From Phorcus lineatus (lineage: Eukaryota; Mollusca; Gastropoda; Trochida; Trochidae): a stretch of 64,000 nt of DNA. Each line of letters starts with the position of its first letter. Position 1 is the first letter of the stretch. The translations under genes and the position numbers were made by a program. Of this stretch, positions 1 to 64,000 are shown in pieces. Below the pieces are notes generated by a model. It saw only the letters and a program-made list of their open reading frames with translations, searched no databases and was not told where the DNA came from. The stretch covers positions 36,873,235 to 36,937,234 of the forward strand of contig OV121087.1 of assembly GCA_921293015.1 (NCBI GenBank), in the 5' to 3' direction.

Positions 1-344
1 TGCAAAGTGTAGAGTCCTTTAAGTTTAGTATTCAGCATAAGGACAGATGTTAGTATAGGAATTTGTGATTTGTGAGAGAATGGATACCCTTTTACTGAGA
101 TAAGATCTGTCTATCTGAATTTTTTTAAAGGTATGTAAAGGTGTCATACATAAGAAAGGCAAGTTTTCTGGATTACACAGCTTTTTTGCAATGATACAAT
201 GACTTCTTATTGGTACCACCAGTGATTCCAGTGATGGCGCTCATTACAAGAGGCTTAACTGAATTGCTCAGTCAAAATGGCACACATTTTCCGCTAAACA
301 TTCTTGAAGGAAGAGCACTATCATTATGACCTCTTCTCTTTTAG

Positions 345-3300
345 GAAAAGTCTATGATGTCATCACCCACGGCGCTTTCACTGCCTTCTGCCAGAAGTTT
401 AAAAGTGGAGGTTTGCGTCGTCTGCTGCAATACCAGAAAGATCTCTACAGTTCGCAAAGCACCCTGGGATTCCGGACCAAGATGCAACAGGCTTGCTCAC
501 TGCTAAATGATATCACAAAGCTGAAGACAGACATCACCCAGGGATGTGATAAGTTATGTCACGCCGCCCTACAGGGAACTGACACACTTCTTCAATCGGA
601 GATGCAGAGTCTTACTGAAACTGTAAGTGCTAAACTCCTAGATTAAATGTCTAAAAGACTATAATTGGGTGCTGCATCTGTCTGTTTATAGTTCATGTTC
701 AATGAGATGAAATGTTAAAGGGACACAGTGTATGTTGTTGGGGTCAAATATGTCAAACTTCATAATTGGTGTTATTTGATCGAGAAGTAGTTGTTGTTTC
801 TGAAAAATAACATCTTATTGCTTATCAGTATAGTATAGTAACAATGAACATGTTAATGTTGAAATTTGTGATCGAAAGCCGAATAATTGTGCAGGCCAAT
901 TAATGACTCTGACATAATTTAAACTTATTTACAGCAGACACAACTTAGAATAACGGTTGGTAGTGCTAAGTCGGTCATGTAACTCATATACATATAAATT
1001 GAACGTATAAGTTCAACATTTGTATGGCTGTTTTTCATTAACAAGTGGAAAAAATGAAATATAATTTTGGCATTAATAGATAAAGATGATACTTTAGAAA
1101 GGGGATTGAAACTTCACTTAGGTCATGAGATATTTTGGCTCTTATTTCAACCATATACAAAATTTATGAAACATGCTCTGTGTCACTTTAATGAATTTTT
1201 ATGGCGGTGACAGTTTCAATCAGAATGTTGATGAAGGTGTTGTTAAAATAGGGAACTCCAGCTAGGGGAGATTCATTGTTATGATCTCATTCCAAGACAC
1301 AATTCCCTTACAGGAGGAACCCTGGCATTTCTTGGTTAACTTTCTATAAGTTTAGATCCCACTTGTTATAGTGTTATTGACCTGTGGAGTAGAGCAAGCT
1401 TTATTTCCTTTTTTCTGTATATCTATAATTCTTTTCAATCGATGTTAGTTAATCACATATTAACTATACCTATAAATTCCTTAACATCTGTTCTCGTACA
1501 TGGCAAATTCCATCATATTCCCTGTATAAATGACCTCTAATTCCTGTAGAATGACCACACTGAATATTTTGGTATGTCTGTATTCTTCAGCTGAATTTAT
1601 GCAATAGCAGCTCATAGTTAGCTAGTGGGAAAATTGTGAGTTAGATTCACCCAATTATTGTTGTAATGATATTGTTTTATGATAAATACCATCATAAACT
1701 TCTTCACAATGTTTAAACTCATTTTATTTGAATTACCACAGGTACGAGAACTAGTACGTCTGTGTGAGGATCCCATACTTCAGCTGTCTGCAGAGAAATA
1801 TATGCAAGCCAAGTCTTCGTCAAACACAGCAGACGGCCTTGACCTTGCTGCCTCCCTGGGTCACATAACCAACAATAGCTGCCAGCAGACGGATAAATCT
1901 CCGGAGAAAAACTGGAGGTGGTCGGGAAGCAACTTTGTCAAGAGTCCTACTGTGGAACCCTGGGTAATATTTGGTACCTCAAAGGAGAACATAAAGAATA
2001 CTTTGTCTGGAGATATGAATGCACCATGATCCAGATAGGATTTTGAATGAGTTTGCATTTTTTGAAATGCATTTGAAATATTACAGAAATTAGATACACT
2101 GAAAAAGCAACTTACTGTGGTGATAATGAAACTTTTCTGTTCTTTTGATATCAAATTCTCACCAATTAATGACATGCAATTTAAAATAAATTCAAAATGC
2201 AAATTTTCAAAAAACTTTAAACTTTCTATGAGATGACTTGACTCAGTCTTCAAAACAAGGAATATCATCAAAGTTTTTTGTGCAAACTTTTCAGGAGGTG
2301 ACGAGGCTCAATCTGGAGGCTGCTATCGTGTGTTTGATATCAAAGGTTGACGACTTGGTTACTAAAGCGTCAGGGTCCAGTCAAGTGTCCGGCTGGTTGG
2401 GGGAGCTGAGCCCAGCGGTCATCAAGCTTCAGAGCTTTGTGGAGATTGTGTCCAGCCGTGCTACTCTTTTCCTTACTTTCCTCTCACTTATGGTAAGTTT
2501 TGGAATGTTTGGTGAAATCAGTTTGTATGGATGGGTTTCACTCCGTAATAATATGATACAGAAAAACGTATTGTAATTAGGAGATAAATCCATTCTGTTT
2601 TTTATTTTTGGGTTGTATGTCGTGCATTTTTCACTCCTAAATTTAATTTATATTTTTAATTTATTAAATGTTTATTTAGGGGTGAAAAATGCACAACATA
2701 CAACCCCAAAATAAAAAACAGAACGGATTTATCTCATTCTAACATGACTAATTAGAAAAATAATGAGGAACTTATTTGCCTTGCGCAACAACAATGTGAT
2801 GAGGTCGAACCAGTACAGACCAGTTCCACTTGCTTTCGAAACTACGGTACAGTTCCATTTTCAAAGAACACGCTTCAGTAAAAAAAAAGAAAAAACAAAA
2901 ATAAACCAACAGGTTTTTAAAATAGAACCCCTTAAGTATTTATTTCGTTGATGATAATATCAACAAAAGACAGATTTTTTATCCCGTCAGAGATATGTTT
3001 TTCAAGTAAATTATAAAAAGGTCACCTATCACCCCTACAATACCGACAAGGACTGACCCAATCAAGGGACGTCACTCTAAAAGTAGTTGTGTACTGCTAG
3101 CGTTAACTCCTCAAGCAAAAAGTGAACTGATTGAATGAACGATCAAGAAAGCTGTATAGTTTGTCATGGTTGAATACACTGTCTGGAAATTCACTTATGA
3201 ATGAGAGGGCGGAAAGGGAAGCAGTTTGTAAAGTTGAAGAATAACGTACGTCTCATCTGTTCACTTGAAGAATCGCTATTGCCGCGCGTTACGGTACGAA

Positions 3301-6300
3301 GCGAGCTCGGTTTGAAATTAAATTTAGTGATAAAAAAATAAACTACTTCGACAAATAATAACGAAAGAATGGATTTTTCGTATGAATTACTAAAGAAATA
3401 AGGTATTTTCAATGTCTTTATAGAATTGATTTAAAATTAATTTTTGAGTTGTCTGTAAGGCGATGAAAACAGTAAGTTCAGCGAATTGTTTGCGCGTATG
3501 AATGTGAATCGGTCGTAAATATTTAGAGGTGATTATCACTCCAAAAGTGATTGTGGTAACCAATCAGAAAGCAGTATTTTCATTCTAGTTTTCGTGTTAT
3601 GTTAGAATACGTATTGCATTACATTGGTACTTTTCATATTTTAGTTTTTCAATGCTCTCTTGACCAAATAACAGCAATTACAACAGGGATCAATCCTGAA
3701 TTGGCTGTCGTTTTTTAAAAAGAGATAATTGAGTGACTGGTTTCAGTGCTATTTCACTTTGCGAGTACGCACTTTGTTTACTTCAGTAAAATGGCATTTT
3801 TTTGGTTATGTTTTGACTGAAATTTTACGAAAATTGTTATTTTGAAAGCCTCCGATATATTGGATGTATTCGGAAGACTGTTTTGGTACACATCATATTG
3901 TTTCTGTATTGCATTATATTGATCTACCAATAACACCGTGCATCCTTATCAGATAATGGGACATTTAGACTTAACATGCTCCTTGGTGTTCAAAGATTGC
4001 ACAGAAAGAAAATGGAGAAAAATATGGATAGAATTTGATTACACTAAGATTGTTCCTAAGACACTAAGATATTCAATATATTTTCTAAAATCATCATGTT
4101 TTTCCCCTGACTGATGGTAATTTCAGTATTTCTTTACCCAAAAATATGTAATTAACAACAATGTGAAATAATCCACACACAAAAATTTATGTTTCACTTC
4201 TTTGCCTTGGATGTTGACCTGATGAGGATTGTAAACTAATCAGCACGAACAGTACCATTTTGTTTCAACTTCTTCTCTACAAAAATACCTTGGTTAAACT
4301 GGACCATTACTAATTTGGAATCCTCTCATGTGTTTTGATATTCTGCAGGAGAACAAAGACAACGTGAAGATGATGCACGGTGTGAAGACGAGGAGGGACG
4401 TGGTCACTGCACATGCAGTAAGTCTCACAAATGTAGTCACTGACGCTGATCGGAGTCGGTTTTTTTATCAAAACATGTTGAAGCACCAATCAGCAATTTT
4501 GAAAGTGTTTTTGGGACTCATCAGTCTCTCTGTTTTTGCAATGTTTAGGAAATTGTTTTTTGTTCTTATTTGATAAAAAATAAATCTTAATTTTAAGATT
4601 TTGATGAATTAAAAGGCACCCGATATCATCATCATCATCATCATCAGTGTGACACTTCCCGGTGACTTATCCAGGAATTTTGAGGGGGTCACCTATTGAA
4701 AATGAGGGGTGATGATGTAGATTTCTGATAAAAAAAATTCCATTTGGGGAGAGGTTGGGTTGAACTACCGAACCCCCTGTTTTTATCTGCCAAGGCTTCC
4801 TGTTATAAATATTTTAGGAAATCTGAAAGTGACTTTTTATAATTATAGGATCATTGTTACTCTTATATTTTCAGATAACGACTTTACTCAGTGGAATCGT
4901 AGTGAACATACAAACCAATATACATAAGCCCCATTACTTGGAACAGTTAGTTACGTGTGGCCTGCTGGCTGAGTTCGAATGCTTGTTGAGCTGTTATGGT
5001 GAGGAACAGGGAATGTTGGAAGATATGTCTGTCGCAGTCGATGATCTCGCTAGCGTGTCTTACTGCTTCACCGAGGCTGAGAATGATGTGTTCGAACCTG
5101 TTATTTCCCTTAAGAGGTATTTAGAAAAATTAATGATGTTTTGCAGAGGTTTTAAGCAGTCAAATATAAAAGTATAAAAGTTTTGGAATCTACCAAGATT
5201 CAAACCAATGACGACAAAATACGCTAACACACACTGAAACAATCATTGCTAGGCAACAGTGATATGTGCACATGTGCTCATACTGAAAATATGTCACCAC
5301 TTATGATAAACCATATGGGTAATAAAAATGATCAAAAGAACTTGCATGTATGGAAGCTCTTGTATCTAGCTGTGTTTTGATCTGAACTTTGATATTTCAT
5401 TTGATTTTTAAAGATATAAGATTTTTTTTTAAATAAATTCATTTTCATGCATGTTACCATTTTAGAATTTGTTTTCAGTGCAATAAAAGAAGGAATGTTT
5501 CCTGATATCAACAGGTAAGAAGGTTTTCGATACTTATGTTGTATACAAGTGTTTTACTTGTAAAATATGATTTTCATTTTCTAGTCCTATTGTTAAAAAA
5601 ATCAAAACATTTTTCCAATTTCCAACAACTCACAGAGTGGCTCTTTAAGTTGAGAATGGTGGGATGTTGGGGTATTAACTCTTGATGTTTGAAGTTGAAA
5701 TGAGAAGAAGCTTCTCATCAGGGAGGAGGCGTTTATTTAGTGAATTCTGTAACTGTTTGACATTAGGTTAAAGTAAAAAAATGTCAGTGTCTTTCAATGA
5801 AGGCCTACCTTAGTAATAAATCAAATGATTTATTATCCAGACACTGTCTCAAGGTAGAGATTCCTGTCTCTTCTTATGCGTACAATCTACTTCCTGCGGA
5901 GTTGCGTCAAGGTCACAGTATCAAGGTCACACCAGTTCTGTTCAACATTGGAATCAACGAGCAGGCAACACTTGCCGAAAAGTATGTTCCTGATAAGATT
6001 GCTAATTCATTTCTTGAAACATTAAAAAATTTCCTTAGTTAAGTTGAACTATTACTAGGACATAGAATTTGTGCTTACAAATCATTTAGTTTCTAATGTT
6101 CAACATTGTTATCCCTTCTTCATTTTATATAATTTATACATAATTTATGATGATAAGGTTTATTTCATCAATATCAGATTTGACTATAGGTGTGTCAATA
6201 TTTTGTTCTTTAAATGTTAGTTGTTGGTTGAAAATGTGTCAAATTTAAGACTTATATTGTAAAATTTATGATCAAAGTCTAAAAATGCAATTTGACTTTA

Positions 6301-7725
6301 AGTGTTCTAAAATTAGCAAGCTCTTTTCTTAGTCAGAGATTGACAACCAGAGGATTATGCTTGTTGTCCCCCGCCGCAATGCGGAATGGGGGACTATGAA
6401 TTCAGCGGCTTCTGTCCATACGTCCGTACGTACGTATGTCCGAAATCTTGTTAACACGATATCTCGTATCTCGTGATGACAGCCCTCAATGGAGAAAGAC
6501 TCAGGCGCCTGTCGACATTGGTGACCTTGACCTCATTTTCAAGGTCACCACAACACTTTGACCACTGTGTAATACATTGTTAACGCGATATCTCGTGAAG
6601 CTTAGCACCTAGAGTTTTCATATTTGACGACAGCCTACACCGGCAGATGACTCAGGCACCAGTGGACTTTGGTGACCTTATTCATAGATCTTTTTCTTCA
6701 CAGGTTTGGCAGCACAAATGTACAAGAGAGAATTAATGCTGAGAGCGTAGCAAAGATCTTCACCTACTTCGAGAAGTATTTGGAGGTGTTTGGTAAATCA
6801 GGTAAGAGAAATGGACTTGTAAAGTCATGAATCAAAAAAATGTTCTTCTCAACTTGATCAATGTTATATTACACTGAGCAAGCTTCAACCTATCTTTAAA
6901 GGGGAAGTATCAAATTGTTTAAAAATTAATAAAGTGATATTACGAAAAACAAAAACAAGTGTAACCAATAGCAATACAAAGATTTTTAATCAAAGAAGCA
7001 GTTCTGAAACAATCGTTCTGTGTTTAGTTAAGCAATGGGAATCCATTTTCCTACTTAAAATGAGGGGCGGGATAGTGCAGTGGTTAGCGAATTCGGCTTC
7101 AGATCAAGAGGTCTGTGGTTCGAATCCTGCCAGGGCTTTGGCAACTGTGTCTGCAGTAAAGAATTGTTCTACAGCAGAGATGTTAGACAATATTTGATTT
7201 GAAAACAAAAAGGATGGCATCCAGTTTGCAAATGTTTATTGCTGGGAGATTTCAAAAGATCCAAGGAACATGGTCCAATTGTGACAGAGGGTTAATGGGA
7301 AGCCAGTTATTGAAAAGAATGTTTTGCGATGGTCCAATTATGCAATAATGGAATCCAAATACTCAATATTTTTCTTCTAAAATAATGATTTAATACGATT
7401 TTATGAATGGTGCAGAATGATAAATTTATTATGATAAATAACATTTTTACAATTTTATTTAAGGATTTGTAAATTCTTGAGCCTTTAAATGATTTTTTTT
7501 AATCTGATGTCCTGATCATCTGAAATAGGGCCAGAATTGTTAAACATCAAACATAGCTCATTATGAATGCCTTTCTAATAACCTGGCACTCAAAAGAGTT
7601 TTGATGTTTTGGGGTTAAAAAAATCAGCAGCTTACATTATTTTTGTCCAGGTTGACAGGGTTTCACAAATTCATTGTCTGTAAATAAGGCAGTAAGGAAA
7701 GTTTGATTCTCCTTGATTGTGCTTG

Positions 7726-7761
<36 letters not shown>

Positions 7762-10558
7762 ACATCATCATCATCATCAACATGTTGATTGTGTACATCA
7801 TCATCATCATCATCATGTTGATTGTGTACAAAATCATCATCATCATGATTGTGCTTGTGTTCATCATCATCATCATCATCATCATCAACATGTTGATTGT
7901 GTACATCATCATCATCATCATCATGTTGATTGTGTACAAAATCATCATCATCGTAATCATCATCGTAATCATCATCGTAATCATCATCATGATTGTGCGC
8001 ATCATCATCAGCATCATCATCAGCATCATCATCAGCATCATCATCATCATCATCATCATGTTGATTGTGTACAAAATAATCATCATTATCATCATCAACT
8101 TGATTGTGTACATCATCATCATCATGTTGATTGTGTACAAAATAATCATCATTATCATCATCAACTTGATTGTGTACATCATCCTCATTGTCATCTTGAT
8201 TGTGATCAACATCATCATCATATTCATCATCATGATTGTGTAAAGTTCAGCACCCGAAGTGTTTGATCTTCTTTGTTTCTGCAGGTGAACCACAGACCCG
8301 GGTCTCTCAGCTGACCAAACAACTCCACACCAATGTGATGATGAAGAAGAGTAAGAATGTGGAGGTTCTACACATAGCTGCAGAGGTGAGGAACTGGTTA
8401 AATCTAACAAACTCTCACACTTGTACATAATCCTTTAAACCACATGCCCTCCCCTACTCCCTTCCCCTTCCTTATCTTCTTGGTTTCTGTTTAATTCATT
8501 CCAAATTTTAAGATTTAAAACTTCACACCTTTTGACTACAGCTTTAAAATCCTTTTTTGGAACTTTCTAAAGGCACTTTGGTCTAAGTGCAAATTCATCT
8601 CCGAAGGAAACACTTGTAAAATATCCAGCGTAAGTAAGTTAGAACTTTTCCTACAGTAGAATGAGAGAAATATTTTATTTTTGTGTCACACATCTGAACT
8701 TTCAACATATTGTCACTAAAAGCAAATCGATATCCATCTAGAAGACCTATGGAACAACCTTTACATATTATAAGCTAAAAATTGCTAAGAATTATTTATG
8801 TGTAGTGTTTTCATATTACAAATATGGAAATTCTGAACACAGGTGATCTTAGTTTGTCCATAGAATGGTTTAAAACATGCAGGATTGAATTTTAAAAACA
8901 AGAGATATGTTAATGTATTCCGTAAAGGAAGTTTCCAAGCAATCAAAGATGTTCATGGACTGATTTTGAGTGATAAATGGTTCCATTTGAGGAGCTCTAT
9001 GACTACAAGAGTAGAAACCAAAGTATTTTGTTATAGTTTCGGAATGACCTTGACACAATGATCTTTGTTATTGTTCTTGAGGTAAAAAACTGACCTTCCT
9101 GGTCCTCTAGGCCAAACTTACTTTTATTTACTTTTAATTTCTGGACCAGGACTGATTGCACAAAATAATACGGTAACCTACCTTTAAGGACTAACTTAAA
9201 CAATAGTTTTAAGTTAGTTTTGTCCCTTAACTGATCCATGTTTTGGGATAAATACTCAACAAATTAAGTTCAGGACCAGACTAATTTTCAATATTTAGAT
9301 ATTCTATAGTTCATATAATGATATATGATGATTAAATTTTGAGTACTGGGGTGGTTCTTAAAATTTTTTATTTAGCAAGTATTTATTTTTTATGACTATT
9401 GAGCATAACTGATAATTCTTCTCGGCACAGATTTGCAGAAAGTTGAGTGGAGTGCGGTTTACATGCTGTAAGTCTGGAAAGGATAGGACAGCGATGGGGG
9501 TGACCCTTGAACTGGTACAGATACTACAACAGGAACACGACCTGGCCTCGCACGTCTTCTGGCAGTCTCTTGACTGTTTCCGCAGGTAAGCATTCTACCC
9601 GTGAATATATGATGTTATCACCTATTTTTCGTCATTTGTCACCTGCAGAAATATTTTATCTAGACACTCCTGAAATTTTCAAATTCAAGTTTGTCAACAA
9701 GGCATAAATTACTAAACATGTTCTAGGGTGAAGCTACTGATGATATACAATTTAAAAAAATCAAAGAATTTTAAATTTTCTTTTTTATGCTTTTATACTC
9801 ACAATGAATATATCTTTGAATATAGTCTTCCCTATATCCGTATGACTATACAAATAATGATATCAGTTTTATTACAGTTCAGAATAAAAAATACTGCTTT
9901 GAGTAATTAGCTTTAATTTTGATACTCAAAAAAACTTTCAACAAGAGACTGTTTCCAAAAATAATATCATCGTATCCTTATCAGCATATCATTTTTTTTT
10001 AAAAACAGGGATTTTTGGGGTTCTTCAGTTTCTATTGTTTTCCTTACAAATGTTTTCCAGAAGAAATTTTAAATATCATCATAATTATGTTCATGTCAAA
10101 TCATTGCAGGAATCACCTTTTTGATTTCCTGTTCGTCTAGATAGTGGCAGATGATGGGCCTAGATATTCGAAGCTCTCTTAGTGCTATGTTAGTCTTAAG
10201 CCAATGTTGATGATGAGTACTTACAACTATCTTAGGGCTAAGAGAGTTCAAAAATCAAGGCCCAGGAATCTAGAAAGGGGGGAGGGGAGATTCACTCCTT
10301 GAGTGAGGAAGTAACCCATTTTTCTGTTGAAGGGAGGTAGAATCCTTGAACAGTAACGTAGGTAGAATCCTTGAACAGTAACTTTGTTATCCACTTAGGT
10401 TATCGTCGCGATTTAATATTTCCAGTGTCGGATGTCGGAGGGACAACTCCCTGAAGAACACTGGAGTTAAGAAATACGCCTTCAACAGTCTCCAGATGTT
10501 GTACATTCCTAAGCTGTACCGAGCTCCCAGTGGCACTTACGGAGGCATACAGACATAG
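345..10558 (+). CDS. INPP4: Inositol polyphosphate 4-phosphatase (INPP4 type), 3' portion
   Basis: The family removes the 4-phosphate from phosphatidylinositol 3,4-bisphosphate and damps PI3K signalling at membranes. Eleven exons join without a frame break: 345-622, 1742-1963, 2295-2492, 4349-4417, 4875-5116, 5479-5514, 5841-5981, 6704-6801, 8285-8385, 9431-9585 and 10426-10558 (TAG). All have AG acceptors and GT donors. The visible part encodes 556 residues; family members are usually about 900-1000 aa, so the N-terminal C2 region and start lie upstream of the window. Family marks are a [10 protein letters not shown] segment (exon 7), the CX5R active site CKSGKDRT (exon 10) and a C-terminal KYAFNSLQ...GTYG tail. 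Exon 6 is only 36 nt. Introns carry a SINE, a long (ATC)n array, a foldback hairpin and a TTAA element. I cannot tell type A from type B: gastropods may have a single pro-orthologue. The assignment is strong; exon ends are read by eye from phase consistency. Confidence 0.93.
715..1191. mobile_element. TTAA-flanked MITE, 'GGGACACAGTG' family, copy 1
   Basis: The element lies in the first visible INPP4 intron. It is bounded by TTAA at 715-718 and 1188-1191. Its ends are roughly inverted (AGGGACACAGTG on the left, CTCTGTGTCACT on the right). It has no coding capacity. A diverged copy lies at about 35407-35851 and a partial reversed copy at about 53890-54160. It shares the internal phrase 'gatcgaaa.ccg' with the AGAGCCACTCCGTG family. 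A TTAA target duplication is typical of piggyBac-type transposition, so I infer a non-autonomous piggyBac derivative. Confidence 0.7.
2581..2735. repeat. 155-bp foldback element (long perfect-like hairpin)
   Basis: The left arm, from GAGATAAATCCATTCTG, is the reverse complement of the right arm, ending CAGAACGGATTTATCTC. The arms are about 60 bp, differ at only a few positions and enclose an AT-rich loop of about 35 bp. The heptamer TAATTAG occurs directly before the hairpin and again about 14 bp after it, but is not a clean target duplication. It sits in an INPP4 intron. It is probably a MITE; a transcript through it would fold into a strong hairpin. Confidence 0.75.
6362..6680. repeat. Dispersed repeat with internal duplication, abutting an exon
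   Basis: This is a GC-richer block that starts with the small palindromic phrase CCGCCGCAATGCGG, followed by alternating CGTCCGTACG runs. It has two related halves, each containing GTTAAC.CGATATCTCGT, then GACAGCC, then GACTCAGGC, then TTGGTGACCTT. The second half ends about 24 bp before the INPP4 exon at 6704. It looks like a mollusc dispersed repeat rather than gene sequence. I did not identify its class. Confidence 0.55.
7063..7195 (+). repeat. tRNA-derived SINE
   Basis: It contains an intact polymerase III A box (TAGTGCAGTGG, about 7073-7083) and B box (GGTTCGAATCC, about 7117-7127) at tRNA-like spacing. The T-stem does not pair properly, so this is not a functional tRNA gene. The tail after the tRNA-like head is unrelated to a tRNA. 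It lies in the INPP4 intron between 6801 and 8285. The 3' boundary is uncertain. Confidence 0.65.
7729..8245. repeat. Compound (ATC)n microsatellite with interspersed 18-20 bp spacers
   Basis: Runs of CATCAT alternate with a spacer based on GTTGATTGTGTACAAAAT or GATTGTGCTTGTGTT. The compound unit repeats many times over about 500 bp in the last third of the INPP4 intron before 8285. Poly-His, poly-Ile and poly-Met open frames across it are by-products of the repeat and not genes. It ends about 40 bp before an exon, close to the acceptor region. Confidence 0.9.
9431..9585 (+). other. INPP4: Catalytic exon of the INPP4-type phosphatase
   Basis: This exon encodes the phosphatase loop. The nucleophilic cysteine codon is TGT at 9467-9469 and the motif CKSGKDRT spans 9467-9490, which fits the CX5R signature of cysteine-based phosphatases. 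The lysine and arginine expected to bind the substrate phosphates are present. The exon starts in phase 0 and ends in phase 2, and the next exon (10426) restores the frame. The residues around the motif (GVRFT before, [12 protein letters not shown] after) look like ordinary INPP4 sequence, so I infer an active enzyme. Confidence 0.93.
10155..10264. repeat. 110-bp foldback element
   Basis: The arms are about 45 bp, starting TGGGCCTAGATATTCGAAGC on the left and ending in its diverged reverse complement on the right. The inner part includes CTCTCTTAG...CTA on both arms. It lies in the last INPP4 intron. A relic of the same phrase (CTTAGCACTAAGAGAGCTT) appears near 13695-13715, so the element is dispersed. 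Confidence 0.6.
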
Positions 10559-11047
10559 GCAGAGATTTTAACCCTTAACAAGCTTTCAATGAAACCGACT
10601 TTTGATGTTACCTTAGGTCTTTAACACTTTACTTGTAATTAGTAATATTTTGAGCATTTAGGTCTCATGAAAACCACTTTCATGAACAAACCCTGATTCC
10701 TTTATTGAAGCCTCTTATGAATGATCTTGCTCTAATTCATTCAGTAGGGTAAGGGTTAAGGAAGGTGTCATAACATACGTATTGTTGAAGGACTATATTC
10801 CCTTCCATATCAATTATTTCTACTCAAAAATTTAATTTTTATGTCAAATCTGTTAATAAATTTTTATCACTTTATCAACTGTAGATTGATGGATGAATTA
10901 GATGATAATTGTTATTTACTTATTATGAATTTATAGTCATATTTGTTGAAAATGTTTGAAGAATTACGATGTGACGTGCAATACAAAAATCTGCATCTCA
11001 TTTAGAAATAATTTTGAAATAGTTATATTATAATTTTGAATATACAC

Positions 11048-11632
11048 TTAAAGTTATAGTCTCATTTTTGTAAGGCAACTAAACTGAACTAATTATTCTT
11101 CACGAACAGAATTTGATCACTAACACAAATATTTCCAGTCGCATTTGCAAAGATTTTGATTTTTATGCCCGTTTTACAGTTTTGGATGAAGTAGCTTATT
11201 GGCGTATGCCGTTTCAGACCGATGAGGTACCGAATCAAGTGCAATCCCATCGCGAGTACGAAACACCGGAAATCTAGTTACCGCAGCGCCGATACTTATG
11301 ACAGACGCATTCTTCACTGAGTTTACCACCTTTTTGTTATTTCTGTATTTGGAAAAACGTAAGCTATTAGCTATTTTCATTGGATATTCAGCTGGGAAAT
11401 TTTATGTGTTCTTCGTCATGGCCTTAGTGAAATGACGTGGTAAGGACTAACGCTCGCAAAAAACATAATATTTGGGTAGGATAAGTAGTTTGAACTTCAT
11501 TATTGAGGGCTAGAATGCCTGCAGAGTTCTGAAAATTGTTGCAAACGTCAGGGGAAAGATTTCTGTGAGTGGTGAACTATTTGTCCGGCATTTATTACAA
11601 TTTGCCTTGCAAAAATGAGACTATGACTTTAA
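11048..11632. mobile_element. TTAA-flanked MITE, 'AGTCTCATTTTTG' family
   Basis: The left end, after TTAA (11048-11051), reads AGTTATAGTCTCATTTTTG. The right end is its reverse complement with two mismatches over about 26 bp, followed by TTAA (11629-11632). The internal 530 bp has no credible coding sequence. The TTAA duplication suggests mobilisation by a piggyBac-type transposase. Confidence 0.7.
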
Positions 11633-13245
11633 GATATATCAAAGCAATCAAAGCCTTTGTTTAAAACAGTGGTACAAACAGTGTCATGCAATCGACCACT
11701 TATAGTTTCCTCAAAGAATCTTCAACAATCGTATATAAGAGACTGGAGCTAGAAGAGCCACAGGAGATACATTGGACAGAATGTTGCAGCTTAAATAACA
11801 AATCTGCCTCTTTATCAATTCCACTTGCAAAGAACAATGTATGTGTTGTCCAAAGCATTAGACAAAAACTTTATTGACCAAAATATACAAAACGTCCTGA
11901 CCTATACTGTTCAAACATTTTTAGAGCTAAAATGGTTTGTCACACTACTTTAACATTAACTTACTATCAAATCACACTAAGGTGTTTTAGCATATGTGTC
12001 AAGATTCTTATCTCCCAATTCAAGGTCTCCGTTAACTTCCCATGTCTGGTGAAAATATGAATATGAAAATGAATAATTCAAAAATAGTTAAATGTAATTT
12101 TATTTCTATCTTAAAATAATGAAATTATATTTCAACCTTAATTTTCTGTATCTCAATTAATCTCCTTTTAGATTTTAATGATATTCTTTGACTATTATAA
12201 TAATCACCTTGATTCTTTGGCAGTTTTTGTTATCTTTTTATTGAATTTGACTTGACTACTTTACATATCAATATTTGGCATTGATGTAAACAAACACTTC
12301 TAATAAAAAGGTGATACTATATGTATCTTGTCTTGCAACATTATAGATGTTATCATGTATTTTTTGTCACTTTATTTGAACATTATTTTACTTTCTTCAG
12401 TTTTAGTAATTGTTAGATTTGGGCTAATGGCAATAATGCTATTTCTAAGATTTACACCAAATGATTGAAACTTAAATAGTCACATATGTATTTTAATAAT
12501 CAATGTAAATGCTCAAATTTGATGTATAGACAATTGTTTTGTTAAATATTGCTTACTGATTTAAAGCCATGTTATTATCATTTGAAAAAGTAATAAATCA
12601 AACAATCATATCATTCTTTTGTTCTTGTTTTTCATCTCAACTTTCTTTATTTAATTTTCATATTTTACTAACATCTTTATTGTAAAACCTTTTTACACAA
12701 ATATTCAAAAGGCTATTTTTAAGGGGAGAATAAACTATTTTTTGGAAAGAGCAGAATGTTTTGGGATAGAATTTTACAGGCTACTTTTGGGGCAGAGCAC
12801 ATTTTTGAAGGTAAACAAAAAGATCTCACAAAAAAACTAGCAGTATGAAGGCAATCCCATTTAAGTAACATAATCAGTTCTAAAACAAAAGTTACATCAT
12901 TGATTAAGCTAAATGAATCAATTTCCCTATCTAATATGATTAAACAGTGTTTACACTAAAATGGTTAAGTTTTTTGTTTGATACTTGATATTTTCTTTAT
13001 CACTATCAATAATCGGATTATGTAATGAGATGTTTGACCCTCTGAGAGTAATATATTTGGCAGCAGAAACATTAATTTGAATCGGGGAAAATTCGAAGAA
13101 ATAAAATTTCAACAAAAATGTGCTAATGCCCCTTGAAACACTGAAACCCTGTCGATGATAAAACTACTGGATGAAAGACTTCTTTATCATAGTCCTGCTA
13201 TTGTTTGGGTATTTAGCAACCTGGGCCTACATTTCTGAAGTACTC

Positions 13246-13667
13246 TTAAAGAGCTACTCCGTGAGTTGTTGGTGTCATATATATGCAAAATTTAATCAAT
13301 TAATCGCAAAGTATCGACTGTTACCAAAAAGACACATTTTAAAGCTTATTGGGGTTTTTTACAGTATGAATGTAAAACGTCGCAATTATGATCGAAAACA
13401 GGGCATTATCAAATTATTATCTAAAACAACCAGGAGGGCAGTTAGGAGTTGATAGTGTTTGTTAGGTTATATAACTAGTATCCATGTATATTGGATTGAT
13501 ATCTACACCTCAGTGCATTTTTAATGCTGTTTTTAGATTTTGTATTCATCGTATGTCTTTTGGACATGAAAAGTTAAGATGTTTTGATTTTATATCAACA
13601 CATATGACATTTAGGCTCGTATCAAAGGGAAATAATATGTTATGAAAATCACGGAGTGGCTCTTTAA
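13246..13667. mobile_element. TTAA-flanked MITE, AGAGCCACTCCGTG family, copy 1
   Basis: It is bounded by TTAA at 13246-13249 and 13664-13667. The 14-bp terminal inverted repeats are AGAGCTACTCCGTG and CACGGAGTGGCTCT. Internal phrases shared with the copy at 29269-29745 include AAGTATCGACTG.TACC and ACACATTTTAAAGCTTATTGG. Flush with TTAA on both sides, it fits a piggyBac-type MITE. Confidence 0.8.
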
Positions 13668-14968
13668 GGCTAATGTATGGTACTATTCAATGTCTTAGCA
13701 CTAAGAGAGCTTAGAAAATACAGCTCGTGGGGTATATTATTGCTCCTGTAAGAGGTTAATTTCAGTACAGAATTTCCAGATGAAGTTTCCAAGGGGTGAT
13801 TTTGAAGAATATTGGAACAATACAGGGGCGTAGGAACAGGGGGGCTTAGCTGCCACACTTTTTTTTTTTAATGTTTTTTTTTTTCAAAATGACTATTTTC
13901 CCCTTTCTACTACATATTTCCCAATAACTGGTCTAGTATTGTGACAAAACAGTTACTATGCACTACTTTGAGGGTAGTTCTTAAACTACTCTGAGGGTAG
14001 AACTAAAACATCCAATCAAACAAGGAATTAAACTGACTTCAGTATTATGTCCTAATTGATGATAAGATGGGATAAGCAGCCAGCAAGTTTCCTTTTTTGG
14101 AATTTTTTTTTTTTTTTTTTGGTTACAAAATTTCAATTCAAGGCCCCGCTTCTTCATTTAATTCTTATTCATTGTTTCTTTGAGTTGGAGAGTTACAATG
14201 ACTGATCTTATTCTATTAATGGCTTAATAGATAATCATAAGAAAGAGACTTACATTTTCTTACAAGCTAACATGCAAAACATACGTTTGTATATGTAATT
14301 TTGCTTGAGTCTAAGAAGAAATAAACCATCTAACATTTTTCTTATGGGTTAAAATGTCATGCATCTTTTATAACGTATTTGTTCATTTCTCGGGAAAGAG
14401 TTAATTTGAATCATACTGAAAAATGATTTCTTGGCAATACGATTAATCTAAAATCAAAATTATAATTTCATTGAAATCAAGCTTTTGGAAATTGTGTTTT
14501 CGTCAATGTCATTAGCCTGTAGATTAAATTTAGATTGTGTAACCTCCTAACTGTTCTGTGTGCAAATGTCTCAATTGATCACAACATTACGATACCTCTG
14601 GGTTGTGTTTCCATCAAGACATTATTGTAGCCTGTATATTCAATTAAAATTTTGTGCAAATGTATCAATTAGTAACACGCTGCCACATAATAATGAACGT
14701 CAATCAATAAATGACTATATTTGCTTTGTTATATTTTACTAATTGTGTCCCTTTACTAATGACCTAATTAAACAGTTAGTATAAATGGCATCGGGTTACT
14801 TTAAAATGTTTCTATTTAACTTCTGAAACATTTAGGTGAAAGGTTAAATCGTATTTGGTGTATAAGACAATTTTTGCCATCTTACATTCGATTTGATGTG
14901 ATCTATGTATTTGAAACCACACAATATTTAACAAAAATTTTGTGACTGATAATTGTTTTAAGCTGAAA

Positions 14969-17900
14969 ATGATAATTGGGCTCACCAACTGGGCAAGCGG
15001 ATTGTTACTTGTTATTGGTGGTTTTCTGGTCTGGTGGTTTTATCATGTGATGATCTACCATCTCTCTCCTCTCCGAAAGGTAAGTAAAACATACTATGGT
15101 GTTTGTGTAGAGCGGAATAGCTAAAAGTAATACTAACTGACACTATAAATCTATAGCTCATATACTTGGTAAACATTGTACTCTTATATTCGCAAAATAT
15201 AATTACTATTTTAAAGTTATATCGAGGTCCATAATTACACATACACATGTGTATTTACTATACCATTAAACGATTATATTTAATTTTTTGAAAAATAATA
15301 ACATTACAATTTTGAAATATATTTGGGGGACACTTTATTTGGTTCGCAGATTCCAAGTCCAACAACCTCCAATGTTCTCATTGGAAACGCCTTTGACATT
15401 TTCACGGATTTCCCGAGCTTCTTTGTCAGGTATGTAGATAGAAATATACGACATAACCAACATTCTTCCGGAAAAAAACCCATAAAGTGATGTAATGTGT
15501 CCTTCTATGATCGTTATTCTTGAAACGTTACATCAAAACTAACGACATTTTCAGTCGAAAAACTTAATGACCACACTTCTTAGACAATTATTAAATCTAG
15601 AAAATATTCGTTTAGTAATTTATCACATATGAAAGTGAATTTCTTCTGATATCATGAACAGTAGAGGGACACTAAATTGCCAACAAAGCTCCTATAATCT
15701 CTTGATAACTTTCACAGGATTTCCCAATATGAGCCATCTTATGAAATAATGACAAGGAATAAATGGATGACAACCCTTCTTTATTCATTGTATGCGACGT
15801 TTCGACACGGATTCTTGTGTCGTTATCAAGCGACATCTAATGAAATGACTTGAAATAAAACAATTTTGGAAGTACCAAATGACAGTACTGATACAGCTCT
15901 TTCAATACTATACAAGTATGAATAACCAGGCGGCTGCGATACGATGTGCGTGCTGTGAAAGGAATCAGGTGATTGCAAGAACCTCGCTTCAAGCGCTATA
16001 CTTAGTATTCTTAATCAGCATTTCCGTTAATACAAGATAGGTATTAGTACATGATAATGACATAAACTAGTTGAAATATGGTACTGAGGATAACATTTTG
16101 GTTGATTTATATTTTACAAGTAGATAAATGAGAGCGCACACTCGGTAAAATAAAACAAGAATGAGAAGTGAAGCATTCATAGGCGCTATGAGCGTTGTAA
16201 ACCTTGTTACTGCATTACATTGCATTGTTGGTCATTCTTTTCATAAATCATTAGTAAATGTGTGGATATTTTAGCGATGTGTGGTTTATTTCATAATGTA
16301 GAAAGTACAACGCCTTTTTTATGTCATTTTCCATCAAAACAACATGGCGGACCGTAGCCGAATGGACAGCCTCTTTAAAAGAAGTGTTACAATTTCACCG
16401 TGAGATCGTACAGACTGAGAAAGACATATCCAACAATTAACTTATAATGTTTATGAACAAATTAATTTTATTAATTGACTACTATTTCAGGTGGGCGCGG
16501 AGACTGAAGAGTTGTGTTATATGTATCAGACTATTTATGGGTTGGAGGTTTGTAGCGCTCTGTGACAAAGATTCCATCAGGCACGTGCTGGTTGACAACA
16601 TGGATAACTACAAGACACCTTCTAACTTTGTGTACGTTCATTTTTTCATAACTGATGTCAATTTGAGTTTGATTCTGTTTCAAATTCCTTTCTTATGATA
16701 TATATCAATCAAATAGTGAAAACATGGACAAATGCGATAGGAATGAATGTATACAGATTTCAGATTCTTAGTAATCTTGTATCGGTTCTTGATAATATTA
16801 ACTTTTGTTGGATACATGCGTGTGGTTAATCCATTAAATGAAATTCTCAAAATGTTTTCATCAAGAAAATATTAACATTTACATTAGAGTGTTATATTAG
16901 TTTGACTATGTTTTTTGAAAATTGAGTACGAAAAAAATTTACAAAGTGCTCGAAATTGAACTAAGAAAGATGAGTTATAAACGATTATAGAAATGTAAAA
17001 CCATCTGGTATACCAGTAGAGGTATTGGTCTTTTTGTGAAGTTTTGTTTTGAATAAGTCAAATGTTTACAAATGTATTGTGAAAAACATTGCATATTACA
17101 TTACATTTAACCGTTTTATCTATTGTTTTTCATGACGAACATGCACGTTATGATGCAATAACGATATCAATCTTGCTTTTTGATTAATTTACTTTGCGAG
17201 GATATGTTTAATTTGCGTACGATGTTTATAACTTACAGGTCGGCATTTTTCAAGATCAAAACTAGTGTTAAACTGGACAAGCAGAATCGTCAAATGTTCG
17301 AGAAAGCAATGGACAAGCTCAAAACTTCGTGTATGTATTTCTTTAAGTATTCTAAGAATTGAGAGTGATGTCCCACTTAATTACAGCGACAAGTATCCTT
17401 CAATCCTTTCGGAATTTCACAATTTGTCTCATTTTCTTAAAAGTTTACATTTTACATTGGGAGCAACACTTTTGTCACTAGTCCAGTGTTCAGCTTACGC
17501 GTGATGTAGGGAGGATGCTATAAGACGAACGTTGGAAATGTTTGACTTAAATGAAATTTGTGAAATTCCTGTGTAAACAATGAAATAATCTTGCAGATTA
17601 AAAGAAAAACCATTTGGATGATCACAACGCGAAAGAGGTGAATTTTATCTCTAGATATTGCCCGCAATACTTTCTGTGTATATTTGACAGCTGAAGCGTG
17701 TTTATAGAATTTGTTATGTTGTTTTTATTTGCAGATATACTAGTAACACAAAATAAAATCGAGTGTTTGATTGAGAGATGGCAGAAGGATGTATCCACTT
17801 CGAATGATCTTGTCGAGGTCGAGTCAGATATACGTAAAACTGTGAGTGATTTTACGACTGCTTCACGTGCTTTATTCGTAAACGTAACATCTTTTATATC

Positions 17901-20900
17901 ATAATTTCTCTTCTTCGCTATTAACATTCCTATGAAGTTAATAGTACTCAACAAAGAAACCATCTAGCTTTTCTCTCATATCAAGAAAGATTTTGATTGA
18001 TATTTAGATTTCTCTCCAAAACGTATTATGCTTTAATATGGCTCACCACATATGTATACACTTACGATAAATATTCAGGAAGAAAATATGATGATATTGA
18101 TTTTTTTTACAGATTTTGGACATAGATTTTAAAACAACTGTAGGAATAAAAATAAATTTCCAGTCTAATTCACAAAGCGACATTTCTTTCCTTGACGACT
18201 TCGATGAAAATGGAAATGGCCTGAGGTGAGTATCCACCTTGTCTTAACCCCTATAAAAACATAATTGATTAAGTTTGTTCATTATCAAATCAGTAAATAT
18301 ATAATAAATCAATGATACTGAATTCCGCGGTTTGACGATTTGCTTTGTATGTCTATTTCAGCTGGATGTCCCGTCTTCCAGGCAAATTTAAACAAATTTT
18401 TAACTCAACAAAATCTAAACATTGTCAGGAAACGTCTGTCAATTTCGATGACCTTGTGGAGAAAACCGTTCAAGACAGAATGTCCCAACATACCGATGAA
18501 GGTAAAGGTTTTATCTTTCTTATACTATTAGATTTTGTGTAGTAATATTCAACTAAGGTTTCGAATACGTGTTTCGGTGTAGAGCTAGATAAGATAGGAT
18601 ATAAAAACTTTGAATATGAATGCTTTGATTATTTCATTGTTTTGTAGCACAATTCAAACAATCAGTTCCTAAACTAACGGCTGTTAGTGATACTAGGATG
18701 ATTGGCAAACCTTAAGCTCAGTGCAGCACTACTTATCAATCACCCCTTTTATCATAAATTGGATAATTGGCACGCAAGCTTCATGACAAGTAAATCACCA
18801 TCAATGTCAAAATATTTCCCTACACATTAACTTGATGATTGTTTACATCAATATACTTGGGATATTCAATGTTTTCCTTCAGAAAATCTGATTGCTATAA
18901 TCTAAACATTTCCAGGTAAAATGCAAACCAATTTCTTATCACATCTGTTGATAATGAATAACAGAAACAGTGGATCAAAACTGTCCAAGGAACAAATCTG
19001 CCAGTATATGAATTCATTCCTTTCTACTTCAGTTGAGGTAAGTAGCATACTTCATAAACATGAATTATTATAGGTTTTTTATATGTACTTTTGAACGATG
19101 TATTATTCAAAAGACGTACTATTTTGTTATTTATTGAAGACCCAAAAATTAAAATTAAAACAACTGAAACAATACCATGGTCGAACGTTAAGTTCTATGA
19201 ATAGATTTCGATTATGAAATGATTATTTAGTATAGCCTTATTTGAATATTTAGACAACAAGTTCTACAATAACACGATGTCTGCAAATACTTGCACGGCA
19301 CCGTAGAATCCAGGAACGCGTTGCGAAGGAAGTGACGTCATACTTGCCGCCTCCAGGTCAGCCAATCACAGAACATTGCTTGGAGACTATGACCTATCTT
19401 GGATGTATCGTCAACGAAGTTCTTCGGTAAATCAAAAACAGAAACATGAAGTTTCTTTTTGCGTTAAAAGTGATTGAGACTTGAACTATTTGAGAAGCAT
19501 TCTGGTGGTTTTAAAGGGACTGTCAGAAGGTGTTTTGAAGGGACTGTCAGAAGGTGTTTTGGAAATAGAGTTATCGTCAGGAAACAAATAGAAAAACAAA
19601 TGTCACAAAACGCAAGAAAAACCTTTCAGTCAAAACAGTTCTTAAACGACCATACCACGTAGGATAAGGCTATTCAAATCCTAACCCGATTGATTAAAAT
19701 ATGTTCTAAAACGGCCACTTGAATCCTGACACCTTCTACTACGACTACCGCTTATTTGGTTGAGTCTTGATTTGAATTACTCTCTGAAGTTAACAGCTTT
19801 TGGTTGAGATGTGATTTGAATGTCCTCTGAAAGTTAACATGTTTGGGTTGAGTCTTGATTTGAATTACTCACTGAAGTTAACATATTTGGGTTGAGTCGT
19901 TATTTGAATGACCCTCTGAAGTTAACATATTTGGGTTGAGTCTCGATTTGAATTACTCTCTGAAGTAAACATATTTTGGTTGAATCTTGATTTGAATTAC
20001 TCTCTGAAGTTAACATGTTTGGGTTGAGTCGTGATTTGAATTACTTTCTGGGTTGAGTCTTGATTTGAATTACTCTCTGAAGTTAACATATTTGGGTTGA
20101 GTCTTGATTTGAATTACTCTCTGAAGTTAACATATTTGGGTTAAGTCGTGATTTGAATTACTCTCTGAAGTTAACATATTTAGGTTGAGTCTTGATTTGA
20201 ATGACCCTCTGAAGTTAACATGTTTGGGTTGAGTCGTGATTTGAATGACCCTCTGAAGTTAACATATTTGGGTTAAGTCGTGATTTGAATTACTCTCTGA
20301 AGTTAACATATTTGGGTTGAGTCTTGATTTGAATTACTCTCTGAAGTTAACATATTTTGGTTGAGTCGTGATTTGAATGACCGTCTGAAGTTAACATATT
20401 TTGGTTGAGTCTTGATTTGAATTACTCTCTGAAGTTAACATATTTGGGTTGAGTCGTGATTTGAATTACTCTCTGACGTTAACATATTTAGGTTGAGTCT
20501 TGATTTGAATTACTCTCTGAAGTTAACATATTTGGGTTGAGTCGTGATTTGAATTACTCTCTGAAGTTAACATATTTGGTTTGAGTAGTGATGTGAATGA
20601 CCTTCTGAAGTTAACATATTTTGGGAAAACTAGTATTTAATGGGGGAAAATTAAACAGAGAACAGTCCTTTTCATAATGATATAAATAACTAGAAGATAA
20701 TGAATGATGATCCTGTTTTATCCACACATTACGTGTAGTGATGAATAGGTTTTGAATCCTTATACCGTTTTCCATCATAAGAGATGGTGGACTTACATTT
20801 ATGTATTAGATTTTTAAGAGTACATCTAGTTTAGCCCGGAACTATTATAACGTCAAACAATTCGGCCCTCCGGCCTCTTGTTTTTACTTTAATACTTAAG

Positions 20901-21796
20901 GACAAGATTATACTTTATTAAAAAAACACAATGATTGAGGCCATCCTATTTCTCAAGTATTGTAATTTCAGTCAGATGAGGAACTGATTCATCATTTTTG
21001 GATTTTTTTGCAGTTTGTACTCACCTATACCTATTTTGATAAAAGAAGCAATCAAAGATGACGTCATCAATGGATACCAAATACCACGTGGAACTGTAAT
21101 AGCGTGTACTTTATCTGCTCTTCATCGGTGAGTTGTGCTTATATTAAAAATTCATATTAAAATCTCATATATATATAGTTAATAAACTGAACAACGTCAA
21201 ACTTTGAAATTTTGAAATTGATTTCATTACGCGTAAGGGGAGTGGGTTTTTTAAAAATACTTTCTAGGCCTAATTGGGTGATTAATGATACCACCAAATA
21301 CTCATAAAAGTGGTTATCAGGTCTTTCTAAACCGTTGGTTCCCATTATAAACGGGATAGGTATTTCTTAACGTAATTGTGTCTTTCCATGCTTATCATAT
21401 TTTTGTGAAAGTTATTGCTTATTGGCATGATAATATTTTTTATTTTGGAAATTCAACGGCATGAAATAGATATATATTGTAATTTGATTTCATTCATTTT
21501 CCTTTATTCATTTCAGAAATTCTATATACTGGGAGAATCCGGATCAATTCAATCCTGATCGTTTTCTAAATGGAAATATCAACGAACACATATTCCTTCC
21601 GTTTGGTGCTGGCGATAGTATGTCGTTTGGAGTTAAGATGGCTGTTGTTAAGATGAAACTGACACTAGCCTTGATATTACGTCACTTCCGGGTCAGACCA
21701 CATGAAGGTCAAGTTTACGAGACAGTCTATAACGGAAGCTTAAAACAAAGCCCGTCTGTTAAGTGTCGACTTTTACCAATGGATGATTATTACTGA
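14969..21796 (+). CDS. Cytochrome P450-like protein lacking the heme-ligand cysteine
   Basis: Eleven exons join in frame to 490 residues: 14969-15079, 15350-15429, 16491-16631, 17239-17330, 17735-17841, 18113-18225, 18362-18501, 18916-19037, 19254-19426, 21014-21127 and 21517-21796 (TGA). The start is the first ATG before a hydrophobic N-terminal anchor (residues about 6-25), followed by SPLRK, as in microsomal P450s. Visible motifs are an I-helix E-T-T (302-304), K-helix E357-V-L-R360 and a PERF-like FNPDRF (409-414). The heme loop reads PFGAGDSMSFG, with Ser434 (TCG, 21623-21625) where FxxGxxxCxG needs Cys. Ser432 replaces the usual Arg/His, and C-helix WxxxR is D124-K-Q-N-R128. The gene has no stop, frameshift or bad splice site, so it seems maintained. 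The sequence resembles clan 3/4 or CYP46-like P450s, but I cannot name the family. AATAAA at 21825-21830 lies just after the stop. Confidence 0.92.
15769..15850 (-). repeat. Dispersed element end with hammerhead-like core
   Basis: On the minus strand, 15794-15830 has a 6-bp stem (CGACAC/GTGTCG, loop AAGAATCC) preceded by TTGATAA and followed by AAACGTCGC. This resembles the CUGAUGA-stem II-GAAAC-GUC layout of hammerhead ribozymes found in Penelope-like retroelements, with two substitutions in the first core strand. The phrase GAAACGTCGCA recurs in the hairpin element at 38034-38180. It lies in P450 intron 2. Function is inferred only. Confidence 0.4.
19513..19562. repeat. Short tandem duplication (two ~24-bp units)
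   Basis: GGGACTGTCAGAAGGTGTTTT occurs twice in a row in P450 intron 9, just upstream of the large minisatellite. No function is apparent. Confidence 0.7.
19753..20625. repeat. Minisatellite of ~20 copies of a 44-bp unit in P450 intron 9
   Basis: The unit contains GGTTGAGTCTTGATTTGAAT and then TACTCTCTGAAGTTAACATA. I count 20 copies, one of them shortened by about 15 bp near 20041-20052. Two variants are interleaved: CTTGATTTGAATTACTCTC and CGTGATTTGAATGACCCTC. Nearly every unit has GTTAAC. The array lies between exons 9 and 10, that is, between the two halves of the K-helix arginine codon. Confidence 0.93.
21602..21631 (+). other. Altered heme-binding loop of the P450
   Basis: The codons read Phe-Gly-Ala-Gly-Asp-Ser-Met-Ser-Phe-Gly. 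The four framework residues of FxxGxxxCxG (Phe, Gly and the final Gly) are kept but the cysteine is TCG serine. A Cys codon (TGC/TGT) would need a change at the second base and, from TCG, also the third, so a single sequencing error does not simply explain it. Downstream residues continue as a normal L-helix. Confidence 0.9.
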
Positions 21797-22079
21797 TGGT
21801 GTGAAAACCGTAATCAAAGATGTTAATAAAATGTTATTCTGAATGGCTAGACACAATCTAATGGCGGACACAGAAGGATGGAGGCTTATAGAACCATCTA
21901 ACTCTTTTACCTATGTGAATTCAATTCTTCCCATTTGGTAAATTCCTTGAACCGTCATTAGACGTTCGGATTTCTTGAAATTGAATTCGAACCAGGAATT
22001 ACACAAGAATCTCCACGGAATTCATGTCAAACTGTTTTCATAATATCAATTAACAGCTGTATTGATAACAAGACACGAC

Positions 22080-22745
22080 ATTTCCCATACAAAAATCTGC
22101 ATCTCATTCTAACAACACAAACATTTCTACACAAGATAGGGATATCTGAAAGAAGCAAATGCTTCTTTTGTACATAGGAACCTGAAACACTTGAGCATCT
22201 CTTTTATGATTGTAGGAAAACTCAGAAATTGATAACAAAGTTTCAGAAATGGTTTGAAGAAAAAACAAAAATGAAATTTACGATATCAAAATCTGTTATT
22301 TTACTCGGAGACCTTGATCAAAGCATTCTGTTAAATCATTTATATTTCATTATTGAAATGTATATTTACAAGTGCAAAAACAACAAAGAAATCATTTATA
22401 TTTCCCAGTTTTGATAAAAGATATGAAACACATTTACGAAATCGAAACATTTATTCACGACCGTCCTCATATAGCTTTTATCAACAAATGGTCGATTTTG
22501 AAGCAACATTTATAATATCATACACATCGAGTCACGGACAATCCCCTCCCCATCCTGCCCCCATTCATCATCCCTACCTCATAACACCCTCTCTCTTTTC
22601 CTAACACATATTCTTGTTTTTCTCTGTAAATATTGTACCTTTGAAATGTATTTAGTTAAATGAAAGCAATTTCCGGTATTTGAAAATGTAGGGGCTTTAT
22701 GTATGAAATCGTGCTGGAAATGCTTTCTGTAATAAAAAAAAAAAA
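22080..22745 (+). mobile_element. 5'-truncated, dead LINE 3' end
   Basis: A conceptual C-terminus shows CFFC...EPETLEHLFYDC, the zinc-binding motif typical of the end of non-LTR retrotransposon ORF2 proteins, but a TAG stop interrupts it. It is followed by KFQKWFEE and ILLGDL, which also fit LINE C-termini. The sequence ends in TAATAAAAAAAAAAAAA (about 22729-22746), like a retroposition tail. It inserted just downstream of the P450 gene. Confidence 0.75.
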
Positions 22746-23148
22746 ATTCAAAATAAGTTTCCGTGATGAGAATACATGAGATATGAACAAATTTCATTAT
22801 CTTTGTCGTTTGATTTTACAAGATCACCACGTGACTCTCATAAGTTTAAGCCTGTAAAAAGTGTATGTTTCAAACATTTCATGTAGCTGTGCGGCATATG
22901 GTATTGCCAAAATACGATTTCTAGTGAATTGAGTTTAAATCAGCTCACATTCTCACCCAAAACATGTTTAGTATTAGACCTTTAAATGTTTCCGACGACA
23001 TCATGTGCAAAACAAATTCTACTTGTACATGCTATTTATATGACACATATATCACTGTCCATATAGGCCATAAGTATTGTATGTGACTTATACCAAACCA
23101 ATGTAATTTTTAATTACCCGAGCGAGAGCGAACGATTTACACTAATTG

Positions 23149-23237
23149 GCTTTAAGATGTTTCTCTTTGGTAACAGTCGATACTTCGCGATCAAATGATT
23201 AAGTTTGGCATATATGACTCACGGAGTGGCTCTTTAA
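23149..23237. mobile_element. Truncated end of the AGAGCCACTCCGTG MITE
   Basis: The fragment has the conserved GTAACAGTCGATACTTCGCG phrase and then ends CACGGAGTGGCTCT with TTAA at 23234-23237. The other end is missing. A still smaller solo end (CACAGAGTGGCTCT plus TTAA) is at about 5630-5648. Confidence 0.7.
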
Positions 23238-23458
23238 GTAGTGAAGGCATGAGCGCCTCAGAGATCAGTTTTAGTTCCTTTCCTTTTCTCTTGAATATTT
23301 ACACTAGAAAACAAAGCAATTTCATTGTAAAACTTGGGTTATCGATGATGAAACTTCAATATGAACTCAAACAATGTTATCAAAAGAAAATGATATGACA
23401 GTTAAATATATGAACGAAATTTCAAGTTGTTAAGCAATTGACAAATAACTGGGTTACT

Positions 23459-23910
23459 TCCAAAAACCATTCTCTCACAACAGAGGTATCTCCGTCATAA
23501 ATTTCTATACCACCTCTGTCTTAATTCGAAGAAATGTTGAACGCTGATTGGATGCAATCAAAGTCAGTTGTGCAATCAGCGACGCCGTTTCAAAAGTTAT
23601 CATTCAAATCGCTTAATTATTTTCGTAACCTTTCCAAAAGCTAAACTTTATTCGAATATGCACCTTGCACTTTGAGACGTCTTTACAGAACACAAACGCC
23701 TCATTTTCATGCACAGGCCTGTGTGACATCAAATATGTTATTAATGCATGCGGGTTTTTTCATTGGCTGAAATATAGCCAGTTAGTTTAAGTTGCAACAT
23801 TGTCCCGCTAGGAGAAAGTGCCGGAAGACCGAGAAACCTTCGAATTAAGACAGAGGTTGCATAGAAATTTATGACGGAGCTACCTCTGTTGGGAGAGAAT
23901 GTCCGAAAAC
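23459..23910. mobile_element. MITE with ~60-bp inverted ends and 9-bp target repeat
   Basis: Element 23468-23901 starts CATTCTCTCACAACAGAGGT and ends with the reverse complement, including ACCTCTGTTGGGAGAGAATG. Inverted similarity runs about 60 bp inward. The flanks are TCCAAAAAC (23459-23467) and TCCGAAAAC (23902-23910), a 9-bp direct repeat with one mismatch. A 9-bp duplication with long inverted ends fits Mutator-like elements. Relatives are at about 24786-25221, 36990-37082 and 61715-61773. Confidence 0.75.
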
Positions 23911-24785
23911 AAAGAGAAACAGGAAATTGATTGACACTGAAAGGTGGCCGACAGGAAAATTAAAAAAAATTATAAGATGAACCAACAGTTTCAGGTGTAC
24001 AGGTCAGTATACCTCCATTTGAAAAGTTTTGAATCTTGGATCTCCAATCGAGGCATTTGGATGAAGAGGACTTTACGATTCACGTAACATATGACCGCTT
24101 CACCAAAATACTGTGCGTAGATTTCAGTTATATGGAACTCCTATCAAGCTAACTTTGAAAAGAGCATTTGTAATTCTGAATTCTTTGTAAATGAAAACGA
24201 TAATTAATTTTAAGCGTTCATATTCTTATTTGAGCCCACTGGTTGAGACCCTCATATTCTGATATTCTTTATCCCCGAGATAATGTAAATTTAAGCATGC
24301 ATCACATAAAAACACGTGAACCCCATAAACTGCACGTGAGTAACCTAGCCAGTGTATCAACTTACCAATACATTTGAAGGGCAAAAGAATATTTTCAAAT
24401 GGCTCTAACTGTGTCTATTGCTCAAGATCATTGACATGCGAATCACGGAAATTAATACGAAGATAAATGATGGCAGTCTAATCGCGAATACTGACAACTG
24501 GTGGAATTTACTACCGATGGCAGCTAATTAATAACTTGTCTCATATTGAAATACACCGGACACTGCCAAAGTAAAACATGCTTGTTTATTTATGATATTG
24601 TTGATTAACTAGACTGTTTACAAATTTTAAAAATTCCCTAACTTCATTAAACGCAACGTTTTGCTTCTTTATACTTTATTTGAAAGGTAACTGTCTGTCT
24701 TATCATTATAAAGCGTCTTCTTTAGATAATAGTAATTCAATTACATTCTATTAGGAAGAACTTCCTTCACGGCTGAGACATTGCC

Positions 24786-25221
24786 CATTTTCTTCCCACT
24801 GAGGTATATCCGTCATAAATTCCTAAAGTAACCTCTTTTGTAATATGAGCTATTCTCGGGTTTCCATTAGATTTACCTAGCGGCAAAATATTGCAACATA
24901 AACTGTCTTGCAATATTTCAGTTTGATATCAACTCATGCATTGAAAAAATATTTCTTGTCACCGAGGCCTCGTTAAATAAGGCGACTGTGTTCTTAAGAG
25001 AAGACTCAAGATGCAAAGTGCAAATGCGAATAACGTTTAGCTTTTCCGAACCATACGGTAATAACAGAGACTTTTCGAATGATGATTTTGGAAACGGCAT
25101 CGTTTACTGCACAACTAACTTGAATTCAATCTGGCTTCCACATTTCTAGACCGAGAAACGCTCAAATTAGGACAGAGGTTAATATAGGAATTTATGACAG
25201 AACTACCACTGGATGAATTAT
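24786..25221. mobile_element. Diverged second copy of the ~60-bp-TIR MITE
   Basis: The left end contains CACTGAGGTATATCCGTCATA and the right end contains GACAGAGGTTAATATAGGAA and TTATGACAG, matching the element at 23468-23901. The internal phrases CTAGCGGCAAAATATTGCAAC and AAGATGCAAAGTGCAAATGC resemble reversed sequence in the first copy. It is older and more mutated. Confidence 0.6.
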
Positions 25222-25252
25222 GTAGGCCTGTAGACATATTCTTAATGTGAAA

Positions 25253-25545
25253 CGTTCACAGGCCGTTGTTCCAACCATAACTGGTTTATCGGAAACAGTT
25301 CATCGGAGCTCCTAACACACACTGTCAATTACACAGTATACACAAAACGGTACTGTGGTGTTTGGAGCTTTGGCGACTATCGCACATAAGCAGCTGTAAA
25401 ACCAATTAAGCGACACTACACAGTCGAATTGCCTTCTGGTTGACCTAGCATCATCCGCGACCGTAAAGGTAATTGCACTAATTTCAGGTACGTGAAGAAA
25501 TTGATACAGCCATTTTCTATACATGCTGTGTATATTTGTAAACGG
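25253..25545 (+). promoter_or_regulatory. Block shared with upstream of calponin B; candidate promoter/first exon of paralogue A
   Basis: It aligns by eye with 38500-38800. Shared phrases include GCTTTGGCGACT, GTAAAACCAAT, GCGACACT.CACAGTC, GGTTGACCTAGC and AATTTCAGGTACGTG. The last has a usable splice donor (GTACGT after 25487 here, after 38741 in the other copy). The first coding exon of each paralogue begins at a splice acceptor just before its ATG, so a non-coding first exon must exist upstream. This pair is the best candidate. A dispersed repeat is the alternative. Confidence 0.4.
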
Positions 25546-27127
25546 ATTTATTTTGTTTGGGCTTTTTGGGGTTGAAGAATCGATGAAGAAAAAATAAAAA
25601 TACAGGATAACAAGTTGTAACCAAAATAAACAGAAACATGTGCATAGTATATAGAAGACAGTGACAGGATGTACTTTAAGTAGAAAATTTGTGTTTTTCT
25701 AAATTAGAGAAAATTATTTAGATTTTAATCTTAAGAGCTAAATCTTTTTTCATTTGCAAACTTTTGTGTGATAATGAAAATGTGATTTATTCATAAATGC
25801 AATTCATTAATCTGAAGTTGAAGAATAGATTCCTCATTTCTTCACGATAATTTATAGATATGATATCCTCACTGCGTTAAGTTTATTTTCTTTACCAGAT
25901 GAACAAGGTCATATCGGTAAATGGAATTAAGACGATTATTGGCAGGGAAATGACAGCGCCAATAGTAACAATATCGTAGTTGATTTTACAAGAGTAACAC
26001 ATTACAACATATTTCCATATATCAATGATATTCAAATATTTATAAAGTTGCATAAGTTGCCACCATATTTCATTTAATTTAATCACACTTCCACCCCAAA
26101 AAAAATTAAAGAGAAAATAATTCAAGCGTTTTAAAAAGATCTTAGATGGTTTGTGAAGTGTCATAGAAAGATATGTTTCTATGTTGAGCATAGTTCTAAT
26201 TGCAGGAGCTTATTCATGTAGTACAATACATGCAACAAAAGGCATTGAGTCATAACACACAATGGTGACAATGTCGAAATTGTTCCTAACTTTCAAGCCT
26301 TACAGTGATTGTTATGTCCTCAAGGTTTGTCACTGATTGAACTACAACGTTTCATTAAAAAAATGTTAAATTTCCAAACAATTTCCAAAAGTTGAATATG
26401 CGTCGATCTACGTTTTATATTGGGACTGAAGCAGATGTCATCAAAAGATTAACTTTCACTTTAGACAGTGCGTTTTTGGAATTTGTTGAGGCATAAGTAG
26501 AAGTTGTTTAGTACTGAAGAAACGTATTTCATAACTTTAAAGACATTAGTGTCTTAAAAACTTTGAAAAACCCAACTGGAAAAGGGACAATTTAACCCCT
26601 ATGATGTTCGGTTTGTTGAAGCGGTTTTATCATCGCCATGTTTGGATGTTCAAGTGTTATAAAGAATAGTGTAGGAAAAAGAAGAATTATACAAGAAGTA
26701 CTCTATTTCCGGTCTTTATCGTCTTTCATTGTTTTGATCTGATCTTTTCAAAATAGTGTAAACCGTCTTTTGATCGTCACTTTATTTGACCTAGTGAAAT
26801 CTCGAACGAAATATTGGATGATTGGATATATAACCAGTTTCAAACATAAGAGTTTGGCAATTCAACTTACAATGGTTTCATTTACCCAGAAACGCTATGA
26901 AAGGCGGAGAGCTATGTACCCTTTTTAAACTATAAAAAGTGACTTTTTAAAATGGCAGCAGCCCTTTTTTTAAAGATTGAATTATTTTATCATTTTGTCA
27001 CAAAATATTAATGCTCAACCCGATCATCCCAAGTCATAGAGGAAATAATCAAGCATCAAGCAAAATATACTGTCGGACATTATGATTTTTGTGTGAACCC
27101 TGAAATAACGTGTTACTGCACCTTTAA

Positions 27128-27192
27128 TTGAGGTGAGGTGAGTTGTTGTTTAACGCCGCTTTCAAGATTATTTCATTTATATCGCGGCCCTT
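27128..27192 (+). repeat. Degraded mollusc-type SINE fragment
   Basis: GAGGTGAGGTGAGTTG followed by ACGCCGCTTTCAAGATTATT and ATATCGCGGC resembles the (TGAG)n...TTTTACGCCGC...AATATCACGGC repeat common in gastropods. It is incomplete. It is the main repeat-based hint of a gastropod source. Confidence 0.5.
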
Positions 27193-28042
27193 TAATTGAA
27201 TAATAAGAACTCGTGGCAGGAACAACAGCTTCAAAGAATGAGTTACAAATGTATGCCCCTGCAGTAATGACATTTTAGAGTTGGCACCTTATTATCATGT
27301 ACAGCTGATTGCCAAAATTTTGTTCACATACTTGTATAAATATCATGTAATTTGAGGTGCCTTTGGGGTATCGTAGCGTTGCGAAAAAGAAACATATAAT
27401 ATTGAATTTTCAATGCACATATGCAGATCAATTCTTCTTTAAGGCAAATGTTTATCATACCCCACAATTACCCATAACAGTTTTTGCAGGTCATTGAAGT
27501 GACCAGGGGTCAAAATTCCGAAAACACTCCTTTTTATTTTTATCCATACAATCCATTATAAGTTATCCTCTTCTTTAAAAAAATGCGTCACGTTTGTACC
27601 TTAGCACAAAGTCAATGTGATTATGTTGGTTTTAATTTCAGACAGTCGATATGGAACATTTTATTTGACATTTAACGAAATCGAAATTTCGAGAATGTGA
27701 CCCTTTCTGTCTTTATCAATTTGCCAAAATTCGAATTTTTGCACCAGAGACCAGACGATCCCTAAAAGAGTTCAAGAATGCCTATTTCACACATAGACAG
27801 TGGGTGATCCATTGTCAGTTTTGTTGAAGTTATTCTATTGACGTTGAAAGGAAACCCAAATTGCATGATATTTGCACTATGATTCAGTGGCAAGTGAACA
27901 AACTTTCGGTATGAATCTGTATACGAATCAGTAAATGTAAGACATGTTGATTCAAATCCGATAACTATCAAATTTTGTCTGAAATGGTTCGTATTACCAT
28001 GTTCAGGATCTTTTCCTTACAGTGAAATACGAAAAATTGAAG

Positions 28043-29077
28043 ATGGCCGATAGACCAATGGGATATGGAATGACCCCTGTGCTGGCAGGAAAGGTAAGTC
28101 ACATGACATTTTTACTAGAAAATATATTTCGTGTCATTCATAAAAACAATAGCGGTAATGACTTATGGTGTACATTCTGTAGAAAGTATCTTGCTTAAGG
28201 GGACATCAGAAATCTCTCAGCTCGTGTGGCGGCAGGGAAGTACCCTCGGAACCCTCATTTTGTCACAGCAATGAGCGATCACCTATGCATCCAGCGAGAC
28301 GCGTCCAATATTGCTGAACATCAATGTATCGATCAACTGATCCATGCGAAATCCATAATATACGCTTTTTATAACTAGAGTAGATGGAATAATAAATGGC
28401 TTTTTCCTTACTTTGAACAAATGCATGTTTGTGGAAAACGGATATAGGATAAGTTGATAACTGCTTTTATCCGTATTGACTCTGGAAATGTTGTTATTGT
28501 TGTTGAATTGTTACAAAATCTAAAGTTGTAGTCAAGTACCATTAGCATACTATATAAGTATTTGTTCCTTTACTTTCGAAACCCTGTCCAAGTATTTTAC
28601 AAGCATCGTATCGTATGTTTTAGGTGACATTTTATCAAATTTGCCCCTTTAAGGTATAGTTTATTTGTTTTAGGGTAAAACATTTTGTTACTCAACATGA
28701 TTATCCGTAGTCGAAAAAAAAGGTGTCCGACATAAAGCGAAAATTTTGTACCATTTTAGCGCGAATAACTTGAGAAAGTAAAATGGAATGGGATAGCTTA
28801 GCCTATCGGTGTTTAATGATGATTAACGATTGTTTATCAGCTGTTACCCCGTTCGAAAGATCCCTAAAGTTTCATTCCACAAGAAAAGGTACTAAAGTGC
28901 CCCGTTTTAAAAAGCTGTTTACTTTGTTATAAAAAAATCTTTTTGTTATAGAGAGATGACAGATATGACGAAAATCTTGCGGCTGAAGCAATGCAGTGGA
29001 TACATGCAATAACTGGAGAGGAAATACCTGGGGTGGTTATCAGTATTGTCATCGTCGACCACGACCACCACTGCATT

Positions 29078-29123
<46 letters not shown>

Positions 29124-32100
29124 GCATCATCATCGTTAACATTAATATTTTTAAAATTATTATTATCATTGTTGTTGTTGTTTGTTTTGTTTTTTACAAA
29201 CATTCCCTGCTAATGGTTAATTATAATCTCTTATCCTTTGAAACTTTGTCTAGGACGTTGAGACCACGTTAAAGAGCCACTCCGTGGGTTGTTGGAGTCA
29301 TAAATGCCAAACTTAATCAATGGTGTCATTTGATCGCGAAGTATCGACTGTTACCAAAAAGACACATTTTAAAGCTTATTGGATTTTTATAGTTACAATA
29401 TGAAGGAAGAACGTACCAATAATGATCGAAAACCGGACAGTGGCGCGCGTCAAATTGTCAAACGTAATTTTGGAGACTTATCTAAAGCAGCCAGGAGGGC
29501 AGTTGGGAATTGATAGTGTTTTTTAGGTTACATAACTAGTATCCATATATATTGGACGTGATATCTACACCTCTGTGCATTTATAAGGCTGTTTTAAGAT
29601 TTTCATGGAAATCGAGTATGTGTCATATATATGTCTTTTGGGCATAAAAAGTTAAGATGTTTTGATTTTATATCGCCACATATGACATTTGGGTTCGTAT
29701 CAAGGGTAAATAATATGTTTTGAAAATCACGGAGTGGCTCTTTAAGCTAAGTCTCATTTTTGTGGAATATTTAACATTCATGTAAATATAACAAAAGATG
29801 TATGTGACGAGTTTTACTATTTTAAAAACGAATCTTCTATGCTAGTTATTTATATATTTTTTTAAATCATTTCCACTGTTATCTAATGCGTTGTTGAAGA
29901 TTCAAGTAAACTTGATGTATACATAATGGATATATGTACTTCTTTCAAGATTTCCTTGACTGTGTTGCACATTTCCGCTCGAATATTATTTCTTTACTGT
30001 TTCAATATTGTATCTACAATATTAGCGCATTCTTCAGAAGTCAATTAAATTTTATTTTGATAATATATTTGTTCATTTTAGACATCATCACAAGATGATG
30101 TCCACGGTTTCCTAAAAAATGGACAGGTTTTATGCAAGTGAGTATTTCAATATATTTACCCCCTTAAGCCACAACATATAATTGACGGGGGGTTCGGCAA
30201 GGAGGTGGCAATGAAGTATATGACGAGTAGTAGTTTTCAATGAACAACCAAACAACACCCTTTTATATTTGCCTCGACAAAAAACACTGGTAAAACCTAT
30301 AAGAAAGATAATGATAATAACAATCTACTTACATAGCAACTATTTTCTAAACGATGTAACATCGCTGGAGCTTCCAGAATCGCGACTTTATAGTTTATAT
30401 TGTCACTTTACTGAACCGACTGGCGTAAAAATTATACTATTCAGCACCAGTGGGTCTCAAATATGGTATAATCTTTTAAGTTCATATGTGACTACTTAAA
30501 TCCTCGAAGGCACATTTTCGGAGTGTATACATGTCTAAATAATGTCGTTCCCAAGATAAGCACTATTCCATCATGTCGTAATCGTGTTGCCTTTGTTTGA
30601 TCATCGGTACCATCGGAGAGTTTTTCACGATATACATTTAAAGATGGGATTTTTGGAACCGATGTGCAAACGAAAGCCATTCGCCGATTTTACATCACAT
30701 ATGACCTCCTGATAGTTCCTTGAAGATGGAGCCAAAAATTCCAAACGAATTGGCATGACAACTAATTTGCTCGGCCTCCAGGTGTTGCTGTTCATGCTTG
30801 AAAACATTTTGCGGAGGCCAAACGATGTCTTGAAATATCTAAACGAACAGCCTAGTTGCTGATAAATTGGAACACATGAACACACTTTCAGCAGGATATA
30901 AACGATAGTTGTAAAATGTTTCGTCAAATTATCAACAGAAAAAGAAACTATTTCTCATTGTCATGCTTTTCAATTTCGATTTCAGGTTGATGAACGCCCT
31001 GCACCCAGGATCAATCAAGACTATTAACACGAGTTCAATGGCTTTCAAAATGATGGAGAATATCAGTCATTTCCTAACGGCTGCCGAAGCTTATGGGGTT
31101 TACAAGTCCGACTTGTTTCAGACGGTCGATCTTTACGAGAAGCAGAACATGTCTCAAGTAATCAACGGAATTCATGCCTTGGGCAGACGTGTAAGTGAAG
31201 ATTAATACGATTTTGCTTTAATAGATGTCTAATATTCTCCGCCGCTTCTATTCTTCATCAAATAAGAATTTTTGACTAGCCTTCATAAGAGTTTCTGTTT
31301 CTATTGAGTCACCATCTTCTACTGGAGACACATACTTGAAACTGAGATCCTTCTGGGGATTCGAGTTTTTGAGACTCACATTCTACATGGGTGCGACAGG
31401 CGAGTTCTTGAGACTCGGATTCTAAATGGGAAAAGCGAGTTTTTGAGACTCAGATTCTACACGGGTGGGACAGTCGGGTTCTTGAGATTCAGATACTAAT
31501 AGGGAAAGGCGAGTTCTTGACATTCAGATTCAACATGGGTGGGACAGGCGAGTTCTTGAGAAACGGATTCCAGTTTGAACTCGCGAGTTCTTGAGACTCA
31601 GATTCTACTTGGGACTGGCGTGTTCTTGAAACTCGGATTCTTCTAGGGACGCGAGTTATTGAGACTCAGATTTTACTTGGGACTGGCGCCTTAAAGCTTC
31701 TTGAAACTTAGCTCCCATGTATATCTAGCTCATTCTGACACTAGCTCCTATTTAGATAGGAGTTAATTGAGGAGACTGATCTTCCTTTGCAAACCAAGCC
31801 TCTTTACGAAACCATGCTACTTCTTGAAATCAAGCTTCTATTGCATACTGGCTTCTACAGGATACCTTTTTTCTACTGGAGTTATCGTTTCTACTTAAGA
31901 TCAAGTCGCTGACTGAGAGCCAGCTTCTACGGAAATTCAAGATTTTCAAGAGACCATGCTTCTCCTTGAAATCGGTTCTATGGAGACTTTTAGTCAGTTT
32001 CTATCATACACCAAGTGTTTTTGAACTGTCGAAGATTTGCAACGTCTAAAGGAGATTGCTGTTTTTAATTTCTTAGTCTAGTAGCTGGCGGAGACAGGGA

Positions 32101-32538
32101 CGTTTGTTGTGTCGTCGTCCTTTCGAGCCTGGAGATATTTGACACATATCTTATGGAGTTTTGGAGTTTTGTAGAACCGGCATTGGAGACAAGCTCTTTG
32201 AAGGCTTAGTGACTGCTTTTGAAGTCTCTCATAAAGCATACGTTGTTTGGTGTCTTTTTAACTTATCAGATATTTTCTATAACCGAAACATCGTGATCTG
32301 TTACTTTAAACTGATGTAGGGTAAGTAACCTAATGATACTATCCTAGTGACTTGTTGTTTAAAGGCACAAATGAATGATTTAATCTTTTTAAACTTATCT
32401 GTTTGCTTTTTTAAATTGATACATATTGATCTGTCACTTTGGGCTGATGTAGATTAATTACCCTATTTATGTCCTTATGGCTATTTACAGGCACAACGGA
32501 ATGGTTTTAATGGTCCAACGTTTGGCTTGGAAGCCTAA
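28043..32538 (+). CDS. Calponin/transgelin-family paralogue A, truncated after the CH domain
   Basis: This is a muscle/actin-binding protein of the transgelin-Mp20-myophilin group. Coding exons are 28043-28093, 28952-29032, 30082-30137, 30986-31190 and 32491-32538, giving 146 residues. The start MADRPMGYGM matches the family's N-terminus. The CH domain (about residues 18-130) is intact, with AAEAMQWI, NGQVLCKLMN, INTSSMAFKMMENI and LFQTVDLYEKQNM. The last exon breaks: TAA (32536-32538) stands where paralogue B has CAG, and beyond it a 23-nt net deletion shifts frame. The calponin repeat still detectable (IGLQADSN, out of frame) is therefore lost. All splice sites are canonical. It may be a young pseudogene or a CH-only product. 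Intron phases equal those of B and C. Confidence 0.85.
29075..29136. repeat. (ATC)n microsatellite just after exon 2 of paralogue A
   Basis: About 17 near-perfect ATC units start some 43 bp after the exon 2 donor. Paralogue B has an (ATC/ATT)n run in the same position after its exon 2. Open frames across it (poly-Asp, poly-Ile, poly-Met) are artefacts. Confidence 0.85.
29269..29745. mobile_element. TTAA-flanked MITE, AGAGCCACTCCGTG family, copy 2
   Basis: TTAA lies at 29269-29272 and 29742-29745, with perfect 14-bp terminal inverted repeats AGAGCCACTCCGTG / CACGGAGTGGCTCT. It sits in intron 2 of calponin paralogue A. It is about 50 bp longer than copy 1, with ATCGAAAACCGGACAGTGGC present. 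It has no coding capacity. Confidence 0.85.
31330..31700. repeat. Degenerate minisatellite in intron 4 of paralogue A
   Basis: About nine or ten diverged units near 37-40 bp are based on GAGTTCTTGAGACTCAGATT, then CTAC.TGGG. Weaker echoes (CTTGAAA, TTCTACTGG) continue to about 32230. Paralogue B's intron 4 has a comparable TTGAGACC-based degenerate repeat. Confidence 0.75.
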
Positions 32539-32632
32539 GCCAATAAAAGAGAAAAAAGAGGGCGTCATTGGTCTGCAAGCAGATAGCAATAATTGGGGGC
32601 TCTTCATGGGCAAGATCAGGATCGTTTCGTCC
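32539..32632 (+). pseudogene. Decayed calponin-repeat tail of paralogue A
   Basis: It aligns with codons 77 bp into paralogue B's last exon: GCCAATAAAAG, ATTGGTCTGCAAGC and ATGGGCAAGA are shared. Relative to B it has a 23-nt net deletion (frameshift) and later a 12-nt deletion, and the terminal codons are unrecognisable. This is coding sequence released from selection after the TAA at 32536. Confidence 0.8.
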
Positions 32633-33697
32633 CTACATTTCTGCTTTAAGATACAATATATGTGTCATTTTTTTATCTAAACCAAGCTACGTTTGAATCT
32701 CGTTGTCAATGGAAACCATTAATAAAAAGTGTCGATCGACTTAAGCTAAAGAGTCCTAATAAATGATACAAAGATTCTTTTTGAAAATCAAGGTTAAAAA
32801 CTAAGTTTCAGTTAGCAAGATATTGTTGTTAATCTTACTCGGACCAAGTGGGTTGTCAGTCAGTATATAACTACCAAAGTTTCTGAGTTGGAACGGGAAT
32901 TGAAACTATTGTAGAAACTATTGCTTTTATGGGGAATTCTTTAAGCATGATACCATTGACAATTCAAAACCGTCAATGTTGCCTTTTAACGTTAGGTACG
33001 ATTAAATGTTCCGTAACATAATCTGTCTTCATGTTACACATTCAACTGTAACAGATTTTGCAGCTCGTTGAAATGACCAGGGGAGACAATTTTAAAACTT
33101 CTATCTTTATTTTTATTTATAAAACCTGATGGCCAACAGAGTTAAACTGTATTCAAGACATCGATAAGGAAAATTGTATTTCAAATTTTAGGAAAACAGA
33201 ACTTTGACAACCTGACTCAATCTGATTATCAATTCCTATTCCTTTACATACTTCTACATACCGAATACACTTAAATACTAACTTGAATATATTGTTTCCA
33301 AAACATTGTTATATATTCATTGAAAGTTTAGAAATTGAATTGAAAAGCGTTGGTATATTGGGATGTAAATGATAAAACTGATGTGCTTAATATATGTTTC
33401 ATGGGCAATGTCATTTTTTATGATGATACGCATACACATATTCAAAGCATGCGACATCGGATGGCCATATCAATAGAACGAAATTTAAGGACCTTCTAAA
33501 ACATAGCAAAATTCCCAACTGATGGGTGGATTCATATCATATGTAATCATATATGTAAGAAACCATATTGGAGTTACAATGTTCTAACAGAAAACGTCCA
33601 GTTGGTGTTTCCAATTTCATCAAAATTTTCAAAACAGCTGCATTTGATAGATAGATATTCTTTATTTCCTTCAGTGAATGAAAATACGATTTTGATT

Positions 33698-34030
33698 TGA
33701 TATATCAACATGAGATGCAGATAGTTACAAAAGATTTTCATGATGACATAGTGTGCTGCCTTCTCTCCTGCAAGGCACCAGTACCAACAACCCCAGATTC
33801 TGAGGACAGATTTGCTGAAGCAGCCATAAAAGGACTCTTCGAAATCAATAGACACGTTGATTCTTTGGACAGAGTCTATAAGCAATATTAACTTGTACTT
33901 GTAATGCATGCATTTCATTAATACCTGCAAACGCGCCATGTTTTGATCGCATTTCCTTGTAACTCTCCTCTGGAGGAATAAAGAATATATATATCAACAT
34001 GAGATGCAGATAGTTACAAAAGATTTTCAA
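33698..34030. repeat. 41-bp direct repeat flanking ~250 bp with coding-like sequence
   Basis: The sequence starting TATATCAACATGAGATGCAG and running through AGTTACAAAAGATTTTCA occurs at about 33698-33738 and again at about 33989-34029. Between the copies a plus-strand frame (ending TAA at 33889-33891) reads like a protein C-terminus, with DRFAEAAIKGLFEINRH near its end. It is followed by GGAATAAAG close to the second repeat. It may be a retroposed gene fragment or a tandem duplication with a deletion. I do not recognise the protein. Confidence 0.5.
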
Positions 34031-34788
34031 AAAGGTTTTTTCCAGTGGTTAGCAGTAGCACATGCATAAGTCATACAGATAAACACGTCTTATGGTCAAG
34101 GGATAAACAAAGGTATGTTGGCAATCCACCAAATAAGATAAAGTCATTTCTTCAGCATTGTTCCAAAGGCTCTTATATATCTAAGTCTCTGTAATAAATT
34201 TGACACAATTTGTAAGGATCAAAAGAAGTACTTTTTATTTCAAGATTGAGACAAATATTTAATTTTAAAGAGGTAAAACGATTTTAACTTTAAACAATTT
34301 GAACAATTCCTTGTAACTGAATACATGTCAAACTTAAATAGAAAGTAATTTATCAGTAGTTTATTGTTGTTATTACTATTATCAACATCATGATTATTAT
34401 CAGAAGTAGTTTAGTATCGTTGTTTATTATTAGCATTATTGTAGTTATTATTTCTATTATTAGTAGTATCATCATCATCATAATCTGCATCATCATCATT
34501 TTCAATCTCTCGCTCAATATGATATTTTATGAATGCTTCAATTGTGGACAGGATGAGCGTTTGAAAGGTTCAGTTCAAATCCTTTGCATATATCAACGAC
34601 ACGTGACGGGTCGTGTTGTCTTGCCTAACATCTACCGTTGTTATAGGGAATAGATTTGTATTAGCTGCATTGTATGTTAGAACAATAAGAGAGGTTGATT
34701 ATAGATAAATTAATATTTATAATAGATATAATGAATAATAACAAAATATTTTTTAGGATTTGTGGAGTAATCACGCAGTTTGTATGTT

Positions 34789-34886
34789 ATGTTAGCTAGC
34801 ACAGAGGTTCGATTCGCTGATTTTTTTAAATTCTTTTTTTGATTAGGTCAAATCAGTGTTTCGAACCTCTTTGGTAGCGTAGCTAT
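34789..34886. repeat. ~98-bp imperfect inverted repeat
   Basis: The left arm TTAGCTAGCACAGAGGTTCG (continuing ATTCGCTGATTT) pairs with the right arm AAATCAGTGTTTCGAACCTC (continuing TTTGGTAGCGTAGCTA). The loop is T-rich. GGTTCGA and TCGAACC echo a Pol III B box on both arms, perhaps by chance. Confidence 0.6.
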
Positions 34887-35406
34887 AAAGGGCCGTGACA
34901 GAACAAAACTAAACATAACTTCCTTCAAAACTTACAGTGCAATAATACACGCACTAAGTAAGCAAGCAATGAGTTATTTACGATGCATATACTTTTTTCA
35001 CTATTTTAGCTAAAAATAATAAAATATTTTAGAAGAATGCAATAGTTTAACTACTCACAAATTTGATCCAATACACTGTTCATTAATGAACAATTATATT
35101 CAATTATTTAGTTTCATTATCAGAAATACCATGTTCATTACAATAGAACAGCCACAAAATAAATTTAGGTGTCATATTTAGATGGTATTCATAGACGTGA
35201 TCTCTGAAATGAAAAACATTGAAGATGTTGAAATATGTTTCATGAAAGAGATTATGTTTTCATTTTTATACAATTCAAGTTCAATGCTTTGTCCATTTCT
35301 TTAGAAATTCATCAACAAAACTATAAAATTCTACAAAGAATTTGCACTCGCAATATTAATAAAGTACGATAAAATAAAAACATGTTTAGATCTAGAATGA
35401 AACAGT

Positions 35407-35851
35407 TTAACAAAACTTGGCTATCACTGTATTAATGTTGCTATTTCATCGAGAAGTAGATGTTTCTGAAAACCACCATCTTAATAATTATCAGTTCAGC
35501 ATAAAGGTTTAACAAAAAGGTTTAGGTTGTAATTTATGATCGAAAACCGGACAAGGGATCGCACCAATGACTGAAATGTAATTGATGCAGATAATAAGGC
35601 AAATATTGGTTGGTAGTGTTTAGTAAGTCATTTAACTAATGCCATGTGAAACGGATGTACAATTTCGATTTCTTCGGCTATGTTGCCGTCTTTGTATTAT
35701 GATTAAAACTAAAGAAAACGTCCTATTTGGGCATTTTAGAGATAAAGATATAAGTTGAGGAAGGATTTTTAACTTAACTGAGGACAAAATCTATTTTGGG
35801 TCTTTTCTAATCCACGTGAAAACTTTTGAAACATACTGTGTTTCACTTTAA
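35407..35851. mobile_element. TTAA MITE, 'GGGACACAGTG' family, copy 2 (diverged)
   Basis: Phrases shared with the element at 715-1191 include CATCGAGAAGTAG.TG.TTCTGAAAA, GGTTGGTAGTG.TAAGT and GAAACAT.CTGTGT.TCACTTTAA. The right TTAA is at 35848-35851. The left end is too diverged to place exactly. Confidence 0.6.
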
Positions 35852-37135
35852 TAGAATTCATATTGACCTGTACATGTATAATTCATTTCATCGTTATTGC
35901 CATTGTTAAGAAATGGATTATACTTCAAAGTGTATGCCCGTGGTTTTCGCTGTTTAATACTTGCATGGAAAATGTGACCTCTGAAAATGATGGATGACAG
36001 TTGAAATAAATTCTTTTTATTCCCTACATTGAAATACGTACGATATTTATCAAAAGATTTAATTTCTTACCTTTTTATGTCCGTGGATCCAGGCAGGCAA
36101 CCTCATAAAATGGACAGCTCATTTGTTTCGCAGAAAGATCGTGTTACAAAATATTTTCACCTTTTCAGATGTGTTGTAATTCAAAGTTAATACAAGGCAC
36201 AGCCGTCTCGAGAAACTTACATATCAAACTATTCGAATATTTGATGTACGCTTTATATTACTTACAGCCGAATGTAAATCTCATTGCAATCAAATTAGTG
36301 CTATCGCTGGGAAAATCAGATTAAATATTTATTTATTTGCTTCAGTGAAAACGCCACCTTTGGTCAGCTTTGTTGAATTAACGTTTGTTCAAATATTGTA
36401 CAATTGGTATCGTTTCCGCGTTAGTGCATGGATTGTGCGGTATTAATATAACATAACACAATATACCATAACATAATATAATAATACTACATTGACAACA
36501 TGAGTATCTCCGTTTAAAACTGTGAACTCTATTTCTTTCACATTTATCTTTCTTTCTAAGTTGTATTTCCCTAAACGCAGTAGAAATCAAGATCTCTCTC
36601 GTTCTCTTTCTTTATCATTGTTCAATGTTCGATTAGAAGTCGAAGAGGAAAAACTCAAGCGTCAAGCAAAAACCACAGGCGACCATTTTTGTGTGAATAC
36701 CTTTGAATCATTGAGGCATAGGGGGAAATTGCTTCTTTTCATCAAAATGCTTTGTTTTGCAATTGATAACATTTATTTTCATTATCTTGTGATCACTTTA
36801 TTAATATATATATAACATGCTACTGCCCATTAAAATGAACGTTTGAGTCGATATTGAATGGAGTAGGTATTACAGAAGTCTACCTAAGTAAGACGGAGAA
36901 ACTTTTGTATCAAATATATAATTATGGTCAGATGATAATTATTAGTTGCGTTAGAGATTGTATGAAAGAGTAGTAATAGCTTTTGAATTATCTGATGATA
37001 AACGAGGTATCGATGTGGTGTTCTAAGAGACCAAACTTTTTTCTCAATTTATAACGGAGCTACCTCTGTTGGGAGAGAATGGTTTTATAGATATGTAAGC
37101 TTTCTCAGTTAAACGGTCATATATTGACTGACCCT

Positions 37136-37195
37136 GTCGAGTTGAAAGCAATCAGCAATGGGTCCATTTCTTTTCATGGTTTATGTGAATGCGAT
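37136..37195 (+). mobile_element. Tiny LINE reverse-transcriptase relic
   Basis: GAGTTGAAAGCA and GGTCCATTTCTTTTCATGG.TTATGTGAATG match the longer relic at 39350-39545 (opposite strand) with an internal deletion. The conceptual phrase GPFLFMVYVNAI corresponds to the RT block that follows PQG in LINEs. Confidence 0.5.
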
Positions 37196-38033
37196 AGTAT
37201 AAATATAATAATTTTTAAAACGATTCTTTATTGCGAACCCTATGAAAGGAAGAACAAATGCTGGAAAAATCCATAATGGTTTAAAATTTTCACATACTTA
37301 TATCCTTCTGTCGACTCGCTTGCACGTGGCTCAATTCTCTGCTCGTCTCTTGTTTGACAATAATGTAAAATATCGAGAGAGGTTTTTTTTCTGAAATAGA
37401 TAACTTGTGTCCATTAATTTTCTTGATTGAATAAATTATATTTTAATAAATCACATTCACTTTCTGTCACAACATGTCTGTCTGTCTGTTTAACTCCCCG
37501 TCCCAGTCTTTGTGCTTTTGTATCTTGTCTTTCTCCAATCAAATATATCCAATTGTCAGATTACGTGTCTTGTCAAGAAAGGCCAGATGCGATAACAATC
37601 ACGGCAAAATGTAACATTCCGTGTTTAATGTTCTTTCCTCAGTTTATGGATTAACTTAAAGCAATTTCTTCATAACAACATGCACAGAATATCGTTTGGT
37701 TTGTCAATACGTAATTGTGACTATAACAAAATATTGTACTAAACAATAAAGACTTATTGACTTAAATTTCATGATCTAATCGTGTACCTTTTGAGTATCT
37801 CTGATAAAGGTGAATCCATAAAATGATTAATAAATGATAAAATTTGACGTAACGACGGATATGTGAATTATTAATACGTTAGATTTCAATTGGGGAAAAG
37901 TCCTCGGGGAAAACATTAAATCAAAACTTTAGACTTTGGCTTCATTTTGGTCGGTAAAGGTCGCAACACAACCGTACTATTCATCAAGGAGATTAGCTTA
38001 TAAACCCTTTAGTGACATTTGAGAAGTTGTAGT

Positions 38034-38180
38034 TGTACACGATTTTATTGATATTCAACTTCTATATTAACAGATTTGCGACGTTTCGGTATAGCTCATG
38101 CATGAAAACGGTATAAGGAGGTATAGCGAAACGTCGCAAATCTGTTAATAAAGAAGTTGATGACAATAAAATCGTGTACT
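38034..38180. repeat. 147-bp hairpin element with flanking 12-bp direct repeat
   Basis: Arms of about 60 bp run from GTACACGATTTTATTG on the left to CAATAAAATCGTGTAC on the right, and both contain CAGATTTGCGACGTTTCG or its complement. GATTAGCTTATA occurs at 37991-38002 and 38182-38193, flanking the element. GAAACGTCGCAAATCTGTTA on the right arm resembles the 3' half of a hammerhead core, as in the repeat at 15794-15830. It may be a Penelope-like element end in inverted pair. Confidence 0.65.
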
Positions 38181-38499
38181 GGATTAGCTTATAGTTCATA
38201 AGGAAATCAAACGGGTTTGATTGAAGACTGATAATATGTTTACCTTGAAGGAGGGTAAATCAATGAACACCTCGCAATAGATTAATACATTAAGTTTTTT
38301 AGCATTAACGGTAATTAAAGGCTTTCAAGCGTTGACAAGGACGGGGCTTAATCTATCAAACATAATGATTACACCGTGTTATAAAAAGTTACACCTTTGC
38401 AAGTTAAGTTATAGTTACAGTATTACTCCCTATTAAAGACATCGCATGATCCATCTCAATCAAATTCTCTTGTCCTAATATACCAATATATAACGCGAC

Positions 38500-38800
38500 A
38501 CTTTCACAGGGCGTTGTCCCTAACCATAACCGGTTTAACGGAAACAGTTCACCGGCGCTCCTTACACAGACTATATAGCGACAATACACATTGAAAGCGG
38601 AATTGTGGTGTAGGGAGCTTTGGCGACTGTCGTGTAAACAGCGGTAAAACCAATAAAGCGACACTGCACAGTCCAATTGCTGTCACAGTCAGGTTGACCT
38701 AGCTTCGTCTGCAACCATCAAGGTATTTGAGCAAATTTCAGGTACGTGCAGTAATTGATACAGTTTCATTCTAAACAAGTTGTTGGTATTTGTATATGGT
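38500..38800 (+). promoter_or_regulatory. Candidate promoter/first exon of calponin paralogue B
   Basis: This is the partner of the block at 25253-25545. AACCATAACCGGTTTA, GGAGCTTTGGCGACTGTC, GTAAAACCAATAAAGCGACA and GGTTGACCTAGC are held in common order. The candidate splice donor GTACGTG follows 38741. It lies about 5.3 kb before the ATG of paralogue B, against 2.5 kb in paralogue A. Upstream TATA-like strings (GTTATAAAAAG near 38380; ATATATAACG near 38490) are not placed alike in A. Transcript data are needed to choose between promoter and repeat. Confidence 0.4.
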
Positions 38801-39349
38801 TTATATGATTGAAAGAGAACGTGTCATATTAACTGGTATATAAAAAACGCCCATTTCTGTTCGATTCATAAATCACATGTGGTTTTAAGCGTAGACGCCA
38901 TTTTCACATCTATTCACATATAAAGAATTTGAAAATCGCGTATTTAACGAGAGTCAACTGTCTTTTTCAGACATCTTTCCTTTGCTTTGTCAAAATACAT
39001 TTATCTTTTGACAAATATTTTCTTAGCCATTCCCCCACGGCAAATATCTCCATCGTGTCAAACAGGAATCTTAAAGATAAAAATGCTTTTAACTTAGTTA
39101 CGCCCTGGTGAGATAAATGCTACATGTAGTTCGAATGCGATATTGTGTCTTAAATATTTCTTGTTCGGTGCGGATTATCTCCTATTGCAACAACTTTACT
39201 TTGCAATTTAACTAACACCATCCCTTCATTACACAAATTGGGGATTAAGTGGTTTTAGCACGCAGAGAGTTAAATCTAAATGGTTGCAACACTATCGGTT
39301 GACTTTTAATTTATGTTCTAAATGTTTGTTCGTCTGTGATGGGCAAGCA

Positions 39350-39545
39350 TTGGTTTTAGACTACAATACCTATTATTGTATCTGCTATGTCATTCACATA
39401 AACAATGAAAAGAAAAGGACCTACAACTGATCCCTGAGGAATCCATGCTTTCAACTCTAAATGGTTATTGAAAATAGGATCAACATATGACGCATGTCAA
39501 TCCATCAAAATAAGAAAGAGTGAGGGATTTCAAGGATCTGGGGAA
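39350..39545 (-). mobile_element. LINE reverse-transcriptase relic
   Basis: Translated on the minus strand, the piece gives KAWIPQGSVVGPFLFIVYVN followed by DIAD. This is the conserved PQGS..GP.LF..Y.ND block before the RT catalytic YADD region of Jockey/CR1-type LINEs. No longer frame remains, so it is a dead fragment. Confidence 0.75.
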
Positions 39546-39789
39546 TTTAAAAAAAATATGAACTTAAGACGTTTCGTAGTATGAGTATTTGAAACAAACT
39601 TTATATATGTTAATAAATTATGTATTCAAGTTTTTCTGATATTGAATGATTCAGTGTTATCGTTTTAAAACGTTTTAAACAACATACAATTTTGACCATT
39701 ATACCTAGACGCAGTGTCATCGTATTCACCACATATTTGTGTACTAACGTCATACATACATCTGTCAACCTGACATATATAATCACGTT

Positions 39790-39929
39790 GTACTAATCAG
39801 TTTCAACGACAGCTTACATCTGTTGCATACAAGTGGCTAGATGCTATCCCCGACAGCAGGGCATCCGGCTAGGTCGTGAACTATTCAATGATTCAGGGAT
39901 GACCCACTTGTGTTGAATTGAATTGAATT
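39790..39929 (+). repeat. Possible retroelement 3' end with (TTGAA)n tail
   Basis: A GC-richer stretch (GCTATCCCCGACAGCAGGGC) is followed by TTGAATTGAATTGAATT at about 39913-39929. A short tandem tail of this kind is common at the 3' ends of some LINEs and SINEs. No coding sequence supports it. Confidence 0.3.
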
Positions 39930-42900
39930 ATTTGCACAAATGAACCCACAAATAGAAACTATGTTGTAACTTTCAATTGCGGGGTGTAGGTTTCCCAAAT
40001 ACTACCGTCATGCATAAATGACTTTGAAATTCTATTTGTAATATTTGTCATGGTCTAAATTTAAAACATCTATTCAAAAATATATTTTGTTTCCATGACT
40101 ATTTAAGTCTATTTAAGCATAAAGGTATCGCTAATAGTTTCCTGGGTGTGAGCTTCCGTTGAATTCATATGACGCGGTTGCTTTTTCGTGGAAATACTGT
40201 TACTCTGTAGCCTTTAAAATATTTCTAAAAAAATTAAAACCATACATTTTAATCATATTTTCATTTAGGGACTAGCATATACAGATATTTTGCTTGAGGT
40301 GGTTTATGTATTTTTTCGGTATCGTTTGATATACGTTTAGGTTTTGATGTGGATTTTAAAGGCGTAATCTTTTGGGTGTTTCTTCACAAATTAATAGCGG
40401 TAACGTCCCGAAAGAGTTGACGGATGGGCATAGGCATATCGCTTGACACTCCCGATATATCGATTGATCAATGCAACTCTCAAAGTCATTATCCTTATAC
40501 AATATTCTAGCTTCAATTGAGTCAATATTACCTTTTTATATCTCGATCTAAATATAAGTGCAGTGACTTGAAAGAGGTGTGCAAATACTTTCTATGCTAG
40601 GAGTACAGTGTGACCTAGAGGTGTTCTATTCAATGATATATAGCCTTTTCTAAATAGATCATTTAATATACAAAAATGCGCATGCGCTTGACCTCGTTCC
40701 GGTCTATTTGTTTTCTATCTACAACATGTTTTTACTTCGTTGTCCTCCTTTTACTTCTGACCATACCAACGTGCGAACAATGAAATATAAATTTGCATTT
40801 ATGATAATAATGATAATGATATGAAACTTGATATTAAGATTTAGAGTCAAAATTATAATACCAACCATAGAATGAATTTTCGTAGTTTCTGTTGTGAACA
40901 GCAAAGCATGAATGAACCTTTTATAAAATGCACTCACGTGAAACTTATCAATGACGTAGGGTTATGTAACCAACTTTTATAAATGTATTAAATTTGTGTG
41001 ATAACATTCCTGGATGAACTCTGGTGGTTATGTTAGTCAAAAGATATGAGACTGTCTCTTTGTGATGTTAGCGAAAAACTTTTAAAATATCCATATTATT
41101 AAGTTCCTAACCATTTGTCTATTTGGCTGAGCTTTAGTTTTTTATCATGTTAATGCCGTGCTCTGATAGTCATATGCTAAATGACAAATGGTGTTTAATA
41201 TGGTACATAAGGCATGTTTCACCGCGTTATACTTGCAGTATATCCGATACAGGGAGTTATTTAGAACTGCTTGGGAGAAATACTTCTCTACAATAGCTAC
41301 AGAGTTTTGAAGGAAAATTTAATAAAGGTAATTGTCTTTTTCTCAATATTTTGCAAAGGAAAAGTTTTGTTTGACATTCATTGATAACCTTACGCGAAGC
41401 TTTAAAGACACGCACTGTGTGGAGTAACCGTTAATTGAATGCATTTACCTTTAGAAAAGTGATAACATTGGCAGTGTAGAGAATAATTACAAGATGTCTC
41501 TCAAATAGTATATCCCAAGACACTTAATTTTGGATTAACTTACATAAATTTATTTACGTAATTAAATCTAAGACAATCCCTGGATTTTAACTTCCAGATT
41601 TAAATCTTTCGTTCCTACACCCCGATTTCACTGCGCCTCTAAGAATAGGAATTGCCTTCCTTTGTCCTCTCATATATGTCCCAATATGACCCCAAGTTGT
41701 AATAATACTCTACTTGGGTTACTCACCACGTGCGGTAAGCGTCACACCCAGTTTGACATACATGTGTGTGAGATAATTCAAATTCTAGGCAAGTTCTCAG
41801 CTTCTAAAACTCTCTCAAGGGAGATAACTCGTGGCCGGTGAATCAGAAGCATCTACATGTATATATGTACCCTGGTGTTTGTTCATACAGGAACGTTTAA
41901 CTACTTGCGAAGTTAATTAACCCTCTTAAATCAATATTTACGTTTCTTTAAGTTTCAATATATGTTTGCCATTTGAATTGACTACAAAGGAAATAAAGTT
42001 TGATGCGTCACGTGGGTGATAATGGTGATATTTCTTGCACCGCATTTTTTGCAATAAAGAAGTCAAATATCCATTTAAATGTTCTCCTTTGATACTAAAT
42101 GATATTCTTCAATATGAACAATCGCACACTATCTTTTATAATGGAGACAATGATTCTTTTAAAAAGCAGTTGTTCAAACTATTGAAATGAAAACAGACGC
42201 AATCATTCCTAGAGAGACTGTCTCGCGATATAGATACAATATCAAACGACAGCGATCCAACTTCGATAGAATTAATAACCCTAGGCCTAAAATTTTAACG
42301 CAAGGTAATTTGATCTCATCATGAGCATGGTCTGATTGATATAATGACTCATGTTAAAAGTAACGAGAGTAATACATATCATATGTGCATATGTGCAAGT
42401 ATAAATATTGCAAAGACGCCAATCATACGAAACTTAAGGAGAACCATCAACCTGGCTTGTGTCTTATATGAGAACAAAATTACAAAAGTATTTAAAAAAG
42501 CAAGTAAAAATGATAGCTTTTGGAAAAGTGTCATAAACCTTTTTGAAAAACGATTGTATAAACCTGTACCGTCTCGTTTAATTATTATATCCAATCATAG
42601 TACATGTATACAATGTACGTGCTCTGATACTGTTCTCTATAATGAACATAAGAGAACGACATTAGACAAGGTTTTCGTTTCATGCCTATATATGACATTT
42701 GCCAACGATTGTCATGATGTCAGTTCACATTATAACTTGTGAAGTTGTGAAAAGCTTCTATCATATTGCATTTCTGAAAAACGAAAAAAATCCCTCGATT
42801 CTCTTTCGATGAATATATGCCCTCGTCCTAACATCCTAGCTTTATAAATCAAATGTGTAATCATAATCTAGCTAAAGTCATATTTTTATACCACCGAAAT

Positions 42901-44092
42901 ACTGAAACAATTAAGAAGTGACATTTAGTGGTCTCTATGTAAAACTACAACTGGGAAATATTCATCCAGTGCATTTAAGCCACGCCCAGTTTGGCACATG
43001 TTCGCGGTTATTCGATGTACAGTAGTTTCATTTAGACAAGGACGCTATTTCCGTTCTAACGTGCACCCTTTTGTTGGTGAATAGTTGACAGTTAGCGCTT
43101 GATGAATACGTCTTTCATATAAGGGCATATTACCATATGGAGAGTTTCCGTCTTAATATTTCTGCATTGTAAGACAAGGAGGGGGTCATGTCAAATAGTT
43201 TATGCATCGCTCCGGTTGACTAATAAAATGAGAAAAGGGAGCGGAGAGGTCAAGGGTATCGAATATTTTACTCTGCGCCGAGGATTGTTTTAATAAACAA
43301 ATTAACAATTCCTATATTAAAAAATGTTGCATTTGTATTCCACATGTAAATGTCCTAATATACATAACAATTAAGTCTTAGGGTTCTGATTATCTTAACA
43401 ATTATGATTGCGTAACTCTACGTATCGCACGTCCTCACTTCGCCCACACTAGTATCAACAACAATCGGCGCCCGAGCTCGCGTCGTATTGCATGCCCTCA
43501 TTTCGCCTACACTATTGACAAAATTATCTTCGCCAAGTCTCACGTTGTGCATGTACTGTATGGCCCGTGTATATGATATATCACATGTGTGCATTTGAAC
43601 GTTTTTAAAGTTTTATTGGAATGAGAAGAGATCCATGTTTTGAGGAACAACGACTTCGAAGACCGTTTAGTCGTACGCCATCTTCGAGTTGGGCCGTTGT
43701 TGTTAACGATCAGCTTCCCCCGCAAGACATATCTCGCACCAGTCTGTATCACTGTCAGACTTAAACCTATTTGCATCGCGCCGAAATTTGTGTTTTGTAT
43801 ATAGCGCCCTCATTTGGTAGGACTATCAAGCTCAGCTGCAGTATACTGGAGAGGCGGCACAGTTGAGTTGAAGAAATCCAATTCATTTAATTAGCGAGCG
43901 ATTTAGCATGGCGCGATTTATGGTTTGTTTTGAAAGTTGATTAGCTATGCAGTTCGATACATGTTCAAATCACCTATCAATTTTTAGATTGAAAGTTACC
44001 CGTTTTAAAAAAAAAATTATTTTTTCAAATAATGCTTCACCATGTTCTAGGTCTAATCTTGCTTATGTTTTCATTACAGTAAAAACCTAAAG

Positions 44093-47000
44093 ATGGCAAA
44101 CAGACCAAAGGGATACGGAATGACCGCCGAGCTGGCACAAAAGGTAATTGACGAAACTATATAACGATGTAGATAACGTGTCATTCTAATGAAAACTATG
44201 TACAATGTTAAATGTCACACTACTACGTAGAACGTTATTTTTATGTTTTATTTGATCAGTAATAGTTGAAGCAAAATGTATTTATTTATTTTAGGGTAAA
44301 ATATTTCAGTCCCCATCCCGATCATTTGTTGGTGCAGAAAACGACGTCACGTATTAAGCGCAAACATCGTGCCATTAATTCAGTGTGAACGCCTTAAGAT
44401 ACTACGTGATAATGAAATGGATTGAGAATCATAAACGGCGTTTGTGCGTTCGTTTTATTCTCTTTTATGATTAAAAACGATTGTTTGGCAATTGATAACA
44501 TTTGTTGTCCCTTTCGTTAGATCCTATATTTACATTTCATTACGTGCTACAGAACCTTAAAATGGGTTAAACGCCTCATTTGAATGTATGTCATCAATGA
44601 AAATCTCCTCTTTGTTTGATATAGAAAGATGCCAAATATGACGAAAATCTCGCGGCTGAAGCAATGCAGTGGATATCCGCCATAACAGGCGAGGATTTAC
44701 CCGGGGTATGTATTATTGTTGTTATCATCATCATCATCATCATCATCATTATTATTATTATCATTATTAATCAACTTCATTTTTTTGAAGTCCTGAAAAT
44801 ATTGGATGTCATTATTTTGCACTTTTTACATTATGATGGAAATTCGCCTATGAAACTTTGGTCGCACGTTTTTTTCCGTCGAGGCGACGTTCAGTTTAAC
44901 ATCTAATTTTCTACTGAATATGGTTGTAACGAAAATTGTATGTGGCTAGATTAACATCTCATTTATTACTAAATACGATTGTAACAAAAAATGTACGTGG
45001 CTAGACTTTACTGTAAAATTATGCATTAGCGTCATTTTGTTTTTTAATTGTCATCATTCTCACATTTTGTCTAATGCATTGTTAAAGATCCTTTGTTTAT
45101 CTTGGATATATGAACTATTGTTATGCCTACTGATCCAGTATAAAATATTTAACGTAAGTTTAACGTAAATGTTAAACATTTCCTTCGTTTGTGATATTGT
45201 GTGTTCATATAGAGCTGTGATAGTATAAGCGTATTCTTAAGACTTTAACAAATTTGATATATCTTTTTATGTTTCTAGACATCGCAAGATGCTGTCCATG
45301 ACCACCTAAAAAACGGACAGGTTTTATGCAAGTGAGTATTCATCAATGTTCGCTGCCACCGACCTTCGGTCCGTCGTCAATTATCTTTTTCCATTTTCGA
45401 CTTCTTGAGAAATGCTGCCCTTTCAAAGCTTTATTTCCTGGGGACGTACCGTGTACCCAGGGGGTCAAAGATTTTACTTCTGTTCTCCCCTCACTCAAAT
45501 ACAGACCCTTGCAGAATTAGTTACCTGAAAACCGCTATATATCTGAATGCATTCTGAGTGCAATCTGAATGCATTCGACCGCAATGAGACAGGTAAAGAT
45601 ATATCCACTGTATAGGCCTTGCAGGCATTCTCCCTGAAAAATATAGTCGATTTCGTCTCCAAACCATCTAAAAATGCTAAAATGTTCATAATACCATCTT
45701 GTTAGACGGAGACACCTTTTTATAAATTCATTTTCCTAGTTCTAAAATAAAGGCTTGGCAGGGGTGTAATTTAACTCGAGATCAGCACGTTGTTGTGTAT
45801 TGGTGTAAGCATTTTCGCAAATATTTTAGATTAGAGGGTTAATGGATGATAGAGAGCAGCCTCGAATCATCCGTGTGACTCGTATATATCTAAAAGATAT
45901 TTATTACATGTTGTAAACCTATAATTTTATTTGTAAATCTTTAAACGCACTAGTGCACACCAATATTTCGTAAACACAACGAATGCACAGATACTGCATA
46001 TCTCTCGATATTATTAAAGATCCTCACTCAAGTAATCTACCTCGTAAGTTATTTAACAATATTTACGTTTTAAGGTAGTAAAGTTGATTTTTAAAGACCG
46101 GAAGTATTTAATGCAATGTAACTTTAAATCCGCATGAACTACGATATCGGAAATATTAAGATTTTGCTTAAAGCTTTGCGAAAACGGCAATAGCAATGCT
46201 AATGCTGTGTTATTAAATCGGTTTATTGACAACATTGCTTTCATAAAACATAATTCATTCTTTGTTCTCAGTTCAGAGTTTAGGTAAATTCAACAGCTGC
46301 ACATAATGCTAGTTCAGCCGCGTTCAACTGTCTATAATTTATCCGTTTTGAGCACAGCTAACCATAGATTTTTTATATGTCCAAGCCGACAGCGGCTGTC
46401 TAAATCTTTTCATTGTTGATTGCAGGTCAAATGTAAAGAATTTTAAGTATTTCATTGTTTCGATAGAAAGCTTAAGTGAATGCATAAGTCCTCTTAACCC
46501 TTAAAATAGCCAATTTAAATAGTAAAATCGTGCACTAGTGCCTTTAAACTCAGGTAGTAAATGGAATTCACAGCACAAGAGGACATAAATGATCACAGTA
46601 TAAGGCATGTACTCCAAAACGTCGGAAAAAATAAAGAAATTCTCCATTAAATCTTGTACTTCTCAGTGACATTTTACTCTTAACTACCCTTTTCTTTGTC
46701 TGCACTTTTGTATATATGTATCTCATCTCTATATGTTTCCGTGTATTTTTATATGTATATTTATATATATTGTGTCCATATTATATATGTAAGCAATGTA
46801 CATAGGAGAGGGTTTCACTTAGTTGGATTACTTGTACCCAATCCTTTCTCTTGAATAAATATGTTTAAATCAAATCATAAAATCTTGCTATCTTGAGGAT
46901 ATAAACTGTTGTAAAAAAAATTCATCTTCTTCTTTTGTCATGATTTGAAATTTAAAATTTCAGGTTGATGAACGGATTGAAACCAGGCTCAATCAAGAAA

Positions 47001-48163
47001 GTTAACACGAGCACAATGGCCTTCAAGATGATGGAGAATATCAACCAATTCCTAACGGCTGCCGAAGGTTACGGGGCTCACACGGCTGACATGTTTCAGA
47101 CAGTCGACCTCTACGAGAAACAGAACATGCCTCAAGTAATCAACGGAATCCACGCCCTGGGCAGAGCTGTAAGTAAAGTTAAATTTTATTTTTTCTCTTT
47201 AAGTGGCATTTTAGAAGTTGGTTTGATGAGGAAAAGCTTAACAGCAAAAAGAAATTTAAGAAATAGGAAATTTATTGATTTACAACTTCTTTATTGCAAA
47301 GAGATGACGATGTTAACATGTTCATGAATTTCTCATCTCTTTGCAATAAAGAAGTTGTAAATTCATTTGTTTCATATTTCTACAAGTTTTCATTTTGTCG
47401 CAATGTAAGATTAATATTTGTTGTAAAGACCAAGGTTCTGCTTGAGATTGCCCTTGATAATCTTCTTATTAAATTTAATGTTTTTGAAACTGTGCTTCTC
47501 AGACCTGATCTTTCGTCTGTTTGACAAAATTTGAATCTCGTTTTGTTTTGGACTGTAGGAATATCTAGGACCAGGTCTCTTTTTAATACCGTTCTCCGTT
47601 CGACGCTAGAATTATTTGAGACCCGGTCTTTTTGGACTGTTTGAGACCCACCTTCTTTTTTACACTAGGGCTATTTTAGTCTAGTCATCTTTTTGAAGAC
47701 AAGGACTTTTTTAGAGTAGGCATGTTTAGGACACTAGGACTATTTGAGACCTATGGAAGCAGCATCGGGGACAAGGTCAGTGGAGACGCACGAATAGGTC
47801 AATGTCCAATGAAGTCTAGATCTGCGACACAGATTTGGGCACTGACGTCTTTCGACACTGGACGTTTTTATATCTATGTTAGCTTTATCTGTGATAAATA
47901 TTTTCGTGTTATGGAAACGTCGTCATCTGATACTTTAAGAATGTAGGGCCATCGCATCTAATGATACCCTTTGTTTACAGGCACAAAAGAATGGTTTCAG
48001 TGGTCCCACGCTTGGCGTAAAGGAAGCCCAGGCCAATAAAAGGGAGTTCACAGAAGAACAAAGGAGGGCCGGCGATGGCATTATTGGCCTGCAAGCTGGT
48101 AGCAATAAGGGAGCCTCGCAGGCTGGTCTCAACATGGGCAAGACCCGGATGATCTTGGACTAA
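44093..48163 (+). CDS. Calponin/transgelin-family protein, paralogue B (full length)
   Basis: This is a myophilin/Mp20/transgelin-type actin-associated protein. Coding exons are 44093-44143, 44625-44705, 45279-45331, 46964-47168 and 47981-48163 (TAA), totalling 190 residues, the usual family size. It starts MANRPKGYGMTAELAQK. The CH domain follows (YDENLAAEAMQWI, NGQVLCKLMNGLKPGSI, FKMMENINQFL, MFQTVDLYEKQNM, VINGIHALGRA). The last exon holds a single calponin-like repeat, GIIGLQAGSNKGASQAGLN, near the C-terminus ILD. Exon 1 begins at an acceptor 13 nt before the ATG, so the 5' UTR is split. Intron 3 holds a TTAA MITE and intron 4 a hairpin and a degenerate repeat. AATAAA at 48743-48748 is a plausible polyadenylation signal. 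Confidence 0.96.
44718..44772. repeat. (ATC/ATT)n microsatellite after exon 2 of paralogue B
   Basis: It begins about 15-20 bp after the donor and occupies the same intron position as the (ATC)n run in paralogue A, which suggests it predates their duplication. Confidence 0.8.
45941..46547. mobile_element. TTAA-flanked MITE, GCACTAGTGCAC family, copy 1
   Basis: TTAA lies at 45941-45944 and 46544-46547. The terminal inverted repeats read ACGCACTAGTGCAC and GTGCACTAGTGCCT. A copy in the opposite orientation is at 60972-61605, and an old decayed copy lies at about 52770-53345. The internal text shared with the second copy includes AACGAATGCACAGATACTGC and CTCACTCAAGTAATCTACCT. It lies in intron 3 of paralogue B and has no transposase. 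Confidence 0.85.
46670..46880 (+). repeat. Probable LINE 3'-UTR fragment
   Basis: A T-rich stretch with repeated TATATAT/TATGTAT ends in TTTCTCTTGAATAAATATGTTTAAATC, resembling the polyadenylation end of a LINE. No coding part remains. It directly precedes exon 4 of paralogue B. Confidence 0.3.
47279..47361. repeat. Perfect 29-bp-arm hairpin in intron 4 of paralogue B
   Basis: The left arm 47279-47307 (TTTACAACTTCTTTATTGCA, then AAGAGATGA) is the exact reverse complement of 47333-47361, with a 25-nt loop. Perfect pairing suggests recent origin or gene conversion. The phrase TTTATTGATTTACAACT recurs at about 49165, so the sequence is part of a dispersed family. Confidence 0.85.
47560..47765. 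repeat. Degenerate repeat in intron 4 of paralogue B
   Basis: Loose repeats contain TTGAGACC, TCTTTTT and GACACTAGGACTATTT. It sits in the same intron as the GAGACTC repeat of paralogue A, and may be its diverged counterpart. Confidence 0.4.
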
Positions 48164-50789
48164 ATCTTCTACTTACGCTTTTAAACATAAGAGGACATCA
48201 GAGAATATAGGGCTTAATGCAAAACAGTTGTAATTCCACAGTCATAAAGTAGAACGTAATTCGTTTTAGCACTGTAAGATTCGAGGTAGCCAATCATTTA
48301 CTTTTTGTCCACAGAAGTGTCAAATAACACTGATAGAAATATCCTTTATAATATTATCAAAATGCCACGACGATTTTTAATTTGTGTGAAACTATTTTGA
48401 GAACCTATCCGAAGATGGAGTAATTGACATTTTTCACTATAGATTACATGTTTTAGGAACCCTTTGAAACGCTGCTGTTCTTAATGTGCAGTCAACTAGT
48501 CTGGCCCAATGTTCTCAAGTGCTGACACATATAACTTGTCTCGCTTTACATTCCTTGTCAAATATACAATTTACGTTGACATTGAATTAAAATTTCATTT
48601 TAAGTACTTTTCCTGTCATCGTATATATGTGTTTAAACTGCTGTTTCTTTATACTTACCTTTTACCGATGTATGTTTTTTTTTATGAATCTCATTAGTTT
48701 GAAACTGGCATTAAAAATTATGCAGATTTATGCTGTCGTAAAAATAAATTTTAATATGATATCGTTCGTTCTTGCTCTATGCAGTAAAATGATGTGTCTA
48801 TGTGTTTGTCATTTTGACCACGATGTTTTGGATATATACGCTTGGTGCTAAAACACGTAAAAACAACATATCATGTTTGAGGTTTTACTGTTTGGTAATT
48901 TAATGTTCATATTTCCCATATGTGATATCCATAATTCGATTCTCCAAAGAGATGTGATCTTAACGTTGAAATGCTGATGGTCTTTCATTAAGAATTCGAT
49001 AGACCGATATCATATGTTTGACGATACATTTCTAGTTGCCAAATTTGAAAATTGCTACTTTTGCTATTATTTTTCATTAAAATTACCTTGTTTTATACGT
49101 ATATCATGGTAAATCAGTGCATCAGATAACTATCGTTGACATCAATTTTTATTGTTAAAAGATTTATTGATTTACAACTGCAACACTCTGAGTAAGACTT
49201 TCCTGTTGAAACAGTACAAAGCTGTTTACTGCAATAGAATTGTTCCTTTTGTTGTCTTTGCGAAAACATGAGTAAATATTGTTAAGATGAAAGAGTTGTG
49301 TTTGTGTTTCCTTCACTGGTCGTAATATACATAATAATTATACGAAGGCCACCACTGGGCTCAATACCTTATTCAGAGACCCTGAGAGCTATGCCAGATT
49401 GAGCTAACATGCACCTGGTAGGGGCACCCACGCTGGACAGGTCGACGGGTAGAAGCCAGACCAAATTTGAGTCCTTCTAAAACCTGATTTCTGTCTTTCG
49501 CTATGCCTTTCTTTCCGTCTTTTCCCTCATTCTGTCGATCCCTTTCTCCCTGATCTGTCCTCTCTCTTTTGGATGCTTGTCATCGACGTGTTTAATAACT
49601 GGGGATGATGAGATTCGGGATAAAATCTCAAACCATTTAGTATTGGAAAACGTATGACATTTTAAGAACGTATTCACCTTACATATCAAAGCATGTTCCA
49701 TAGTGACCGTGTTTAACTTTAATAAAATAGTTTAAAGTCGAAAATTGCTTTCCATAAAATCTTTCGTTATGTCCCTTATATGATTTCAGACCATTCCTCC
49801 CATGAAGTGTATACTGAAATACATTGAAACCATGATGCTACGTTAATGGTCTCATCATAAGAGATTCATTTTTGAAAATTAGGATCAAGGTTAAAGATTT
49901 TATAAACGGACAAACAGACAGACAGGTGAAAACATTATATATAATTTGAATCTCCGATTCGAGTCCATACCAACATTCTAAAAGTTCTTATCCTCAAAAA
50001 CGGTATCTGGATTTCGAGTATGTGTTATAATCATAATTTTACTAGGGCTAAATTAAACAAAATCTTATAAAACAGTCTGAATTAATCACGTGTGACTTTT
50101 CTAAGGCGTGAGACTATATATAGCTAGTTCGATAAGGATAAATGAAATTTCCAAATCTAAAGAGAATCGTTTATAAGCTTGCCAAGAAGAAGTTAGAATG
50201 GCAAAATACCGGAAATTTATTAACAAGGGATCTATTGACACCAGGCGACCTTATCTGCATATGGCACACATCACTACAACCTTCAACAATATTAATATAC
50301 ATCTTGTCAGAGGTAGATTTAAACACGTTTTGGTTTTTGCAATCATTACCTTGCAATAAACAATTTTTGGACTGACTTGAATAGTAAAACTCTAACTTTG
50401 GCATTTAACGTGATACCTTTAAATGGCCCATTGTAAGAAGAGTGTAAATCTAACATATGTCAACGGATTTAAATATGTTTAACGGGTAAAAGTTGAATAC
50501 GTGCATCATTATAAGTGGGTGTTGTGTGAGATCGCGAATGTTGTGTTACGCCATCTGTAAATACTTGAGATAACTGTTCAGTGTATCACAGGTTTTATGT
50601 CATGGACGACCAAAAGAGGCCGACACATGGGTATGCTACGTTGTCGCTTGTGTATTAATTAAATTTCATTAGTCACTGCCGTCACTTTACATAAGCCTCA
50701 TGTGTTCGCGCCGTTTGATACGAATTTCGCAAGATTTAAAGGGACCATCCATAATGTTTGTAGTAATTTTTATAGCTTCAATACATGTC

Positions 50790-51140
50790 AAAACACCAAC
50801 TATGATATTAACCCTTTTAAAAACATCTCACATCTTCACTCAAAATTTTTCAAAATTATCAGTTTTAAATTCTAGGTTTTATAACAACATCATTGTGTAT
50901 GGACAAAAGCTGAAATCACTCTTACCATTCATATGGGTGTTATGTAAGAGATTACGTTTTGGTATCAAATTTCGTGTTTCATTATTCATCCATGGTGGAT
51001 CTTTTGGCCAGATAGAAACAATCTTGTTAGGTTCATGTTTGTTGCATACCTCTACGGTCTTAGTTAACTGATCTTCTACTTGATTGATATCGCAGGAGGA
51101 AAGGGTTGGATTCTGGATTTTTAAAGAAAACTTAACCACA
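50790..51140 (-). mobile_element. Dead LINE ORF2 fragment (between endonuclease and RT)
   Basis: A minus-strand frame reads INQVEDQLTKTV...DPPWMNNETRNLIPKRNLLH. The W(M/I)N.E.R.LI.KRN.L pattern is typical of the linker between the endonuclease and RT domains of Jockey/CR1-type LINEs. The frame breaks after about 80 codons. Confidence 0.65.
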
Positions 51141-52769
51141 ACAACTTTATGTATTTTTTACATTTTAAAGAAGCTATGTTTCAAAATCAGGAGATAATTA
51201 CGTATCTGGTTGGTCCCAAATTGGAGGAGTCATCTATGAATTGTTGTAACTTTCAACCAATCAAAGCTAGAGAGCATTTATTTTATTTCTATGACCTTCA
51301 CATACCAAAGTTTGGGTTTGTGTAATAAAAACTGATCCATTCCCAAAATATTTTTGCTTCATTTTTCATTCCAAATGTGCAAATTTAGTGGAGAATGAAC
51401 CTCCAATCGAAAGTACGATGTTCATTAGAAATAGATTCAAAATCGGTATAGATAAGTAAGATATAGTTATAGATTTTCCGGAGTAGTTTTTGTTATGTTT
51501 CCCATTTACGGGACATATACAGGACAGTGGTCACTACATTGAGGATCAAGTACATAGGCAACATGAGATTAAAAAAGATCAATCAAAGTACTAGAGTTAA
51601 AAGTAATACTTTAGGGATCGGTAATGATTTGAGATAATCTCATTGTACACAACCTAAGATCATCAGCGTAACTGATAAATTAGATCCAAACAATTTTCGT
51701 TTTTATCTGCCCTAAGTAAAGACATTCTAAATTCAGTTCACTCGTTGATAAAGTTAACAGGCAAATTTGACTCAAAATAATGTTTTCATGAAAAAATATG
51801 TCTCATACTCTACATTCATCATGGCATGTTATTAATTTTGTATCCGGGAGCGATATTCGCATAATCCTAGGCTGGTTTACCAATCCGGTTCCAATCTTTT
51901 GAAATAAATATTTTAAATGGAATGCTATGTACTATCAACCAAGCTTGAATCATCAACTGGTTTTAGATAAGTTTCTAAACTTGCGTTTGACTAAATCATA
52001 ATTGTTGCTACATATTGTCAGTGTACTGAACCGATTTACATTAAATTGATACTTTACAGTAATCAGTACTTCTTAATAACATGCCACAATCAATAAGATT
52101 CGACATATGTGGCTTATACGCCACACCGAGTGTGCTTTACTGAAGGGTTGGATACCTTGACAGCTATGATCTAAAATGTGTCTGTGTCAATAATTGACAC
52201 AGCAATTTACATTTGATACAATATTCATAAGGTTAAGGCTGTTTAACTCCTCACTGTCCCTTATGCTAATTTATTATCAACAATAAAAAAGGCACTACGT
52301 CAAATACCTTGGTTTTAATCGATACATATAATCTTCTCAAATGACACATATTTGACATATAATTGTAATTGGCTGTATCATCATATGAAATCATCCCACT
52401 TTAAATTATTAGAATATCATATAGCAAAATAATCTACATGTATCGGATATTACAGATTATGTAAGTCATACACGCCAAATATTCCGCATGGGAACCAATC
52501 AACAACGATTTGTCGTCACACTATTCGCAACTGCAGCATAACTACTCCTAGCAAGTATGGATCGTTTGTAAATTAGGGTATCCTATGAATATTTATTTGG
52601 TATCATAATATAGTATGCGATACAAACAGGGTGTGACAATATGAATATCAACGGACACATGATATCAATGGATATCAGCACTACAGGACGTGTATTGGAT
52701 GTCTAGAATACGAACAACATCCTATATCTGTTCCTTCATTCAAAGTAATGTTCATAAACCCCATGGTCA

Positions 52770-53345
52770 CTAATGCACACCATTATTTCGTATACACAAC
52801 AAATGCACAGATCATGCATTTCTCTCGATATTTCTAACCATCCGCACTCAGGATCTACCTCGTATGTTATTTAACACATATGTATGTATTTCGGATATAA
52901 AGTTGATTTTAAAAGACGTTGCATTAAATCCACATGAACTGCAATATCGGAAATATTCAAATGTTTACAACCAGATGAGTGAAAGCGGCAGCTGCTATTT
53001 TAACCCAATAACAATGTTTATACTACATTTCCAAATAACTTATGTTACAAGATTGCTTTAATAAACAATATTTCACCCCTTATTCTCAGTTCAGAGTTAT
53101 ATCAAATTAAAAAGCTTCATACGTAACCAGTTAAGGGGATTTCAACTGTCCATATTTTCGTGCAGGGAATGACCGTAGATGTTTTTCACATCTCTTCGAT
53201 CGTCTCAACCTTTTCATTGCTGTTTCCTGCATGGTCATTTGTAAAGAATAATGAATATTTCATTTCATCAATACAAAGCTAACGTGAGTGCCTATATCCT
53301 CATATGCCTTGTCAATTTAAACATAAAAGGAGTGCTATAGTGCCT
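52770..53345. mobile_element. Decayed copy of the GCACTAGTGCAC MITE
   Basis: AATGCACACCATTATTTCGT, AACAAATGCACAGATCATGC and GATCTACCTCGTATGTTATT match the copy at 45941-46547 with many substitutions. The right end is reduced to GTGCTATAGTGCCTCTAA. Confidence 0.65.
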
Positions 53346-53889
53346 CTAATATATGCATTTCAAGCTGAATACTATCCGAGAAGACAAGCAGATACTTCAA
53401 TTCTGAGAGAAGACTGGTCATAATGATGTTCTTGTTTTGGTAGGGATGTACAGGCAGATACAAATAAAATATCCCAACGGTATATCAATATTTAAAAAGT
53501 CTGCTACCAAGATTCAAAGGAAAATGAATTAAAATTTAGAAATGGTATATTTGTATAAAGGACTGGAAATCAGTTATGCACTAAAAATGTTTTTGCTTAT
53601 ATGACAATCTTGTTTACCTTGGGTTATTCTGAGGACCAAAAGAGGCCATAAAGAAGAAATAAAGAAGAAGAGTTAATAAAAGAAGTAATACCAGGTGTTG
53701 AATTCCAAATTTGCGTAAAGATGCCAATCGCACACATGAAGTTTTTATGTGTGCATGTGCATGTGCCAAAATACCATATGACCTGAGTTAAATTCAAATC
53801 GCCAGTCTAAGTTGCATAATTATTTTAAAAAGCCAAAATCATGTGATTTTCTTGATTTTGATTGTAAAGTAAAAACGGCAATATAAACT

Positions 53890-54160
53890 GTAAATAAAAT
53901 GTTTCGTCTCATTAACTTGTATACAAGTTAAATGACCTATTAAGCAAAATCATTCTATATTTGTACATGTAGTTGTGTCTGCTACAAATACATTTCAGAA
54001 ATAACGTTTGAGTCATTTGCGCGCGCTATTGTCCGGTTTTCCGTAATAGATCTCGACTCATTTCCAATTTATTGTCACTAAACAACAACTACTTGTCGAT
54101 GAAACAACATCATTTATGAAGTTTGCCATATTTAACAACATACTCTGTGTCTCTTTCAAA
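53890..54160. mobile_element. Partial, reversed copy of the 'GGGACACAGTG' TTAA MITE
   Basis: CTACTTGTCGATGAAACAAC, TTTGCCATATTTAACA and CTCTGTGTCTCTTTCAAA are the reverse complement of phrases at the left end of the element at 715-1191. GCGCGCTATTGTCCGGTTTT matches the reversed 'ACCGGACA.TGGCGCGC' phrase of the AGAGCCACTCCGTG element, linking the two families. Confidence 0.6.
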
Positions 54161-54249
54161 GCCTCATTTCAGAATGGCTTATTGTTTTCTGTAGATATAT
54201 TAAAAATTGTTGAGTATGAAGTTAATCTTGTCTGATAGCTGTAGCTGTA

Positions 54250-55165
54250 GTACCTTTTAAATTGGTTTCAAAAGATGCTTGCAGTGTTACGTAGTTTATT
54301 GTGAGCCCTATCAAGAGCTTGTACAATTGGTTTAACAAGATGCTTTTAGATTTTACTTTTGCAATGCAAGTCCTGACAGTAGGTTTTATAATTGGTTTTA
54401 CTTGTTCATTGCGAGTTCGTGCAGACGCTTTTACAATTGGTGTCACCAGTTTCCTAAAGGTTTTACTTCTTCCCTCCGAGTCTTGTTAGGAGCATTACAA
54501 TTGGTTTCTAAATTTGATTGTTTTACTTGTGCATTGCGAGCCCTTGTGGGAGCTTTTTCAATTGGTTTCTCAAGATGCTAGTATGTTTTGCTTGTTCTTT
54601 GTGAATTCTGTCAGAAGCTTTTGAAATTGGTTTCACAATCTGTTAGTGTGTTACTTGATCATTGTGAGACCTGACATGAGCTTTACCATGGGTTTCACAA
54701 GGTGCTTGTAGGTTTTACTTGGTTCATTGCGAGTCACGGCGGAATCTTTTTTTAATTGGTTTTTCAAACGGGATACTGGTATGGTTTACTTGTTTTTTTT
54801 AGTTCTGGCAGTGGCTTTAGCAGTTGGTTTCACAAATTGCATGTATGTTTTACTTGTTTTTTTTAGTTCTGGCAGTGGCTTTAGCAGTTGGTTTCACAAA
54901 TTGCATGTATGTTTTACTTGTTTTTTTTAGTTCTGGCAGTGGCTTTAGTAGTTGGTTTCACAAATTGCTTGTATGTTTTACTTGTTTATTGCAAGTCCTC
55001 GTAGGAGCAAAACAATTGGTTTCACACATTTCTCATATGTTTTACTTGTATATTGCAAGTCCTCGCAGGAGCTTTACCATTTATTTCACAAACTGCTTTT
55101 AGGTTTTACGTGGTGCACTATTGGTTCTGGCAGGAGCTTTCAAAATTTGCTTCACAATTGGCTTG
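54250..55165. repeat. Minisatellite of ~15 units of 62-64 bp
   Basis: The unit contains CAATTGGTTTCACAA, TGTATGTTTTACTTGTT and GCGAGTCCTG..GGAGCTTT. I count 15 units, marked by ATTGGTTT. Three consecutive units from about 54801 to 54990 are nearly identical, with a 64-bp period, which suggests recent local expansion; the outer units are degenerate. Sixty-four is not a multiple of three, so the overlapping open frames are not coding repeats. Confidence 0.9.
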
Positions 55166-55839
55166 TAGGTTTCATTTGCTCAATATGCCTGACACGGAAC
55201 TGGGATATTTTACGTGCGCATAATTTAGCCAAAAACAAAATCACTATGTTGTTACATACTTATGATGTCTACCGTTACCAAAGAGTTAATGAATTGTTAA
55301 AAAAATTAATAAATATTCTCTAAACATCTGTCTCCATAAGGAACAACGAATGCTTTGACTAACATGGTTCTGGTGAAATTCAATTCACAATTCTCTAAGT
55401 CAACAATAAGAATCTATATAAATGTGGTTGTGTATGATGAATAAATAAAAACAACAGAAGTACAATAGAATCTGTTTAATCCATGACAATATCGTCTCCC
55501 ATATACATAAGTACATGGAGTTTATACATCATGCTTCATTGGTTGACGTGGTATATGTAAATGAATATAAAATACTAGTACTATATAATATCATGATAAT
55601 CTGAACAGATCGGAGGTTATATATCATCGTGTGCAAGCACAGACAAGCATAATACTCAAATTCCTTATATCAATTCATCTCAATAATCATTTATCAAACT
55701 TTTAATATTGTTTAACACCAATTCTTAAGAGATATCGGAAACGGTAAGATATATTCTATAAAATTTGAACTCACTGCGAAAATAAGTTGTGAGTTTCCTT
55801 TGTGATTTCAAAACTATTTTATTACAGAAAGTTTAGATA

Positions 55840-55961
55840 ATTGTTCAGGGTACAGCTCCACAAATCAATCTTCACACTAAATAAACCTTAACTAGTGTTA
55901 AAGGTTGGGCTTAAGACTGATATTAGGACTAACTCTATTTGTGGAGCTGCACCATGACAAT
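55840..55961. repeat. 122-bp foldback element
   Basis: The left arm ATTGTTCAGGGTACAGCTCC (ending ACAAAT) pairs with the right arm ATTTGTGGAGCTGCACCATG (ending ACAAT) over about 26 bp with few mismatches. The interior contains a weaker inverted match (TTAACTAGTGTTAA). Class unknown. Confidence 0.65.
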
Positions 55962-57399
55962 TAGGGTCTTGGACATATTTCGACACTTGTGTTATTCTAT
56001 CAACACGAAAATGTTATGGCATTTTAGATATAAGTTCAGAATGATAGAAAAACATCACTTTGAATGATAAGTTGAGAACATCTACTAGTAAAGTGTAGTG
56101 AATTCTAAATATCAGTTGACACTTAAGCTTGTTCTTTAAGTGTTATATCTTTTGATATTTAATATCAAATTGTGACCATATTGCAAAACTCACAAGGACA
56201 CCATACTTATTGCTTTAACTTAGCAACATAAACTTTCAAAAAGCACTGGGAAACTAAAGTGGCGCTTTCATTTAATACTTGAAACAGATCTAGCTTAATA
56301 CTTACGACCAATTTAATCATCGAGAGGCATCGAGTGATTCAATTAGCCTAAGTGATCAATAAATACCCTAGCAATATAGTCTCACAAATCAATACACAGC
56401 GGTATAAATATTCCTGAAATCACTAAAAACGTTGTGGCAAGTAAATTGAAAAAGAAAATAAGCTATACAAATGGGCCCAAGATCATGTAAGAATTTACGA
56501 AATTAAATATTTGTATCTTAATCAATTTACAGACATTAATGGGGCTACCATGCATTACACTTTCTTCGTATTACACGGTAGCATTATAGTGTTTTAGTAA
56601 CAGATATACAAGCAAATTGTCAAACGGTGATGCTTCTGACGAGCCATGTGAAGTAACTAACTTACAGCGGCACTAAAGTAATGTCATAGAAATGAACTGC
56701 AGCAATTCCAATGAAACTTTATGATGAATAGACAGAAAATTCCTTAAAGAAGGCAATTAAATGAATGTGAACGAAGATAGAAAAAAGATTGGTCCCTTAT
56801 GATGACTAATGAAATAAAGGCTAAAATATCTGATAAAATGTTTAAGCAAGCAATTTGTAAAATATTTTCTGATAGATATAGATATAAATAACTGATTGGT
56901 CCCCTTAAAGTCATACAGATGGCAAAAGAGATTCCAATCTGAATGAAAGTTAGTAATCCGAATTTGATGTTTACATATTGGTTTCTTTGACACTTATCAA
57001 AAGAAACATATGTATAGAATATATACGAAAACTCCATTCCCTGCTTTGAAAATATGAAGTAATTTAAGGAACAATTTCATGTAACCATATCTAGTTGCAA
57101 CTCACTTCTTTAAAGTCAAAATGTAGGATGATTTCCTTAATTTTACACTCTCCTTTCATTGATAATACCTCTGCATGAGAATTGTATAAGAAGATCTAAT
57201 TCTCGTGTATGAGAGGGGCTACAAAAGTTTATAACCACCACCCCTCTGAATTCTGTAACCATTTACTTTCCTCTTTTGTCCGTTGCACAAATCGTATCAG
57301 CACTGTTCATTTGGATATCTGGCATACTATAGTTTATAGGTGCGTCACGAGAGACGCCGTGACGCATATTACTTGCATAGGAATCTTTGGTTAACTGAT

Positions 57400-58095
57400 T
57401 TTCAGATCTTCAGACTTCTTTCAATATCATTTCTATCGTATATTTACATCGCTTGATATTCAGATCTGCAGACTTCCATTTCAGATCTATCTAACACTGA
57501 ATATTTACATCTCTCTTCAGAAATTCAGATTTCCTTTTATTTTAGATCTGTTTTGAAAATGATCTGTTGTGTTGATCTGTTAGAAAAATTTCATATTTAT
57601 TTTTAGATCTCTGTCGATCACATCTTAATCTTGAAATTGCTTTAATTTTAACCTTCCAATTTATAATCTGTCACACTGACATTTTCCCAAAAAACATAAA
57701 AAAATGTATCATAATAATAAACGCTTAAGTTTTACAGGTCACATATTAACAGATAAACAAACGTTCCGTGTTCAAATCTAGTGCGTATGAAAAACATTTA
57801 CTGTTTCATATCCAAATTTTGAATGACATTTTTTCGACTTTACTATCAATTGAACTTCAGCACATAAAAGAAACCTTGTTTAGAATTATAGCATATTTAA
57901 CAACACTTTCTATGTTGAAATTTGCAAAACGCATAAGATTTTCAGATCGTTAGCACTAGCAAAATATAAACAGGGTTTCTAGTTTTAGACCATATTTGTA
58001 TTTAGAACTTTCAATTCAGATCTCAAGCATACGATAGACACACTTTCGCATTCAGATCTCTCAACTTTCAGAAAAAAAATACAATTCAGATCGTG
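57400..58095. repeat. Cluster of TTCAGATCT motifs beside the 3' end of calponin C
   Basis: About ten copies of TTCAGATCT or close variants (TTTAGATCT, TTCAGATCG) occur within 700 bp, spaced irregularly. On the gene C sense strand this is AGATCTGAA. The stretch covers the likely 3' UTR of calponin C; AATAAA on that strand lies at 57536-57541. It may be a worn tandem repeat or a bound motif. Confidence 0.45.
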
Positions 58096-58260
58096 AATAG
58101 ACTGCTTCCCTATTTAAGGCCTGAAGCAGTACATTTCTATAGCACATTTCATATACATAAATGATGCTCCAATTCTTGATCTGACTTGGTGGACATCTAC
58201 AGCACGATCTTGTTCCAAATTCCCGTGTATGACCAGATATCCATTCATATTCAATCAAGC

Positions 58261-61200
58261 TTAGTCTAAAATGGCCCGTGTTTTGCCGAGATTCATGCCA
58301 GCCTGGGAAGCACCTTTGTTGGAACCAGCCTGTAAACCTATCACTGTGTTGCCCGCCTTGAGCTGTTCTTCTGTAAATTCGCGTTTATTGGCCTTCGACT
58401 CTTTAGGACCACAGGTTGGACCATCGAAACCGTTTTTCTGGGCCTGAAAGATAAAATAGGTATAAGTTGACCTGAAGATGTATTTACAACTTTCCCTGTA
58501 AGGCACATCTCGCACCATCCTCCCTCACTACCTATTTCGAGCCTTTCTGCATTTCAAATTCGTGGTTTGAGTGCCCACACCTGCAATAGCGACAACTCTC
58601 AAGAAATTCTGATTCGACTGTCAACATCTGCCGGAGTTGACGACAGCGATAGAACAGAACAGGCTTAAAAGGCTTAAATTTGCCATTGATAGAGCTTGAC
58701 ACCGATTGTTCCTTGGAGGGGGTAATTGCGAGGCGCATTGCTTTTAGATGACTTCAAATGAGTGGAATAAAAGTGTAACTTAGAGTCCATTTAAAGTCAT
58801 CTTACGAAATGGAAAACTAGGATTAAAGTACACTTTTGAATCATATGATGGTTAACAGACGGATCGTATAGCATTCTCAAACAATAGAAGAATTGGAATA
58901 TGTTTAACTCGAGTGACAATTTTAATTTAGGCTGGGATGATATGGATTATCAATTTTCGCACAAAACGTCATCATAATTTAATGGAAGCATGTGAAAGCA
59001 AAGACTGAAACTGGAAAGGAGTCAAAACCACCATGTGTACCGGAGATGAGAGCCGAAGATTTGCAAGGTCCTGTCGGTGTCACTAACATTTATAAAAAGT
59101 TAAATTTAACTTACCATTCTTCCTAAGGCCATTATTCCATTGATAACTTGCACCATATTCTGTTTCTCATAAAGGTCAACTGTTTGGAACAAGTCCACTT
59201 TGTTACACCCATAGTTCTCAGCGGCTTGTAGGAAATTAGAAATGTTCTCCATTTTCTTAAATGGTAACTTGCTATCATTAATCTTTTTCACACTGCCGGG
59301 TCGAAGAACATTGATTGCCCTGAAACGAAAACAATTATTGTTAAGAATATTATTATTATTATCATCATTATAATTATTGAATATATTATTATTGATTATC
59401 CTAATAGGATATACAAAGTTATTCAGTTATTAAGAGTGATATGTAGAAAGAAATTGTTTTTGGTTTTTTTCGTGCATTCTACTGGAAAAAAACTGTTATT
59501 TTCCTTAGATATCTGAAGATATGACAACTGAGGAGATAATGACATTTTTTACTTTGAGTTGTTTATTTTTTACAAGATGACTTACTTGTGACAAGAACGT
59601 GTGGGATTGTGTTGATATGACAATTATATACTTATCTTAGAATAAGATAAGGAAAAACGGCCTTGAGTAATATGAATGGTTGAAATAGGAATCATTGTTT
59701 TGTGATGTTATCAAAATGGATATATGATATTATATATTTTCCTTACTGACAAAGATAAATCCCATCTTTAAGTATTTCGTGCATCTTGTCAGGTCCGATA
59801 GCACCGGATGACTAGAACATAATACAAAATGAAATAACAACAGTATTTAGATTCAACATTCAGCTCTGCATAAATGCGTATCAAGGACCATAATATGAAA
59901 GCATTGTTAGGCACTCGTAAATAAATAGATAAATATCAAAAGTTTCAAAACGCATCAGGAGCGAGAACAAGAAATTTTCCACTTGTGCCATAGGAGCACA
60001 ACAACTACTGCAGTTGGCATTTAAATCCCATTCAATCATTTAAGCTTAATCAATTTTACTTAGAATTAAATAATTAAATAAGGGTTTGAATTTAAAATTT
60101 AAAGCTTGATCACGTGACATCTGATGCACATGTTACAAATAAGAGGGTAACAACTGAAAAAAATAAAAAGTAAGATCACGGTCATTCACTTAAATAAAAC
60201 GTATCCACTACCAAGTTAAAGGATAATGGGTAAAACATTACGGTTTAGTAATAACAGTCATGAAGAGATGACAATTAAGGTAAAAAATTGACTCTCACAC
60301 CATGGTCAAGGTCAGAAGGTCAAAATCAATCAATAGGTCTTTTGATAAGGGATAAACATAGAAGCAGCAATATATTTTGGATAAGAACTTTTTTATTACG
60401 TATTACGAAAGAGAAAGCATAACATTTTGAAACGTTAACAATCAAAAAAGTTGTTATCTACAAAATGTGTATGTCACTTCTAAATGCCCTTCAATGGAAT
60501 ACAGTGATAAGCACCATTTTTTAAATGTGTAATGAAACTTTAAAGCCAAGAAAAAAGTTGCGCTCATTTTGAAGATAGAAAAGGAAGTGGCTGGGGAGGG
60601 GAATATCAGAAGAAAGAAAGAAAATGATTCACTCACCTCTGACAATCGTATTCCCAATAATTCGTCTAACCATTGCCTCGCCTCTAATTCAACAGATTCA
60701 TCATATTTACTGCTGATCTGAAACAAACAGTCTTGGTTACAACATGTGCAGTACCCTATCTTAAAGAGCCACTCCGTGATTTTCATAACATATTATTTAC
60801 CTTTGATACGAACATAAATGTCATATATGGTGATATAAAATCAAAACATCTTATCTCTTCTATCCAAAAGACATGTATATAACATAAACTGGTTTTCCAT
60901 GAAAATCTAAAAGCTTTAAAATGTGTCTTTTTGGTAACAGTCGATACTTCGCGATCAAATGACACCACTGATTAAAGGCACTAGTGCACGCTTTTACGGT
61001 TTAAATTGGCTATTCTAAGGTTTACAAGGACTTATGCATTCACTTAACCTTTCTATAGATGCAATGAAATACTTCAAATTATTTACAATTGACCTGTAAT
61101 CAACAATGAAAAAATTTTGACAGCCGCTGTCGGCTTGGACATATATAAAATCTAAGGTTAGCTGTGCACAAAACGGATATCTTATAGACAGTTGAACGCG

Positions 61201-62596
61201 GCTGAACTATTATTATGTGCAGCTGTTGAATTTACCTAAACTCTGAATTGAGACCAAAGAATGAATTATGTTTTATGAAAGCAATGTTGTAAACAAACCG
61301 ATTTAATAACACAGCATTAGCATTGCTAGAAGACTGACCAAAGCGGCTGCCGTTTCCGCTTTTTTTTATGGTTATAAGCAAAATCTTAATATTTCCGATA
61401 TCGTAGTTCACGCGGATTTATTGTAACGTAACATTAAATACTTCCGGTCTTTAAAAATCAACTTTACTACCTGAATACGTAAATATTCGTTAAATAACTT
61501 ACGAGGTAGATTACTTGAGTGAGGATCTTGAATAATATCGAGAGATATGCAGTATCTGTGCATTCGTTGTGTTAACGAAATATTGGTGTGCACTAGTGCG
61601 TTTAAGTTTGGCAAATATGACTCCAACAATTCACGGAGTGGCTCTTTAACCTTCCATGAGCATATCTACTAACAAGAAATGATGAAAGAAAGAGATCCAA
61701 CATTAATATTCTCCCCACAGAGGGAGCTGAAGTCGTAAAATCTACTTTAGCTACCTCTGTTCTGTGAGAATGATCAGAGAGAGATGAAATTTATCATTCA
61801 CAAGCTAAAATAGAACAAAAACAATTTATAGTCCAGATGTGAATTACTACAGTTCTTTCTAAAAAATACATCACTTTGTTATTAAAAGCTCAAACTTTCA
61901 CAAAATTATTTTCAATATTGTCAATCATGAAATACCTTCATACAATGACGTGTACGCATAAAAATACCAAACCATAATATAATTAGAAAGTTAAGATGCA
62001 ATCTTACACTTGGAACCCAACGTTAAAAAACAGAACAACGGTGCAAAATTTACGATATTAAAAGAGTGAAAATAACAAGGTACAAATCTAAGCCATCGAG
62101 CCTACAATTCATGATCGAGTTTGGCCAAGGCTTCTTAATACAACACGTTATGATGTCTAGGGCTTTTCTTTCTGGAGAAGAAGACAAATATGGTTTTGGT
62201 GCACGTCCCACCAAATTAACAAACTATCATCCACATTAGCTAAAGAGTCTATAATCAACTTTAAAAATCACGAAGGTATTTGTTCTGGAGAAAAAGACAA
62301 AAACACTTTCAGGGCATGATCCCAAAAGGGTCTTGCAGGTGTCACAGCGTCACCGAATCTAAGCTTTATTACCAATTATCTAAGGAGTCTATACAAACTA
62401 TTTCAACTTTTTACACTTAAAAGTTTTTAGAAGAAGTCGAAAAAGTGGAAAATGTTTCGTACGCCATGCCATCGGACCTTTTAGAATTTAGTCGATTTCA
62501 AAAGAAGCCAAATTTAAAGCACTCGTAAAATATGCAATATCTCACCTTGTGTTTAATCTCAGCCGTTAAGCCGTACCCACGTGGACGTGAAGCCAT
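58261..62596 (-). CDS. Calponin/transgelin-family protein, paralogue C (full length)
   Basis: Coding exons on the minus strand, in transcript order, are 62596-62546, 60717-60637, 59811-59747, 59319-59115 and 58443-58261 (TAA), totalling 194 residues. Exon sizes and phases match paralogues A and B, except that exon 3 is 65 nt. It starts MASRPRGYGLTAEIKHK. The CH domain is more diverged (YDESVELEARQWL, DGIYLCQAINVLRPGSV, LFQTVDLYEKQNM). The last exon has the calponin repeat VIGLQAGSNKGASQAGMNLG and ends ILD. It begins at an acceptor 7 nt before the ATG, so an upstream non-coding exon lies at higher coordinates or beyond the window. Intron 1 carries a nested pair of TTAA elements. It is convergent with paralogue B and clearly older as a duplicate than A versus B. 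Confidence 0.96.
60761..61649. mobile_element. TTAA MITE, AGAGCCACTCCGTG family, copy 3, split by a second MITE
   Basis: Outer TTAAs are at 60761-60764 and 61646-61649, with 14-bp perfect terminal repeats. Removing the insert at 60972-61605 restores the family sequence across GATTAAGTTTGG. It lies in intron 1 of calponin paralogue C, in the orientation opposite to copies 1 and 2. Confidence 0.88.
60972..61605. mobile_element. TTAA MITE, GCACTAGTGCAC family, copy 2 (nested)
   Basis: TTAA lies at 60972-60975 and 61602-61605. The ends read AGGCACTAGTGCAC and GTGCACTAGTGCGT. It interrupts the larger element at an original TTAA, so the TTAA duplication can be seen directly by comparison with the empty site in copies 1 and 2 of the host family. 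It is 634 bp against 607 bp for the copy in paralogue B. Confidence 0.9.
61715..61773. repeat. Short palindromic remnant of the ~60-bp-TIR MITE
   Basis: ATTCTCCCCACAGAGGGAGC and GCTACCTCTGTTCTGTGAGAAT face each other over less than 60 bp. This is the two ends of the element at 23468-23901 without its middle. Confidence 0.55.
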
Positions 62597-62603
62597 CGTC
62601 AAT

Positions 62604-64000
62604 CTGAAACAAATTAAAAAAATTAATCACATTAATTATGTATTGCAACAAATTTCCTAATTATGATTGACATTTAAGTCGCCTTAGGAAATGGAGGGTT
62701 GGTCTTGGTATTTAATGACATGATTATATAATGATGAAGTATGTAGTTAATGATTCATGTTGAGAAATTAAGCTATTCATGACGCAATCGGTTCGTAAAA
62801 TTTCTTTAGTGTATGGAAACTGATTAAGGAATAAGTGATTATGCGAACGCAAGTGCGACATTAAAACCTCTATACACTACATAAAAACGAATATTTGATC
62901 CATTCAAATTATTTGAATAATGTTACACGTCAGAGCATTAAATCATATGCATGTAATTGTCATTATGCAGCAGTATTACATAATAGCCCTGTTAATAAAA
63001 AACAACTTTCCATGGTTCGCTGTACTGAAATACGATGGAATGTTTAAGAGAGTCGCGGTAGAATGACTACATATCAATCGGTCTATTATACATGGATAGA
63101 TGGTGTGTCTGTTCCCACGCCTACATACTTTGAAGTCATAATAAAGGGATAGGTTAATATAGACTTTCTGAAGAGATATTAAACAATTCTCATTCAATAA
63201 GTTGGTCTATTAACAACGTCGATATCACGTTTGTTAAGAGATTTAGAAAAAAACATAGTCTATCAATGTAAAAACATAACATTAGTATAAAAGCATAGCA
63301 AAGCACATCGTAAAATAACAAAACATATGAAACATAAGAAACAATAACATTCCATTACATAATTTGATATTTTTTTATATACAATAATATGATCCCGAAA
63401 CGTATACACACAATGCTGCTTTTAACATTAAATAATTGTATCATTTAGTAGCATAACAAACAGAAAAGCAACGCTATCGGAACTGAAAGAATATGGCACA
63501 GCTTATAGTGAGTCCTCAAACATGTTTGACATAACTCGTTCTTAAGCCGAAAACTTAAGATCCATGGATAAGCATTTTATAGATTTAAAACACTTTAATC
63601 AACTACTGCCAATAAATCTATGAACGCCACCAAAGGTTTTGGCCAATCAATATGACCCATTTCATCCAAATCGTAGGTATAACAGGAATGAACCATCTAG
63701 ATTTGGAATAAAAAACACGAGATACCCATTTCTCTTACGTTCCATTCAAAGATATGATAATGTCTTGTCAGTGTCTTACGATTAAAAGGTTAAAATCTTT
63801 TCGTTTTCGAAAAAGGCCCATAGTCTAACACATTAGTTACGCTAAGGAGATTTCGAAAACTCCGATCTTGATATAAGAAACTAGGTTAAATTATGAAATA
63901 TTTGTTCAGTAAAGTAAACTTTCGTATTACAGATTGAATCTACATCACAACAAACTGTTCATCATAGTTCCCGCAACCAGATGAGCAGGTTAAAAACATC
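62604..64000. other. Upstream flank of calponin C
   Basis: AT-rich sequence with no recognisable gene, array or element. It should contain calponin C's first intron, and perhaps its promoter, but no counterpart of the 25253/38500 block is visible here on the minus strand. Small open frames show no motif. Confidence 0.4.

Follow-up and report, generated by a model that had tools for sequence, protein, structure and literature searches.

A gene of Phorcus lineatus encoding a cytochrome P450 homologue with serine at the heme-ligand position: a candidate P450-fold pseudoenzyme

A gene of eleven exons in the mollusc Phorcus lineatus encodes a full-length homologue of cytochrome P450 whose heme loop, FGAGDSMSFG, carries a serine (Ser434, codon TCG at 21623-21625) at the position of the heme-ligand cysteine. 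P450 chemistry is defined by that cysteine, and the gene without it is both real and unusual. The best single reading, drawn from one genome and held with a probability of about one half, is that of a retained, ER-anchored P450-fold pseudoenzyme free of heme; what we observe is its sequence, its gene structure, its losses and a pattern of constraint along its whole branch. If the gene is maintained, an animal P450 fold could persist for binding or regulation alone, and domain-based annotation would label such a gene a monooxygenase.

Results

The window analysed is a stretch of 64 kb on contig C12 (from position 36,873,235) of a 958-Mb assembly in 74 contigs. Eleven exons on its forward strand, at 14969-21796, splice to a coding sequence of 1473 nt that runs from ATG to TGA and encodes 490 amino acids, with no internal stop and with GT-AG borders at all ten introns, in agreement with the preliminary description, which had taken all eleven exons and their splice sites to be intact. 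The model was built by splice-site reasoning and homology, and our own spliced-alignment script, given the encoded 490-residue protein as the query, recovered the same exon set. The marks of a pseudogene (stops, frameshifts, broken splice sites) are absent from all eleven exons, which are the following:

14969..15079, +, exon 1: start codon and N-terminal hydrophobic anchor
15350..15429, +, exon 2: 80 nt, against 83 in the paralogues L029 and L031
16491..16631, +, exon 3: 141 nt, against 144 in L029 and L031
17239..17330, +, exon 4: B-C loop and C helix; 92 nt, against 107 in L029 and L031
17735..17841, +, exon 5
18113..18225, +, exon 6
18362..18501, +, exon 7
18916..19037, +, exon 8: first part of the I helix, with Thr299-Ser300 replacing Ala-Gly
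19254..19426, +, exon 9: remaining I helix, J helix and ExxR (E357, R360); 173 nt
21014..21127, +, exon 10: 114 nt
21517..21796, +, exon 11: FNPDRF, heme-loop region, L helix and stop codon TGA
21623..21625, +, codon TCG of Ser434 at the position of the heme-ligand cysteine
21825..21830, +, AATAAA polyadenylation-like hexamer, a little downstream of the stop codon

The protein matches the Pfam p450 model (PF00067) over its full length, with 235.6 bits at residues 39-471 against a curated cut-off of 22.8, which places it in the P450 superfamily. NCBIfam adds eight weak matches, all to P450 models from bacteria and archaea and all far under their own cut-offs. Hydrophobicity peaks (Kyte-Doolittle mean 1.94) in the stretch of 19 residues from residue 11, encoded by exon 1; judged from its sequence, this segment would seem to resemble the signal anchor of microsomal P450s.

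In the spliced coding sequence the codon at 21623-21625 is indeed TCG, which bears out the claim that serine stands at the cysteine position. The heme-thiolate signature FxxGxRxCxG is thus without its cysteine, and the protein is a P450 homologue rather than a heme-thiolate enzyme. Within the genome this is an exception, as seen from a census that is a sample of the P450 set (92 of the 515 genome-search candidates were scored): 83 loci gave 71 HMM-match rows with a residue at the cysteine column and, when loci identical in DNA around the codon are counted once, 50 distinct contexts. Cysteine is encoded in 49 of these 50 (36 TGT and 13 TGC), the sole serine codon, and the only TCG, being that of the gene studied here.

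Could the serine be an artefact, whether of the assembly, of a wrong gene model or of an unseen alternative last exon that carries the cysteine? The gene models do depend on splice-site reasoning and homology. Nevertheless, TCG lies two bases away from both cysteine codons, which rules out a one-base sequencing error as the explanation; two wrong bases would be required, and the rest of the heme motif is degenerate as well. An alternative last exon with a cysteine loop, which the preliminary description had named as fatal to its claim, was sought by tblastn of the protein across the 64-kb window, and no second C-terminal exon was found; in addition, exons 9 and 10 match those of the paralogues in length. 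An artefact is therefore very improbable.

The three nearest genes in the genome lie at C16:23.256-23.261 Mb, C12:2.124-2.130 Mb and C37:35.787-35.795 Mb. Their models have gaps of their own (L029 and L032 are without the first exon, L031 starts without a methionine, and some joints in exons 5-7 were placed by eye), and the identity of the Ser434 protein to the three is 28-31% overall. All share with the Ser434 gene an exon 9 of 173 nt and an exon 10 of 114 nt, the other compared exons being of similar length, but unlike it they all retain the cysteine, the Ala-Gly of the I helix and the Gly..His segment of the C helix. No close duplicate of the Ser434 gene was found in the genome. In a tree of 46 rows the three paralogues are its nearest rows by path, and the protein groups with them, though the support is modest (81/79). 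Its end branch measures 1.71, those of the three 0.56, 0.73 and 0.95, and because of this length its exact place in the tree is unsure.

Protein searches, with the single protein, with a four-row alignment and with the dense C-terminal region, returned no orthologue, although these were short-word searches, so that such an absence is weak evidence. The top match of the single-protein search, among the best 120 of 438, has 24% identity over 92% of the query (E 2.8e-38). The dense C-terminal region gave two matches, P0153 (43%) and P0154 (39%), both with the cysteine. No mollusc stood among the organism-named matches in the best 120 of 438 and the best 120 of 465, where most matches were listed without an organism name. 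The appearance of the C-terminal exon had suggested a CYP46-like protein, an assignment that we abandoned. The solved chains of CYP3A5, CYP4B1 and CYP46A1 score 191, 182 and 177 bits against L031; these scores are alike, and we therefore claim no CYP family. As a separate observation, contig C12 also holds sixteen haemocyanin beta-sandwich domains (PF14830, a molluscan family) in two groups of eight. Taken alone, these domains make a mollusc likely without indicating its class, for which a gastropod is plausible.

The loss of the cysteine does not stand by itself. We aligned the Ser434 protein with its three paralogues and 173 other P450s, 151 of them from the protein searches and 22 being single-exon proteins of the same genome, the latter picked by a pattern that already held the cysteine and the arginine of the heme loop, which favours those two columns. 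Conservation reaches at least 70% in 56 columns, of which the Ser434 protein keeps 30, as compared to 44, 48 and 41 in the three paralogues. Retained are the ETT of the I helix, ExxR, FNPDRF, PFGxG, Gly436 and Arg128 of the C helix, and the ERR triad (ExxR and the PERF-type arginine) is complete, with E357, R360 and R413. Lost, besides the cysteine (weighted frequency 1.00 in the alignment), are the glycine (0.99) and the alanine (0.91) of the I helix, now Ser300 and Thr299, the arginine of the heme loop (0.93), now Ser432, and the isoleucine that follows the cysteine position. In exon 4, an in-frame deletion of 15 nt (five codons) relative to L029 and L031, the two nearest paralogues, removes the Gly..Trp/His segment with which the C helix begins, so that of the propionate-binding motif WxxxR (HxxxR in the paralogues) R128 is kept whilst the Trp/His and the glycine segment before it are gone. 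The earlier statement that the structural motifs are kept thus stands for ETT, ExxR, FNPDRF and PFGxG, and fails for the heme-loop arginine, the Ala-Gly of the I helix and the Gly..His at the C-helix start.

We asked whether the loss is restricted to the heme pocket, and it is not, since conserved positions are also gone outside it: Arg310 stands where others have Trp, Arg319, Ser363 and Gln475 where they have Pro, and Lys443 where they have Glu. Moreover, the arginine and I-helix changes, taken singly, are not decisive. The arginine position varies even in the paralogues that bear the cysteine (Phe in L032, whose loop is FGSGPFMCIG, and Lys in L029), and Capitella P450s are reported that have an altered I helix or heme-loop arginine and yet the cysteine, namely CYP10B1, with GAVETT, and CYP39B1, with ASLANA and FGGGRFQCPG (PMC4229089).

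Ser434 might itself sit on the heme iron, which would make the protein a natural counterpart of the engineered P411 enzymes, with altered redox or non-oxygenase chemistry. The replacing residue is exactly serine, Arg128, ETT, PFGxG and Gly436 are all retained, and C400S P450-BM3 is described as still catalysing other reactions, with a more efficient reduction of the iron (PMC5379065). However, the segments lost here (the C-helix Gly..His, the heme-loop arginine, the Ala-Gly of the I helix and the isoleucine after the cysteine) serve propionate binding and heme packing. Engineered P411s retain the parts that bind the propionates and pack the heme. These additional losses make serine ligation less likely in this protein, and we regard it as improbable.

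The two halves of the protein differ in the constraint that they show. Over residues 281-476 (I to L helices) the Ser434 protein keeps 57 of the 105 residues common to the paralogues p29 and p31, and the cysteine-bearing p32 keeps 55 of them, in a measure that spans the whole branch since the duplication and would take in a long enzymatic phase too. In exons 9-11, the proportions of such p29-p31 sites changed at the first, second and third codon positions are 0.42, 0.22 and 0.58 in the Ser434 gene and 0.40, 0.25 and 0.55 in p32. These near-equal figures show that the C-terminal half evolved like that of a cysteine-bearing paralogue. Over residues 37-280, on the other hand, 32 of 95 such residues are kept as against 46 of 95 in p32 (Fisher p=0.055), none of the sub-regions being significantly different when tested one by one, and before residue 281 the comparisons with the Ser434 protein have 25-34 gapped positions, whereas those among the paralogues have 3-14. 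The C-helix region and the D-H part thus tend toward erosion.

How far could simple decay account for these losses? Requiring conservation in two of the three paralogues as well as in 70% or more of the reference set gives 48 positions, 20 of which the Ser434 protein has lost with its frame still open. In neutral simulations (20,000 per setting, begun at the present coding sequence instead of the ancestor and with uniform mutation), none reached 20 of 48 random codons changed before the first disabling change; runs free of indels reached 18 at most and those with 10% indels 8, and counts of at least 12 occurred in 0.22% and 0% of runs, respectively. At the 95th percentile, a fully neutral phase would be bounded at about 76 substitutions, which is 5% of sites, or at 27 when indels arise at one tenth of the substitution rate. 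Among the 17 heme-pocket columns, a list drawn from known structures, the strict count of losses is six, one of them through the deletion. Replacement of at least five before the first disabling change occurred in 0.5% of 40,000 neutral runs (0.005% with 10% indels), and of at least six in 0.16% (0.0025% with 10% indels).

The codon itself points in the same direction. TCG is two changes away from TGT and TGC, and the intermediates code for serine or tryptophan, never for cysteine, so the second change must have come after the cysteine was lost, unless both were simultaneous. The chance of a G at the third base is 0.5-1.3% at a neutral divergence of 0.018-0.052, 1.5-2.3% once an assumed 1% for a tandem double change is added, and 16% at a divergence of 1. 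Codon and simulations together count against a very recent loss of the cysteine, and they do not date that loss relative to the other changes, some of which may predate it and have arisen in a still-active enzyme.

The main rival to a retained pseudoenzyme is indeed such a recent loss, in which a divergent, fast-evolving but active P450 lately lost its cysteine and is now a young pseudogene or null allele with its frame still open. This is possible, if rather unlikely. In its favour, the protein has a long end branch (1.71, compared to 0.56-0.95 in the paralogues), substitutions fall outside the heme pocket too, and the neutral simulations do permit up to 76 substitutions, or 27 with indels, before the first stop (95th percentile). 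Among sites held by the other paralogues, 13 of 32 are lost in the Ser434 protein, compared to 9 of 41 in p32, 5 of 37 in p29 and 2 of 34 in p31; none of the other three has evolved so fast, a pattern that relaxation would likewise produce. So short a neutral phase, however, cannot yield most of the losses, although these possibly came earlier, in the active enzyme; TCG needs a second change once the cysteine is gone, and the eleven exons are without stop, frameshift or splice defect. Indirect and from a single genome as they are, these tests argue against simple or long neutral decay, short of proving present function.

Discussion

A retained P450-fold pseudoenzyme could have arisen by an old duplication within a small P450 family of this mollusc, followed by the divergence of one copy. 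That copy would have lost the cysteine ligand, the C-helix start and the small heme-facing residues of the I helix, whilst retaining its frame and splice sites, the hydrophobic anchor at the N terminus and, in the C-terminal half, the ERR-triad/meander core. The product would be anchored in the ER membrane, would bind heme poorly or not at all and would be unable to activate oxygen; its role would be to bind either a protein partner or a small hydrophobic ligand, comparable to that of EryCII in stabilising and activating its glycosyltransferase. We infer its lack of heme, its ER location and its binding role alike. Of the three options given in the preliminary description (a non-catalytic fold, another axial ligand, a regulatory pseudoenzyme), all are apt and the non-catalytic fold is favoured, yet the change was understated there, since further heme-pocket features are gone.

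In a survey of 4304 fungal P450s the cysteine is described as alone invariant within its motif (PMC3990721). The heme-loop deviations recorded from three cnidarian CYPomes are limited to a single Gly-to-Ala change and, in CYP20, a deletion (PMC8110760). The cysteine is also reported in all annotated P450 sequences of Capitella, in a paper (PMC4229089) that mentions documented exceptions to it with reference to Sezutsu et al. 2013. An animal precedent may stand in the latter work. Among the titles and abstract openings listed in literature searches we found no report of a maintained animal P450 without the cysteine, whereas P450 homologues lacking it are already described in bacteria and oomycetes.

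With the engineered P411 (P450-BM3 C400S) the Ser434 protein shares the serine at the axial position, a substitution reported to abolish monooxygenation and to keep redox activity (PMC5379065). The mollusc protein differs in having several heme-contact features changed. P411 was made by substitution in a heme pocket otherwise intact. The oomycete CYP5619D proteins are likewise eukaryotic P450 homologues, with six members described as lacking the cysteine of the CXG motif (PMC5919972), but they are fused to a peroxidase/dioxygenase domain, whereas the mollusc gene encodes a single-domain P450.

The closest likeness is to EryCII and DesVIII, the bacterial activators of macrolide glycosyltransferases. 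EryCII, which stabilises its glycosyltransferase and activates it allosterically, is described as having no cysteine, no C or C' helices, G and H helices partly missing and a well-conserved I-J-K-K'-L part (PMC3391682). The Ser434 protein shows, by sequence alone, the same combination of a P450 fold, no cysteine, a lost or eroded C-helix region and a conserved I-L core, its C helix being shortened and not wholly absent. The bacterial proteins are paired with a glycosyltransferase and have an extra N-terminal helix, unlike the mollusc protein, which has an N-terminal hydrophobic anchor and originates from an animal P450 family; in the window, a Pfam scan of 10 of the 59 open frames (unspliced frames only) gave three CH domains, seven frames without a match and no glycosyltransferase. 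Tentatively, and with less than even odds, an animal lineage could have taken an EryCII-like route of its own, losing the cysteine and the C-helix region under continued selection on the I-to-L core, and so have independently turned a membrane-anchored P450 into a heme-free, regulatory protein that binds a ligand or a partner and is common to related molluscs.

The nearest Cys-bearing paralogue of the window P450 in the same genome (L029, C16:23252300-23262000) has AGIQNT in the I helix, encoded by exons 8-9, where AGxETT would be expected, and the acid-alcohol pair is therefore altered in this paralogue too. In the heme loop of a second one, L032 on contig C37 (C37:35786500-35796200), which reads FGSGPFMCIG, the Arg is replaced by Phe and the Cys is retained.

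Tandem copies of a 44-bp unit occupy much of intron 9 of the window P450 gene (19753-20621); the repeat is recorded as rows of 6.8 and of 13.0 copies, and units of 73 and 117 bp overlap with it. Just downstream of the gene, the translation of 22040-22410 resembles, judging the motif by eye, the final part of a reverse transcriptase frame of the LINE type; the open frame at 22335-22601 has no Pfam match.

Elsewhere in the window, a series of open frames at 308-6042 (+) resembles the exons of a gene for type II inositol-polyphosphate 4-phosphatase; three of these frames, each scanned alone, gave no Pfam match. The Pfam scan of open frames also identified three separate calponin-homology exons, on both strands, which may make up a small transgelin/calponin-like gene cluster. 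Domain matches on C12, the contig containing the window, revealed two haemocyanin groups in opposite orientations.

Calponin-homology exons (window) and haemocyanin groups (contig C12)
30915-31202, +, calponin-homology domain exon
46956-47324, +, calponin-homology domain exon
59106-59426, -, calponin-homology domain exon
G000:C12:7646582-7661095, -, eight haemocyanin functional-unit domains
C12:16557773-16572398, +, eight haemocyanin functional-unit domains

The two haemocyanin groups are probably two eight-unit haemocyanin genes.
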